A stretch of DNA of 54,992 nucleotides, taken from assembly GCA_013297565.1 (NCBI GenBank), contig JAAFHK010000001.1, forward strand, positions 1 through 54,992. The letters are read 5' to 3'. The number at the start of each line of letters is the position of its first letter. The stretch's first letter is position 1. Below are positions 1 through 54,992 of the stretch, one piece after another. The DNA comes from Cytophagales bacterium. Lineage in GTDB: Bacteria; Bacteroidota; Bacteroidia; Cytophagales; Thermoflexibacteraceae. Under the pieces are notes generated by a model that ran no database searches, had not been told where the DNA came from, and saw nothing but the letters and a program-made list of their open reading frames with translations. The position numbers were made by a program, and so were the translations under genes.

Positions 1-1635
1 GGCAGCCGTCAAACTTCCTGCGGCTGGAAGCCCCGAATTATTAGTAACTACTCTGGTAAAAGCCAACTCGACTGCGCCAATATCGACATTGGTAGCGCCT
101 ACATTATTATCAATATCTCTTGTTTTGCCTAACTGATCCCCACCAGCTATAATAGCCGCAGCGTCCAAGCCTTTATCAATCAAAGGGCTGTCATAGCGAG
201 GTTTGTAGGCATAAATAAAGCCATTTTCGTCCGTCAAGGCATCAACCTTGGCAGCAGTCCAGCCTTGATTAATGTAACTTTGATTGGGATTGGGATTATC
301 TGAAGGAATTATTGTGAATCCAGAGCCTGTTCCGCTGGCGATCCAGTTATAGCTTTCTGTATTGAGTACGCCTATGTTATTGATATTCGCATTCGTTATG
401 GCGGCTGTATTATTGCCCACCAAACTATTAAAAATGTCCAATGTACCTCCAAAAGACAGACCGCCACCGCTACCGCTTGTGCTTATATTATCCGCAATGG
501 TAACATTTCGAAAAATTACGCCACCATCACTATGAATTCCTCCACCGCCATTTACGCCTCTGTTAGCAATAAAAGCGGTATTATAAGCAGTCAATGCACC
601 ACCCGCCGAATTATGAACTCCCCCTCCTGTACCATTGGCGTTATTTTTATAAATAGCACAACGATTCAGTATTAAGTTTTTAGGGCTATTTTGGCAGATA
701 AAACCGCCATTTCCTGTGGAGGTTTGGTTGCTGTAGGCTCGGCAGTCATTAAAAGTAGTATTAAATCCACTCGAACCGCCCAAATAGACTGCCCCGCCAT
801 CGTTTGGCGTGCTATTATTTTTAAAAATGCAATTTGTAAGGTTAAAATCGGGAGCTCCTGCAGTGTTATTTTCGGCATGGATAGCCCCGCCGTCTGTAGT
901 TGTGGCTTTATTTCCATCAAAAAGGGTATTATTAATGTTAAGAACATTGGGTAAGCCTATCATTTTGATAGCCCCGCCCGCAGTTGCCTCGTTGATCAAA
1001 AATTTACAATTATTAATCGTAGTATTGATATTTTTAAGGTTGCCCGCCTCCAAGTAAATAGCCCCGCCTGTATTATCCGAGCGGTTATTTTTAAAAATAG
1101 TATTTTGGATTTGTAGCGTAATGGCAGTTGATATAACAGAATTATTATTAAGGACTCTTATAGCCGCCCCGCTATTGCCACTATTATTATTTTCGAATTG
1201 GCAATCTCTGATCTGCACATTAATCGCATTTGACCCCGTATCACCCACAAAAACAGCCCCGCCGAAGGCACTTTTGAATTTGATTTTTTGGATTATGATA
1301 CTAACACTAAAATCATCGATCCTCAAAATCTGGTTATTGTTCAAGCCGTCAAGCGTAATATCTATGCTTGTGTCGTTAAAAGTAATTAAACCATTTACGT
1401 AACTAATATTCAAAGGTGTAGGAATACTAATGGTCTGTCCTGCCAAATTTGGATCAAACCTAATATTAACAGCACCGCCTACATTTGCATTAACATCAGC
1501 AACAGCCTTAGCCAAAGAGCCCGCTACTAAAGGGTTTGTGCTTGTATTGGAAACTATAAAAGTTTGGGCATGGAGAACAGAACTGCCCAAAAGGAAAAGT
1601 GAGAAAAGCAGAGATTTGATAAACATTTTTTTCAT
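1..1635 (-). CDS. Secreted right-handed beta-helix (Pmp/CSLREA-like) surface protein, partial (3' end beyond the window)
   Basis: The frame is open without a stop from the ATG at 1635 to the left edge, giving at least 544 residues of the N-terminal part. It starts with a signal peptide (MKKMFIK, hydrophobic stretch, VLHAQ). A module beginning TFIVSNTSTNPLVAGSLAKA follows, resembling the start of CSLREA/Pmp-type beta-helix domains. After that come irregular repeats rich in GGA-I/V and N-N-x-x-GNGG patterns (GGAIYLEAG, GGAIKM, GGAVYLGG, GGGIHSDGG), typical of parallel beta-helix coils. Near the left edge the opening motif returns as FTRVVTNNSGLPAAGSLTAA, so a second module begins there. It is probably exported to the cell surface, perhaps by type IX secretion; the C-terminal sorting signal would lie outside the window. 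Specific function unknown. Confidence 0.85.
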   Translation of the reverse strand, partial: MKKMFIKSLLFSLFLLGSSVLHAQTFIVSNTSTNPLVAGSLAKAVADVNANVGGAVNIRFDPNLAGQTISIPTPLNISYVNGLITFNDTSIDITLDGLNNNQILRIDDFSVSIIIQKIKFKSAFGGAVFVGDTGSNAINVQIRDCQFENNNSGNSGAAIRVLNNNSVISTAITLQIQNTIFKNNRSDNTGGAIYLEAGNLKNINTTINNCKFLINEATAGGAIKMIGLPNVLNINNTLFDGNKATTTDGGAIHAENNTAGAPDFNLTNCIFKNNSTPNDGGAVYLGGSSGFNTTFNDCRAYSNQTSTGNGGFICQNSPKNLILNRCAIYKNNANGTGGGVHNSAGGALTAYNTAFIANRGVNGGGGIHSDGGVIFRNVTIADNISTSGSGGGLSFGGTLDIFNSLVGNNTAAITNANINNIGVLNTESYNWIASGTGSGFTIIPSDNPNPNQSYINQGWTAAKVDALTDENGFIYAYKPRYDSPLIDKGLDAAAIIAGGDQLGKTRDIDNNVGATNVDIGAVELAFTRVVTNNSGLPAAGSLTAA

Positions 1636-1801
1636 AATTATGCTAATTTTAGTATAATTACGTAGCAAACTCCAAAAAGTCGTATTTTTTAACAAAAACT
1701 TACACAAAACTTAAGGCCTTGAAGCGATTATTAATTTTGAACTTTAATTTTTCTTAAAACAACAAAAAATCATTTATTACCCGAAATTTATTTTTTTGGG
1801 T

Positions 1802-1891
1802 TACGTAGTTTACTTATGGAAAGGAAACACAGGAATTGGTTACACTTTGGAAACTTTGCTTGGAGTTGGAGAAAACAATGGACTTGTTTAG
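1802..1891 (+). pseudogene. Relic of an MvaI/BcnI-type restriction endonuclease
   Basis: A short frame reads LWKGNTGIGYTLETLLGVG followed by ENNGLV and a stop. The G-x-T-G-I-G-x-T-L-E-x-L-L-G-x-x-E-N-N pattern is, from memory, the N-terminal core of the MvaI/BcnI restriction endonuclease family, where it precedes the PD and ELK catalytic residues. Nothing after it continues the family, and no partner methylase is nearby, so this is a leftover of a lost restriction gene. The rest of the 443-bp gap between the beta-helix gene and the methyltransferase holds nothing I recognise. Confidence 0.45.
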
Positions 1892-2078
1892 TTGAAAATT
1901 GTCCTTAAATTAATTAAACTTGAAGCTATATACAACCATGATTTGAAGTTTTGGGCTTTATATTCAAACCCTAATTGAATACACGCTAAAGCTAATTGTT
2001 CTCTGTATGGACAGGTTTATTCGTAGGAATTTTGGTGTATTTTAGTCGCTTTTTTGAACCTTTAGCACATAAAACTTC

Positions 2079-3269
2079 ATGATCGAATACCTAAAAGACG
2101 GAAATTGGCTCAAATTCATTGATGAAAATCGGAATTGTGCCAAACCTGCTGATCTTCTACTCAAACTCCAGACGCTTTCGAAAGAACTTTTGGGAGAGGC
2201 AGTAAAGCAAATTATAGCTTGGCAAAAAGCACAACATAAACTCCCGATTTGGGCGAAAAACCCGCTTATCTTTTATCCTTCGGCACTTTCTGTGGAGCAG
2301 GCTTCTTCCGAACGGACAGCTTTGTACAAGGCGGAATTTATAGATGGGGAAAGCATGGCTGATCTAACAGGCGGCATGGGCATAGATTCATATTTTTTTT
2401 CCAAAAAAGTACAAAAATTGTATTATTTGGAAAAAAATGAAACGATTGTTACAGCAGTCAAACATAATTTTGAGGTTTTGGGAGTGCAGAATATTGAAAT
2501 TTTGAACCAAAGGGCTGAAGAATTTTTGGAAAAAAATGCTTTTTCTTCAAAACTTGATTGGCTTTACCTCGATCCTGCGCGCCGAAACGAAAAACAAGAA
2601 AAAATATTCCAATTAGCTGATTGCGAACCCAATGTGGTCGAACTTTTAGACAAACTATTTGAAAAGGCAGTTCGAATCATGATCAAAACTTCGCCTTTTT
2701 TGGACATTCGGCGCGCTTGCGAGGATTTGAAATGGGTGCAAAAAGTGGCGGTTGTGGCGGTCGAAAATGAGTGTAAGGAGGTTTTGTATTTTTTGGAGAA
2801 AAAAGAAAATAAAACAATCACGATTCATAGCGCAAATTGGCAGAATCAAGTTTGGCAAACCTTTGATTTTGAAGCAAATGAAGAAAAAGAAGCCGAAATT
2901 TCATGCACCTTGCCACAAACCTATATTTACGAACCAAACGCCGCTATACTCAAAGCAGGGGCTTTTAAAATTTTGGCTAAAAAGCTGAATATCAATAAAT
3001 TACACCCACATTCGCACCTTTACACAAGTCATGAAAAACTTGAGCATTTTGCAGGGCGAAGTTTCCGTTTGCAAGCCATTTGTAAGGCAAATGTTAAAGA
3101 ATTGAAGAAAATTTTGCCTGAAAAAAAAGCAAATTTAGCGGTTCGAAACTTTCCCATGTCGGTCGAGGATTTGCGAAAAAAATTGGATTTGGCAGAAGGC
3201 GGCAATGTTTTTATTTTTGCTACGACCTTGCTTGATGAGAGCAAAGTTTTGCTAATTTGTGAAAAATAA
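2079..3269 (+). CDS. Class I SAM-dependent methyltransferase with THUMP-like domain (PG_1098 family)
   Basis: A 396-residue protein with a helical N-terminal region (about 1-95), a Rossmann methyltransferase core and a C-terminal THUMP-like part. SAM motif I is DLTGGMGIDSYFF (about 96-108) and motif IV is the DPARR of LYLDPARR (about 163-170). The KTSPFLD stretch after motif IV and the PNAAILKAGAF stretch (about 288-298) match the Bacteroidota PG_1098-type proteins annotated as THUMP-like. THUMP domains bind RNA, so an rRNA or tRNA methyltransferase is likely, but the target base is not known to me. The gene stands alone; the convergent beta-lactamase gene ends 11 bp after it. Confidence 0.8.
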   Translation: MIEYLKDGNWLKFIDENRNCAKPADLLLKLQTLSKELLGEAVKQIIAWQKAQHKLPIWAKNPLIFYPSALSVEQASSERTALYKAEFIDGESMADLTGGMGIDSYFFSKKVQKLYYLEKNETIVTAVKHNFEVLGVQNIEILNQRAEEFLEKNAFSSKLDWLYLDPARRNEKQEKIFQLADCEPNVVELLDKLFEKAVRIMIKTSPFLDIRRACEDLKWVQKVAVVAVENECKEVLYFLEKKENKTITIHSANWQNQVWQTFDFEANEEKEAEISCTLPQTYIYEPNAAILKAGAFKILAKKLNINKLHPHSHLYTSHEKLEHFAGRSFRLQAICKANVKELKKILPEKKANLAVRNFPMSVEDLRKKLDLAEGGNVFIFATTLLDESKVLLICEK

Positions 3270-3280
3270 AATAAATTTTA

Positions 3281-4036
3281 TCACCTACCCAATGCCTTTT
3301 TGAGCATATTTTGGGTATGTTTGATCAAAGTATAACTCCCGTATTGACCATGCCCACTAATTACCAAACGCGCCATGTAAAATTTTTCGGATAATTGATC
3401 CACCACATTTCGCCAAGCGGGGAGATCGGCATCGGCAATATTGCCCAAATAATCGGCTGTGGCGGATTTGATCAGGCAACCCCCAAATAAAACCCTTTCT
3501 TGGGGCAACCAAACCACAATATTATCAGGACTATGCCCTGCCCCAAAAAAATAAATTTCCAAACGGGTATTTCCAACCATCAAAACCGTATCTTTTTCGA
3601 AAGTATGGCTAAAAGGAATAGGCATTTTGGTAGAAGCTAATTCGGAGGTTTTTTTGAGGGCAAAAGTTTGTACTTTTTTGCGATGCAGATAGCCCAAGCC
3701 CCCAATCCGATCTTCGTGTGCGTGAGTCAGAATGGCATGAGTGATAGGTTTGCCAAAATGGTTTTCGGCTTTTTTGTAAAGGCGTTTCATTTGCTTGTAA
3801 TTCCAAGTTGCATCGATGAGTACAATTCCTTCGGAAGTATTGATAATCAAGCCATTAGCGTCAGCTTTGTAGAGATTGAGAATCGAAAAAGAGGTATGCA
3901 GTGTGATTGAATCGGTCAGGCGAATCAAGCCTATTTCGTCTGTGATTTTTTCGCTTGGAGCATTTTTGAATTGGGCAAAAAGAAACGATTGAGAAAAAAA
4001 TAAGAAGAAAAAAGAAAAGAAAATAAGGTTTTTCAT
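3281..4036 (-). CDS. bla: Subclass B1 metallo-beta-lactamase
   Basis: A 251-residue periplasmic enzyme with a signal peptide (about 1-22, ending FLFAQ). It carries the full B1 zinc set: H105, H107 and D109 in HAHEDRIGG, H168 in GAGHSPDN, C187 in FGGCLIKS and H229 in SGHGQYGS. The Zn2-site cysteine excludes glyoxalase II-type hydrolases, and the spacing is that of subclass B1. Such enzymes hydrolyse most beta-lactams including carbapenems; resident chromosomal copies are common in Bacteroidota. There is no integron or insertion sequence beside it, so it looks resident. A good promoter lies upstream (4063-4093), back to back with that of the aminotransferase gene. The exact named variant cannot be given. 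Confidence 0.88.
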   Translation of the reverse strand: MKNLIFFSFFFLFFSQSFLFAQFKNAPSEKITDEIGLIRLTDSITLHTSFSILNLYKADANGLIINTSEGIVLIDATWNYKQMKRLYKKAENHFGKPITHAILTHAHEDRIGGLGYLHRKKVQTFALKKTSELASTKMPIPFSHTFEKDTVLMVGNTRLEIYFFGAGHSPDNIVVWLPQERVLFGGCLIKSATADYLGNIADADLPAWRNVVDQLSEKFYMARLVISGHGQYGSYTLIKHTQNMLKKALGR

Positions 4037-4062
4037 GAGATATTTTTAAAAATTACGTCTTA

Positions 4063-4093
4063 CAAAATTACATTTTTCTTTTTCCTACCCAAA
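4063..4093 (-). promoter_or_regulatory. Bacteroidota-type promoter of the beta-lactamase gene
   Basis: On the minus strand TTTG (4093-4090) is followed after 19 bp by TAATTTTG (4070-4063), matching the Bacteroidota TTTG / TAnnTTTG consensus. It sits 27 bp upstream of the beta-lactamase ATG. Confidence 0.5.
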
Positions 4094-4130
4094 ATCTACG
4101 CAATTTTTGCCTCCTAAAGATTCTTAAGCC

Positions 4131-4163
4131 TTTGCGTTTTGTGGGTAAAAGATTATAATTTTG
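4131..4163 (+). promoter_or_regulatory. Bacteroidota-type promoter of the aminotransferase gene
   Basis: TTTG at 4131-4134, a 21-bp spacer and TAATTTTG at 4156-4163, 38 bp before the aminotransferase ATG. It is divergent from the beta-lactamase promoter. Confidence 0.45.
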
Positions 4164-4200
4164 AAAAATTTTTCCAAAAACCCCAAAAAATTTCTTTTTT

Positions 4201-5334
4201 ATGCAAAAAATTCCTTTTAACAAGCCTTACATGACAGGCAAAGAAACGCAGTACATAGCAGAAGCCGTTGGGCGTGGTCATATTTCGGGTGATGGTTTTT
4301 TTACCAAACAATGCCATGCTTTTTTTGAAAAAAAATACAATTTTTTGAAAACTTTGCTCACCACTTCCTGCACTGATGCCCTCGAAATGACCGCTTTATT
4401 GTTGGATTTGAAGCCCAATGACGAAGTAATTATGCCCTCTTATACTTTCGTTTCGACAGCCAACGCCTTTGTGCTAAGGGGCGCAAAAATCGTTTTTGCG
4501 GACAGTTTGCCCGATCACCCCAACATCGATCCTGACAAAATAGAAGCCTTGATCACGCCCAAAACGAAGGCAATCGTGGTCGTACATTACGCAGGAAATG
4601 CCTGCGATATGGGCAAAATCAATGCTTTGGCACGAAAACATAACTTGGCGGTGGTCGAAGATGCGGCGCAAGCCGTAGATTCATTTTATAAGGGCAAACC
4701 TCTGGGCGCTTGCGGGGATTTATCGGCGTTTTCCTTTCATGAAACCAAAAATATTATATCGGGCGAAGGGGGAATGCTGGTCATTAATGACAGCCGTTTT
4801 GCCAAAAGAGCCGAAATTATCAGGGAAAAAGGAACAAATCGGAGTGCATTTTTCAGAGGTGAAGTCGACAAATACGGTTGGGTGGAACTGGGTTCTTCGT
4901 TCTTGCCTTCGGATATTATTGCGGCTTTTTTGTTTGCGCAGCTCGAAAACTTGGATACTATTCAGGCGCGCCGCAAGCAAATTTGGCAAACTTATTTTGA
5001 TCAATTACAACCTTTAGCACAAAAAGAACATTTCACGATTCCGCCAATTCACGATTTTGCGACCAATAATGGGCATTTATTTTCGGTAGTTTGTAATAAT
5101 GCTACAGATCGGGAAAATCTGATTAATCATTTGCGAAGCAAAAATATCCATGCCGTTTTTCATTATTTGAGTTTGCACAAAAGTCCGTTTTACAGTCCCT
5201 TTCATGATGGGCGAGAATTGCCCAATTCGGATCATTTTTCGGATTGCTTGGTGCGTTTGCCACTTTATTATGAACTTTCGGAGTACGAGCAAAACTTCAT
5301 TATTGGTGAAATAAAGGCATTTTTCGGGAAGTAA
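4201..5334 (+). CDS. wecE: dTDP-4-amino-4,6-dideoxygalactose transaminase (DegT/DnrJ/EryC1 family)
   Basis: A 377-residue PLP-dependent sugar aminotransferase that begins directly with the family start IPFNKPYMTGKE. Family landmarks are SGDGFFTKQC (about 30-39), LTTSCTDALEM (about 58-68), the VVEDAAQAVDS strand carrying the PLP-contacting Asp, and the Schiff-base lysine in FSFHETKNIISGEGG (about 178-192). It converts dTDP-4-keto-6-deoxy-glucose to a 4-amino sugar used in surface polysaccharide, as WecE/RffA does in the enterobacterial common antigen pathway. No other sugar-nucleotide gene adjoins it; the relic of an IS630-type transposase lies downstream. Close matching to WecE/RffA supports the name, but the real sugar substrate in this organism is not shown. 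Confidence 0.85.
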   Translation: MQKIPFNKPYMTGKETQYIAEAVGRGHISGDGFFTKQCHAFFEKKYNFLKTLLTTSCTDALEMTALLLDLKPNDEVIMPSYTFVSTANAFVLRGAKIVFADSLPDHPNIDPDKIEALITPKTKAIVVVHYAGNACDMGKINALARKHNLAVVEDAAQAVDSFYKGKPLGACGDLSAFSFHETKNIISGEGGMLVINDSRFAKRAEIIREKGTNRSAFFRGEVDKYGWVELGSSFLPSDIIAAFLFAQLENLDTIQARRKQIWQTYFDQLQPLAQKEHFTIPPIHDFATNNGHLFSVVCNNATDRENLINHLRSKNIHAVFHYLSLHKSPFYSPFHDGRELPNSDHFSDCLVRLPLYYELSEYEQNFIIGEIKAFFGK

Positions 5335-5400
5335 ATAAAGGGTTTTTAAAAGAGTATAAGTAATCCTGTATAAATAGGTATTTTTATTTTCGTATTTTTG

Positions 5401-5977
5401 GATTATGGGACGCTAAATACACCAAAATTGGACGAAAAAGCCAAATTGGACTTGGAAAAATGCTACAAAAGCGGGAAAAACCATGCCTTTCGCAAACGCT
5501 GTCATGTAATTTTGTTAAAATCAGAAAATAGGAAATCCAAAGAGGTAGCGAATATTCTGAAAATGGGCACGAAATAGTGTAAATTCGCTGGGTTTCGCTC
5601 TATAAAAACGAAGGCTTGGAAACGACGAAAGGGCGGGGGCGAAAAACCCTTCTTGACCCAGAAAAAGATCGGGCGGGGTTTTGGCGGCAATCAACGAAAC
5701 ACCGCCAAAGAGCGCAAAGCGTCCAAGCTGAATTTGAGCAAAAAACAGGGAAAAAGGTTTCCTCCGACACCTTTATTCGTTTTTTAAAAGTTTTGGCGGA
5801 CGATACAAAAGGATCAGAAAAAGGCTAAAAAACAAACCTGATCCCACTATTTATGAAAATAAAGTATTGAATATGAATACTTTAGAAAAATTAGCAGAGC
5901 AGGGTTTGATCGATCTTTTTTATGGGGATCAGACGCAGGTGAGCAGCGAGGGCTACGTACCTTATGGCTGGCAATAA
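5401..5977 (+). pseudogene. IS630-type transposase, frameshifted and truncated
   Basis: Three frames must be joined to follow the protein. The first (5401-5577) is a helix-turn-helix segment (NTPKLDEKAKLDLEKCYKSG to SKEVANILKMGTK, stop). The second (about 5580-5825) contains the GRGRKTLLDPEKD and KVSSDTFIRFLKVL segments. The third, entered near 5800 and ending at 5977, contains IDLFYGDQTQVSSEGYVPYG and then W-Q-stop. These are the HTH, linker and first DDE strand of Bacteroidota IS630-family transposases. The remaining DDE domain is missing, so the element is dead. I could not identify terminal inverted repeats. Confidence 0.75.
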
Positions 5978-6011
5978 ATGAGTTTTTCTGCGGATAGGAA
6001 AACTCAGTAAA

Positions 6012-6049
6012 AAGCAAAGTAAAATTTCCTCCTGAAATTTTACTTGCTT
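6012..6049. repeat. Long hairpin downstream of the IS630 relic
   Basis: AAGCAA-A-GTAAAATTT and AAATTTTAC-TTGCTT form a 15-bp stem with one bulged base and a short loop. It may be a former terminator or insertion-sequence end. The remaining stretch to 6401, before the ABC gene, contains no frame or structure I can support. Confidence 0.5.
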
Positions 6050-6401
6050 TACAAAACGTTAAAGGCGACACAAATTAGCCTCGAATTGGTGTTGTTTTTT
6101 ATATGTAATGAAATTTCGTAAAAAATTACATTTCGTGCATTCTATTAAGGCAAAAATCATCAAGCTAAGTAGTTTGCGCCTCGCCAAGTTTCGTTACCCA
6201 ATGCGTTTTTTTTAAAAATTCCTTAATTTTGTATTCAGTGATTTTGGTCATCATAAAAAGCCTGTTTGTGTTGTTTTGATACAAAATTAGGCTTTTTATT
6301 TTTTGAAAAAAAATGTCGTGTAGTATGAAACTCTATTTATTTTTTGATTATTCTAAACTAATTACCGCCTAAAACCACCCTTTTTGGAAAAAATACCAAC
6401 C

Positions 6402-7007
6402 ATGAAGCAATTACAAGTCGAAAATTTAGGCAAACAATTTGGGCGCGAATGGATTTTCAGGAATATTTCTCTCGATTGGCAAACGCCCAATAGTTTTGCG
6501 ATTACAGGCGGAAATGGTAGTGGAAAATCTACTTTGCTGAAAATTTTGGCGGGTATGCAAATGCCAACTGCTGGAAAAATTACCTTTCAGATTGGCGAAA
6601 AACTGATTCCTGAAGAAAATATTTTTCGTCATTTGAGTTACGCCGCGCCCTATCTGCAAGTTCCTGAAGAACTTACACTTTCGGAAGTGATTGATTTTCA
6701 GGCAGATTTCAAGCCTTTTGTTTTTGAAAAAAAGGAAATATTGGAAAAACTAAACTTGGGGGCGGCACACAAGCCTGTCAAATATTTTTCATCGGGCATG
6801 AAACAGAAACTCAAATTGGGTTTGGCTATTTGGGCAAAAACTGATTTTTTGTTTCTTGACGAACCGACCTCGAACCTCGACTCGGCAAATACAGATTGGT
6901 ACAAAGAACAGATAATCAATCACTTAACTGATCGTTTGGTTTTGATCGCCTCGAATGAACCTTTCGAATACGATTTTTGCAAAGAAAGTATCCATTTATC
7001 CAAATAA
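6402..7007 (+). CDS. ABC transporter ATP-binding protein (CcmA-like)
   Basis: A 201-residue stand-alone ATPase. Walker A is GGNGSGKST, the signature is YFSSGMKQKLKLG (degenerate, as in CcmA-like ATPases) and Walker B is FLFLDEPTSNLD. I chose the ATG at 6402 because the family begins at the strand LQVENLGKQF; an upstream in-frame TTG at 6384 would add six residues. It has no transmembrane partner next to it; the LysE-type gene begins 8 bp after its stop, so the two are probably cotranscribed. The short length and missing H-loop histidine (SNEPFEYDF at the expected place) are like heme-exporter ATPase CcmA relatives in Bacteroidota, but a cytochrome-maturation role is not shown here. Confidence 0.75.
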   Translation: MKQLQVENLGKQFGREWIFRNISLDWQTPNSFAITGGNGSGKSTLLKILAGMQMPTAGKITFQIGEKLIPEENIFRHLSYAAPYLQVPEELTLSEVIDFQADFKPFVFEKKEILEKLNLGAAHKPVKYFSSGMKQKLKLGLAIWAKTDFLFLDEPTSNLDSANTDWYKEQIINHLTDRLVLIASNEPFEYDFCKESIHLSK

Positions 7008-7014
7008 TTAGAAA

Positions 7015-7650
7015 ATGACAGGCATTATTCATTTCGAAACCTTTTTATTGACGGGAATTTTACTCAATCTCACACCTGGCAATGATGCAATTTATATTTT
7101 GACCAAAAGCATAGGGCAGGGCAAAAATGCGGGTATTGTTTCGGCACTTGGAATCGGTACAGGTTGCCTTGTGCATACCATTTTAGCCGCTTTTGGGCTT
7201 TCTCTCATTATTGCCCAATCGATTTTGCTGTTCAATATTATCAAATATGCGGGGGCGGTGTATCTCCTTTATATGGGTTACAAAATGCTTGTCGATTCCT
7301 CAAAACTTGCTATGAATCAGGCAGTTATGTCCGAAAATATCGATTATTGGAAAATTTATCGTGATGGAATCATTACCAATGTTTTGAATCCGAAAGTTGC
7401 CTTGTTTTTCATTGCATTTCTCCCCCAATTCATCGATCCGAACCTCAAAAATACGACAATTCCTTTTTTGGCATTGGGTACTACTTTCGTTACAACAGGT
7501 ACAATTTGGTGCTTGATTTTGGCATTTTTTGCTTCGGCTTTTTTTACGAAACTTAAAAATAACCCCAAAATTGCTAATTATATCAATAAGATTTGTGGAT
7601 TTGCCTTGATTGGTTTGGGAATAAAAGTGGCTTTGGCGGATCAAAAATAA
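7015..7650 (+). CDS. LysE/RhtB family amino-acid exporter
   Basis: A 211-residue inner-membrane protein with about six hydrophobic segments and the family opening TGIILNLTPGNDAIYILTKS (about 14-33). The following LGIGTGCLVHTILAAFGLS and the VLNPKVALFFIAFLPQFID segment (about 123-141) are the conserved core of LysE/RhtB translocators. Members export amino acids or small derivatives such as lysine, threonine or homoserine lactone; the substrate here cannot be told. It follows the ABC ATPase by 8 bp and ends directly before a strong terminator. Confidence 0.88.
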   Translation: MTGIIHFETFLLTGILLNLTPGNDAIYILTKSIGQGKNAGIVSALGIGTGCLVHTILAAFGLSLIIAQSILLFNIIKYAGAVYLLYMGYKMLVDSSKLAMNQAVMSENIDYWKIYRDGIITNVLNPKVALFFIAFLPQFIDPNLKNTTIPFLALGTTFVTTGTIWCLILAFFASAFFTKLKNNPKIANYINKICGFALIGLGIKVALADQK

Positions 7651-7690
7651 AGAAACTCCATTTCATTTAGGGTGAAGTGGAGTTTCTTTT
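7651..7690. terminator. Rho-independent terminator between convergent genes
   Basis: AGAAACTCCATTTC and GAAGTGGAGTTTCT form a 14-bp stem (one G-T) followed by a T-run. It lies immediately after the LysE-type stop codon, and the MsbA-like gene converges from the other side. Confidence 0.8.
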
Positions 7691-7742
7691 AAAAAGCAAT
7701 TTTTGACAAATGGTTAATTCAAGAAGGACAAAACAAATAATA

Positions 7743-9497
7743 TTAGCCCCGATACTGCATTTCGTGCAACTGGGCATAGAAACCTCCATGCTCCAAAAGT
7801 TCTTCATGCGTCCCAATTTCCTTGATTTCACCTTTGTCCAAAACAATAATTTTATTGGCTCTTTGGATCGTAGCGAGGCGGTGCGCAATCACTATCGAGG
7901 TTCTGCCTTTCATGAGTTTTTCCATTGCATTTTCGATCATGGCTTCAGTTTCCGAATCTACAGAGGAAGTTGCTTCGTCCAAGACGATAACCGCAGGATT
8001 ATAAACCATTGCTCTCACAAACGAAATTAACTGCCTTTGCCCTACAGAAAGCGTAGCCCCGCGTTCCATCACATTATAATCGAAACCTTGCGGCAGGCGT
8101 TCGATAAATTCCCGCGCCCCAACCAGTTCGGCGGCTTCCAAAACTTTTTCTCTACTAATAGCAGGATTATTGAGGGTAATATTATTAAAAATCGAATCTG
8201 AAAATAAGAAAACATCTTGCAAAACCACCCCAATTTGCTGGCGCAAAGCGTACAAATCATAATCTCTGATGTCCGTTCCGTCTATTTCGATTCGTCCTTG
8301 ATTGATTTCATAAAAACGGCTCAAAAGATTGATTACCGAAGATTTGCCTGCACCTGTTGCCCCAACTAAAGCCACCATTTCGCCCTTTTGGACATCAAAA
8401 GAAATATTTTTGAGAATATAATTTTCGTCTTGGTAAGCAAACCAAACTTTGTCGAAATGTACATTCCCTTCCATTTTTGCGGGTTTGTAATTGCCATTTT
8501 TTTGCACGTATTCATCGTTTTCCAATAATTTCAAAATACGGTCGGAACTTACAATGCCCATTTGTAAAGTATTAAAACGGTCAGCAATTTGTCGAATTGG
8601 GCGAAAAAACATCGAAATATACATAATAAACGCCACCAACATTCCTAAAGTAATGTCTTCGTGTAGCACTCCTCGCGCACCGTACCAGACCAAAAGCCCT
8701 GTTCCCATTGCCCCGATCACTTCGGCAACTGGAAAATAAATTGAATAATACAAAACCGAACGTAAGTGTGCGCGGCGGTGTTGGCGGTTAATTTCCGAAA
8801 ACTTCTTGTATTCTCGTTCTTCACTATTAAAAATTTGGACAACACTCATACCTGTAATGTGTTCTTGTACAAAAGTATTGAGATTGGCAACGGCAGTCCG
8901 AACGTCATTAAACGCCGATTTTATTTTTTCTTTGAAAACATAAGTCGAGCCCAACAGCAAAGGCAAAGCCGCCATGCTAATCAGCGTAAGTTTCCAATTG
9001 GTATAAAACATGAGGACAAGAATGAACAATAATTGCAAAAAATCACCAACGATTGAAGCCAAACCTTCAGTAAAAATGCTCGAAAGTGCCTCCACGTCCG
9101 AAATATTGCGGGTTACGAGTCTGCCAATGGGCGTTCGATCAAAAAACTGCAAACGCAAGTGGGTAATGTGTTGGTACAAACGGGTTCGAATATCCAAAAT
9201 AATGGTATGCCCAAGCCATTCGGAATAGTAGGTCTGTCCAAATTGGATAATTCCTTGCACAATAGCAATCCCGATGAGCAAAACGGTCATTTGCCACAAA
9301 CCCTCAAAATCACCAAAAAGGATATGATTATCAACCGTATATTGGATAAAATAGGGACGAGTGGGGGCTAAAACACCCGTTAGAACGGTCAAAATCACCA
9401 AAAAATAGAATGTTCCTTTGTAAGGATTGACATATTTATAGATTTTGCGAAGAATCGACCAGTCGAATACTTCCCCGCTTTTTGTTTCTTGGGACAT
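7743..9497 (-). CDS. ABC exporter, fused permease and ATPase (MsbA/multidrug type)
   Basis: A 584-residue half-transporter: a six-helix type I exporter domain (about 20-330) and an ATPase domain (about 345-584). Walker A is GATGAGKSS, the Q-loop is VLQDVFLF, the signature is LSVGQRQ, Walker B is VIVLDEATSSVD and the H-loop is IAHRLAT. It works as a homodimer, or as a heterodimer with a missing partner, to export lipids or drugs. The TRPYFIQYTVDNHI and RNISDVEALSS segments are typical of Bacteroidota MsbA-like exporters. It has its own promoter facing away from the MaoC gene; no neighbour reveals the substrate. Confidence 0.9.
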   Translation of the reverse strand: MSQETKSGEVFDWSILRKIYKYVNPYKGTFYFLVILTVLTGVLAPTRPYFIQYTVDNHILFGDFEGLWQMTVLLIGIAIVQGIIQFGQTYYSEWLGHTIILDIRTRLYQHITHLRLQFFDRTPIGRLVTRNISDVEALSSIFTEGLASIVGDFLQLLFILVLMFYTNWKLTLISMAALPLLLGSTYVFKEKIKSAFNDVRTAVANLNTFVQEHITGMSVVQIFNSEEREYKKFSEINRQHRRAHLRSVLYYSIYFPVAEVIGAMGTGLLVWYGARGVLHEDITLGMLVAFIMYISMFFRPIRQIADRFNTLQMGIVSSDRILKLLENDEYVQKNGNYKPAKMEGNVHFDKVWFAYQDENYILKNISFDVQKGEMVALVGATGAGKSSVINLLSRFYEINQGRIEIDGTDIRDYDLYALRQQIGVVLQDVFLFSDSIFNNITLNNPAISREKVLEAAELVGAREFIERLPQGFDYNVMERGATLSVGQRQLISFVRAMVYNPAVIVLDEATSSVDSETEAMIENAMEKLMKGRTSIVIAHRLATIQRANKIIVLDKGEIKEIGTHEELLEHGGFYAQLHEMQYRG

Positions 9498-9519
9498 AGT
9501 TTTTTTAAATTTTCAAAAG

Positions 9520-9527
9520 CAAAATTA
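9520..9527 (-). promoter_or_regulatory. -7 box of the ABC exporter gene
   Basis: TAATTTTG on the minus strand, 22 bp upstream of the exporter ATG at 9497. The only candidate -33 element is a weak TTTA at 9554-9551, 23 bp away. Confidence 0.35.
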
Positions 9528-9583
9528 GATAAAAAACCTATGAATTAGGATAAAGTTTGTTAATTGATAAAATAAAAAATGAT

Positions 9584-9617
9584 TTTGGTAAAAAAGGAAT
9601 TTTTTACAATATTTTTG
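9584..9617 (+). promoter_or_regulatory. Promoter of the MaoC-type gene
   Basis: TTTG at 9584-9587, a 22-bp spacer and TATTTTTG at 9610-9617, 48 bp before the ATG at 9666. It probably also serves carA downstream. Confidence 0.4.
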
Positions 9618-9665
9618 CCGAGCAATTCTTCCAATTTTATTTCCAAACTTTAAAAAACAACACAA

Positions 9666-10079
9666 ATGGGAAATCTCCTCCAAGAAAATGATGTTTTCAA
9701 AGAAACTTTTAGCTTTTCGCAAGCCCAAGTCAATCAGTTTGCCGAAGTAAGCGGTGACAAGAACCCGATCCACTGGGACGAAGCCTACGCCGCTACGACC
9801 ATGTTCAAAAAACCAATCATTCATGGCTTTTTGGGTGGCAGTGTTTTTTCCAAAGTTTTAGGCACGCAGTTTCCTGGCGAAGGGACAATTTACATGAAAC
9901 AAGAAATGAAATTCATGAAACCCATGTACGTAGGGACTGAATATGAGGCAATTATCACCGCCAAAGCAGTTGATTCTATCAAGCACCGCGCTACTTTGCA
10001 GACTCAAGTGGTCGAAAAAACTACAGGGGCGGTCGTGATAGAGGGCGAGGCAAACGTCATGAACCTGACAAAAATATAA
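9666..10079 (+). CDS. MaoC-family (R)-specific enoyl-CoA hydratase
   Basis: A 137-residue single hot-dog domain. The catalytic Asp and His are D31 and H36 in the GDKNPIHWDEAYAATTMF motif, followed by the IIHGFLGGSVFSKVLG helix (about 55-70). The family hydrates trans-2-enoyl-CoA to (R)-3-hydroxyacyl-CoA, as PhaJ does, linking beta-oxidation to polyhydroxyalkanoate or lipid synthesis. No pha gene is near. carA starts 20 bp after its stop, so the two share a transcript, but no functional link is evident. Confidence 0.85.
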   Translation: MGNLLQENDVFKETFSFSQAQVNQFAEVSGDKNPIHWDEAYAATTMFKKPIIHGFLGGSVFSKVLGTQFPGEGTIYMKQEMKFMKPMYVGTEYEAIITAKAVDSIKHRATLQTQVVEKTTGAVVIEGEANVMNLTKI

Positions 10080-10099
10080 GTAAATAATTAATTAATATC

Positions 10100-11197
10100 A
10101 TGAAATATAGCGCAGAGCAAGAAGCTGTCCTGATGCTCCAAGACGGCACTCTTTTCAGAGGGGTTTCTATTGGCAAAAAAGGTACAACTACAGGCGAAAT
10201 TTGTTTTAATACCGGCATGACGGGCTATCAGGAAATTTATACTGATCCCTCCTATTATGCCCAAATTGTAGTCAATACAAATGCTCATATTGGTAATTAC
10301 GGCGTGCATTTGCAGGAAATAGAATCAACGGACGTAAAAATTAGCGGTCTGGTCGTCAAAACTTTTTCCGATATTTATTCACGAAATAGCGCTTATTCCT
10401 CTTTGCAACAATATTTGGAAAAAGCGGGAATTATTGGCATTTGCAATATCGACACACGCCAACTCGTGCAACATATTCGTAACAAAGGGGCGATGAACGG
10501 CGTAATTACGACCGAATACGATTCTTGTAATTTTACGGAACGCTTTGCGGAAATTCCTGACATGAACGGTTTGGAATTAGCCTCAAAAATCTGTACCCAA
10601 GAACCCTATTTTGTGGGTGAAAGTGGGGCAAAATACAAGGTTGCGGTGATGGATTTTGGGATCAAAAGTAGTATTTTGAATAATTTGGCTTCTCGTGGTG
10701 TTTTTTGTCAGGTTTTTCCTGCCAAAACGCCTTTTTCGGAAGTTATGGAATGGAATCCTGATGGTTTTTTTATTTCAAATGGGCCTGGCGATCCTGCCTC
10801 AATGACTTATGCCATCAAAACTACCCAAGAAATGCTACGAACCAATAAACCGCTTTTTGGCATTTGTTTAGGACATCAAATTTTGGCTTTGGCTTCGGGA
10901 CTCTCAACCTATAAAATGCACCATGGGCATCGGGGGCTGAATCACCCTGTGAAAAATCTACTTACAGGGCGTTGCGAGGTTACTTCCCAAAATCATGGGT
11001 TTGCGGTAAGTGCAGCCGAAATCGACAAAAATCCTGATGTTATTCTTTCGCACATCAACCTAAACGATAATACCGTTGAGGGAATCAAAATCAAAAACCG
11101 TCCTGCTTTTTCGGTTCAATATCACCCCGAATCGTCCCCTGGTCCGCACGATTCGCATTATCTTTTTGATGACTTTTTGGAACTTTTGGCTAAATAA
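10100..11197 (+). CDS. carA: Carbamoyl-phosphate synthase small subunit
   Basis: A 365-residue glutamine amidotransferase subunit. The N-terminal CarA-specific domain starts AVLMLQDGTLFRGVSIG and contains the FNTGMTGYQEIYTDPSY signature (about 36-52). The class I amidotransferase half follows, with C256 in FGICLGHQ and the H342/E344 pair in VQYHPESSPGP. It hydrolyses glutamine and feeds ammonia to the large subunit CarB for arginine and pyrimidine synthesis. carB is not in this window, so the subunits are unlinked here. A palindromic terminator directly follows. Confidence 0.97.
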   Translation: MKYSAEQEAVLMLQDGTLFRGVSIGKKGTTTGEICFNTGMTGYQEIYTDPSYYAQIVVNTNAHIGNYGVHLQEIESTDVKISGLVVKTFSDIYSRNSAYSSLQQYLEKAGIIGICNIDTRQLVQHIRNKGAMNGVITTEYDSCNFTERFAEIPDMNGLELASKICTQEPYFVGESGAKYKVAVMDFGIKSSILNNLASRGVFCQVFPAKTPFSEVMEWNPDGFFISNGPGDPASMTYAIKTTQEMLRTNKPLFGICLGHQILALASGLSTYKMHHGHRGLNHPVKNLLTGRCEVTSQNHGFAVSAAEIDKNPDVILSHINLNDNTVEGIKIKNRPAFSVQYHPESSPGPHDSHYLFDDFLELLAK

Positions 11198-11205
11198 TTT
11201 TAGAA

Positions 11206-11238
11206 AATCCTATAAGGTTTTTAAAACCTTATAGGATT
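11206..11238. terminator. Palindromic terminator after carA (common palindrome design)
   Basis: AATCCTATAAGGTTT is repeated inverted as AAACCTTATAGGATT around a two- to three-base loop. Together with the palindromes at 17821 and 43161 it belongs to one recurrent design (CCTTA-like core ending TTTT/AAAA). Confidence 0.7.
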
Positions 11239-11264
11239 GATTATCAAAACTTTACCCTTACGAA

Positions 11265-11492
11265 ATGGCACATTCGATCCTGTCTTTTTTAGAACCTGAA
11301 ACCGAACGCCAGATGGCAATTAGGCAAGTCCTGTCCGATCCTTTGCGTTTGCAATTCATTATCTCAAATAAATCGGGCAAACGGACGGTCGAAAATTTTA
11401 TTGATTTGGATCAGGAAAATATCCGCATTCTGAAAGCATTTTTGGAACAACATATTACTGTACAAGAAAACAAACAAGAGGAAAAATCGTAA
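11265..11492 (+). CDS. Small hypothetical protein
   Basis: A 75-residue acidic, soluble protein with no signal peptide or membrane segment. It begins MAHSILSFLEPETER and ends in a charged tail (VQENKQEEKS). The middle (RTVENFIDLDQENIRILKAF) looks like a helix after a short strand. I do not recognise a family. The ATG is well placed after the carA terminator, and the frame is unbroken; the next gene follows 84 bp later on the same strand. Confidence 0.55.
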   Translation: MAHSILSFLEPETERQMAIRQVLSDPLRLQFIISNKSGKRTVENFIDLDQENIRILKAFLEQHITVQENKQEEKS

Positions 11493-11576
11493 GTGTGATC
11501 TTTTTACAAAAAAGATGGTTATTTTTGTAAATACAGCCGAAAATTATTTGGCGAAACAGAAGAAAAGTAAATAAAA

Positions 11577-12569
11577 ATGCGTTTAAAATCTCTTATATTA
11601 TTGTTTTTACTTTTTCCTATTTCTGCCCATGCTCCGCAAAAGGAACTTCGTTGGGGTTTCTTTGGGCATCAGCTCATCAACCGTTTGGCGGTTTTTACCC
11701 TTCCCCCCGAAATGTTTGGTTTTTACAAACACCATATTCGATACCTTACCGAAAATGCCGTAAATCCCGATAAGCGCCGCTATATTGTCAAAACTGAAGC
11801 CCCTTGTCATTATATCGACCTCGATATTTATGGTGATAGTGCGGTCTATAAAATGCCTCGTTATTGGAAAAAAGCGGTCGAAAAATACACCGAAGATACT
11901 TTGATGACCTACGGAATTGTTCCTTGGCATATCGAAAAAATGAAATATCGGCTTGTCAAAGCCTTTGCCAACCAAGATGTGCTGAATATTTTGCGGCTTT
12001 CGGCGGATTTGGGGCATTACATTGGTGATGCGAACGTGCCACTGCACACCACCGAAAATTATAATGGGCAAAAAACCAACCAAATTGGTATTCATGGCTT
12101 TTGGGAATCGCGCTTGCCCGAACTGTTTAGCGAAAATTACGATTTGTTTGTAGGGCAAGCCCAATTTATTCCAAATACGCAATTACGGGCTTGGGAAGCG
12201 GTTACGAATGCACATTTGGCAATGGATTCGGTTTTACGGTTCGAAAAACTACTGACCGCCCAATTCGATTCGGATAAAAAATACGGCTTTGAAACGCGAA
12301 ACCGCATCACTACCAAAACCTATTCTTATCAGTTTTCGAGTCGTTATCATGATGCCCTCGATGGACAAGTCGAACGCCAAATGCGCCGTTCTATCAAAAT
12401 GGTAGGCGATTTTTGGCTAACTTGTTGGGTCGAAGCGGGGCAACCAGACCTTAGCCCGATGCTCAAAAAAGGTTTTCAGCCTGCGGAATTAGATAGTTTT
12501 AAACAGGAGCAAGATTCCTTGCAGATAGCTGATAGTGTGCGTATTAAATCAAGAGAACATGAGCATTGA
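11577..12569 (+). CDS. Zinc-dependent phospholipase C / S1-P1 nuclease-like secreted protein
   Basis: A 330-residue exported protein with a signal peptide (about 1-19). The mature protein begins near the RWGFFGHQLIN motif, where W26 and H31 are the N-terminal-type zinc ligands of this fold. Further ligands are H78 in PCHYIDLD, H147 and D151 in DLGHYIGDANVPLH, H157, and H173/E177 in GIHGFWE. This set is shared by the phospholipase C and S1/P1 nuclease families, so the substrate could be phospholipid or nucleic acid; Bacteroidota homologues are annotated as zinc-dependent phospholipase C. A TATTTTTG box at 11520-11527 may be its -7 element. It converges on aroC. Confidence 0.8.
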   Translation: MRLKSLILLFLLFPISAHAPQKELRWGFFGHQLINRLAVFTLPPEMFGFYKHHIRYLTENAVNPDKRRYIVKTEAPCHYIDLDIYGDSAVYKMPRYWKKAVEKYTEDTLMTYGIVPWHIEKMKYRLVKAFANQDVLNILRLSADLGHYIGDANVPLHTTENYNGQKTNQIGIHGFWESRLPELFSENYDLFVGQAQFIPNTQLRAWEAVTNAHLAMDSVLRFEKLLTAQFDSDKKYGFETRNRITTKTYSYQFSSRYHDALDGQVERQMRRSIKMVGDFWLTCWVEAGQPDLSPMLKKGFQPAELDSFKQEQDSLQIADSVRIKSREHEH

Positions 12570-12616
12570 GAAGGAAATAGACCCAAAACTATTTGTTTGA
12601 ATCTATTTTCACTTTC

Positions 12617-14116
12617 CTACGTTTCAATCAGTTTGGTTCGCAAACCTGCCCAATTTCCGCTTGAACTTGTACCCACAATCCAAACATCAATTTCGATACT
12701 TCCGCACCTAAAAACCTGTAAATCAGTAAGTTCGCTTTCCAAAATACTGACCAAGTTTTGAAAACGCTTTGCCGTTTGGCGTTCGCTTTCCTCGAACCAA
12801 TCTTTTTCCACGACCGCATTTCGGAAAAAATGCTGAACTGTAACGGTTTCGACTTTGGTTTCAGGTGAAATATTGGTTTTTTCTAAAAAAATGGCATTTG
12901 TCAAAGGCTGTTTGGTGGGATTTTCCCATTCGAAAACCTCAAAAGGGGCTTCGCTTTCACTAAGCATAAGCAAACCCGCAGAGGCATTTTGCAAAGTTTC
13001 GAGCATTGGATTCATGTTTTGTGTCGAGTTGTTTTTTGGAAAAGAAAGTGTATTGGGCAAATTCCGAAGGTAAAAGTCCGCCAAAACCAAAGCCGCCATT
13101 GCCTCTACGATAGGTACGGCACGCGGCACCACGCAAGGGTCGTGTCTGCCTTTGCCCGAAACCGTAATGGTTTCGCCTTTTTCGTTTAGGCTTTCTTGGT
13201 CTTGCATAATGGTCGCCACAGGCTTAAACGCCACCCGAAAATAAATATCCTCTCCGTTAGAAATGCCGCCTTGTACGCCGCCCGAATGATTGGTTCGTGT
13301 GCGAATTTTGTCGTTTTCTACGTAAAATTGGTCATTATGCTCCGATCCGTAGAGTTCCACGCCCGCAAAACCACTTCCATATTCGAAACCTTTTACCGCA
13401 TTAATCCCAAGCATGGCTTTGCCCAATTCGGCATGGAGTTTGTCAAAAACAGGCTCGCCCCAACCCGCAGGAACGCCCTGAATCACGCCCGCAATTACTC
13501 CGCCAACGGTGTCCCTGTTTTTTCGCGTTTCGTCTATCAAAGCAATCATTTTTTCCGCCACGTCGGGATCAGGACAACGGATTATATTTTTTTCAATCTC
13601 CTCAAAATCAAGGTCTTGATAGTTTTTTTCCAAACGCAAATTTCCCACTTGCGAAACATAAGCCGTAAAACGGATTCCCAGAGGTTCGAGCAGTTGTTTG
13701 GCTATAGCTCCTGCCGCAACCCGCGCTAAGGTTTCACGCGCCGAACTGCGACCTCCACCTCTGTAATCCCTTGTTCCGTATTTGGCAAAATAGGTAAAAT
13801 CGGCATGAGAAGGGCGAAACTGATCGGCTATGTGCGAATAATCTTTGCTTCGCTGATCCTCGTTCCAAACCACAAGGGCAATCGGTGTGCCTTGTGTTTT
13901 TCCCTCGAAAATACCCGATAAAACCTCAATTTTGTCGGCTTCTCTCCTTTGTGTCGTGATTCGTGATTGTCCCGGTTTGCGGCGGTCGAGTTCGTTTTGT
14001 ACTTTTTCGAGATCGACTTCCAAACCCGCAGGGCAACCGTCAATCACTACACCAACCGCCGCCCCATGCGACTCTCCGAAGGTCGTAATCCTAAAACTAT
14101 GTCCGTAGGTGTTCAT
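12617..14116 (-). CDS. aroC: Chorismate synthase fused to a C-terminal NuiA-type nuclease-inhibitor domain
   Basis: A 499-residue protein; chorismate synthase alone is about 350-360. Residues 1 to about 355 are a complete Aro[21 protein letters not shown] at the start, RQ-type FMN site [28 protein letters not shown] and the C-terminal [20 protein letters not shown]. It makes chorismate from EPSP using reduced FMN. A short linker ([10 protein letters not shown]) follows, then from M368 a 132-residue stretch resembling Anabaena nuclease A inhibitor NuiA over its full length: [66 protein letters not shown]. The join is in one frame with no stop, so it is a fusion or a lost stop codon; internal initiation at M368 (base 13015) is possible. 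Confidence 0.93.
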
Positions 14117-14152
14117 TTATATCAAAATTTCATAAGTCATTGTATATTTACT

Positions 14153-14203
14153 CTGTAGCATAGGCTTTAGCCTGTGTAGGCACAGAAAAAGTCTATGCTA
14201 CAG
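14153..14203. repeat. Intergenic palindrome between gatA and aroC
   Basis: CTGTAGCATAG and CTATGCTACAG are inverted around an inner hairpin (GGCTTTAGCC and a GTGTAGGCAC-type partner). It is probably a REP-like element or a weak terminator between the two minus-strand genes. Confidence 0.55.
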
Positions 14204-14205
14204 TA

Positions 14206-15624
14206 TTACTCTCCGTTCAAATATTTGGCGAAAGCCAAAAGTTCCGTTTCGGCAAAATGCTGATTCATAATTTGCAAACCTATGGGCATTCCGTTCTGGT
14301 CTTGTCCGCAAGGAACGGTAATTGCGGGGATTCCAGCCAAATTTGCCTGTACCGAAAAAATATCTGCCAAATACATCTCGATAGGATCGCTTGCTTTTTC
14401 ACCTATTTTGAAAGCAGTACTTGGCGAAGTAGGCGACAAAATAAAGTCATATTTTGTCAAAATTTCATTTGTTTTTTGCTGAATCAAACGCCTTACTTTT
14501 TGGGCTTTGGTAAAATAGGCATCGAAATAACTTGCACTCAAAACGAAAGTTCCCAATAAAATCCGCCTTTTTACTTCGTCACCAAAAGCCTCCGAGCGCG
14601 AATGTTTATATAAAGATTCCAAGTCCGTAAAATTCGAACTTCTGTAACCGTAACGGATTCCGTCGTATCTCGATAGGTTCGTGCTGGCTTCGGCAGTGGT
14701 AAGAATATAATAGGTTGGGAGGAAATAATCCAAATAAGGAAAATCGATGGCTTCGACCGTAAAACCTTGTTGTTTCAGGAAATCTATTTTGCCCATAATG
14801 GCATTTCGAACGTCGGCATTAAGACTTTTGCTTTCCAAAATATTGCCAAAATACGCAATTTTGGGCTGTTTTTGCATTTCCAAAAGTTTGGAATACGGAG
14901 GCACAGGAAGGCTTGAAACCGTTGCGTCAAAGTCGTCTTTTCCTGCCATGACTTCCAAAATCAGAGCCGAATCTTGTACTTTTTTGGTCAAAATCCCAAT
15001 GACATCAAACGAAGAACCGTAGGCGATCAAACCATGCCTCGAAACTCGACCATAGGTAGGTTTCATACCGACCACTCCGCAAAACGAAGCGGGCTGACGC
15101 ACAGAACCGCCTGTATCCGAACCCAGAGCCGCCAAACACATTCCCGACTGAACCGACACCGCCGAGCCGCCCGATGAACCACCCGAAACCCTTGAAGTAT
15201 CTGCCGCATTATGCACTGCCCCGAAAGCCGAATTTTCGCTGGACGAACCCATCGCAAACTCATCGCAGTTTTGCCGACCTATGATAATGGCATCTTCTGC
15301 TAAAAGTTTTTCGACTACAGTTGCCGAAATTTGCGAACGAAAATCACCCAAAATACGACTCGAAGCGGTCAATTTATGGTTTTTATACGCAATTACGTCC
15401 TTCAAACCCATCACCAAACCCGCCAATTTGCCTGCTGTTCCTGCCTCCAATTTTTGGTCTATTTGGGCGGCTTGGGCTAAGGCTTCTTCGGGATAAACTT
15501 CCAAAAAAGCGTTTAAAATATGATTTTGGGCGTCGATCTGCTGTAGATAATGCCTTACAACCTCGACCATTGTTATCGAACGGCTGTCGAGATTCTTGCG
15601 AATGGTATATAATGAATCAAACAA
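14206..15624 (-). CDS. gatA: Asp-tRNA(Asn)/Glu-tRNA(Gln) amidotransferase subunit A
   Basis: A 472-residue amidase-signature enzyme. The Ser-cisSer-Lys triad is visible: K75 in GLKDVIAYK, S150 in SGGSSGGSAV and S174 in DTGGSVRQPASFCG, at the spacing known for bacterial GatA. It releases ammonia from glutamine to convert mischarged Glu-tRNA(Gln) or Asp-tRNA(Asn). gatB and gatC are not nearby, which is common outside Firmicutes. The ATG at 15624 gives the family start FDSLYTIRKNLDS. The first codons lie close to a MITE-like repeat upstream (15650-15742). Confidence 0.95.
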   Translation of the reverse strand: MFDSLYTIRKNLDSRSITMVEVVRHYLQQIDAQNHILNAFLEVYPEEALAQAAQIDQKLEAGTAGKLAGLVMGLKDVIAYKNHKLTASSRILGDFRSQISATVVEKLLAEDAIIIGRQNCDEFAMGSSSENSAFGAVHNAADTSRVSGGSSGGSAVSVQSGMCLAALGSDTGGSVRQPASFCGVVGMKPTYGRVSRHGLIAYGSSFDVIGILTKKVQDSALILEVMAGKDDFDATVSSLPVPPYSKLLEMQKQPKIAYFGNILESKSLNADVRNAIMGKIDFLKQQGFTVEAIDFPYLDYFLPTYYILTTAEASTNLSRYDGIRYGYRSSNFTDLESLYKHSRSEAFGDEVKRRILLGTFVLSASYFDAYFTKAQKVRRLIQQKTNEILTKYDFILSPTSPSTAFKIGEKASDPIEMYLADIFSVQANLAGIPAITVPCGQDQNGMPIGLQIMNQHFAETELLAFAKYLNGE

Positions 15625-15649
15625 GGTATTTCAGATTTTAGCGTGTGTG

Positions 15650-15742
15650 TCTTTTGGTTCGTGTCGTAAAACGAACATTCTTGTTCGTTTCTGTGGCGAA
15701 CAAGAATGTTCGCTGTACAAAACCATTTTATTTTGTATATAC
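15650..15742 (+). repeat. MITE-like element, copy A (left end degraded)
   Basis: Shares the core AAAACGAACATTCTTGTTCG, then TTTCTGTGG and CGAACAAGAATGTTCG with the copies at 16793, 31250 and 54880. The terminal TATACTGAAAC end is not preserved on the left. The inverted core can form a long hairpin. It lies between divergent gatA and the dioxygenase gene. Confidence 0.6.
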
Positions 15743-15836
15743 TTTGGGACAAATATAGGAAAAAAACGAAAAAGCAAACAATCGTCTGTGTATTCGGTTT
15801 TTTTTCAAGACACAAATATTATTTTTCTCTACAAAA

Positions 15837-16784
15837 ATGAAAACCTTAATTAATGGTTTGCACCACGTAACTTCTTTGGCAAGTACCGCCCAAACCAATG
15901 TCGATTTTTATGTTGGTATTCTGGGTTTGCGCATGATCAAAAAAACGATCAACTTTGATGCGCCCGAAGTGTATCATTTATATTATGCGGACGAAATAGG
16001 TACGGCTGGTACGGTCATGACTTTTTTCCCTTACGGAAAAATGCCCAGAGGCAGAAAAGGCGCAGGACAACCCACTTATACCGCTTTTTCGATAGCCGAA
16101 AATGCTTTAGATTTTTGGATCAAACGTTTGGAAGGTTATCAGATTCCGACAAGCCGTCCGAAACAGCGTTTGGGAGAAACCTATATTCAATTTGAGGATT
16201 TTGACGGCATGGGCGTAGAATTGGTTACGACCAAAAACGACTTGCGAACGGGCTGGCTTAATGGCGTAATCCCTAATGAGTTCATTATCAAGGGTTTTCA
16301 TACGGTTACATTGCACGAGGCAAATATGGAAAAAACCTTGCGTTTGCTAATAGATTCGATGCAACACAAAATAGTTGCCGAAGAAGGCAATCGGTATCGT
16401 TTGGAAGCGGGCGAAGGCGGAACAGGAAATTATGTCGATATTATTTACACAAACGACCAGATTAAGGCTTTGCAAGGCGCAGGATCGGTGCATCACGTAG
16501 CCTTTAGTACCTCTACGGACGAAACGCAGGTTGAGATAAGGGAAATTTTGGCAAGTGCGGGTTATGGTGTAACGCCTGTGATAGATCGGAATTATTTTCA
16601 CTCAATTTATTATAGAGAACCAGGCGGAATTTTGTTCGAAATTGCGACCAATCCCCCAGGCTTTGCCGTTGATGAAAGCCCCGAAAAATTGGGACAAAAA
16701 CTGCAATTACCACCATGGTACGAATCCCATCGCCCAAAAATAGAGGGAGTTTTGCCTCCTATTAAGGCTGTGGTTTTTCCGTAA
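15837..16784 (+). CDS. Ring-cleaving dioxygenase of the VOC/glyoxalase superfamily (MhqO/MhqA-like)
   Basis: A 315-residue two-module VOC protein. The start INGLHHVTSLASTAQTNVDF carries the first metal histidine. The second module begins FHTVTLHEANMEKTL (about 153-167), with another VHHVAFST (about 218-225) and the terminal metal-binding glutamate in PGGILFEIATNPPGF. Family members use Fe(II) to cleave catechol or hydroquinone rings; MhqO-type proteins protect against quinones. The gene is single, between two MITE-like repeats. The substrate is inferred from family only. Confidence 0.8.
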   Translation: MKTLINGLHHVTSLASTAQTNVDFYVGILGLRMIKKTINFDAPEVYHLYYADEIGTAGTVMTFFPYGKMPRGRKGAGQPTYTAFSIAENALDFWIKRLEGYQIPTSRPKQRLGETYIQFEDFDGMGVELVTTKNDLRTGWLNGVIPNEFIIKGFHTVTLHEANMEKTLRLLIDSMQHKIVAEEGNRYRLEAGEGGTGNYVDIIYTNDQIKALQGAGSVHHVAFSTSTDETQVEIREILASAGYGVTPVIDRNYFHSIYYREPGGILFEIATNPPGFAVDESPEKLGQKLQLPPWYESHRPKIEGVLPPIKAVVFP

Positions 16785-16792
16785 AAGAGTTT

Positions 16793-16894
16793 TATACTGA
16801 ATCAAAAATGGATTTGTACAGCGAACATTCTTGTTCGCTACAAAAACGAACAGGAACTTCGTTTTATGACCAAAACCAGTTTAGTTTCAGTATA
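16793..16894 (-). repeat. MITE-like element, copy B (inverted orientation)
   Basis: A 102-bp element bounded by TATACTGAATC on the left and GTTTCAGTATA on the right, with the hairpin core GCGAACATTCTTGTTCGCTA and the more diverged AACGAACAGGAACTTCGTTT. Its reverse complement aligns with copies C and D along their whole length. Confidence 0.7.
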
Positions 16895-16937
16895 GTAATA
16901 AATTTTATGAATAATTTGTGAAACCCAAGCAAAACAA

Positions 16938-16973
16938 GAAATACCATTTTTTTGAGAAAATGGTATTTTTTTG
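16938..16973. terminator. Hairpin with T-run upstream of tatC
   Basis: AAATACCATTTTT pairs with AAAATGGTATTTT, followed by a T-run. It may end the dioxygenase transcript. A TAGTTTTG box at 16975-16982, with TTTG 20 bp before it (16951-16954), overlaps the hairpin and could be the tatC promoter. Confidence 0.5.
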
Positions 16974-17015
16974 TTAGTTTTGCTTTCGAAAATTTCATTA
17001 AGCAACAAAGAAAAT

Positions 17016-17816
17016 ATGCCACTCGACCAACCCGAAGAAAAAGAAATGTCTTTTTTGGATCATTTAGAAGAACTCCGTTGGCATTTGCTAAGGGCGGTAA
17101 GTTCGATTGCGGTTTTTACGATCATTGCTTTTTCTGCCAAAGAATTTGTCATTGGGGAGCTTATTTTGGGTCCTTCAAAAGTCAGCTTCCCTACTTATCA
17201 ATTTTTTTGCTGGGTTTCCGAACTCACTTGCATTGATAAATTGCCTTTTACTATCCAGAGCCGAACCATGACAGGGCAATTCACCATGCACCTTACTTCT
17301 TCGGCAATCATAGGGCTAATTTGTGCTTTTCCTTACACTTTTTGGGAAATTTGGCGTTTTGTGAAGCCTGCTTTGCACCGAACCGAGCAAACCGTAACGC
17401 GCGGGGCTACTTTTATTGTCAGTTTGCTGTTTGGTATGGGCATTGTTTTTGGTTATTATTTGGTTGCTCCGCTTTCTATCAATTTCCTTTCAAATTACCA
17501 GATCGATCCATCGATCATCAACGAAATAGATATTGTTTCTTATGTTTCTACGCTTTCTTTACTGGTTTTGGCTTGCGGATTGATGTTCCAACTGCCTGTA
17601 GCGGTGTATTTCCTGACCGAAATTGGTTTTCTTACGCCCGCCCTCATGCGAACCTACCGCCGCCATGCGATTGTTGCTATTCTGTTCGTCAGTGCGATCA
17701 TTACGCCGCCCGATGTCATGAGCCAGATTTTGGTAGCCGCCCCTATTCTGCTTTTGTATGAAGTGAGTATTTGGGTGTCGGGTTGGGTTTTACGGCGAAA
17801 TGAAAAATTAAAATAA
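17016..17816 (+). CDS. tatC: Sec-independent (twin-arginine) translocase subunit TatC
   Basis: A 266-residue inner-membrane protein with six predicted helices. The cytoplasmic start EMSFLDHLEELRWHLLRA is the conserved twin-arginine recognition region, and the IWRFVKPALHRTEQ loop and FVSAIITPPDVMSQ segment are family landmarks. It forms the substrate receptor of the Tat pathway with TatA/B, which are not here. I chose the ATG at 17016 (MPLDQPEEKEMSF) because the family starts there; upstream in-frame codons would begin inside the promoter region. A palindromic terminator follows. Confidence 0.95.
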   Translation: MPLDQPEEKEMSFLDHLEELRWHLLRAVSSIAVFTIIAFSAKEFVIGELILGPSKVSFPTYQFFCWVSELTCIDKLPFTIQSRTMTGQFTMHLTSSAIIGLICAFPYTFWEIWRFVKPALHRTEQTVTRGATFIVSLLFGMGIVFGYYLVAPLSINFLSNYQIDPSIINEIDIVSYVSTLSLLVLACGLMFQLPVAVYFLTEIGFLTPALMRTYRRHAIVAILFVSAIITPPDVMSQILVAAPILLLYEVSIWVSGWVLRRNEKLK

Positions 17817-17820
17817 AAAA

Positions 17821-17851
17821 GACCTTACAGGTTTTCAAAACCTGTAAGGTC
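17821..17851. terminator. Palindromic terminator after tatC (common palindrome design)
   Basis: GACCTTACAGGTTTT and AAAACCTGTAAGGTC flank a single C, giving a 15-bp perfect stem between tatC and the convergent desaturase gene. Same design as at 11206 and 43161. Confidence 0.75.
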
Positions 17852-17856
17852 TAAAA

Positions 17857-19332
17857 TTAATTTCCGTGATCCTTTAAAATCCGTTCTGTTGCCAAGCGCG
17901 AACTAATCACCACAATCGGCAAACCTGTGCCAGGAACAGTCGAAGCCCCTACATAATACAAATTCCCAAATTGTTCGTCTTTATTGGCAGGTCTTAAGCC
18001 GCCCACTTGGTTCAAGCCATGTGCCAAACCCAAACCACTTCCCTTGTAAAGATTAAAATTATCTTGCCAATCAATCGGATTCCAAATCGTTCGGGTTAAA
18101 GTATTGACTTTCAGGTCATACCCAATCCTTTTGCTCATATCGGCAATGATATTTTCGGCAAGCGTTTCCGAATCTGTCCAATCTTTTTTGTAACGGAGAT
18201 CAGGCATTGGGCAGAGAATAAAAATATTTTCGCAACCTTCGGGAGCTACTTCGGGGTTATGTTTGGAGGAAACATTGACATAATAATACGGTTTTTGGGG
18301 TGAAACCGACATTTTAAAAATATTATTGGCATAATTTTCAAAATTATCCCCCAAAAAATACGTATGATGGTACAAATTGGGTACTTTTCCTTTCACGCCC
18401 AAATAGACCGTAAAAGGTGAAAGTGTCCATTCCAATTTGTCAAGTTTGGTTTCTGTATATTTTTTTCGGTTCAAAACCATGCCTCTGAACGAAGCCGCAT
18501 CAGAGTTGGCAATATAAACATCTGATAACCAGCGTTTTCCATGCTGGTCGATAAATGCCGAAATCGAACCATTTTGATTCTCAAAACTTGTAATCTCTAC
18601 GCCGTAATGAATCTGCACGTTTCTTTTTTCCAATTCTGCCAAAAAGGTTTCCACTATTTTATACATTCCGCCTTGTACGTTCCAATAACCGTCATGTTCG
18701 AGTTCGGTATAATTCAACAAACTATAAACCGCAGGCGTGTCAAAGGGCGTAGCTCCCAAGAAAAAAGCAACTAAGGAAAAAATAACTTTTACTTCGTGCG
18801 ATTCAAAAGTTTCGCTAAGGTCAGTCCAAACCGTTTTAAGCAATTTGGGGGCGTGCTTGAGAGGTACGCTTGCCAAAGCCATCAAATAACTCAAAATCGA
18901 GTCATAATTTCGTTTGACTATGCGGTATTCGGTGTCATGAAAAATACCTTTTGCCTGATCCAAAAATTTGCGGGCTTTCACTTCAAAATTAGGCTCGATG
19001 CCCTCAAATTCTTTTGCCAATTTTGAGAGATTTTTGTGCATCAGAAAGGGCTTTTCACGGTCTGCAAAATAAATAGCGTGTAAAGGGTCTAACTCATTGA
19101 ATTTGAGAGGATTATTAATTTTACAATACTTAAAAAACTCCTCAAATTCATAACTCATACTAAAAAAAGAAGGACCCGTATCGAATACAAAACCGTCTTT
19201 TTTTAACTGATTCAGGCGACCACCAGCCTGATGATATTTTTCGACTATTTCGACTCTATAACCTTGCGTACTCAAGCGCAAAGCCGTAGCCAAACCTCCC
19301 AAACCCGCACCAATCACAAGGGCTTTTTTCAT
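17857..19332 (-). CDS. Carotenoid desaturase (CrtI/CrtD-type FAD oxidoreductase)
   Basis: A 491-residue FAD enzyme. The N-terminal dinucleotide motif is VIGAGLGGLATALRLSTQGY followed by VEKYHQAGGRLNQ and FDTGPSFFSM. The C-terminal family signature is NLYYVGASTVPGTGLPIVVI. Members desaturate phytoene or hydroxylated carotenoids in the membrane; whether it is CrtI or the 3,4-desaturase CrtD cannot be decided here. I placed the start at 19332 (MKKALVIGAG); an in-frame ATG at 19395 would add 21 basic residues atypical of the family. No other carotenoid genes adjoin it. It follows cysS on the same strand. Confidence 0.82.
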   Translation of the reverse strand: MKKALVIGAGLGGLATALRLSTQGYRVEIVEKYHQAGGRLNQLKKDGFVFDTGPSFFSMSYEFEEFFKYCKINNPLKFNELDPLHAIYFADREKPFLMHKNLSKLAKEFEGIEPNFEVKARKFLDQAKGIFHDTEYRIVKRNYDSILSYLMALASVPLKHAPKLLKTVWTDLSETFESHEVKVIFSLVAFFLGATPFDTPAVYSLLNYTELEHDGYWNVQGGMYKIVETFLAELEKRNVQIHYGVEITSFENQNGSISAFIDQHGKRWLSDVYIANSDAASFRGMVLNRKKYTETKLDKLEWTLSPFTVYLGVKGKVPNLYHHTYFLGDNFENYANNIFKMSVSPQKPYYYVNVSSKHNPEVAPEGCENIFILCPMPDLRYKKDWTDSETLAENIIADMSKRIGYDLKVNTLTRTIWNPIDWQDNFNLYKGSGLGLAHGLNQVGGLRPANKDEQFGNLYYVGASTVPGTGLPIVVISSRLATERILKDHGN

Positions 19333-19398
19333 TTTTTTATAAATATTTTTTGGAATAAATGATTTGTAGCGTTTTTTGTTTTCAAAAATCTTCAAATC

Positions 19399-20907
19399 TT
19401 ATTCCTCATACGCCCAATCAATTTTGTGCTTCATGTCTTTGACCACAATGCCCAAATTTTTCAAATTTGCCCTGATCTGATCGACCTGCGAATAGTTTTT
19501 GTGCTGTTTGGCTTCTTTATAAATCTGCATCAAGCTCTCGACCAAGCGTTTCTGGTCGGCAGGTTCTTCTTCAAAAAGTCCTAATATTTCTTCCACAAAA
19601 ACGATATAGGTTTTGATCAAGTTATCAAAACATTCTTTGCCCAAATTTTCCGCCTGAATTTGACCTGATTCGAGGGAATTAATTTTTTTCAACAATTCGA
19701 ACAGTGCCGCAAGGGTTTTGGCAGTGTTAAAATCGTCATTCATTCCTTCGTATAACTGACTGATAATCAAATCAATTTGCTCAATTTGCTTTGAATCGAT
19801 TTGGTTTTCTGCGGTTTCAGGATAGACTAATTGTTTAGCAATTCGCAAACCATTGATTACTTTTTTGTAACCTTTTCGAGAGGCTTTTAGCGAATCATTG
19901 CTCAAATCCATCGTGCTTCGATAGTGCGTTTGTAACATACAAAAGCGCAAAGTCATCGGGCTGTAGGCTTCCTCAAGCAAGGGGTGTTTTCCTGCAAAAA
20001 GTTCGACAGGAAGGATCGAATTATTTAGGGATTTACTCATTTTTTGTCCATTGATTGTGAGCATATTGGCGTGCATCCAATAATTTGCGGGTTCTTCACC
20101 TGTACTCCCAACCGATTGGGCAATTTCGCATTCATGGTGTGGGAATTTGAGGTCTAAACCGCCGCCATGAATATCAAATTTTTTCCCCAGATATTTGGTA
20201 CTCATCGCCGAACATTCCAAATGCCAGCCAGGGAAACCCATGCCCCATGGCGATTCCCATTGCATAATATGCTGGGGTTCAGCCTTTTTCCAAAGGGCAA
20301 AATCTTCCTGACTGCGTTTTTCTTCCTGTCCCTGCAACTCTCTGCGCAGGTTTTCGCGCTCTGTCGAAGCCAATAATTCTTCCAAAACCCGTCCCGAAAG
20401 TTTGCCGTATTGGTATTTTTCGTTGTATTTTTTCACATCAAAATAGACCGATCCGTTCGACTCATACCCAAAACCTTCCGCAATAATTTCCTTCACCAAA
20501 GCCATCTGTTCGAGCAAATGTCCCGTAGCAGTTGGCTCGATACTTGGTTCAAAATTGTTCAGTTTTTTCATAACTGTATGAAAATCAACCGTATAGCGTT
20601 GGACAATTTCCATAGGTTCGAGATTTTCGAGACGAGCTTTTTTGGCTATTTTGTCTTCGCCATCGTCCGTATCACCTGTCAAATGCCCAACATCAGTAAT
20701 ATTTCGCACATATCGAACCTTGTAACCCAAATGGTTTAGGTAACGATAAACAATATCAAAAGAGGTAAAAGTGCGGCAATTTCCCAAATGAACATAACCA
20801 TAAACGGTAGGACCGCAAACGTAAAGCCCAACGTGCGGCGGCGCAAGCGGTTTGAATATTTCTTTTTCGCGCGTCAGGGTGTTGTATATTTTCAAAGATT
20901 CGGACAT
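19399..20907 (-). CDS. cysS: Cysteinyl-tRNA synthetase
   Basis: A 502-residue class I synthetase. The zinc cysteine and HIGH-type motif are in [17 protein letters not shown], further zinc ligands are in [10 protein letters not shown] and [11 protein letters not shown], and KMSKS is in [11 protein letters not shown]. The [13 protein letters not shown] segment is diagnostic for CysS. The C-terminal DALR-like region (about 350-460) and short tail are present. It charges tRNA(Cys). A good promoter precedes it. Confidence 0.97.
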
Positions 20908-20918
20908 ATATGCTCAAT

Positions 20919-20949
20919 CAAAATTAGTTTTAGCAAAAATCCAGACAAA
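20919..20949 (-). promoter_or_regulatory. Promoter of cysS
   Basis: On the minus strand TTTG (20949-20946), a 19-bp spacer and TAATTTTG (20926-20919), 12 bp before the cysS ATG. The short leader suggests a nearly leaderless mRNA. Confidence 0.5.
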
Positions 20950-21283
20950 CATGACCTTTGCCTGATTGCCAAAGCAAAAGTACAGTAAAAAATGGGAAAA
21001 AAACCACAGGAAAAAAAATTTCAATGCAAAAATTGTCAAAAATTTCTCAAAATTCATATCAATATCGAGGTTCATATCACCACAGGAAGGCTTTAGCCAA
21101 ATTTCGTTCCTACGAAATAAGCATAACATAGTAAAAAAATTACGCCAAAACTATCGCAGAAAACAAGCATTGTATTCGATCTCAATATCGGCGCACAGTT
21201 CGAAAAAAGTTGTTTTTTTTATAAAAAAATAACTTTTACCATGATTTTTATTTGATTTCTTCATAAATACGAAAAAACACTCA
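20950..21283. other. Intergenic region with a possible terminator
   Basis: No supported gene. The AT-rich inverted run at about 21204-21238 (AAAAGTTGTTTTTTTT against AAAAAATAACTTTT) could terminate the minus-strand lipoprotein operon. I see nothing else. Confidence 0.35.
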
Positions 21284-22141
21284 TTATTTCCTTTTTTGCA
21301 GTAAATACTCGGTTTGGACTTTCAAAGTCATGGGGCTGTAAGTGTATTTGTCCCATGCCTCAACCTCGATGGTATGGGTTTGCCATTCTTCCGTTAAATT
21401 GGGTTTCGAAAACTGCGGTTTAAAACCATAAAAGGGTTTATTAAAGAAAAATTGTTTGTTGTTTTCCTTGTTTTTTAGCATAAAAGAAGCATAATCATGA
21501 TAGCCTAATACAACTTCGCTTTTAAAATCTTTTTTGAGATGTAAGGTATCAGGTATATTTAATAAAATAGGTTTTAGTCTTGAAAAAGACCAACCACAGC
21601 TCCCCACACGTTCCGCAAATCTGCCAATGACCTTAGTAGCACACTCAGCATTCATGCCTTGTAAATCAGTAAGATAGGTTTCTACGGCTAATTGCGAAAG
21701 CACTTTTTTGCCCGATTGGATCGTATTTATATTCAAGTCATCAAAATTGATCCCTATACTATCTTGTGGATTTGTGTCCATACTTTTTAGTAAAACAATA
21801 TATTTTTCATAAAAATCTACCAATTCCTTTTCAGAATACCGATCTCGTCCTTGCCACTGTTTGCGTTGTGCCTCGATCAAACTATCGATAGTCGATTTAA
21901 TTTCGTATGTTTTGAGCATTTTCGTTAAAACCGCCCGATCATCAGCCCGATTAGTTCTATAAGCAATAGATGATGTTCTATTAATCATACTTAACAAACC
22001 TTGATCATGCGTAGATAAAAGGCTTTGATGTGTTTGTTCCAAAGCCATGCGCATCATGGCTTCATCTTTCGTAGAAAGCATTTTTTGCTCACAACTTATT
22101 GAAAATAAAACAATTAGTAAAATAAAATAATAAGTTCGCAT
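21284..22141 (-). CDS. Hypothetical lipoprotein, second gene of an envelope pair
   Basis: A 285-residue lipoprotein: signal peptide MRTYYFILLIVLFSISCEQK with a lipobox cysteine at 17. The mature part is mostly helical to about residue 165 (DEAMMRMALEQTH, KMLKTYEIKSTIDSLIEAQR), then a beta-rich end with CGWSFSRLKPILL, DFKSEVVLGYHDYASF and a C-terminal strand pair. The helical-then-beta layout resembles the periplasmic part of GldM-like proteins, but only weakly. The ATG at 22141 lies 4 bp after the stop of the upstream gene, so translation is coupled. I chose it over an earlier ATG because it gives the lipobox. Function unknown. Confidence 0.7.
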   Translation of the reverse strand: MRTYYFILLIVLFSISCEQKMLSTKDEAMMRMALEQTHQSLLSTHDQGLLSMINRTSSIAYRTNRADDRAVLTKMLKTYEIKSTIDSLIEAQRKQWQGRDRYSEKELVDFYEKYIVLLKSMDTNPQDSIGINFDDLNINTIQSGKKVLSQLAVETYLTDLQGMNAECATKVIGRFAERVGSCGWSFSRLKPILLNIPDTLHLKKDFKSEVVLGYHDYASFMLKNKENNKQFFFNKPFYGFKPQFSKPNLTEEWQTHTIEVEAWDKYTYSPMTLKVQTEYLLQKRK

Positions 22142-22145
22142 ATGT

Positions 22146-23051
22146 TTAGTGTTTAATAATAACAGGTGAATAATAGTTGTATTCAATTCTTCGATCATTT
22201 TCAATGTGCCATGTACGTTTCAATTTAATTTCCTTCCAAACGGTTTTTTTAGGAATTTCTAAAAGCATTTTTCCTTGTCCTACGGGTTTTAAGTTTCCTA
22301 CCGAAGTTTCCCAAATTGGATTAGGTTCTTCGATTTCCCAATAGTTAATAAGACCTAATATTCCTTTTAAACTATCACCTTCATAGACTCTATTGGATTG
22401 TGGATAAAAAACAAGTGCCTGATGTTTTGGATAAATTGATCGCTTTGTGATTTCCTCATGTATCCTTTTTATGCCTCTGTGTTCGCATTTTATGGCTTCC
22501 ATGCGCAAACGCCCAAGATTGATCGTAGGAACAGGGCAGGGTGCGTAAAAATAATAAGCATTGAGTTTGTCATTTTCCAAAGCTTGTTTTTCAGCATCTA
22601 TAAAGACTTGCGTATCAGTCATTTGATCTCCTGCCGTAGTCCGCAATTTTTCCCAATGTTGCCTTAATTCTTCCCAATTTTCCTCCTCAATTCCAAAATA
22701 AACAAACATCGAAAATCGCTTATAAGCGGTTTGATGTTCCAAATATTGTTGCTCGTACTTTTCTAATAAACGTTTAAATTGAGTCGTTTGATCTTTTAAG
22801 TGTTCGGCTTTATGCAATAATTCCCTGTCTTCTTCACGATTACCAGCTATTTCTACTTCATGTTTTATATATTCAATTACTTTTTGCGTGCCATAATGTT
22901 GCACATGGGTTTGCCACAACAGATCATCTTGTGCCAATAAAAGCCACTCTTTTTCGGCTTTCAGGTTGTAGCTTGGGAAAAACCAAAAAGCAGAAACGGC
23001 TGCGATAAGCAAAATGCTCAAAATAGAGAATATGATGGGGCGTTTTTTCAT
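22146..23051 (-). CDS. Hypothetical membrane-anchored envelope protein, first gene of the pair
   Basis: A 301-residue protein with one N-terminal membrane anchor (about 5-27, IIFSILSILLIAAVSAFWFF) and a periplasmic domain. Residues about 30-215 are helical and charged (EYIKHEVEIAGNREEDRELL, KDQTTQFKRLLEKYEQQY). A beta-rich end has VFYPQSNRVYEGDSLKGILG, reminiscent of the GldM periplasmic strands. The start at 23051 (MKKRPIIF) is preferred; an open frame upstream to 23357 runs through a palindrome and is unlikely to be coding. It shares layout and size with the lipoprotein encoded next, so the two may be distant paralogues forming one complex. Confidence 0.65.
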   Translation of the reverse strand: MKKRPIIFSILSILLIAAVSAFWFFPSYNLKAEKEWLLLAQDDLLWQTHVQHYGTQKVIEYIKHEVEIAGNREEDRELLHKAEHLKDQTTQFKRLLEKYEQQYLEHQTAYKRFSMFVYFGIEEENWEELRQHWEKLRTTAGDQMTDTQVFIDAEKQALENDKLNAYYFYAPCPVPTINLGRLRMEAIKCEHRGIKRIHEEITKRSIYPKHQALVFYPQSNRVYEGDSLKGILGLINYWEIEEPNPIWETSVGNLKPVGQGKMLLEIPKKTVWKEIKLKRTWHIENDRRIEYNYYSPVIIKH

Positions 23052-23146
23052 CAGGATTTCATTCGTGAGTATGAATTTACAAAAATGAGTAAAAAATGGC
23101 TGTTTCTTTAAACCAAAATAGATTTTTTGCAGTCTTAAAGATGTGC

Positions 23147-23200
23147 CATACGCTTTAGCGTGTGGTATTTTTAGAAATACCTCACACGCTAAAGCGTATG
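23147..23200. repeat. Nested palindrome upstream of the envelope pair
   Basis: CATACGCTTTAGCGTGTG (23147-23164) and its perfect reverse complement (23183-23200) flank a small inner hairpin (GTATTT / AAATAC). The right arm with its TTACA extension recurs in diverged form at 47330-47350. Confidence 0.65.
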
Positions 23201-23213
23201 TTACAAAAAAATC

Positions 23214-23345
23214 ATGAAAAACGAATGGCTGTTTTTTTTCCTTGCAAGTTTGCTTTTTTCTTGTCAGTCCGACACCGAAATTAGCCCTTTTACGGCTTCG
23301 AAAAAACCTTTTTTGCTTACACATCAAATTGCATTTCAAACTTGA
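23214..23345 (+). CDS. Possible micro-lipoprotein (43 aa) or truncated lipoprotein gene
   Basis: MKNEWLFFFLASLLFSCQSD is a well-formed lipoprotein signal with lipobox LFSC (Cys at 17), followed by only 26 residues ending HQIAFQT. It begins 14 bp after the palindrome at 23147-23200 and ends 16 bp before the convergent topoisomerase gene stop. It could be a real small lipoprotein or the surviving 5' end of a larger gene cut off by the neighbouring gene. No family assigned. Confidence 0.35.
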   Translation: MKNEWLFFFLASLLFSCQSDTEISPFTASKKPFLLTHQIAFQT

Positions 23346-23360
23346 ATCTGCGTGCAATTT

Positions 23361-25229
23361 CTAATTTTCCTTAACCAAATCCTGTTCCTGCCGTAGGTTT
23401 TCGATAATGAAAACTTGGCGTTCGGGGGTGTTTTTGCCCATGAAATAGGACAAAATTTTGGAAATCGAGGTTTCTTTTTGCAAAATAACAGGCTGTAGGC
23501 GTATGTCCGAGCCAATAAATTGTCCAAATTCGTCAGGAGAAATTTCACCCAAACCTTTGAAACGGGTAATTTCGGGTTTTCCGCCAAGTTTTCGCATGGC
23601 TTTTTGTTTTTCGTCTTCCGAATAACAATAAATCGTTTTTTTCTTGTCCCGAACCCTAAAAAGAGGGGTTTCGAGAATATATAAATGCCCCGCCCGCACA
23701 ATATCCGGAAAATATTGCAAGAAAAAAGTCATCATCAAAAGCCGAATGTGCATACCATCTACGTCCGCATCGGTCGCCAAAACTATGCGGTTGTAGCGCA
23801 AACTTTCTACACCTTCTTCGATATTGAGGGCATGGTGCAAAAGGTTAAATTCCTCGTTCTCATAAACGATTTTTTTGCTCAAATTATAACAATTTAGCGG
23901 TTTTCCCCGCAAACTGAAAACGGCTTGTGTTTGCACGTCCCTTGCTTTGGTGAGGCTTCCGCTTGCCGAATCGCCTTCGGTAATAAAAAGTGTGGTTTCG
24001 TAACGGCGTTCGTCTTTCGAATCGGCATAATGCACCCGACAATCTCGCAGTTTTTTGTTGTGCAAATTGGCTTTTTTGGCTTTTTCGTTCGCCAATTTTT
24101 GGATTCCTGCAATGTCTTTGCGTTCTTTTTCGGATTGCAAAATGCGTTTCAGGAGGGCATCGGCTGTTTCAGGATTTTTGTGCAGAAAATCGTCTAAAGC
24201 CTTGCTCATGAAGTCATTAACAAAAGTACGGATCGTTACGCCTTCGGGACTGATATTGGTCGAACCGAGTTTGGTTTTGGTTTGCGACTCGAAAATAGGT
24301 TCTTGGATACGCACCGAAACCGCCGCTACTATGGAAGCCCTGATGTCCGATGCCTCAAAACTTTTCTTGTAAAATTCGCGCACCGTTTTTACGATTGACT
24401 CCTTGAAAGCCGCTAAATGCGTACCGCCTTGCGTGGTATATTGTCCATTGACGAAGGAATAATATTCTTCTCCGTATTGGTTATTGTGCGTAATGGCAAT
24501 TTCGATGTCGTTGCCTTTGAGGTGCATAATCGGGTAACGGCGATTTTCAGGATCGCTTTTGCGGTCGAGCAGGTCAGCCAAACCGTTTTTTGAGAAAAAT
24601 TCTTTTCCGTTCAGCGCTATCGTAAGCCCTGCGTTCAGAAAAGCATAATTCCAAATTTGTTCTTCTATGTATTCGGATATAAAATAAAAATTTTTGAAAA
24701 TCGTATTATCAGGCTCGAACGTAACCAAAGTACCATTTTTTTGCTTCGTTGGTACTATTTCGTGGTCTTTTATCAATTTTCCTTGCTCAAATTCGGCTAC
24801 TTTACTTTCTTTTTCCCTAAAAGATTGAACTTTAAAATAATTAGAAAGGGCATTAACGGCTTTTGTACCTACTCCGTTCAAACCTACTGCTTTTTGGAAA
24901 GCCGAAGAATCGTATTTTCCGCCTGTATTGATTTTCGATACGCAATCGATCACTTTGCCTAAAGGAATCCCGCGCCCGTAGTCCCGCACTTCGACTCTTT
25001 TGTCGGTGAGAGTAACCTCGATTCGGTTGCCGTTGCCCATCGTATGTTCGTCAATGCAATTATCCAAAATTTCTTTGATCAGGACGTAAATACCGTCATC
25101 TTGTGCCGCCCCATCGCCCAATTTGCCGATATACATACCAGGACGCAGGCGAATATGCTCACGCCAATCGAGAGATTTGATGCTGTCTTCGTTATAAACT
25201 ACAGGGTTTTGTGCCAAACTCGCTTGCAT
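23361..25229 (-). CDS. parE: DNA topoisomerase IV subunit B
   Basis: A 622-residue type IIA topoisomerase ATPase subunit. GHKL motifs include [29 protein letters not shown] and [14 protein letters not shown]. The transducer has QTKTKLGS, and the TOPRIM motifs are [12 protein letters not shown] and [14 protein letters not shown]. The end has [14 protein letters not shown]. The start [20 protein letters not shown] and the moderate length fit the Bacteroidota ParE group rather than GyrB. It decatenates chromosomes with ParC, which is not in the window. A strong promoter sits upstream. Confidence 0.92.
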
Positions 25230-25255
25230 TTTTCTTTTGTTTTGTTCCGTAAGAG

Positions 25256-25289
25256 CAAAGTTACATACTTTTTTTGGAAAGAAAGCAAA
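25256..25289 (-). promoter_or_regulatory. Promoter of the topoisomerase IV B gene
   Basis: On the minus strand TTTG (25289-25286), a 22-bp spacer and TAACTTTG (25263-25256), 26 bp before the ATG at 25229. Confidence 0.5.
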
Positions 25290-25332
25290 AAGAAATAAAA
25301 ACGTATTTAATAATTGATTTTTAAATTTTTAA

Positions 25333-25441
25333 AATCGGGAGGAAAAATGCTTGGGTTGATTCTGGCTAAATAGGAAGTTTGGAATTTGTGCAGTAAAAGA
25401 ATGGTTTGAACAAAATTTGCTTGTCTTTTGATGTTTTTTTC
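25333..25441 (-). pseudogene. Decayed partial copy of the adjacent MutS-family gene
   Basis: These ~109 bp align with 26361-26469 inside the neighbouring MutS-family gene with scattered substitutions. Shared runs include AAGTTTGGAATTTGTGCA and CTTTTGATGTTTTTTT. Read on the minus strand it encodes KHQKTSKF, a one-base frameshift, then VQTILLLHKFQTSYLARINP, against KHQKASKFIQTILLLHKFQT in the intact gene. It appears to be the remnant of a tandem second copy. Confidence 0.7.
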
Positions 25442-25491
25442 TTGCGATCAATAAAACTAATACAAAAAAACAAGGGTACAAAATGGTCTTT

Positions 25492-26763
25492 TTAGGCAAG
25501 TAATTTATCTAAGCCTGCTTTTTCGAACAAAATTCGCCCAATTTTTAAGTCAGACCAACCTGTTTTGAGTTCGTAGGTAAAACGAGGATTTCCTGCATTT
25601 AATTGACAATCAATATAATACGTAGCAATTTCTTGGTTTCGTACTTTTTCTATTTCTTTCAGTTCTTGCAAATGGGTAGAAACGAAAAAAAAGGAATTTT
25701 TGAATTTAGTCAATCCTTGCAAAGTTGCAGTGCTGGTTTCGAGGGCATCTTCGTGGTTTGTGCCTCTAAAAAGTTCGTCAAAAACGGCAAAGCATTTTTT
25801 TTGGCTTGCGGCTTCCAAAACTACATTTTTCAGGTTTTGGATTTCGGTCATAAAATGGCTAAAACCGTTCTGTAGGTCGTCTTGAAGGTTAATCGAAACA
25901 TGGATATTTTCAACAAAGGGCAAACAGGCTTCAGAAGCAGGGACTCCCAAGCCAATATGTGCCAAATAGACACAAAGGCTAATGGCTTTCAAAAAAGTGG
26001 ATTTTCCTGACATATTTGCACCTGTCAATAAAATAACTCGCTTGTCGGTTTCGAGGCTGTTTTTGACAGGATTCGTCAAAAATGGGTGATAAAAATCGAT
26101 GAGTTGGAATCGGTTTTCCGAAAAAGTGGGAAACTGCCAATCGTATTTGATGATGGCAATGCTAAGAGAAAGATAGGCTTCGAAAAGGAAATAATTTTGC
26201 CAAAATTTTTCCGTTTCGCCATTTTTTATTTTTTCTGAAAACAATTTTTGGACTTCGACAAGGTGTTTGATCTTAAATTTTTCGGTTCGGATCAGGTGTT
26301 CGTAACGTGCTAAGTCGAAATAGGAAAGAAAAGCATACATATTTTTCAAAACTTCTTGATAGTCGGGCGGAAAAACGGCTAAGTTAATTTTGGCAAAATA
26401 GAAAGTTTGGAATTTGTGCAATAAAAGAATGGTTTGGATAAATTTGCTTGCCTTTTGATGTTTTTTTTGTTCGAAAAGCCTCATATTCATTTTTTGAAAA
26501 AATGTGTATTTTGGGCTAAAATGGGCAGGTTTTAGGAAATCAATCACTTCCAAAAGGTCGGATCGGTGATAGGAAAAAGGGTGTAAAACTTCCCTATTTG
26601 CCATAAAACCTTGTAAAATATGCTGTCTGTGCCGAATCTGCCCTAAAGAGTAAAGCGGTTGTAACAAAAGATCGCTTAGAATTTTTTGAGAAAAATGATT
26701 TTTGGTAAAATCGAGCAAAGGCAACAAATCTCTTTCGAGGCGCAAATCTTGGATATGGGGCAT
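25492..26763 (-). CDS. MutS-family ATPase lacking the mismatch-binding domain
   Basis: A 423-residue protein with the MutS core and ATPase domains only. Residues about 1-225 are the helical lever/core. Walker A is GANMSGKSTFLK (about 265-276), Walker B is CFAVFDELFRGTNHEDA, and the helix-turn-helix end is KIGRILFEKAGLD. The family's N-terminal mismatch-recognition domain with Phe-x-Glu is absent, so it is not a canonical MutS. Bacteroidota often carry several such stand-alone MutS-like ATPases of unknown role. I start it at 26763 (MPHIQDLRLE); an upstream in-frame ATG at 26805 would overlap the preceding gene. Confidence 0.8.
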   Translation of the reverse strand: MPHIQDLRLERDLLPLLDFTKNHFSQKILSDLLLQPLYSLGQIRHRQHILQGFMANREVLHPFSYHRSDLLEVIDFLKPAHFSPKYTFFQKMNMRLFEQKKHQKASKFIQTILLLHKFQTFYFAKINLAVFPPDYQEVLKNMYAFLSYFDLARYEHLIRTEKFKIKHLVEVQKLFSEKIKNGETEKFWQNYFLFEAYLSLSIAIIKYDWQFPTFSENRFQLIDFYHPFLTNPVKNSLETDKRVILLTGANMSGKSTFLKAISLCVYLAHIGLGVPASEACLPFVENIHVSINLQDDLQNGFSHFMTEIQNLKNVVLEAASQKKCFAVFDELFRGTNHEDALETSTATLQGLTKFKNSFFFVSTHLQELKEIEKVRNQEIATYYIDCQLNAGNPRFTYELKTGWSDLKIGRILFEKAGLDKLLA

Positions 26764-26786
26764 AAAAGCGTTGTTTTTTTGAAAAA

Positions 26787-27425
26787 TCAGGCAACTCGTA
26801 CCCAAAAATGATGAAGTTTGAGTGTGGAATTATCAATTCGGGAATGATCAGAAATGTATTTATCGTTTTGATTGGGATATTTTCGGGTTAATTTTTCAGA
26901 TTCGAGCCAATTTGTGTCCATGATCCATTGATTAACTTTAGCAAACCAATAATCAAAATCTTGCTCTTTGATGTAGGCGATCATGCCGCAAGAACGGAAT
27001 AATTGATGTTTGAAATTTACCCCATGTTTTATTTCCTTAAACCGTTGTATTCCTCCGCCCTTCCCATAGACATATTCGTGTTCTTTTCTATCATTTTCAA
27101 GCGGTGTTGGTAAAATTTTAGCTTCCATAACAAATATCAACACTTCCTTATTAAAAAAGCCTAAATCAATTTTGTTATTACCAATCTGTTTTATTTCAGT
27201 TGCGCAAGAATAGGGGATTTCATTTTTTGGTAAAAGATTAAAAAATATGCAAAAAGCCGTAGATAGTTGATCTTCTGCTTTTGAAACAGCCTCTAAATAA
27301 TTATCTTGGAATGATTGCGAATTAGTAAATAACTCTACCTTAGCCTCGATAAAATGGATCAATGTAACAACAATAGGTTGCTCATCAATCACCTCATAAT
27401 TGGATTTTTTTGGTAATCTTGCCAT
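26787..27425 (-). CDS. PD-(D/E)XK nuclease-like protein, partner of the adjacent DNA methylase
   Basis: A 212-residue soluble protein. The segment ATEIKQIGNNKIDLGFFN followed by VLIFVMEAK gives an E...D...E-A-K arrangement (about residues 77-103) typical of PD-(D/E)XK nucleases. The rest (GKGGGIQRFKEI, FRSCGMIAYI, WFAKVNQWIMD) reads like a restriction-type accessory fold. The gene begins 3 bp after the stop of the large DNA methylase gene, so the two are one operon. I infer the cleaving or recognition partner of that methylase. No named family is recognised and activity is not shown. Confidence 0.6.
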   Translation of the reverse strand: MARLPKKSNYEVIDEQPIVVTLIHFIEAKVELFTNSQSFQDNYLEAVSKAEDQLSTAFCIFFNLLPKNEIPYSCATEIKQIGNNKIDLGFFNKEVLIFVMEAKILPTPLENDRKEHEYVYGKGGGIQRFKEIKHGVNFKHQLFRSCGMIAYIKEQDFDYWFAKVNQWIMDTNWLESEKLTRKYPNQNDKYISDHSRIDNSTLKLHHFWVRVA

Positions 27426-27428
27426 GAC

Positions 27429-30400
27429 TTAAAACCCCACTTCGTAATAATCCACAATTGTATCATCTGCATCACGCAAGGCAATGGATTTTAGCCAGTA
27501 GCGCAAAGCATTCGGTTTTACTAATAATAAAGTATCGTACCCTTCAATATAATCATACTCACGCAAAACTCGTGTGTAGATTGCCCCCCGATTTTCTTCG
27601 GTATTAAAAATCAGTTTTTGCAAACTTTCATCGATTGCCTCAAAATCGCTAACTTCTTGAAAATCAAACTCTTTACTTTTGATTTTCCCATATACAAATT
27701 CATAAGCCGTAAAATTGGGCATTTGATACACTCGACCTACTTGCCATTTTTGCAAAATTACACCGCTTTCGTCTTTTTGTTCATACACAGCATTCATAAT
27801 TTTACAAAACACTTTGCCAAAGTTTTCGAGTTGAGTTTTGGTTACTTTTTGGTAAAGTTTTTTGGCATCTCCTTGACTGTCTTTTTGCAGATGTCTGTAA
27901 TACTTCAACAAATCTTTTATGACAATTTTTTCCGAATCAGAAGGGTTTAGATAAAACTTGTCTTTGGGATAGGGCAAATTATCCAAATCTTCTTTAATGA
28001 TAGCATCACCACGATAAACAAGCGCCTTAGAACTTGTTGCCAAAACAAATGCACTATAAAGGCTTGCTAATTCTTCATCTTGGTACAATCTTTCATAAAC
28101 TTCATAAAGTCCTTTTTTATCTTCCATTGGCGCTGATATACCAACAAAACTACTATTAAAGCATAAATATTCTTCTACAAAAGCCGTAGATATTTTGTCT
28201 TTAATTACCAATTTTAAAATAATATGAGGCGGTTCATAAAGTTCTTTGTTTCGTGTTTCAACAAATCCTTCCAAACTTTCAGTAATGATCTTATAAGTTC
28301 CATCGTCTTTGAAAGATCTTGGTTTTATAGTAGGTTTGCCTGTAATGAAGTTTGCAGGAATTTTTTTCTTATTTTTATGTTCCGAGATATAACCAACATT
28401 ATAAAGCCATTTTGATTTTTTTTCTTTATTTTCTAAAAATTGTCCCAATTTATCAACCATACTCAATCGATCAATCAAATGAAACAGCCGCCCACCACCC
28501 AATAAATTAGTTTTCCAAATAAATTGCTTATTTTCATCGACTGCCCAAGACCAACGCACAAAATGACGATCATAATGATCAATCTGAAAAGCCAATTTGT
28601 TTTCAGTATTGATAATTCTATTAATAATTGTATGCTCAATAGGTTCTTGTTTAGAAGGTTGCGGTTCAGCTATGATCGTGCATACTGAAACTTTTGCGCT
28701 ACCAAAAAGAGTATCCTTGAGTGGTGTAAAATCAAAAATTACTTTTATATTGAAATCAGAGAAAACTAATTTTCTATATTCAAAAGCATTTTTTGAATAT
28801 AGAAACTCGCTTGACTTAACAATTAGGCATACTTTTTTGCCCAAAGTTATAGCACCCTCAAAAAAATGCAGAGTAAAATTATTATCAGGTAATTTTGGGT
28901 GTCGAAAATTAATGTGGGCTGAATCTGTGAAATTAATAGTATAATCAATAACTCCCTTTTCATCTTTTTTATAAATATAATCCTCTAATTTTTTACCTGT
29001 TTCAAAATTAAAAGGCGGATTCCCAATTACCAAATCGAAATCTCTATGGACGGTGCTTGCCCATTCGAAGAAATTTTTATCCTTAATATTTTTAGCACTC
29101 AGATTCTTAAATTGAAATTCACCCCACAATAATTTGGGATCAATTTTATTTAAAAAAGCAATCGTAAGACTAAAAATCGTGATTTGTGTAGCCGTTTCAT
29201 TTATATCTACACCAAAAATATTATTTTCTAATATTTCTTTGAAAGTATTGGATACTTCCTCTTTTAGTAATTGTAAAGATTTTTTTTCTTCGTCAGAAAG
29301 ATCGTCATCTGGCAAAGATAATTTCACTACTTTATCAAAATTATTAATTGCCCACCAATCCAAAAGACGTTTATAAGCCGCTACCAAAAAAATACCTGAA
29401 CCACACGCAGGATCAAGCACTTTGTAACTAATTTTTTCTTCTTTCCAATAATTTTGTTTGGGTAAGTTCAAAGGCATGACTTCATCAATCAAAAAATTGA
29501 CTAAAAACGGTGGGGTATAAACTACACCTTTTTCTTTGCTTTTGCCTTGATTTTGGGTTTCAGACTGCAAAAAATTTTCATAAATTGAACTAATCAGTTC
29601 AATAGGTATAAAATCGAAATTATATTTTCGCCAAATGGAAATTTGCTTGGTCTTGGCATCTGTTGTTCCTTCAACAAACAATGCTATATCTGATAAATTT
29701 TGCCCTTTGATAAAATTTTCTTCTTTTTCGGTCAAAATATCAAATATTTTACCGTTGTATTTGTTCGCTAATTCATTGATAAACCGAATACAAAGTTCTC
29801 CATTGCCATCTTTTCGTAAAATTTGAGTAAAATTTTTTGTTTGATATTGATTACTATAATTTTCATATTTTTTACTCAAAGCAAAATCACCTTTACTATC
29901 TTTCTTTTCTTCTAAAAACATGACTAAAATAGAAAGCAATAAAAGGCGATCTAAAGCCATTTTTTGTTCAGCATTTAGCCCTTTTTTCGCTAATTTAGTT
30001 CTTGTTTTTTCTAACTGATCCAACAAAATATGAAAAGGCGTTTGTTTTTCGTCCAACTCCCAAGTTCCCTGTTCCCAAAACATTCCCTTCCCGAAAATAT
30101 GGGCGGAAAAACGCTGATCATTAAATTTTTCTAAAACTCCACTCCAAAATTCTAAATTTTCAAGACTTAAAAAATTATTTTTTGTAATTTCGGCTGGTTT
30201 TCGTGCATTGATAACTTTGAGTTCGGTTTTTCCGACAACCATATAGACATCTACCTCACCTGCACTCCAAATTTTGGCGTGAAGTTCAGTTTCAGTTTGG
30301 CTATTAAAAGCCTTTTCTTTTTCGAATATATAAACACTTGGTTTTGAATTAGTTAGTTCATGATTTTCATTAAAATAACGCCTGAATAAAACCGCACTTG

Positions 30401-30548
30401 CTCCTAATTTTTTGGCTCTTTCCTCGATATGTAACCATTCGGCATTATTATTCCGATCAGGATTGTCGCAAAGGACAAGCCCATTTTCTTCGGTAAAATG
30501 TATTTTTTTGAGAGCCGCAAGAGTAGGATCAAGTGTATTAGTTGCCAT
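27429..30548 (-). CDS. Eco57I-type N6-adenine DNA methylase (type IIG-like restriction-modification protein)
   Basis: A 1039-residue protein. Methylase motif I is LDPACGSGIFLVAAYKRLL (about 380-398) and motif IV is NPPFNF (about 511), which specify an amino-methyltransferase. The N-terminal domain (about 35-120) has the AEWLHIEERAKKLGA and KIWSAGEVDVYMVVG segments seen in Eco57I-like enzymes. D100, E109 and K111 are spaced like a PD-(D/E)XK site, but relatives usually lack those residues, so I do not claim a nuclease there. The C-terminal third is the likely target recognition region. I chose ATG 30548 (MATNTLDPTL) over one five codons upstream. The downstream 212-residue protein probably completes the system. 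Confidence 0.82.
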   Translation of the reverse strand: MATNTLDPTLAALKKIHFTEENGLVLCDNPDRNNNAEWLHIEERAKKLGASAVLFRRYFNENHELTNSKPSVYIFEKEKAFNSQTETELHAKIWSAGEVDVYMVVGKTELKVINARKPAEITKNNFLSLENLEFWSGVLEKFNDQRFSAHIFGKGMFWEQGTWELDEKQTPFHILLDQLEKTRTKLAKKGLNAEQKMALDRLLLLSILVMFLEEKKDSKGDFALSKKYENYSNQYQTKNFTQILRKDGNGELCIRFINELANKYNGKIFDILTEKEENFIKGQNLSDIALFVEGTTDAKTKQISIWRKYNFDFIPIELISSIYENFLQSETQNQGKSKEKGVVYTPPFLVNFLIDEVMPLNLPKQNYWKEEKISYKVLDPACGSGIFLVAAYKRLLDWWAINNFDKVVKLSLPDDDLSDEEKKSLQLLKEEVSNTFKEILENNIFGVDINETATQITIFSLTIAFLNKIDPKLLWGEFQFKNLSAKNIKDKNFFEWASTVHRDFDLVIGNPPFNFETGKKLEDYIYKKDEKGVIDYTINFTDSAHINFRHPKLPDNNFTLHFFEGAITLGKKVCLIVKSSEFLYSKNAFEYRKLVFSDFNIKVIFDFTPLKDTLFGSAKVSVCTIIAEPQPSKQEPIEHTIINRIINTENKLAFQIDHYDRHFVRWSWAVDENKQFIWKTNLLGGGRLFHLIDRLSMVDKLGQFLENKEKKSKWLYNVGYISEHKNKKKIPANFITGKPTIKPRSFKDDGTYKIITESLEGFVETRNKELYEPPHIILKLVIKDKISTAFVEEYLCFNSSFVGISAPMEDKKGLYEVYERLYQDEELASLYSAFVLATSSKALVYRGDAIIKEDLDNLPYPKDKFYLNPSDSEKIVIKDLLKYYRHLQKDSQGDAKKLYQKVTKTQLENFGKVFCKIMNAVYEQKDESGVILQKWQVGRVYQMPNFTAYEFVYGKIKSKEFDFQEVSDFEAIDESLQKLIFNTEENRGAIYTRVLREYDYIEGYDTLLLVKPNALRYWLKSIALRDADDTIVDYYEVGF

Positions 30549-30626
30549 AGTTTTAAAAATCATTATTTATTGATAAACAACGATTAAAAGTACCATAAAG
30601 TTTATAAAAAGTACAATTAGTTAAAA

Positions 30627-30634
30627 CAAAGGTA
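30627..30634 (-). promoter_or_regulatory. -7 box of the restriction-modification operon
   Basis: TACCTTTG on the minus strand, about 79 bp upstream of the methylase ATG. No -33 element at standard spacing is obvious. Confidence 0.35.
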
Positions 30635-30671
30635 ATGTAAAAAAACAAAAACAGCGTATTTTACAAGTTTT

Positions 30672-30860
30672 TTACACACCAAACACCTCTTTTTGTTTTT
30701 CAGGATCAGCGGGACGCTGAATTTTAAATTCAGTTGGGTCTAAAATAACTTTTCCTTCGTTTTTAAAACACTCAATAAATTCCTCAATCGTTTCGAAATG
30801 GCGGGCAGGCATCAAATTATTTTTCACAGTACCAACGCACAAAAGCATACGCTTCACCAA
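30672..30860 (-). pseudogene. IS5-type transposase fragment
   Basis: The translation reads FETIEEFIECFKNEGKVILD then PTEFKIQRPADPEKQKEVFG before a stop. The D-x-T-E-x-x-I-Q-R-P-x-D-x-x-x-Q-K-E block is the region around the first catalytic aspartate of IS5-type DDE transposases, where it is normally followed by a GKKKRHT motif. Here it stops just before that. Upstream codons fall into another frame (MKNDMIGEAYAFVRWYCEK, stop). A short relic only. Confidence 0.55.
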
Positions 30861-30910
30861 TCATATCATTTTTCATATAAAATAGCCAAAAAAGTAACGA
30901 TTTTGTATCT

Positions 30911-31045
30911 TAGGACTTACGCATTTTTTAGAACTAACAGTTCTTTAAGAACTGTTAGTTCTTGATTATCAAGAGTTTATAAAAATAACATTTTTTTCAA
31001 AAAATGTTATTTTTGAGCAATTACGAGCAAAATGCGTAAGTCCTA
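30911..31045. mobile_element. MITE with 17-bp terminal inverted repeats and two internal hairpins
   Basis: TAGGACTTACGCATTTT (30911-30927) and its perfect reverse complement (31029-31045) bound a 135-bp element, with TA at both outer edges as in a TA target duplication. Inside are two palindromes: AGAACTAACAGTTCT with AGAACTGTTAGTTCT (30930-30962), and AAAATAACATTTTTT with AAAAAATGTTATTTT (30980-31013). GGACTTACGCA ends are, from memory, those of IS5-like elements and their MITEs in several phyla. No coding sequence. Confidence 0.75.
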
Positions 31046-31249
31046 TATCTGAAAACACGAATGCAGTTTGCATATTTTCTTGCTCTATCTCAATAGTTAC
31101 GCCATGTTTTTTTATAAGTAGCTGAAAATAAATTATTTAGCATTTAAAATTCTGCAAAAACAAGTGTTTAAGTGCTGTGAATTGTGCCTCATTTCGAACT
31201 TCATTTATAGATGATGCCATATATTCTTTGTTTTTTTGCAAAAATAGGC

Positions 31250-31351
31250 TATACTGAAACTAAATTGGTTTGTGTCGTAAAACGAAGTTCTTGTTCGTTT
31301 TTGTGGCGAACAAGAATGTTCGCCCTACAGAACCACATTTGATTGAGTATA
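31250..31351 (+). repeat. MITE-like element, copy C
   Basis: A 102-bp element running from TATACTGAAACTAAATTGGT to GATTGAGTATA with the AACGAAGTTCTTGTTCG and CGAACAAGAATGTTCG core. It is full length and lies upstream of the H-NOX gene. Confidence 0.75.
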
Positions 31352-31581
31352 AGTTTGCAAAAAAACAACTATTTTTTTGTAATGAATTGATAATCAGTAT
31401 TTTATACAGTAACTATAGTAGTTTTAACCTGTGATAATTTTGCAAGAGTACTTAGAAACCAATGGGTTGGCAGAAATATTGGAAAAATAGAAAACTTTGA
31501 TAGGAAATTTGTAAGTTGATTTTTTATTTCGAAATTGCGTTTGAAACGTTCCATTATTCATTTATAAATCACTCAAAATAT

Positions 31582-32124
31582 ATGTACGGATTGGTCAATA
31601 AAGCTGTCGAAGATTTGGTAAAAAACAACTTTGGCGAGGCTATTTGGTTGGAAATCAAAGAAAAAGCGGAAGTAAAAGAAAACACCTTTGTCGGTATGCA
31701 AAGTTATCACGATGGCATTACTTACCGCTTGGTCGGGGCGGCAAGCCAAGTGCTGGGGCTTAGTGCCGAACAAGTGCTGGAAACTTTTGGCGAATACTGG
31801 GTGCTTTATACGGCACAGGAAGGTTACGGCGAAATGTTGGATGCGGCGGGCAAAAATTTGGTAGAATTTTTGCAAAACTTAGATGCCTTGCACGTCAAAG
31901 TTGGTAATTTGATGTCCGAACTTCGTCCTCCGTCTTTCGAATGTTCCGATATTACGGATCGTTCTTTGGTTTTGCACTATTTTTCGGAGCGCGAAGGTTT
32001 AGCCCCCATGGTGGTGGGTTTGGTCAAAGGTTTGGGTAAAAAATTTAACACTCCTTGTCAGGTGAATTGGGTAGGGAGCAAAAAAACGGGCGAAGACCAC
32101 GATATTTTTGAGGTAGCTTGGTAA
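31582..32124 (+). CDS. hnoX: H-NOX heme nitric-oxide/oxygen-binding sensor
   Basis: A 180-residue stand-alone H-NOX protein (the usual length) in the cytoplasm. The proximal heme ligand is H104 in NLDALHVKVG, the heme-distorting proline is P116 or P117 in ELRPPSFECS, and the heme-propionate clamp Y-x-S-x-R is Y133, S135 and R137 in YFSEREGLAP. The region after it (GLAPMVVGLVKGLG) has no obvious distal tyrosine, so selective NO binding is more likely than stable O2 binding; this is inference. The ATG at 31582 gives the family start MYGLVNKAVEDLV. A TAATTTTG box (31435-31442) is a possible -7 element. The HNOBA-SpoIIE gene follows after 105 bp on the same strand. Confidence 0.95.
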   Translation: MYGLVNKAVEDLVKNNFGEAIWLEIKEKAEVKENTFVGMQSYHDGITYRLVGAASQVLGLSAEQVLETFGEYWVLYTAQEGYGEMLDAAGKNLVEFLQNLDALHVKVGNLMSELRPPSFECSDITDRSLVLHYFSEREGLAPMVVGLVKGLGKKFNTPCQVNWVGSKKTGEDHDIFEVAW

Positions 32125-32229
32125 TTTTTTTCGTTTTTAGGATACCTTCAATATTTTCGTGGCAGGCTGAACAAACTGTTTGCCTAAGTGTTATTTCTCG
32201 AACATCATTTGTTTTATTTTATAAGACTT

Positions 32230-33642
32230 ATGTTTAACCCAATTATTCCTATGCTTTTTGAGTTACAGAAAGAACAATTATCCTCTTTATTTCCGTTTTA
32301 TATCGTTTTTAACACGGATTTTCAAATCTTAGACTACGGCAAGTCCATAGACAAAATAATTCCTTCGATATCTGCGGAAAATAATTTTCTTTCTCTGTTC
32401 GAAATTAGCCGACCGAGAACTATCCAGCAAAAGATCGAGAACATTCTCAAAAACCAGCACTCCCTTTTTATCCTCAAAATTAAGGGTACAAATCTCGAAC
32501 TCAAAGGGCAAATGCTTAGTTTGCACGCAGATACACCTATGATTCTTTTTGTCGGCAATCCTGTTCTCAAGGATCAAGGCTTGTTAAATACGTTGGGCTT
32601 GACCCTAAATGATTTTGCTGTTTTTGACCAAACTACTGATTTTTTGTTTTTGCTTCAGTCCAACCAGAATGTGATGCAAGATTTGCAAAAATTTTCACAG
32701 CAGATCAATGAACAAAACCAACATTTGCACACCATTACCCAACAACTGCAAGCCTCACTTGAGGAACTGCAAGCCTCCGAAGAGGAAACGCGCCAAAATG
32801 CCGAAGAACTCCACGCCATTAATGAGCATTTGAGGGATACGACCCAAGAACTGCATTTGCAGAGAAAGGAACTCGAACGCAAAAATGAATATATCCTTTC
32901 CAGTATCAACTATGCCCGAAAGATTCAACAGTCTATTTTGCCCACGACCAGCTTTTTGGACAGTCTGTGGGAGAACTATTTTGTACTATTTATGCCCAAA
33001 GACATTTTGAGTGGTGATTTCTATTGGGCAGGGCAAAAGAAAAACAAGTCTTTGATGATTGCCGTAGATTGTACAGGGCATGGCGTACCGGGTGCTTTTA
33101 TGTCCCTCATTGCCAAAAATTTATTAGACCAGATCATTAACGAACAGAATATTACCGAACCCGACTGGATTCTCGAAAATATGCACGTAGGATTGCGAAA
33201 AGTTTTGAATCAACAAGAAAATTTTAGCCACGAGAGTGTAGATATTGCTGTAATTGTCATAGACAAAAAAAATAAAATTTTGGAATTTGCAGGAGCAAGA
33301 AACGCTTTGTATTTATGCCAAAACGATCAGATCACTGCCCTACAAGCCGATAAATATTCTGTAGGAGGGTATTTTTTGGAAAACAATTTAACCTTTAATA
33401 AACAAGTCATTCCCTTGAATAGTACCATGCGTATATATCTCTGCACCGATGGCTACAAGGATCAGTTTGGGGGACTTTCGAACAAAAAATACTCAAGCAA
33501 GGCACTCAAAAGCCTTCTCCTAAGCATACAAGGACAGCCCATGAGCCAACAAGCCCATTTGCTGGAAAAAGCCCTACTCGACTGGAAAAACAAAGAAGTC
33601 CAAACGGACGATATATTAATTCTGGGGCTTGAAATTAGTTAA
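32230..33642 (+). CDS. HNOBA sensor domain - coiled coil - SpoIIE/PP2C phosphatase, cognate output of H-NOX
   Basis: A 470-residue cytoplasmic protein. Residues about 10-145 match the heme-NO-binding-associated (HNOBA) domain known from soluble guanylate cyclase: FPFYIVFNTDFQI (21-33), SRPRTI (60-65), LELKGQM (89-95), ILFVGNPV (105-112) and DFAVFDQTTDFLFLL (128-142). A long coiled coil follows (about 148-222, EELQASEEETRQNAEELH). Then comes a SpoIIE-type PP2C phosphatase (about 225-470) with metal aspartates in SGDFYW (D263), VDCTGHGVPGAF (D280), CTDGYKDQFGG (D407) and QTDDILIL (D460/461). I chose ATG 32230; a GTG at 32188 would add 14 residues. The phosphatase presumably dephosphorylates a Ser/Thr target when H-NOX binds ligand. 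Confidence 0.85.
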   Translation: MFNPIIPMLFELQKEQLSSLFPFYIVFNTDFQILDYGKSIDKIIPSISAENNFLSLFEISRPRTIQQKIENILKNQHSLFILKIKGTNLELKGQMLSLHADTPMILFVGNPVLKDQGLLNTLGLTLNDFAVFDQTTDFLFLLQSNQNVMQDLQKFSQQINEQNQHLHTITQQLQASLEELQASEEETRQNAEELHAINEHLRDTTQELHLQRKELERKNEYILSSINYARKIQQSILPTTSFLDSLWENYFVLFMPKDILSGDFYWAGQKKNKSLMIAVDCTGHGVPGAFMSLIAKNLLDQIINEQNITEPDWILENMHVGLRKVLNQQENFSHESVDIAVIVIDKKNKILEFAGARNALYLCQNDQITALQADKYSVGGYFLENNLTFNKQVIPLNSTMRIYLCTDGYKDQFGGLSNKKYSSKALKSLLLSIQGQPMSQQAHLLEKALLDWKNKEVQTDDILILGLEIS

Positions 33643-33745
33643 GCTCTACGTGCTTATTTTTCTACTCAATCCAAATCTGGTATGTTTTTTTGATTTTTTT
33701 TCTTAAAATTGCTATTCCAAAAATTCAAGCAATAAAAAGAACTCC

Positions 33746-34753
33746 ATGAATTGGAAAAATATATTTACAGATTTTGAACGCCTGCGGATTTTGATTGTGG
33801 GCGATGTCATGATCGACTCCTACGTTTGGGGCAAGGTGGATCGCATTTCGCCCGAAGCCCCTGTGCCTGTGGTTAATGCCATGAAACAAGAAAAACGGCT
33901 TGGCGGGGCGGGAAACGTAGCTTTGAACGTGCAGGCTTTGGGTTGTACGCCTATTTTGTGTTCGGTAGTGGGGCAGGACGACAGTGCCGAAGACCTAAAA
34001 AAACTTTTGGCACAAAAGGAAATGACGGCTGAAGGCATTTTGCAAAGCCGCGCAAGGGTTACGACCGTAAAACACCGTATTTTGGCGGGTTCGCAACACC
34101 TCTTGCGGATAGATTCGGAAATTACAAACCCCATCAGCGACAGCGATTCGGAACGTTTGGTATTGAAAATCAAGGAATTAGCCAAAAGTGCAGACGTGAT
34201 TATTTTTGAGGATTACGACAAAGGCGTTTTGACCGAAAAAAATATTCGTGAAATCATCGATTTTGCCAAAACGCTAAATATTCCTACGGCGGTCGATCCC
34301 AAAAAACGAAATTTTTTGCATTATGGCGGGGCTACTTTGTTCAAACCCAACTTGAAAGAACTCAAAGAAGGCTTGAAAATAGACATCGAAAATACAACTC
34401 TCATTGACCTCAAAAAAGCCGTTGCCCTTTTGCGTGAGCAAAGTCCTGTAGAAAATGCGCTCATTACACTTTCTGAAAAAGGCGTTTATATCGATGCTAT
34501 TGAGGAACAACATCTGTTTTCGGCGCACCCGCGCGAAATTGCGGACGTTTCGGGCGCAGGTGATACGGTTGTAGGTATTGCGGCGGCGTGTTTGGCTTTG
34601 GGAGTACCGTTTCCATCTCTGGCGCAAATTGCCAATTTGGGCGGAGGTTTGGTTTGCGAACATTTGGGTGTGGTGTCGGTTGACAAAAAACGGCTGTTGG
34701 AGGAAGTCGAGAAATTGGATAGAAATTTTTTTACCAATAGGGCAGGTTTCTAA
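33746..34753 (+). CDS. rfaE1: D-glycero-beta-D-manno-heptose-7-phosphate kinase (HldE N-terminal domain type)
   Basis: A 335-residue PfkB-type kinase. The start LRILIVGDVMIDSYVWGKV and VDRISPEAPVPVV are the HldE/RfaE kinase signature. GGAGNVALNVQALG (about 53-66) binds the sugar, and the anionic-hole DVSGAGDTVVG (about 268-278) holds the catalytic Asp. It phosphorylates heptose-7-phosphate at C1 for ADP-heptose, used in LPS core. The nucleotidyltransferase half found in enterobacterial HldE is absent, as usual in Bacteroidota where it is a separate gene. ppa follows on the same strand, which may pull the pyrophosphate-releasing step forward. Confidence 0.88.
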   Translation: MNWKNIFTDFERLRILIVGDVMIDSYVWGKVDRISPEAPVPVVNAMKQEKRLGGAGNVALNVQALGCTPILCSVVGQDDSAEDLKKLLAQKEMTAEGILQSRARVTTVKHRILAGSQHLLRIDSEITNPISDSDSERLVLKIKELAKSADVIIFEDYDKGVLTEKNIREIIDFAKTLNIPTAVDPKKRNFLHYGGATLFKPNLKELKEGLKIDIENTTLIDLKKAVALLREQSPVENALITLSEKGVYIDAIEEQHLFSAHPREIADVSGAGDTVVGIAAACLALGVPFPSLAQIANLGGGLVCEHLGVVSVDKKRLLEEVEKLDRNFFTNRAGF

Positions 34754-34852
34754 AACCTATGCCCGAAAAAATGTTTTTCATAGATTTGAAAGACGAAAAT
34801 AACGAAAAAATTGTATTTTTGATGAAAAGAAACCAATTTCAAAACATACTTT

Positions 34853-35392
34853 ATGAATCCTTATTTTAATCCTTGGCATAATGTAGCAAAAGGCAACACC
34901 CAACCCGCTTTGATCAACGGAATCATTGAAATTCCAAAAGGCACACGCGCCAAATACGAACTCGACAAGGAAAGCGGTTTGCTGATTCTGGTAATCTATT
35001 CTTCTATGTATTATCCAGCAAATTATGGGTTTATTCCACAAACTTACTGCGATGACAAAGACCCTTTGGATATTTTGGTCATTTCGCAGATCGATGTCGT
35101 GCCACTTTGCATCGTCCCTTCCAAAATCATTGGTGTTATGCGAATGCTCGATAACGGCGAGGCAGACGATAAAATAATTGCCGTAAGTGCAGGCGACCCA
35201 AGCGTAAGCCACATTAGCGATATTTCCGAATTACCCGCCCATTTCATTTCCGAACTCCGAAATTTTTTCGAGGATTACAAAAAACTTGAAAACAAAACGG
35301 TAAAGGTCGAGGAGTTTCTGGGGCGAGAGATTGCAATAGAAATCTTGGAGGAGAGTTTCGTACTCTATGAAAAGCATTTTGGGAGAAAATAG
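34853..35392 (+). CDS. ppa: Inorganic pyrophosphatase (family I)
   Basis: A 179-residue soluble enzyme. [41 protein letters not shown] carries the signature D-x-D-P-x-D metal site, and later [12 protein letters not shown] gives the remaining acidic ligands. It hydrolyses pyrophosphate to drive biosynthetic reactions. A TATTTTTG -7 box at 34814-34821 with TTTG 25 bp earlier may be its promoter. The strong terminator at 35418 follows. Confidence 0.95.
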
Positions 35393-35417
35393 GGTAAAAA
35401 TATTTTAATCTACAACA

Positions 35418-35445
35418 AAAAAACACTACTAAAAGTAGTGTTTTC
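35418..35445. terminator. Bidirectional terminator between ppa and tRNA-Phe
   Basis: AAAACACTACT and AGTAGTGTTTT form an 11-bp stem with an A-run on the left and T-run on the right. It can end both the ppa and the minus-strand tRNA transcripts. Confidence 0.75.
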
Positions 35446-35488
35446 TGTCTTTTCCCCCTAAAAATAACTAAACTATGCAAAACAAAAG

Positions 35489-35561
35489 TGGTGATAGACG
35501 GAATCGAACCGCCGACACAAGGATTTTCAGTCCTTTGCTCTACCAACTGAGCTACATCACC
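35489..35561 (-). tRNA. tRNA-Phe (GAA)
   Basis: A 73-nt cloverleaf on the minus strand. Acceptor GGTGATG pairs with TATCACC. The D-arm is GCTCAGTTGGTAGAGC, the anticodon loop CTGAAAA reads GAA within AAGGA/TCCTT, and the T-arm is GGCGG-TTCGATT-CCGTC. Discriminator base A; the CCA end is not encoded. Confidence 0.97.
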
Positions 35562-35717
35562 TTGTTTTATGTTGTTTTTATTTTTAACGGTGCAAAGGTA
35601 CGTTTTCTTTTCGAACTTCCAAATTTTTTCTAAAAAAAATATTTTTTTTCACGCACTTGATTTTTTATCTTTGTAAGGAAATTGTTTTTCTTTTTGCATA
35701 TCAAATATTTTTAAACT

Positions 35718-36947
35718 TTGAAAAACCAAACTAACTTCCCCTACTGGCTGGCACGCCGCATGAGCCGTTCTTCGGACAGTTCTTTTTCGGCTTTGGTTAC
35801 GCGCATTGCCATTTGGAGTATTGCTTTGGGTTTGGCGGTCATGATGCTTGCTTTTATGATTTTCAAAGGTTTTAAGGAGCAAGTTCAGGAAAAAATATTT
35901 AGTTTTTCGGCACATATCCAAGTCCTCAAATACGATTCGCATAATGCTTTCGAAACCCAGCCTTTGAGTTATAACCGACCGCTTTATCAAAATCCACCAG
36001 CAGAAGTATCTCATATTCAAGGCTTTGCCCAAAAACCTGTTTTGATCAAAACGGACGAAGAAGTCATGGGAGCAGTTTTCAAAGGGGTTGGGCAGGAGTT
36101 TGATTGGCAGAAATTCGAAAAAAATATGGTAGAAGGACGAAAAATCCAAATTGATACGGTTTCGGGAGATTATGCAAAGGAACTATTGATTAGCCGTACC
36201 ATTGCCGATAAATTGGAATTGAAACTGCACGATACCGTTACGGTGTTTTTTATGCAAGAACCGCCAAGAGTTCGAAAACTGCGGATTGTCGGGATTTATG
36301 AAACCAGTATGGAGGAATTTGATAAAACCTTAATTTTGGGCGACTTAGCTTTGATTCGGCGTTTGAATCAGTGGAATGATTCGATAGCGGGAGGGTATGA
36401 AATTTTTGTAAAAGATTTTGAACAACTCGATAGCAGTTTTGAAAGTGTGTATGAGGCGATGGATTACGATATGCACGCTATCAAAGTTACGGATTTGTAC
36501 GATATGTTTTTTTCGTGGTTTGTGATGATCAACCGCAATGCAGTTGTGTTTTTTTGTATTATTTTGTTTGTGGCGTGTTTTAATACAGCTTCTATTTTGC
36601 TAATTTTGATTATGGAACGCACCCAGCTGATCGGGACTTTGAAGGCTTTGGGCGCGCGGGACAGCTTGATCAAGCAGGTTTTTGTATATAAAGGTTTAAA
36701 TATTACCCTAAAAGGCATTTTTTTGGGAAATACAATAGGATTGGGTTTTGCTTTCGTGCAGGATCGTTTTCGTTTTTTGCCTCTCAAACCCGAATATTAT
36801 TACCTCGATGCCGTCCCAATAGGCTGGGATTGGCAGGCAATTTTGGGCGTAAATATGATTTTATTGATTTTAATTGGTATTTTACTTTTTGTACCTGTTC
36901 GAATCATTAGCCATATTCAACCCATAAAAGCCATTAGATTTGATTAA
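35718..36947 (+). CDS. LolC/LolE-like ABC transporter permease (FtsX domain)
   Basis: A 409-residue inner-membrane protein: one N-terminal helix (about 28-52), a periplasmic domain (about 55-270) and three C-terminal helices of the FtsX/LolCE type (about 275-405, including CFNTASILLILIMERTQLIG and LKALGARDSLIKQVF). It probably moves lipoproteins to the outer membrane with an ATPase encoded elsewhere. The start is a TTG at 35718: only this gives the family N-terminus NFPYWLARRMSRSSD; the first in-frame ATG lies inside that motif. A TATCTTTG box (35666-35673) precedes it. Confidence 0.85.
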   Translation: MKNQTNFPYWLARRMSRSSDSSFSALVTRIAIWSIALGLAVMMLAFMIFKGFKEQVQEKIFSFSAHIQVLKYDSHNAFETQPLSYNRPLYQNPPAEVSHIQGFAQKPVLIKTDEEVMGAVFKGVGQEFDWQKFEKNMVEGRKIQIDTVSGDYAKELLISRTIADKLELKLHDTVTVFFMQEPPRVRKLRIVGIYETSMEEFDKTLILGDLALIRRLNQWNDSIAGGYEIFVKDFEQLDSSFESVYEAMDYDMHAIKVTDLYDMFFSWFVMINRNAVVFFCIILFVACFNTASILLILIMERTQLIGTLKALGARDSLIKQVFVYKGLNITLKGIFLGNTIGLGFAFVQDRFRFLPLKPEYYYLDAVPIGWDWQAILGVNMILLILIGILLFVPVRIISHIQPIKAIRFD

Positions 36948-36957
36948 AACCTATTTT

Positions 36958-37821
36958 TTATGCCTTTTTCCATTTTTTCCAAAATGGATTTTCCAAATCC
37001 AATAGTTCGGTATCTGCCAAAAGTCCGCCCGCAAAATGAATAAAATAATTATTCAAATACACATTTGTCAAACATTGGCTTGGCAAAGAATGTAAAAAAG
37101 GCAAAGGAATACCCATTTTTTCCAAAATGCGTTCTATTTTTAGCCTAAAAAATGATTTTTCGTAGCCTTTGAGCAAAAAAGGATAATGCAAAGCAATTTG
37201 TTCGCCCCAAACGCAATTAAAACGTTCGTCTATCCAATGCACCGCATTTGCCTTCAGGATTTCATAAGAAAGCGGAAACATTTCCCATTCTCCCACGCCA
37301 ATATGTTCATAATATGACCTTTCCAAAATATTTCGGTGGTATTTTGGCGATAAAACCAAAACTCCAGTTTGGATTATTTCGTTGTAAGCTGGAGGGAGTC
37401 CGTATTTTTGGTAAGTGTCCCTTTGCGTAGGTTCGCTGATTCCCCAATGCTGGAGTTGGCGCTTTCTTGCCAGTCGTTTTGGACTTTGTTCTGCTCCCCA
37501 GCTTCGCACCGCCCCTATTTTTTCAAGGGGAACGTCCGCCAGCACACACGGAGCAAGTTCTTCGTTGCAAATAATATCCGAGTCGATCCACACAATCCGT
37601 TCGTATTTTTCTGAAAAATGTTGGCTTAAGATCAAGCATTTTTGCCAATGCGGAGGGCGGCTTTTGCCTTTTTCGGAAATATCAAGTAATTGATCTATGA
37701 TAATCAGATCGTAATGGTATTTTTGGGCATACTTTTCCCAATTCGAATGGCAATATTTTTTCCATTGGGCAAGGTAGCGTTCGCCCACGCACATGGTTAC
37801 AAGGGCTTTGGTATTTGGCAT
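36958..37821 (-). CDS. Glycosyltransferase-like protein (GT-A fold, DxD)
   Basis: A 287-residue soluble protein. The N-terminal strand KALVTMCVGERYLAQWKKY is followed by YDLIIIDQL and a DxD-type motif in RIVWIDSDIICN (about 75-86), then EIIQTGVLVLSP and a terminal NNYFIHFAGG. This layout resembles family GT34/GT8-like transferases that use a metal-bound nucleotide sugar. No sugar or acceptor can be named. It ends 11 bp from the LolC-like gene and starts 4 bp after the phosphatase gene stop, in the same direction as the latter, so may be cotranscribed with it. Confidence 0.65.
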   Translation of the reverse strand: MPNTKALVTMCVGERYLAQWKKYCHSNWEKYAQKYHYDLIIIDQLLDISEKGKSRPPHWQKCLILSQHFSEKYERIVWIDSDIICNEELAPCVLADVPLEKIGAVRSWGAEQSPKRLARKRQLQHWGISEPTQRDTYQKYGLPPAYNEIIQTGVLVLSPKYHRNILERSYYEHIGVGEWEMFPLSYEILKANAVHWIDERFNCVWGEQIALHYPFLLKGYEKSFFRLKIERILEKMGIPLPFLHSLPSQCLTNVYLNNYFIHFAGGLLADTELLDLENPFWKKWKKA

Positions 37822-37824
37822 AAT

Positions 37825-39894
37825 TTAAGCGTTTTTGATTCGAAAACCTAAAATGGTTATGTCATCAATCTGTTTTTGATGACTTGGTTTTGTCCAATCT
37901 TCAAATGTTTTTTCCAATACTTGTTTTTGGTTTTGTGGAGGCGAGTCGGCAAGGCTATGCAGGAGGCGTTTGAGGCGTTTTGCCATAAATTTTTTGTCAT
38001 TTTCTCCACCAAACTGATCTTGATAACCGTCCGTACAAAGGTAAAACATAGTGCCTTCCATGTTTTTGAGGTGTAGGGTATGTTTTTCGTAATGTTGTTC
38101 GATCATTTCTTCTTGTTTGCCTCCAATGGGTTTTTTAGTGGCTTTTATTTCAAAAAAATTATTTTCATGCACATAAAACAGCGGGTTCATAGCCCCCGCA
38201 TATTCCAAAAGTTCATTTTTCCCTCCATTTTGGTACAAAGTTATGACCGCTATGTCCATACCATCTTGGCTTTGGTTTTCCGATTGGCGAAGGGTACGGC
38301 GGACTTCTCTGTGCAAATTTTCCAGAATTTGGTCGGGTTCATAGACTCTCATTTTGAGGATACTTTCACTCAAAATCTGGTTGGCAACCATGCTCATAAA
38401 AGCCCCAGGCACGCCATGTCCCGTGCAATCCACTACGGCAATAATCTGGGCAGTTTGCTCCGAACTTAGGCTAATTTCTTCCAAAAAATAAAAATCACCT
38501 GAAACCACATCGCGCGGTTTGAACAAAATAAAATAATCTTGGGCAAAAATCTTATCAAATTGGGTTTCGAAAGGCAGAGTTGCCTTTTGGATTCGCTGGG
38601 CGTAATTGATCGAATCAAAAACGTTCTTATTAATCGTTTGGATTTCGTTATAAGCAATATTCAGGGCGTTGTTGGTATGCAACAGTTCTTCAGCTTGGGC
38701 TTCTATTTCGCCTTTTTGGTGCTGTAATTGCTCATTTGCTTTGCGGCGTTGGGCATTAGCAAAAACCAAAAAAACAACCATAAATAAGCCCAAAATGCTA
38801 ATAATAATAAACGCATTGCGTTGAAAACTCACATAAGTTTGCTCCTCTTTGAGCAAAAGAATATGCGCCTCTTTTTCGGAAGTTTCCAATAAAACCTTCA
38901 TGCGCGAAAGTTGCAAATTGGTTTCGGACGAAAAAATAGAATCTTTAAAGATTACTAATTGTTTTTGATGCCAATATGCCGAATCGAAGCGTTTTAAGGC
39001 GGCGTAGGTTTTGGCAAACTGTTCTTCTTGAAACCGAAATTCTTCTGGATTCAACTTGCCTTTGAGTTCTTTACTGGCTTCTCGCAGATAATAAAGTGTT
39101 TTTTGATAGTCTTTTTTCTGGAAATAAATTTCTGAAATGGCATGAAAAGCCTTCAGTTTGCCATATATACTTTTCTCCTCATCAAAATAAGTCAGCGATT
39201 CAAGAATATTTTTAATAGCTATTTCCTCCTTTCCCAAATGCCACTGCAAAACGCCCAAAGATGACATTTTTAAGGCTTTCGAAGTCTTTTGCTTGCCTGA
39301 AGCACTATCCAGTTCATTAGCTTTTAACAAGAAAAAATAAGCCTCCTGATAGTCCTCCGTTTCTTTATAAATACTCGAAAGCGTTTGATAAGCGTACATT
39401 TTACCCTCCACATGATTTAGCTTTTCGAAAAGTTTGAGGCTTTCCGAAGCGTATTGTTTGGCAGTTTCGAACTGCTTTAGACGGCGATACAGTTCGGCAC
39501 TGTACTGTTTATTAAAAGCTATGCGATCTGCCAAATTGTTTTTTTCGGCTACCGAAATAGCAATCAATATTTGGTTGATGGCTTCCGAAAAATCCCCCAT
39601 GTTTCTATACCCAACCGAAGCGTAGGTATAGCTCACATTTGTCCAGTAGGCAAGCCGCTGGGCGGGATATTGAGAAAGTGTGGGTAAAAGTTTTTGGGCT
39701 TTTAGGGCATATTCGATAGTTTTTTCGGGCTTCAAAAGGCGGTATTGCCAAGCCGTTTCGAGCAAGGTTTTGACCAATAAACTATCTGCTTGGAGTTGCG
39801 CAATCACCCTTTCCAAGCTATCGACCTGCCCCAAAAGTGCTTGTTGAAACCCAAGATTAAGAAACAAAAGTATAAAAATTCCCTTTTTTAGCAT
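37825..39894 (-). CDS. TPR-containing SpoIIE/PP2C phosphatase
   Basis: A 689-residue protein. A signal-type N-terminal helix (MLKKGIFILLFLNLGFQQAL) is followed by an exported TPR-like helical domain (about 25-345). A single membrane helix (about 357-377, NAFIIISILGLFMVVFLVFA) and a short coiled coil come next. A cytoplasmic SpoIIE-type phosphatase (about 440-689) has SGDFYFLEE, VDCTGHGVPGAFMSM, CTDGYQDQFGG and IDDITILGF. The phosphatase half closely resembles that of the HNOBA protein 4 kb away. Cytophagales carry many such sensors; the TPR region would sense a periplasmic ligand or partner. The start at 39894 gives the signal helix; an upstream ATG adds six residues. Confidence 0.85.
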   Translation of the reverse strand: MLKKGIFILLFLNLGFQQALLGQVDSLERVIAQLQADSLLVKTLLETAWQYRLLKPEKTIEYALKAQKLLPTLSQYPAQRLAYWTNVSYTYASVGYRNMGDFSEAINQILIAISVAEKNNLADRIAFNKQYSAELYRRLKQFETAKQYASESLKLFEKLNHVEGKMYAYQTLSSIYKETEDYQEAYFFLLKANELDSASGKQKTSKALKMSSLGVLQWHLGKEEIAIKNILESLTYFDEEKSIYGKLKAFHAISEIYFQKKDYQKTLYYLREASKELKGKLNPEEFRFQEEQFAKTYAALKRFDSAYWHQKQLVIFKDSIFSSETNLQLSRMKVLLETSEKEAHILLLKEEQTYVSFQRNAFIIISILGLFMVVFLVFANAQRRKANEQLQHQKGEIEAQAEELLHTNNALNIAYNEIQTINKNVFDSINYAQRIQKATLPFETQFDKIFAQDYFILFKPRDVVSGDFYFLEEISLSSEQTAQIIAVVDCTGHGVPGAFMSMVANQILSESILKMRVYEPDQILENLHREVRRTLRQSENQSQDGMDIAVITLYQNGGKNELLEYAGAMNPLFYVHENNFFEIKATKKPIGGKQEEMIEQHYEKHTLHLKNMEGTMFYLCTDGYQDQFGGENDKKFMAKRLKRLLHSLADSPPQNQKQVLEKTFEDWTKPSHQKQIDDITILGFRIKNA

Positions 39895-40079
39895 AAAAAC
39901 CAAACTTACCAAACTTGGGATTGAATATCTATTTCACAAAACACTAAAGCAAATGTAGGGATTAAAATTATAATTTCTTTCATAAAAACCCTATTTTAAC
40001 CCAAATACAAACAAGTTCATGGTGCAAATCTTTATTTTTTTTCTATTTTTGCTTTTTATCAAATTATAATTTCTTTTTT

Positions 40080-42572
40080 ATGAAACCATTTTACAAATAT
40101 TTGATTGTCAATCTTTTATTGTCGGTTTTTATTTCCGTTTCTTTTGCCCAAATCCAATCACCCGAACAATTTTTGGGTTACAAATTGGGCGAACGTTTTA
40201 CTTATCATTATCGAATGATTGATTATTTCAAACATTTGGCACAAAACAGTTCGCAAATCAAACTCCAAACTTACGGAGAAACCTACGAAAAACGCCCTTT
40301 GATGGTTGCGATCCTGACCTCCGAAAGCAATATGGGCAAAATAGAAGAAATTAGGGTGAATAACCTAAAAATCACAGGCTTGCAAAGCGGAACGCCAAGT
40401 GCAGGCAAACCGATTATCTGGCTAAGCTACAATGTGCATGGCAACGAATCGGTTTCGATGGAAGCCGTGATACAAACCGCTTATGAACTTTTGACCAATT
40501 CGACAGCCAAAAAATGGTTAGACGAAGGCGTGATCGTGCTTGATCCTTGCATAAATCCCGATGGGCGCGACCGTTATGCCAACTGGCACAACCAAATGGT
40601 CGGTAAAAGCCCCAATATTTTGGGCGAAGCCAGAGAACATAGAGAACCGTGGCCAGGCGGACGTTTTAACCATTATTTGTACGATCTGAACCGTGATTGG
40701 GCTTGGCAGAGCCAACAAGAAACCCAACAAAGAATCGCCCTCTATCACCAATGGATGCCGCACGTTCATGTCGATTTTCACGAAATGGACGTAAATAATC
40801 CCTATTATTTTGCCCCTGCCGCCGAACCTTATCACCTCGAACTTACCCCACACCAAAGGGAATTTCAGGTTATTATTGGGAAAAATAATGCCAAATATTT
40901 TGACCAAAACGGCTGGCTATATTTTACCAAAGAAGTTTTTGACCTACTGTACCCAAGTTATGGCGATTCTTACCCCATGTTCAATGGAGCAATCGGCATG
41001 ACCTACGAACAGGGTGGCAGTGGACGTGCGGGTTTGGGCATTTTGACCGAAACAGGCGACACTTTAACCCTTGCCAAACGAATTGCCCACCACCATATCA
41101 CAGGTTTGGCGACTATCGAAGCCGCTATTGACGGAAAAGACAAATTGCTTTCCGAATTTAAAAACTATTTTGACAAGGCAAACTCCAGTCCGCAAGGCGC
41201 TTACAAATCTTTTGTAATCAAAGCCGAAAATAACTCCGAAAAATTGCAAACATTATTGGATTATTTGGATAAAAACCAAATTCGTTACGGTTATGCTTCC
41301 GCCGCCAAAGGACAAAAAGGCTTTGATTATGAAAAAAACAATGCCAACGCTACTTTCGATATTTCCGATAAAGACATTGTTGTCAATATCAAACAACCCA
41401 AATCCGTTTTGGTAAAAGTCCTTTTCAATCCAAAAACTGTAGTGGCTGATTCGCTAACATACGATGTTACGGCATGGGCTTTGCCATATAGTTTTGGTGT
41501 AAAAGCCTACGCAACGGCAAATTTATTGGAAATGGGCAATAAAAACATTGAAAAAATCAAAATCCAAAACACCGTTCCTACTGAAGCCTCTTATGCCTAC
41601 ATTGCTGAATGGAAAAGTTTTAAAAATGCCCAATTTTTAGCCCGAATCCTCAAACAAAACATCAGGGTTCGATATGCCGAAAAAGCCTTTAAAATAGACG
41701 GACAAAACTATTCGGCGGGAACACTGCTGATTATGAGAGGCGAAAATGAGGCTTTGGGCAAAGATTTTGACCAAACTATTACCCAAATGGGCAATAATTT
41801 TGGGCAAAAACTGAAAGCGGTAAGCACTGGATTTGTGGAAAGTGGGGCAGATTTTGGATCGGACAGGGCAAAATTCATCAAGTCTAAAAAAGTGGCTTTG
41901 TTAAGCGGACAAGGCGTAAGTGCGACAAGTTTTGGCGGAATTTGGCATTATCTCGATCAGCAACTTGATTACCCTGTAACCGTTTTGAACGATTTGGATA
42001 CGGATTTGGAAAAATATGATGTGTTGATTCTGCCCGAAGTTTATTACGGAGCCAATTCGACCAAAATTCTTTCCTACGTACGAGCTGGCGGAAAAGTAAT
42101 TGCGATCAGTAGAGCCATGAGCATTTTCGAAAGCGAGGAAGAAATTGGGCTAAAAGACCTTGCCACACCTGACAAGAAAGAAACCCCCGATGCTGATCGT
42201 TTGAAAAAATACGCTGACCGCGAACGCCGAGAACTGGCTGACGAAACGGCAGGCAGTATTTACAAGGTCGATATGGATACTTCGCACCCGCTTGCTTTTG
42301 GGTATGAGGAAACTTATTTTACTTTGCATTTGAGTTCGAAAGCCTACCAATATTTGGACAAGGCTTGGAATGTAGGCACTATTAGAGAGAATGCACATAT
42401 TGATGGCTTTGTAGGGCATCGTTTGAAGCAAAAGTTGAAAAATGTCATGCTTTTTGGCGTGAAAAGGGTAGGACGTGGAACGGTGGTATTTTTGGCGGAC
42501 GATCCTGTTTTTCGCAGTTCTTGGCACAATGGCAAATTGCTTTTGAGCAACGCTATTTTCTTGGTAGATTAA
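40080..42572 (+). CDS. Secreted M14-family zinc carboxypeptidase
   Basis: An 830-residue exported peptidase with a signal peptide (about 1-23, VSFAQ). The M14 zinc ligands are H120 and E123 in YNVHGNES and H234 in VHVDFHEM, with catalytic E310 in GMTYEQGG. Residues about 27-360 form the peptidase domain and the remaining 470 include a beta-rich part and a class I amidotransferase-like segment (SGQGVSATSFGGIWHYLDQQ; LILPEVYY). The length and layout match long Bacteroidota M14 peptidases. A TATTTTTG box (40044-40051) precedes it. A 44-bp piece of its 3' end is duplicated downstream. Confidence 0.87.
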   Translation: MKPFYKYLIVNLLLSVFISVSFAQIQSPEQFLGYKLGERFTYHYRMIDYFKHLAQNSSQIKLQTYGETYEKRPLMVAILTSESNMGKIEEIRVNNLKITGLQSGTPSAGKPIIWLSYNVHGNESVSMEAVIQTAYELLTNSTAKKWLDEGVIVLDPCINPDGRDRYANWHNQMVGKSPNILGEAREHREPWPGGRFNHYLYDLNRDWAWQSQQETQQRIALYHQWMPHVHVDFHEMDVNNPYYFAPAAEPYHLELTPHQREFQVIIGKNNAKYFDQNGWLYFTKEVFDLLYPSYGDSYPMFNGAIGMTYEQGGSGRAGLGILTETGDTLTLAKRIAHHHITGLATIEAAIDGKDKLLSEFKNYFDKANSSPQGAYKSFVIKAENNSEKLQTLLDYLDKNQIRYGYASAAKGQKGFDYEKNNANATFDISDKDIVVNIKQPKSVLVKVLFNPKTVVADSLTYDVTAWALPYSFGVKAYATANLLEMGNKNIEKIKIQNTVPTEASYAYIAEWKSFKNAQFLARILKQNIRVRYAEKAFKIDGQNYSAGTLLIMRGENEALGKDFDQTITQMGNNFGQKLKAVSTGFVESGADFGSDRAKFIKSKKVALLSGQGVSATSFGGIWHYLDQQLDYPVTVLNDLDTDLEKYDVLILPEVYYGANSTKILSYVRAGGKVIAISRAMSIFESEEEIGLKDLATPDKKETPDADRLKKYADRERRELADETAGSIYKVDMDTSHPLAFGYEETYFTLHLSSKAYQYLDKAWNVGTIRENAHIDGFVGHRLKQKLKNVMLFGVKRVGRGTVVFLADDPVFRSSWHNGKLLLSNAIFLVD

Positions 42573-42578
42573 TCATTT
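42535..42578 (+). repeat. 44-bp direct repeat, copy 1 (3' end of the M14 gene)
   Basis: Spans the last codons and stop of the peptidase gene (AATTGCTTTTGAGCAACGCT ... TTAATCATTT). It is identical to 43109-43152, and the OmpA-like gene lies between the two copies. Confidence 0.9.
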
Positions 42579-42587
42579 GTAGAAGAA

Positions 42588-42619
42588 GAAACCTCGTTGT
42601 TAAAAAAACACGAGGTTTC
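42588..42619. terminator. Terminator of the M14 gene
   Basis: GAAACCTCG and CGAGGTTTC enclose a 14-nt A-rich loop just after the peptidase gene. Confidence 0.55.
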
Positions 42620-42650
42620 AATAAATGTTTCACTTAAAATATCTATTTCT

Positions 42651-43079
42651 ATGAAAAGAATCATGTTGTTTTTAGGTTTATTTTTCACTGCTTTTTCCTA
42701 CAGTTTTGCCCAAAATGAAATAATCATTTTTGGTGCCGATACGCTAAAAAGGGATAAAATAGTGCCACTTAATTCCAATATTCGGTTCGATGCGAATAAC
42801 GAGCTAACTGATGAAGGTTATAAGGCTGTTGAAGACATTGCCCAATTTATGATTCTTAATCCTTATGTTCGTCTTGAAATACGTTCGCACGTAAATGTGG
42901 GTAGGCAAGAGGGAGTAGAAATGAGTCTGGCAAGAGCTAAAGAAATTGCTGGTGTCCTTATTTCAAAAGGAATTGCTTCTTATCGGGTAAATGCAACTGG
43001 TTACGGAAATACGATTCCTTCTTCAAAAGCGGGTAATGATCGGATCGATTTCAGAATTTTAACCATTGACAAGGATTAG
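42651..43079 (+). CDS. OmpA-like outer-membrane/periplasmic protein
   Basis: A 142-residue exported protein with a signal peptide (about 1-21, SYSFAQ). The rest is a single OmpA-C-like peptidoglycan-binding domain: FDANNELTDEGYKAVEDIA (about 46-64), LEIRSHVN and SLARAKEIAGVLISKGI, ending with the RVNATGYGNTIP signature. The domain is a little short at its end. There is no beta-barrel, so it probably sits in the periplasm bound to peptidoglycan. I chose ATG 42651 for its signal peptide. It lies between the 44-bp direct repeats. Confidence 0.8.
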   Translation: MKRIMLFLGLFFTAFSYSFAQNEIIIFGADTLKRDKIVPLNSNIRFDANNELTDEGYKAVEDIAQFMILNPYVRLEIRSHVNVGRQEGVEMSLARAKEIAGVLISKGIASYRVNATGYGNTIPSSKAGNDRIDFRILTIDKD

Positions 43080-43108
43080 GGTAAAATCAAATTTTTTCTT
43101 TAGCAATG

Positions 43109-43152
43109 AATTGCTTTTGAGCAACGCTATTTTCTTGGTAGATTAATCATTT
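43109..43152 (+). repeat. 44-bp direct repeat, copy 2
   Basis: Identical to 42535-42578. Here it no longer forms part of a gene and lies 30 bp after the OmpA-like stop codon. Confidence 0.9.
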
Positions 43153-43160
43153 TCAAAAAA

Positions 43161-43195
43161 CAAACCTTGCGGGTTTTCGAAACCCGTAAGGTTTG
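43161..43195. terminator. Palindromic terminator after the OmpA-like gene (common palindrome design)
   Basis: CAAACCTTGCGGGTTTT and AAACCCGTAAGGTTTG form a 16-bp stem with one G-T, of the same design as those at 11206 and 17821. Confidence 0.7.
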
Positions 43196-43225
43196 AATAA
43201 AAACTTTAACAAAACATAATATCCC

Positions 43226-43639
43226 ATGAAAAAAGAAATTGCTTCAAATAATTTTGCGAACTATTGTTACGATCCAAAAACACACCTTTTTGAACAGATT
43301 TGGGCGAATCCAAAAGGATTCATGACTGTAGATGATTATAAAAAAGAGCTTTTGTTTTTCAGAAAACAGATCGAAACCAACCAGTATTCGGTTGTTTTGT
43401 CGGATTTACTCAACTTTAATTTCATTATTGTCCCCGAACTCCAAATCTGGGTGGATCTCCACATTACGACCCAAATCGCCCACATTATCCAAAGAATTGC
43501 CTTTGTTTTACCCAACGATATTTTTACCGTAGTTGCTCTTGAGCAAACGCTGGACACCGAAACGGGGATCAGAGAAAGGAAAAAAATTGAATATTTTGAA
43601 GATAGAGAACTCGCCATAAAATGGCTTTTGAAATCATAA
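43226..43639 (+). CDS. Hypothetical protein, possibly STAS/SpoIIAA-like
   Basis: A 137-residue soluble protein. It starts with a strand-rich segment (ANYCYDPKTHLFEQIWANP) followed by alternating helices and strands (YSVVLSDLLNFNFIIVPELQ, IIQRIAFVLPNDIFTVVAL). The alternation resembles STAS/SpoIIAA-like proteins of Bacteroidota, but I see no conserved phospho-serine motif, so the call is tentative. If STAS-like, it could be a substrate of the SpoIIE-type phosphatases in this window; that is inference. The next gene starts 21 bp downstream on the same strand. Confidence 0.5.
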   Translation: MKKEIASNNFANYCYDPKTHLFEQIWANPKGFMTVDDYKKELLFFRKQIETNQYSVVLSDLLNFNFIIVPELQIWVDLHITTQIAHIIQRIAFVLPNDIFTVVALEQTLDTETGIRERKKIEYFEDRELAIKWLLKS

Positions 43640-43659
43640 ACCCTCATGATTTGTAAAAA

Positions 43660-45063
43660 ATGAGCAATTCCTTAAGTCTAAACGATTGGTTTCAGATCGA
43701 AAAAAAGGTTCGAGCTCAAGCACGCCTTAGCGTACAAGACCTTGCGGCACAAACGGGTTTGGCGCTGGTTGATGCGGAGAAAGTGATTGAGCAATTATTG
43801 GAAAAATACCACTGTCGGCTTCAAGTAACTGCCGAAGGGCAAATTATTTATGATTTCGAAAATTTCAGGCTTCGAAATATACAAGAATGGAAAAAAAAGT
43901 TACAATATTGGTTCGAAACGGTTTGGATTTATAGCCAATACGGTTTGCGGGTTTTGATTGGGCTATTTACCATTACCTATTTTTTGTTGTCAGCCATCGG
44001 GCTAACCTTGGTTACAGGGCAGTCTTTGGGAATCCAACATTTGCTCTATGAGGATAAAAAGGAGAAACAATTAAAAGATAAATCAAAAAAAGCCAATTTT
44101 GAAAATATTTTTGTTTCCTTCTGGAAAAGCATTACGCAGTGGCGTACTGTGGGCGAAAATATTGTAGAGCAGAAAGAAACGGAAGGCAAAAAAAATTGGG
44201 TGGAAGCCGTTTATCAATTTGTTTTTGGAAAAAATAAACCAAAAAATCCGCTTTCGGAAGCCCAAAAAACGGCACAGTGGATCAGCCAACAAAATGGAAT
44301 CCTGACCGTAGAGGAAGTCCAAATGCTCACAGGCACAGACCGTAACGAGGCAGAACGCTTATTTTCGGAGGTTCTGGTGCGTTTCGAGGGCAAAGCCGAA
44401 GTAAGCGAAGAGGGAATTTTGTACGGTCATTTCGAAACCCTATTGCAGCAAACCCAATCTACCAACGCTAAAATAGGTTTTTTCTACGAAACCGAAGAAC
44501 CGCTTGCGGTAATTACAGGTAATAACATAAAGCAAAACGCGCGCATTGCGGGTTTGGGGGCAATAACACTCATCTCCTCTTTGATTTTTAGTTTGGAAGC
44601 CTACGAACGTATTTTTCTTTTTCAAGTAAGCCCAAATATTTGGCTAACGCTATTTTTAGGCTGGATTCCGCTGTTTTATACCGTGCCTTTTTTTACGCTG
44701 CCTTTTGTGCGAATATTGAAACAAGAATTTTGGACGAATCCGAAAATCAAAGAGCAAAATTTGGAACGAAGCCTTTTCAAAGCGATTGTCGAAAATGGCT
44801 GGGAATCTATAGAGTTGAAAACCTTAAGTGGGAAAGTTTTTAAGAATAATTGGGCTTGGCAACAAAAAAAAGTGGCTAAAATAGTAAAAAAATGGCAATT
44901 AGATTTTGGTTTCGAGATCGTAGCCGAAGAAAAAAAGGGCGAGGTAGTCTATAGTTTTGAGGCTTTTAAGGCACAGTTGGACAGGATTGAGGCTTTCAGA
45001 AGCCAATTTACTTTGCAAAATTTTCAATCTGATATTGTTTTTGATACGAACGAAGAGGAGTAG
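43660..45063 (+). CDS. Membrane protein with three winged-helix-like repeats
   Basis: A 467-residue protein with no named family known to me. One motif appears three times: SVQDLAAQTGLALVDAEKVI ending GQIIYDFENF (24-69), TVEEVQMLTGTDRNEAERLF ending GILYGHFETL (216-261), and the more diverged region ending GEVVYSFEAF (about 375-436). Each looks like helix-turn-helix plus a strand pair, as in a winged helix. Between them are hydrophobic segments at about 95-118, 297-312 and 326-350. It may be a membrane-tethered DNA- or protein-binding protein. Cyanobacterial proteins with similar repeats are known to me only by memory. It is probably cotranscribed with the STAS-like gene. Confidence 0.55.
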   Translation: MSNSLSLNDWFQIEKKVRAQARLSVQDLAAQTGLALVDAEKVIEQLLEKYHCRLQVTAEGQIIYDFENFRLRNIQEWKKKLQYWFETVWIYSQYGLRVLIGLFTITYFLLSAIGLTLVTGQSLGIQHLLYEDKKEKQLKDKSKKANFENIFVSFWKSITQWRTVGENIVEQKETEGKKNWVEAVYQFVFGKNKPKNPLSEAQKTAQWISQQNGILTVEEVQMLTGTDRNEAERLFSEVLVRFEGKAEVSEEGILYGHFETLLQQTQSTNAKIGFFYETEEPLAVITGNNIKQNARIAGLGAITLISSLIFSLEAYERIFLFQVSPNIWLTLFLGWIPLFYTVPFFTLPFVRILKQEFWTNPKIKEQNLERSLFKAIVENGWESIELKTLSGKVFKNNWAWQQKKVAKIVKKWQLDFGFEIVAEEKKGEVVYSFEAFKAQLDRIEAFRSQFTLQNFQSDIVFDTNEEE

Positions 45064-45108
45064 AAAGGCTTTTGGAAAATATCGAACTTTCCAAAAGCCT
45101 TTTTTTTA
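45064..45108. terminator. Strong bidirectional terminator
   Basis: AAAGGCTTTTGGAAA and TTTCCAAAAGCCTTT flank a short loop, with a T-run to the right. It ends the three-repeat membrane protein gene and overlaps by 3 bp the stop codon of the convergent fRMsr gene. Confidence 0.8.
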
Positions 45109-45591
45109 TAGCAAATTTTTACCCATAAATTCCGCCAATTTTTCCAAATAAACCTTGTCCGTTTCGTCAAAATGGTTTAAATGTTCGCTATCTACGTCCA
45201 AGACCATGACTACTTTTCCGTCTTTGAAAATAGGCACGACAATTTCGGATTTCGAGTCCGAACTACAGGCGATATGCCCGTCAAACTGGTCGACATCGGC
45301 TACAATAATCGTTTTTTGGGTGCTGTACGCCGCCCCGCAAACACCCGCTTGGTGAGCAATGCGAACGCAAGCAATCGTACCTTGAAAGGGACCCAAAACC
45401 AATTCCTTACCTCTGTCGAGATAAAAACCCACCCAAAAAAAGCCAAATCCTTGTTTGAGTGCCGCCGCAATATTGGCAAGGTTGGCAATCAAATCCGTTT
45501 CGCCAAGCGTAAGTGCCTGAATTTGAGGCAATAAAGTTTCGTATTTTTCGGCTTTCGTAGCCGTTTGATCAAGCAAAAGAGTTTCAGCCAT
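45106..45591 (-). CDS. msrC: Free methionine-(R)-sulfoxide reductase (GAF domain)
   Basis: A 161-residue GAF-domain enzyme. The three conserved cysteines are in GTIACVRI, GVCGAAYS and HIACSSDSKSEIVVPI, the set used for catalysis in fRMsr. The WVGFYLDRGKELVLGPFQG segment and LDVDSEHLNHFDETD end are family landmarks. It reduces free methionine sulfoxide in the cytoplasm, repairing oxidative damage. It stands alone, facing the terminator it shares with the neighbouring convergent gene. Confidence 0.9.
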   Translation of the reverse strand: MAETLLLDQTATKAEKYETLLPQIQALTLGETDLIANLANIAAALKQGFGFFWVGFYLDRGKELVLGPFQGTIACVRIAHQAGVCGAAYSTQKTIIVADVDQFDGHIACSSDSKSEIVVPIFKDGKVVMVLDVDSEHLNHFDETDKVYLEKLAEFMGKNLL

Positions 45592-45627
45592 GTGCGTAAA
45601 ATATATTGGTAAGAAAATAATAAATTT

Positions 45628-46407
45628 TTACAATTTCTCCGCCCGCACGTGCCAACCAAAAGACAAAAGTTCGGACGATCCTTTTTCCTGAAGACTATTT
45701 TCCTGTAATAATTCAAGAATAAGTTGGATAGAACGCTTAGAAATAGGCGGAATTTCTGCCAATCCATAACGATCAGTCATGGAAGGCAAACGGTTTAGTT
45801 CTTGGGCAAGATATTCGAAATAATTGCCGTTTGGACTCATTTCTACGATTTTGAAACCATTTTCTGGCAAATATTTTTCATAAAAATAAGGGCTAAAACC
45901 TGTATAAAAATGGTAAGGAGCAAAATGAGTCATACTACAAAAAGGGGCAGTAAGAATCAACTGTCCGCCACTGGGTAGCAGTCGCCCAAACTCTTTCAGG
46001 GCTTCCAAAGGGTGCGGAATATGCTCCAGAACTTCGGTGCAAAGGATCGCCCCAAAACTGCCATTGGCTTCGGGAATGTGGGCAATGTCGGACACTATGT
46101 CCAATTTTCCATAATTCCATTCGCCCATTTGCAAACCTACAGGCAAATTCTTGGGGTCATATTGGGCAAAATCCTGTGAAATGTATTGTAAATGTTCGCA
46201 ATATTTTTTGTACTGCATTTCACCCGCCCCCGCATCGAGGAGGCGTATGCCAGCAGGCAAACCCCGCAGTTGCGAAGCTACCCAATCCTGCCTATTTCGT
46301 TCGTTTTGCGTACCAACTGTAGTTTCCGCTTTTAAAGGAAACAGCCAAGAAATGATTTTTAAGCCTATTCGTTCTTTCCAAGCCATGGATTTTTGGTTTA
46401 TTGGCAA
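45628..46407 (-). CDS. Class I SAM-dependent methyltransferase
   Basis: A 259-residue protein of the UbiE/Methyltransf_11 type. Motif I is LLDAGAGEMQYKKYC (about 57-71), the acidic post-I strand is ISQDFAQYDP, and motif IV/V is ILCTEVLEHIPHPLEALKEF followed by LLPSGGQLILTAPF. The HFAPYHFYTGFSPYFYEKYL segment is typical of methyltransferases associated with surface glycans, but the substrate is unknown. An internal ATG at codon 8 (MAWKERIG) is an equally good start. It follows the next methyltransferase on the same strand, with a hairpin between. Confidence 0.75.
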   Translation of the reverse strand: MPINQKSMAWKERIGLKIISWLFPLKAETTVGTQNERNRQDWVASQLRGLPAGIRLLDAGAGEMQYKKYCEHLQYISQDFAQYDPKNLPVGLQMGEWNYGKLDIVSDIAHIPEANGSFGAILCTEVLEHIPHPLEALKEFGRLLPSGGQLILTAPFCSMTHFAPYHFYTGFSPYFYEKYLPENGFKIVEMSPNGNYFEYLAQELNRLPSMTDRYGLAEIPPISKRSIQLILELLQENSLQEKGSSELLSFGWHVRAEKL

Positions 46408-46426
46408 AGGTTCAAAACACCAAAAA

Positions 46427-46460
46427 CAAAAATAACATTTTTGGAAAAATGTTATTTTTG
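46427..46460. terminator. Terminator hairpin between two methyltransferase genes
   Basis: CAAAAATAACATTTTT and AAAAATGTTATTTTTG form a 16-bp perfect stem. The same AATAACATTTTT core occurs in the second internal hairpin of the MITE at 30911-31045. Confidence 0.7.
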
Positions 46461-46491
46461 AATAAAAATACCAAACAATTCCATTAAAAAT

Positions 46492-47271
46492 TTACTTTTC
46501 GACCACCGCAAACAAATCCAAACATTCGGCAGTTTCGTAACTCAAAGAAAAATTATCCATCGTGATTCCTTTGACCAGTTCGTCATTGCTTGCAAGCAGT
46601 TTGTTTCGATTCAGTCGGTTCAAAATATCGTAAGGAATTTGCAAAAATTGGCGAGGCAATCGATACTGCAAATTAAAAATATCAAAACGGGTCATTCGTT
46701 TGACCGAACGGCGATTTTCTTCGTGATACGCCATGACTTTTTCATCACCCATAACTCCCTGAAAATCAATTTTTTGAAAATATTTTCCTAAAAGTTTTTG
46801 CAATTCCGCACTGGTATATTCCCTTACGTGCCATGGGTTTCGGGAAAGCGAAAGCGGGCGATTGGGTGTCGAAATAATTGCCTGACCGTTAGGCTTCAAA
46901 ACTCTGTAGATTTCGCTTACAAATTTATTGTCCTCCTCGATATGTTCGATAACCTGTAGCGTAACTATAGTATCAATCGAGTTGTCGGGGATTCCTGTAA
47001 AAGGCGGAATATGTCGGTTTATAAACCGACAGTCGGGATAAATGCCCGATAAATGCTCCGTAAGTTTGTCATTTTTGTCAATAGCGGTGTAGGTTTTGGC
47101 ATTTTCCAAAAAAAGCGCTATTCCACGCCCTGTACCGCAACCCAGCTCCAGCATATTACCGCGCACCCTTTCGGCGGCGCGGTGATAGGCAAAAGAAAGC
47201 CTTTGATTTAGCACATTGTCGCTAAGGATTTCGTAAGACGTAACTTCAGTAGTTTTGAACATATTGCTCAT
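46492..47271 (-). CDS. Class I SAM-dependent methyltransferase
   Basis: A 259-residue protein, similar in length and general layout to its neighbour. Motif I is MLELGCGTGRGIALFL (about 40-55), the post-I strand is TYTAIDKNDKL, and motif IV is TIVTLQVIEHIEEDNKFVSE followed by VLKPNGQAIISTPNRP. The RNPWHVREYTSAELQKLL segment is common in methyltransferases of the UbiG/Methyltransf_11 type. Target unknown. The two adjacent methyltransferases may serve the same polysaccharide or lipid pathway, but no other gene of such a pathway is near. Confidence 0.78.
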   Translation of the reverse strand: MSNMFKTTEVTSYEILSDNVLNQRLSFAYHRAAERVRGNMLELGCGTGRGIALFLENAKTYTAIDKNDKLTEHLSGIYPDCRFINRHIPPFTGIPDNSIDTIVTLQVIEHIEEDNKFVSEIYRVLKPNGQAIISTPNRPLSLSRNPWHVREYTSAELQKLLGKYFQKIDFQGVMGDEKVMAYHEENRRSVKRMTRFDIFNLQYRLPRQFLQIPYDILNRLNRNKLLASNDELVKGITMDNFSLSYETAECLDLFAVVEK

Positions 47272-47351
47272 TTTCTTTGTGTTTTTTAAATATTGGACAC
47301 TTCAAAACTGTCCGATATTTCGATGATGCACACGCCCAAGCGTATGTTACA

Positions 47352-48128
47352 CTATTTTCCTTTAAATTCAGGTTTTCTTTTTGCCAAAAAGGCGTTTGTG
47401 CCTTCTTTAAAATCTTCCGTTCGGCAACAACTCCCAAAAGCATTTGCCTCGATATGATAGCCGTCCTTGGGAGTACCCACCGCATTAACACAGCTAATAA
47501 TCTGACTAATTGCAAGGGGGGCTTTTTGTGTAATTTTATCAATAATTTCTTGTACTTTTTCTATAAGTTGTTCAGCAGGGACAACGTGATTTACCAAACC
47601 CCATTGATAAGCGTCTTTGGCATCGAGCATATCACCTGTCATCATGAGTTCCATTGCCTTGCCACGCCCAATGTTTTTGACAAGGCGTTGCGTACCGCCG
47701 TAGCCAGGAATAATGCCCAAATTCACTTCTGGTTGCCCAAATCGGGCGTTTTCTGCCGCTATTCTGAAATGACAAGCCATCGCTAATTCGCAACCGCCGC
47801 CCAACGCAAAACCATTGATAGCCGCAATAATAGGTTTATGACAATTTTCGATCTTGAAAAAAATCTCTTGACCGCGCTCCGCAAATTTGCGAGCATGGAT
47901 CGGCATAACTTCGGCAATTTCAGAAATATCAGCCCCCGCAACAAAGGCTTTTTGCCCCGATCCAGTTACAATAACGGCTTTGATTTGATCATTTTCATAA
48001 ACCTCATCAATCACATTACTGATTTCCTCCATCGTTTGTTGGTTCAACGCATTGAGTTTTTCAGGACGGTTAATCGTGAGGGTAAGCACACCCGCATTTA
48101 ATTGAGTAAGTAAATTTTTATAATTCAT
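47352..48128 (-). CDS. Enoyl-CoA hydratase/isomerase
   Basis: A 258-residue crotonase. The oxyanion-hole segments are AFVAGADISEIAE (about 62-74) and NGFALGGGCELAMACH (about 104-119). The catalytic glutamates are in the helix FGQPEVNLGIIPGYGGTQRL (about 133-152): E137 and the second conserved Glu/Gly position PGYGG. It hydrates short-chain trans-2-enoyl-CoA, most likely crotonyl-CoA, in fatty-acid or amino-acid breakdown. The closing FAKRKPEFKG-like end (FLAKRKPEFKGK) is typical. It is single-gene and flanked by palindromic repeats. Confidence 0.9.
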   Translation of the reverse strand: MNYKNLLTQLNAGVLTLTINRPEKLNALNQQTMEEISNVIDEVYENDQIKAVIVTGSGQKAFVAGADISEIAEVMPIHARKFAERGQEIFFKIENCHKPIIAAINGFALGGGCELAMACHFRIAAENARFGQPEVNLGIIPGYGGTQRLVKNIGRGKAMELMMTGDMLDAKDAYQWGLVNHVVPAEQLIEKVQEIIDKITQKAPLAISQIISCVNAVGTPKDGYHIEANAFGSCCRTEDFKEGTNAFLAKRKPEFKGK

Positions 48129-48238
48129 GGTAAGAGTTTGGTTTTTAAAATTTGGTCAAACGCTAAAGCGTATAAATTATGCGAAACGCTTTTTCGGATA
48201 TTTTTACCTACAAAGACGAAATCAAAAAGGCTGTTTTA

Positions 48239-48341
48239 AACGCTGTAAGCGTGAAATCTTAATAGAAAAACAAATTCTCACTCATCTTGAACGCTGTAGG
48301 CGTGTTATCTTTAGTCCTTAAGATTTCACGCCTACGGCGTT
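48239..48341. repeat. Cluster of AACGCTGTAAGCGTG-type repeats
   Basis: Within 103 bp one ~24-bp unit (AACGCTGTAAGCGTGAAATC) appears at 48239, again in diverged form at 48290 and inverted at 48318-48341. The second and third form a long hairpin. A related CGCTAAAGCGT lies at 48162. The whole gap 48129-48502 shows no gene. Confidence 0.6.
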
Positions 48342-48461
48342 CAAATAAAGGTAAAGTCTATTTTTCTACTAAGATTTCAGCCCTAAAGGGCTTTAAATTT
48401 CCGTAACTCACTACTAATGCGAATTAGGGATAAAACGAACAATAAACATCAAAAATAACGC

Positions 48462-48487
48462 CTTTGCGGGTGTTTTCACCCGCAAAG
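48462..48487. terminator. Terminator of the DUF1573 gene
   Basis: CTTTGCGGGTG and CACCCGCAAAG form an 11-bp perfect stem with a TTTT loop, 16 bp beyond the stop codon of the minus-strand gene. Confidence 0.6.
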
Positions 48488-48502
48488 CACATGGTACAAT
48501 TA

Positions 48503-49999
48503 TCATCTCTGCGGTTTGGTTAAAGACCAACGGGCAAAATTATCCCAAATAATTGAATTTGGGGCAATTTTTATGCCGTCCCAGTCTGTATTTTTTTTGC
48601 CTTCCAAATCCGCAATGCGAATTTTGATTTTTTCTCCGTTCAATTCCTCTACAAAAGCCGTAATCAAGATTTTTTTGCCTTTTACGCTGTTTGCGAAATA
48701 TACTTTATCACCAATTTGGTATTTTGGCACAGTAGTTTCGACCGCAGGAACAGGCACTGTTTTTTGGGTTACAGTAGTTGTTACGGCAGGCGTTTCGGAA
48801 ATAACTTGTATGTTGGCATTTGGAGTAGCTTTCATCAAACTATTACTGGTCAAATCCACAGAGGGCGTTTCGATAACAGGCGGTTGTGGCGTAATTTGAG
48901 GCGAATTATCTGGCTGCGGGGCTTGCGCGCTTACGTCCGCATCGAGGCTCAACTGTACTACCGACTCTTTTGGGTCGTTGGTGATAACGGTTACATATTT
49001 GTTTTGTTTGCCGCTTTGTTGCCCGCTTGAATAGGTAACATCAACCGTTGTCGATTCGTTGGGTTTCAAAACTTCTTTTTGCGGATTGGTTGCCGTACAG
49101 CCACAAGTTGCCTTTACTTTCCTCAAAATAAGGTCTTCCGTGCCTTCGTTTCGGATTGTAAAAGTCGTTGTATTGACCGTATTTTGGGCTACGTTTCCAA
49201 AATTATGCCCTTTTCTGTCAAAAACTACTTTCGGCGAAGTGCTGCGATTTTTTCGGTAAGCAAAATTTTCTTTGATGTCGGCACTCAAATACAGCGCTTT
49301 ATTGGGTTCTTTGTCATCATCAGTTACTAAACTGAAATTATCAAAAACATAACCCCAATCTGCCTTTTTGATCGCATCAAATTTGAACATCAAACGCGTA
49401 GCTTCTTTAGGTTGCAAAGTCGTTTTGGCGGCTTGCACCGTAACGTGTGCTGGAAGCGTGGTGTTTTGTAAAAGCAAATTGACGGGTTTTGTGCCTTGAT
49501 TATAAACTACAACCGAAGACGTATCCGAACCGTCATGATTTACGTCCGCAAAACCTACGTGCGTATTGTCAAAACGCAGATTTCCACTTTCGATAGGATA
49601 AAAATCCACATACGATTTTTGGCGTGCTGTTACTTCTCCCGCAATTTGCAAAGAAAGCGTATTGGGTTCGCCGTTGGTATAAACCGTAATTGTTTTGTCA
49701 AACTTACCAGGGCGGTTCAAAGGATCATAAGCGGCTCGGACGAAACCCGTTTGATTGGGCATAATGTCGTCTTTTGTCCAACTTGGTGTGGTGCAACCGC
49801 AAGAAGCCTGTACATTGGTTAGCTTGAGAGGCTGATTGCCTGTATTTTTGAATTTGAACTCAACTTCAGCCGAACCGCCGTCTTCTTTGATTGTCCCAAA
49901 TTGATGGCTTGTTTTTTCGAACTCGATTTTGGCTTGCGCCCAAAGTGCCGAAGCGGATAGCGAAACCGCTACAAAAAGACTTAAAAACTTGATTTTCAT
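48503..49999 (-). CDS. DUF1573 protein with two domains and a C-terminal SH3-like domain
   Basis: A 498-residue exported protein with a signal peptide (about 1-21, ASALWAQ). Two DUF1573 domains (about 25-125 and 260-355) each contain the C-G-C-T signature: VQASCGCTTPSW and KATCGCTATNP, preceded by HQFGTIKEDGG and HNFGNVAQNT. A middle Ig-like part (about 130-250) separates them. A Pro/Thr-rich linker (about 360-430) leads to a beta-rich C-terminal domain (about 430-498, YQIGDKVYFANSVKGKKILI) that looks SH3/Tudor-like. DUF1573 proteins are common Bacteroidota periplasmic or surface proteins of unknown function. Confidence 0.82.
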   Translation of the reverse strand: MKIKFLSLFVAVSLSASALWAQAKIEFEKTSHQFGTIKEDGGSAEVEFKFKNTGNQPLKLTNVQASCGCTTPSWTKDDIMPNQTGFVRAAYDPLNRPGKFDKTITVYTNGEPNTLSLQIAGEVTARQKSYVDFYPIESGNLRFDNTHVGFADVNHDGSDTSSVVVYNQGTKPVNLLLQNTTLPAHVTVQAAKTTLQPKEATRLMFKFDAIKKADWGYVFDNFSLVTDDDKEPNKALYLSADIKENFAYRKNRSTSPKVVFDRKGHNFGNVAQNTVNTTTFTIRNEGTEDLILRKVKATCGCTATNPQKEVLKPNESTTVDVTYSSGQQSGKQNKYVTVITNDPKESVVQLSLDADVSAQAPQPDNSPQITPQPPVIETPSVDLTSNSLMKATPNANIQVISETPAVTTTVTQKTVPVPAVETTVPKYQIGDKVYFANSVKGKKILITAFVEELNGEKIKIRIADLEGKKNTDWDGIKIAPNSIIWDNFARWSLTKPQR

Positions 50000-50157
50000 A
50001 TTTTTATACAGAAATGTTTAAAAAGAAAATGAAGAAAAATACGGCACTGCAAAGATCGGAATATTTTTGAATCTATTTAAGTTTTTTCGTTTTTTTTGCC
50101 CTATTTTTGCTTTTGGCTTTTTCTTTGTCTTGTTTATAGCTTTGTGCTAACCCATTT

Positions 50158-52248
50158 ATGAAAAATCGGATTCTTGGAATATTACTATTTACACTTAGTC
50201 TAAGCAGGGTTTGCGCCCAGCCCGAAATTCCTTTTTTCCAAACCGACTCTACCCGAAACACTTGGCTACAATTTTCCTTAGAACAGGATTTGCTCAATAT
50301 CGGTGTGGAAAATGCCAAAGAAACCAACCTGTCGACCATTACCCAAACAGCTGAATCCTCGTTTTTTTCTCCATTTTCCGTTTCTGTTCTTAGCCAAGCT
50401 GATCTTTTGCGGGCTGGCATCACGACCGTCCCTGAAGCCTTGCGTTTGGCGGCAGGTTTCATTGTTCGCCAAAAAACAAATGGTGTTTTTGGAGTCCAAA
50501 ACCATCACCATCTCCTTCCTGATCAGGCTTTTTTGGAAGATTATGACAATCCTAATTTCCTCTTGCTGATCGATAATATGCCCATGAATCAATATTTTGT
50601 TGGGCAAATCTTTTGGGAAGCCTTGCCTATTTCGCTTCAGGATGTCGAACGGATCGAAATCAACCGCAGTCCCGCAAGCATTTTGTATGGACAAAATGCT
50701 ACGGCAAGCATTCATATTATTACCCAAAAAGCTGACGAAAAACAGGTTCGGGTTAGTAGCCAAGTCCAAGCGGGTTCGTTCGAGAGTTATCAAGCCCATT
50801 TGAGTGCCAAATGGGGAGTTACTGACAAACTAAGTATCAGACTATCAGGTAATTACCGTACAAATAATCGCTTCGAACAGCATTATTATTTGCTTGGTTT
50901 GGGACGGAATACAAGCAGTGATTCGCTTCTGTTTTTTGAAAATAATGTCGCCCAAACGCATCTTTTTACCCAATCCGCCCAGCAAAGTTACCAAATCAGT
51001 ACCAAAATTAATTATCAATTTTCGGAAAAAACCAATTTGCAAGCGGCAGTTTTTACCCAAAATTCACAAATTCAAGCCGTACTACATGATGCGGGGAATT
51101 TTGCCCAAAATACACGACAAGTTCAGCAAAACTTACTTAATATAAACTTCAAAAGTCCGAATTGGGTTTTTAATTTTAACTACCTTTTTGGAAATCAGAA
51201 CCTTGCCAAAGGGTATAATGGCTTCCAATTTGACCAAAATAGCCTAAATGGGCGCGCTTATTATCAAATAGACCGTCAAAATTGGCGTTTAATGACAGGA
51301 ATCTCTTACCAACAACATGGTTTTAATGAAAGCAAATTTTTGAACCCTGCGAATACGGCTTTGTCTAATAGCCTCGAACAGAAGGCAAATTTGCGCCATG
51401 CGGGGATTTTTGCACAAGCCGATTGGCAGATTAATAGCCGTTTTCGGGTTGTGGGGGGATTCAGGAACGAATTTTATTTGGGCTTGAACCGCAACGATCT
51501 CAATTTTTCTTTTGCCTTGACTTACCGTTTGCGGGAAAATTGGCTTTTTAGAGCAAATTACGGCAGTTCGAGCCTCAATTTTAGCCTTCACGATTTATAT
51601 GCTAAACAAACCCAAAATTCGGCTGATCTTCGAAATCCACTTTTGCTGATCAGTAGGGAAAATATACCCAATAAAAGCCTTATTTTACCCAAAAATCACG
51701 TTTTTGAGTTTGGTTTGCGGACAGTTTTGTTTCGGAATTGGCAATTCGACCTCGAAGCTTTTTATTTGATAAGCCAAAATGCCTTTCAAAACAACCTTAC
51801 ATTCGAAAATGCTCAAAATTTGAAAATAACTCGGACAAATGCTTCCGAAGTTTTTACCAATAAGGGTCTAACGCTAAGTTTGATTTATCGAAACCAAAAC
51901 GCACAGATACGGGCTTTTGGGACGTATCAAAATAATGCAAATTTAGGGTTTTCGCAAAATCCAAATTTCGTGAGTGGTTTGGATCTTAACTACAGCATTT
52001 TGTTTGGAAAAATCAACGCCAATGCCCTTTTCTATCACATGAGTCCGCAAAATCTGCCTAATTTTTACACTTCGCCTGTAGTGATCCAAGCCCAAAACAT
52101 TGTTAATACCAAAGTTTCGTACAAATTTTTGAAAGAACAAATCTTTTATTTTTCTGCACAAAACCTTCTAAGCCAAACCCAAGCCGAATTTATTTTTGGT
52201 GAAATAAACCCTACAAATTACCAAGTGGGCTTGTTGTTGAGTTATTAA
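50158..52248 (+). CDS. TonB-dependent outer-membrane receptor
   Basis: A 696-residue outer-membrane protein with a signal peptide (about 1-20, RVCAQ). The plug domain (about 60-210) has SVSVLSQADLLRAGITTVPE, LLLIDNMPMNQYFVGQIFW and VERIEINRSPASILYGQNAT, the usual plug landmarks. A 22-strand barrel is expected from about 225 to the end, and alternating hydrophobic strands run to the C-terminal NPTNYQVGLLLSY. No SusD partner is adjacent, so it is more like a siderophore or vitamin receptor than a SusC. Substrate unknown. It ends in a 4-bp convergent overlap with the PP2C gene. Confidence 0.88.
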   Translation: MKNRILGILLFTLSLSRVCAQPEIPFFQTDSTRNTWLQFSLEQDLLNIGVENAKETNLSTITQTAESSFFSPFSVSVLSQADLLRAGITTVPEALRLAAGFIVRQKTNGVFGVQNHHHLLPDQAFLEDYDNPNFLLLIDNMPMNQYFVGQIFWEALPISLQDVERIEINRSPASILYGQNATASIHIITQKADEKQVRVSSQVQAGSFESYQAHLSAKWGVTDKLSIRLSGNYRTNNRFEQHYYLLGLGRNTSSDSLLFFENNVAQTHLFTQSAQQSYQISTKINYQFSEKTNLQAAVFTQNSQIQAVLHDAGNFAQNTRQVQQNLLNINFKSPNWVFNFNYLFGNQNLAKGYNGFQFDQNSLNGRAYYQIDRQNWRLMTGISYQQHGFNESKFLNPANTALSNSLEQKANLRHAGIFAQADWQINSRFRVVGGFRNEFYLGLNRNDLNFSFALTYRLRENWLFRANYGSSSLNFSLHDLYAKQTQNSADLRNPLLLISRENIPNKSLILPKNHVFEFGLRTVLFRNWQFDLEAFYLISQNAFQNNLTFENAQNLKITRTNASEVFTNKGLTLSLIYRNQNAQIRAFGTYQNNANLGFSQNPNFVSGLDLNYSILFGKINANALFYHMSPQNLPNFYTSPVVIQAQNIVNTKVSYKFLKEQIFYFSAQNLLSQTQAEFIFGEINPTNYQVGLLLSY

Positions 52249-52982
52249 ACCCCGAAAATTACCCGCAAAATTCCCAAATCGTCCATTGGCAACAGACCGT
52301 ATTGTGTATCCAAAATATTGGCTTTTCGAGAAAGCATATTGGAATTTTGGGCTAAAAAATCGTTGTTTAAGAGAAAATTTAGCGGATCGACTGATAAAGT
52401 TTCGGTGTCGTGCGTTACAATCGTTTTATAAGGGCGAAATTGCAAAATGCCATCTGTCGAAATTGCCAAATTTTGCAGATTTTTTTTGACTAATATTTGA
52501 CTTTCGCAATAGGATTTCCAACTTTCAGGATTTGCCAAATGCTGTGCGGGATAATCAGGCGCATTGTCGTGATCATAGATATGGATTTCCTCATCACAAA
52601 CGACCACGCCATCTCCCAAAACTCCAATAAAAGTTTCCTTCCTTTCGTAATCGTGAATCGCCAAAAGTACGGTTGCCAAAAGTTCTTCTTCGGGAATGGT
52701 CAAAAATGTCTGTGTTTTGGCAAGATTTTCTATAAAAAGCAATAATATTTTTTTGCCAATCAGCTGTATATCAGTATTTTGTGTGAAAATTTTACCATGT
52801 TGATTGAGGATTTGGCGTATAATTTTACAAACCAAATTCGAGGCAAAATGTGAGGCTTTACCCGATGAACAGCCGTCCGCCACTACGCCTACCCAATGCC
52901 TTTCGAGAGAAAAATTCATCACAAAATCCTCACAAAAATCTTTGTGTTGATTACCACGTCTCAAAAGTGAATAGATTTTCAT
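52245..52982 (-). CDS. PP2C-family serine/threonine phosphatase, coupled to a histidine kinase
   Basis: A 245-residue soluble protein of the PP2C (not SpoIIE) type. VGVVADGCSSGKASHFASNL (about 31-50) holds metal-binding D36, with ELLATVLLAI, FIGVLGDGVVV, LAISTDGILQF and DDLGILRVIF giving the further motifs. The start at 52982 (MKIYSLLRRGNQHKD) lies 32 bp inside the 3' end of the histidine-kinase gene, so the two are translationally coupled. It presumably dephosphorylates a Ser/Thr target under control of that kinase; no response regulator is present here. Confidence 0.8.
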   Translation of the reverse strand: MKIYSLLRRGNQHKDFCEDFVMNFSLERHWVGVVADGCSSGKASHFASNLVCKIIRQILNQHGKIFTQNTDIQLIGKKILLLFIENLAKTQTFLTIPEEELLATVLLAIHDYERKETFIGVLGDGVVVCDEEIHIYDHDNAPDYPAQHLANPESWKSYCESQILVKKNLQNLAISTDGILQFRPYKTIVTHDTETLSVDPLNFLLNNDFLAQNSNMLSRKANILDTQYGLLPMDDLGILRVIFGV

Positions 52983-54879
52983 GATTTTTGTTTTTGGGAA
53001 AAAGGATTGTAAAAGTGCTTCCCTGTGCATATTGGCTACTAAAACCAATTTCGCCACCTAATCTGTCGACCGCCGTTTTGACGATATAAAGCCCCAAACC
53101 CAAACCTGTCGAACCTGCATTTGCTCTGAAAAACATATCAAAAAGCCTATCGTGCGATTCGGTTGGAATGCCTTGTCCATTATCAGAAACTGTAACTTGC
53201 TGGTAATCAGCTATTTTTTCTATTTCTATGCGTATTCTTGTGGGTACGGCAGTTCGTAGATATTGTAAAGAATTTTCCAAAAGGCAATGCATGATGGTAT
53301 CAAACATTTGCCGATCAGTATAAAGTGGTTCTTCTAATTTATTTTCGATTTCAAAAGTAACTCTCTCAAAATGAGGGTGTTCTCTGAATTTATTAATGGC
53401 ATTTTTGATCATGAATTTGGCATTCAAAGGTCGCAGTTGAATTTCAGATTTGCGAAGTTGCCCAATGTGGATCAGGTTGTCTATAATAGCATTGAGGCGA
53501 TTGAGGCGATCTTCGAGCATTCCGATATAGCGAGGTAGCTCTTCAGGATCGAAAATATTATCCTTGATCAAATTCACCAAACCCTTCAAAGACGAAATAG
53601 GTCCCCGCAAATCGTGCGAAGCCCGATAAACATACGTATCGAGTTCTTTGTTCCTATCCGCCAAATCTTGTTGTATTTTTTTCAGTTCGCTAATATTTTG
53701 GATAATCCCCAATACATAATTTGGCTCTCCATTCGTTTTTCTGACCAAAGACAGGGTAACCAAAGTCCAAGTAGGGCGCTGATGTACATTATAATATTCC
53801 TGCTCTGTTTTCAGGATCGACTCTTTGTTTTCTATCAAGGTTTTAATATTATCTTTCAAATGTTTAACTTCTTCATAATCAATAAAATACATAATATTTT
53901 TTCCTTCTAAAGCATTTCGTTCGTAGCCCAGCATTTGACAAAAAGTATCATTGACTTGCAAAATATTTCCTTCCAAATCCAGCCGATACATTCCTGCCGC
54001 CGCCTGCTCGAAAATGGCTCGATAGCTATGTTCGCTTTCCGCCAAGGCTATTTGAGCAAATTTGCGTGCCGAAATATCTTGTATGCAAAAAAGCACCCTT
54101 TCGATCTTGCTATCCGCCTGATTTACAACAGGGTAGTGTGTATATTCGAGCCAACGTTGTTGATCTTTTCCGTAACTTGCCAGCCCATCGGCACTAATAA
54201 TTTCACCTGCCAAAGCCCTTGAAAAATTATTTTTAAAACTTTCGTGGGCTGAAGGCAAAATATATTCGAGCATCGAATGCCCAATCTCGATTCCTTTCCC
54301 AAAAGCCTCATAAGTAATCTGGTATGCCGTTTTATTGAAAAGTTCGACTTCCAAATTTTGATTTATCAAATAAAAAAGGAGATGATTACTATCGAAAGTG
54401 GCGCGCAAATTGGCTTCCGATTTTCGCAGGGCTTCTTCGGCATTTTTGCGCTCGGTGATGTCAAAACAGCTAAAAGCAATTTTTTCGACCGTTCCTTCTT
54501 TGTCTTTGATTGGATAAAACGAAAAATCATACCACACAACCTCGCCCGAAGCCAAGACTTTTCGCTGTTCGCCATGCGAAAAATCACCATTCAAAAGCGT
54601 TTGAGCAAAAGTTCCTACAAACAGATGATGAAATTCGGATCGCAAAAATTTGAACACAGAAACCCCCGCCTCCAAACGGGTTTGAAACAAACTACCGACT
54701 GCCTCCTCTGCTTTTTGGTTGAAAGCCAATACATGAAAATCGCGATCAAGAACGGCGTGAATAAACCGACTGCTATTAAAAACTGCATTCAGTATCTCCT
54801 CCAAATCATGCGCCTTTTTTTGCCAATCAGTACCAGTTTCGAGATTGTCCGCTATGTTTGTACTTTTGTTTTGGTTCAT
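52951..54879 (-). CDS. PAS-domain sensor histidine kinase (three PAS domains)
   Basis: A 642-residue cytoplasmic sensor with no membrane segment. Three PAS domains follow one another (about 30-145, 152-275, 282-400; PAC ends IAFSCFDITERKNAEEALRK, VLFCIQDISARKFAQ and YVLGIIQNISELKKIQ). Then come HisKA with phospho-acceptor H422 in YRASHDLRGPISSLKG and an ATPase domain with N-box LLENSLQYL, G1 VSDNGQGIP and G2 STGLGLGLYIV. It senses an unknown internal signal. The ATG at 54879 is preferred; an upstream frame runs into a MITE-like repeat that abuts this codon. The next gene overlaps its 3' end by 32 bp and encodes a PP2C phosphatase. Confidence 0.88.
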   Translation of the reverse strand: MNQNKSTNIADNLETGTDWQKKAHDLEEILNAVFNSSRFIHAVLDRDFHVLAFNQKAEEAVGSLFQTRLEAGVSVFKFLRSEFHHLFVGTFAQTLLNGDFSHGEQRKVLASGEVVWYDFSFYPIKDKEGTVEKIAFSCFDITERKNAEEALRKSEANLRATFDSNHLLFYLINQNLEVELFNKTAYQITYEAFGKGIEIGHSMLEYILPSAHESFKNNFSRALAGEIISADGLASYGKDQQRWLEYTHYPVVNQADSKIERVLFCIQDISARKFAQIALAESEHSYRAIFEQAAAGMYRLDLEGNILQVNDTFCQMLGYERNALEGKNIMYFIDYEEVKHLKDNIKTLIENKESILKTEQEYYNVHQRPTWTLVTLSLVRKTNGEPNYVLGIIQNISELKKIQQDLADRNKELDTYVYRASHDLRGPISSLKGLVNLIKDNIFDPEELPRYIGMLEDRLNRLNAIIDNLIHIGQLRKSEIQLRPLNAKFMIKNAINKFREHPHFERVTFEIENKLEEPLYTDRQMFDTIMHCLLENSLQYLRTAVPTRIRIEIEKIADYQQVTVSDNGQGIPTESHDRLFDMFFRANAGSTGLGLGLYIVKTAVDRLGGEIGFSSQYAQGSTFTILFPKNKNHENLFTFETW

Positions 54880-54982
54880 TATACTGAAACTAAATTGGTT
54901 TTTTCGTAAAACGAACATTCTTGTTCGTTTCTGTGGCGAACAAGAATGTTTGCCCTACAAATTCATTCGTTGATTGAGTATA
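54880..54982 (+). repeat. MITE-like element, copy D
   Basis: A 103-bp element from TATACTGAAACTAAATTGGT to GATTGAGTATA with the AACGAACATTCTTGTTCG and CGAACAAGAATGTTTG core. It ends immediately next to the start codon of the histidine kinase. The remaining 10 bp to the window edge show nothing. Confidence 0.75.
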
Positions 54983-54992
54983 TTTGTGTTTT

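Follow-up and report, generated by a model that had tools for sequence, protein, structure and literature searches.

An H-NOX sensor gene beside an HNOBA-coiled coil-SpoIIE phosphatase gene in a Cytophagales bacterium: a probable gas-signalling unit

The gene pair and its genome

The stretch of DNA analysed here (54,992 nucleotides, hereafter the window) is one complete contig (55 kb) of the draft genome of a Cytophagales bacterium, which comprises 4.36 Mb in 573 contigs. Two consecutive genes on its forward strand are the subject of this study. The first (31582..32124, + strand) encodes an H-NOX gas sensor of 180 aa, which matches the Pfam family HNOB (PF07700) over residues 2-161 with 179.2 bits (E 7e-53). 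An initial annotation, made from the sequence alone, had described a complete H-NOX protein, and the residues it named, H104, P116/P117 and Y133-x-S135-x-R137, are all found in the sequence and do not vary among the aligned relatives. In such alignments the protein shares 55% identity with Nostoc Alr2278 and 39-48% with H-NOX proteins of its own order. Its AlphaFold model matches structure 2o09 in Foldseek with a TM score of 0.95, normalised by the target 2o09. In the distal pocket, W73 and M143 correspond to W74 and M144 of the Nostoc H-NOX and a distal tyrosine is absent. A pocket of this W/M type without tyrosine, as in the Nostoc protein, is expected to exclude O2.

The second gene (32230..33642, + strand) was defined from the list of open reading frames and Pfam matches and encodes 470 aa. 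Its start is taken as the ATG at 32230, whereas the mechanical open reading frame opens at a GTG at 32188. The intervening gap of 105 bp (32125..32229, + strand) revealed no promoter-like or terminator-like site. Both genes share a reading frame, and the 35 codons between them are open except for two TAA triplets, the first of which is the H-NOX stop codon. In-frame H-NOX and HNOBA genes are also found in many relatives, and the arrangement may be due to chance.

Three parts can be distinguished in the product of the second gene. The N-terminal HNOBA domain, which is PAS-like (32263..32682, + strand), reaches 69.1 bits with Pfam HNOBA (PF07701; cut-off 23.4, E 5e-19) and 146 bits with our profile A1. 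A search of the PDB matched it to the H-NOXA/PAS structures 2p04 and 2p08 of a Nostoc kinase (E 1.7e-10 for 2p04) and also to soluble guanylate cyclase (sGC) beta1. From HNOBA to the phosphatase runs a long signalling helix or coiled coil (32629..32928, + strand), predicted by AlphaFold as one helix of about 100 residues (residues about 134-233 of the protein, 350-449 of the read-through construct described below). The C-terminal part is a SiaA-type SpoIIE/PP2C phosphatase domain (32929..33639, + strand, with the Pfam match at 33052-33633), identified by SpoIIE (PF07228; 54.8 bits, E 1.5e-14), by a PDB sequence match to the PP2C domain 6k4e of Pseudomonas SiaA (E 1e-37), by alignment and by fold. 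The metal aspartates in the motifs SGD, DCTGHG, TDG and TDD are invariant in the 42 relatives aligned. Pfam detected neither a kinase domain (HisKA/HATPase), in whose place SpoIIE is found, nor a class III cyclase domain in this protein. The E-values from Pfam and the PDB rule out chance matches for H-NOX, HNOBA and the phosphatase alike.

With these results, the gene order of the initial annotation is borne out: coordinates, Pfam matches and the predicted helix agree on an HNOBA-long coiled coil-PP2C/SpoIIE protein 105 bp behind H-NOX, and the metal aspartates that it had counted as complete are kept. It had also proposed a search with the three Pfam families and made its reading dependent on HNOBA at residues 10-145; all three families were found with the bit scores given above, HNOBA in this region.

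Structure models were calculated for two segments. A read-through construct comprised H-NOX, linker, HNOBA and helix, with the stop codons read as glycine, and its alignment included 17 natural in-frame H-NOX/HNOBA pairs. In the resulting model (pLDDT 80) H-NOX and HNOBA are folded and are followed by the helix of 100 residues. Among its PDB matches, chains of sGC beta1 rank first, aligned over about 412 columns with an rmsd of about 15. At this rmsd the match speaks for the same domain order and folds as in sGC beta1 rather than for the same packing, and docking of H-NOX on HNOBA was not reproduced in the single-chain model. The phosphatase segment was modelled with a pLDDT of 96.6 and a TM score of 0.92 to SiaA.

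According to profile searches, the window harbors the only HNOB and the only full HNOBA of the genome, which contains nearly 90 SpoIIE domains. Seven SiaC and five SiaB-like (DUF6272) genes are located in adjacent sets on other contigs. One set consists of consecutive genes for PAS/GAF-SpoIIE, DUF6272 and SiaC, another of SpoIIE, DUF6272 and SiaC, comparable to SiaABC. Two clear RsbW-type kinases were found as well. The numbers, nearly 90 SpoIIE domains as against five SiaB-like, seven SiaC and two RsbW-like proteins, describe many phosphatase inputs onto few kinases. Directly beside the HNOBA-SpoIIE gene there is no siaB, siaC or rsbV; its neighbours include a PfkB-family kinase. At a distance of 4 kb, a second SpoIIE protein with the order TPR - coiled coil - SpoIIE is encoded (37825-39912, - strand). 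Upstream of the pair, an Eco57I/MmeI-type restriction-modification methylase gene (27429-30563, - strand) lies in a stretch of low G+C content (32% vs about 39%) and adjoins an uncharacterised gene of 212 aa, perhaps as part of an acquired island.

HNOBA effectors in other genomes and the origin of the pair

To date, the effectors of HNOBA proteins have been surveyed here in 390 genomes of the order, 395 of the phylum, 245 of another class of the phylum and 395 of the host's own class, some of them counted repeatedly. An H-NOX profile scan across about 85,000 species was evaluated for the best 80 of 552 relatives, mostly cyanobacterial loci. Raw Pfam HNOBA matches in the order were rejected as HNOBA proteins where the match is confined to the helix that precedes cyclase domains (profile positions about 160-216), as in many cases; for later surveys profiles A1 and A4 took their place. 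Effector classes were assigned by motifs and small local profiles, and phyla outside Bacteroidota are unevenly represented.

At the best 80 of 552 H-NOX loci, H-NOX is partnered by HNOBA proteins of the histidine kinase or GGDEF type. The Bacteroidota surveys and these loci together yielded 161 distinct HNOBA sequences, including 125 kinases recognised by motif, four GGDEF proteins, 31 cut or unclassified sequences and a single SpoIIE protein, that of the window. The HNOBA proteins L058, L064, L068, L114, L127 and L128 were no longer treated as unclassified once their C-termini had been read and found kinase-like. No second HNOBA-SpoIIE fusion appeared in 20 further regions retrieved to complete cut HNOBA proteins. 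A search of plasmids gave no match. A survey of this kind had been suggested in the initial annotation, and it leaves the window protein as the sole phosphatase fusion among the classified HNOBA proteins.

In cyanobacteria and Bacteroidota alike, full HNOBA genes are mostly preceded by an H-NOX gene, and in relatives the two commonly overlap, whereas the window pair is separated by 105 bp. Some HNOBA genes have no H-NOX in the retrieved flank, so that HNOBA may take other inputs. Two cyanobacterial loci (L057, L065) carry an HNOBA-GGDEF gene directly 5′ of H-NOX and an HNOBA-kinase gene directly 3′, and there H-NOX apparently serves two effectors.

The window H-NOX belongs to a Bacteroidota clade of 15 rows (SH-aLRT 88) nested in a clade of 33 rows with a support of 100, and its HNOBA to a matching clade of 17 rows (support 87); both are quick trees, in which supports of 87-88 are moderate. 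Since the trees agree, the pair was most likely inherited together. A recent cyanobacterial source had been considered and was dropped when wider sampling placed the pair in the Bacteroidota clade in both trees.

In 6 of the 12 surveyed genomes of this clade, no more than about 1 kb separates the H-NOX/HNOBA-kinase pair from a SpoIIE gene, the expectation being about 1% per locus (133 SpoIIE matches in 37.6 Mb of eleven clade genomes). Counted by family, linkage in 4 of 8 has a probability of about 2e-6, a figure still inflated by relatedness. Five of the six linked genes encode REC-SpoIIE proteins: three are co-directional in the order H-NOX, HNOBA-kinase, REC, REC-SpoIIE, and two are convergent, with one or two REC genes lying in between. 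The sixth is located directly upstream of H-NOX and is broken off by a contig end. Loci of H-NOX and HNOBA-histidine kinase with REC and REC-SpoIIE (L236-L240) come from the Bacteroidota families f80, f86, f88 and f101 and apparently represent a recurrent relay from NO to a phosphatase.

In the SpoIIE tree, the clade-linked genes form two separate groups, and the window phosphatase is placed among paralogues of its host (44% identity). From this pattern, SpoIIE genes seem to have become linked to this H-NOX/HNOBA lineage on more than one occasion, the case in the window being a direct fusion that would do without a phosphorelay. With a domain drawn from the host's own SpoIIE set, the fusion looks to be a shortcut that arose independently. 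The REC-SpoIIE genes were also considered as the source of this domain and were rejected on the SpoIIE tree.

Proposed mechanism and competing explanations

With good though not high confidence, we regard H-NOX and the HNOBA-SpoIIE protein as a gas-signalling unit in which the phosphatase is switched through HNOBA and the coiled coil. Its complex formation, gas and substrate we infer as follows. The stand-alone H-NOX would bind NO (or CO) at ferrous heme and dock on the PAS-like HNOBA domain of a dimeric HNOBA-SpoIIE partner. The ligand-induced change would then be passed to the long coiled coil and alter the pairing of the two SpoIIE/PP2C domains at their switch helices. As an outcome, Ser/Thr dephosphorylation of a partner-switching phosphoprotein would change, most likely of a host SiaC-like protein, whose kinase would be of the SiaB-like DUF6272 type, or of an RsbV-like STAS protein. 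SiaC- and RsbV-like proteins are candidate partners by genome content and by phosphatase family (PMC7647112).

Signalling helices between sensors and PP2C domains have been noted as a general arrangement (PMC1592074). In RsbU, stabilisation of the linker helices by a partner makes the phosphatase domains dimerise at the switch element and so activates the enzyme, and RsbP, a PAS-coiled coil-phosphatase protein, is predicted to act likewise with its partner RsbQ (PMC12143880). The window pair is laid out in this way, its partner being a heme sensor, and we therefore favour gas-dependent control of phosphatase pairing. Against the unit count the lone direct fusion in a draft of 573 contigs, the absence of siaB, siaC and rsbV beside the gene, the lack of docking in the single-chain model, HNOBA proteins elsewhere whose retrieved flank contains no H-NOX, and the moderate tree supports. 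For the relay idea of the initial annotation, pairing, domain identities and the signalling link are well supported by the sole H-NOX and full HNOBA of the genome, the agreeing trees and the SpoIIE genes beside related pairs; as a mechanistic model, RsbQ/RsbP is closer than the sGC it had named. HNOBA had likewise been presented as an sGC-type partner. The match to sGC beta1 stands, but the nearest architecture is the H-NOX with HNOBA-histidine kinase of cyanobacteria and Bacteroidota, where HNOBA is routine.

Soluble guanylate cyclase is activated by NO. This and, by partner logic, the activation of RsbU argue against a reverse polarity of the same complex, in which unligated H-NOX keeps the phosphatase active, or ligated H-NOX inhibits it, and NO turns dephosphorylation off. 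The diguanylate cyclases Dgc1 and Lpg1057, which are inhibited by NO-bound H-NOX (PMC8846402), nevertheless make this a serious contender, if of somewhat less than even probability, and the sequence itself is neutral. A phosphatase turned on by gas, as first annotated, is unproven, because NO inhibits in several characterised H-NOX/effector pairs (PMC8846402). That H-NOX senses mainly CO, the heme redox state or O2 is unlikely: oxidation can reportedly activate some H-NOX proteins (PMC12329717), but the W73/M143 pocket without distal tyrosine is that of the 55% identical Nostoc protein.

Two further explanations dispense with the complex or with the gene itself. Neighbours without physical contact, the HNOBA-SpoIIE protein being driven by another input, could account for a 105-bp gap where overlapping genes are usual and for HNOBA proteins without a nearby H-NOX; given the agreement of the H-NOX and HNOBA trees, the general adjacency in relatives and a genome with no other H-NOX or full HNOBA, we consider this improbable. 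More improbable still is an assembly chimera that joined the HNOBA gene in silico to one of the many host SpoIIE genes. A draft of 573 contigs, nearly 90 SpoIIE domains and a fusion seen once would fit it, but the frame is open, the domain boundaries are correct, the helix is continuous, the contig is 55 kb long, and G+C content is host-like across the junction (HNOBA 36%, coiled coil 43%, SpoIIE 39%).

Significance and comparison with known systems

H-NOX proteins are known to act on guanylate cyclase, histidine kinases, GGDEF/EAL enzymes and chemotaxis receptors. A literature search, mostly of papers outside subscription, found no relevant report of H-NOX or HNOBA with SpoIIE or a serine phosphatase, in line with the initial statement that no characterised example is known. 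In a review of c-di-GMP pathways, HNOB and HNOBA occur only with GGDEF proteins (PMC8846402). Apparently, no phosphatase has yet been described as a direct output of H-NOX sensors; H-NOX/HNOBA effector pairs as such are known, and the phosphatase output would be the new element. On balance, we find it probable that H-NOX sensors can directly switch a Ser/Thr phosphatase without cyclase, kinase or c-di-GMP enzyme, and that the wiring of one H-NOX/HNOBA lineage to SpoIIE was repeated in Bacteroidota, where at least two lineages of SpoIIE stand next to H-NOX/HNOBA-kinase pairs and one case is a direct fusion. If true, NO sensing would be joined to Ser/Thr partner-switching, a logic used for stress sigma factors and, in SiaABC, for biofilm signalling. 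The pair would also offer a compact two-protein system for testing the action of H-NOX through HNOBA and coiled coil, a question still under debate in soluble guanylate cyclase.

Several known systems resemble the pair in part. The Nostoc H-NOX with its HNOBA (H-NOXA) histidine kinase (2p04/2p08) likewise places HNOBA-coiled coil-effector behind an H-NOX encoded on its own, but with a kinase as effector where the window pair has a phosphatase. Soluble guanylate cyclase beta1 shows the same order of H-NOX, HNOBA/PAS and coiled coil; in the window, H-NOX is a separate protein and the output is a phosphatase instead of a cyclase. Bacillus RsbP/RsbQ and RsbU/RsbT share the PAS-coiled coil-PPM phosphatase with a separate partner, which is activating in Bacillus (PMC12143880), whereas the window partner is a heme sensor rather than an alpha/beta hydrolase or RsbT, and the PAS domain is HNOBA. 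Pseudomonas aeruginosa SiaA (SiaABCD) has the same phosphatase type by sequence and fold, and SiaB-like and SiaC proteins are present in the host, but the sensor differs and siaBC genes are absent beside the window gene. The REC-SpoIIE loci have the H-NOX/HNOBA clade and a nearby SpoIIE output in common with the window; there, the phosphatase would be reached via kinase and receiver domain, and the SpoIIE domain belongs to other lineages. These loci lend themselves to comparison with the window fusion, as the relay and the direct form of one circuit.
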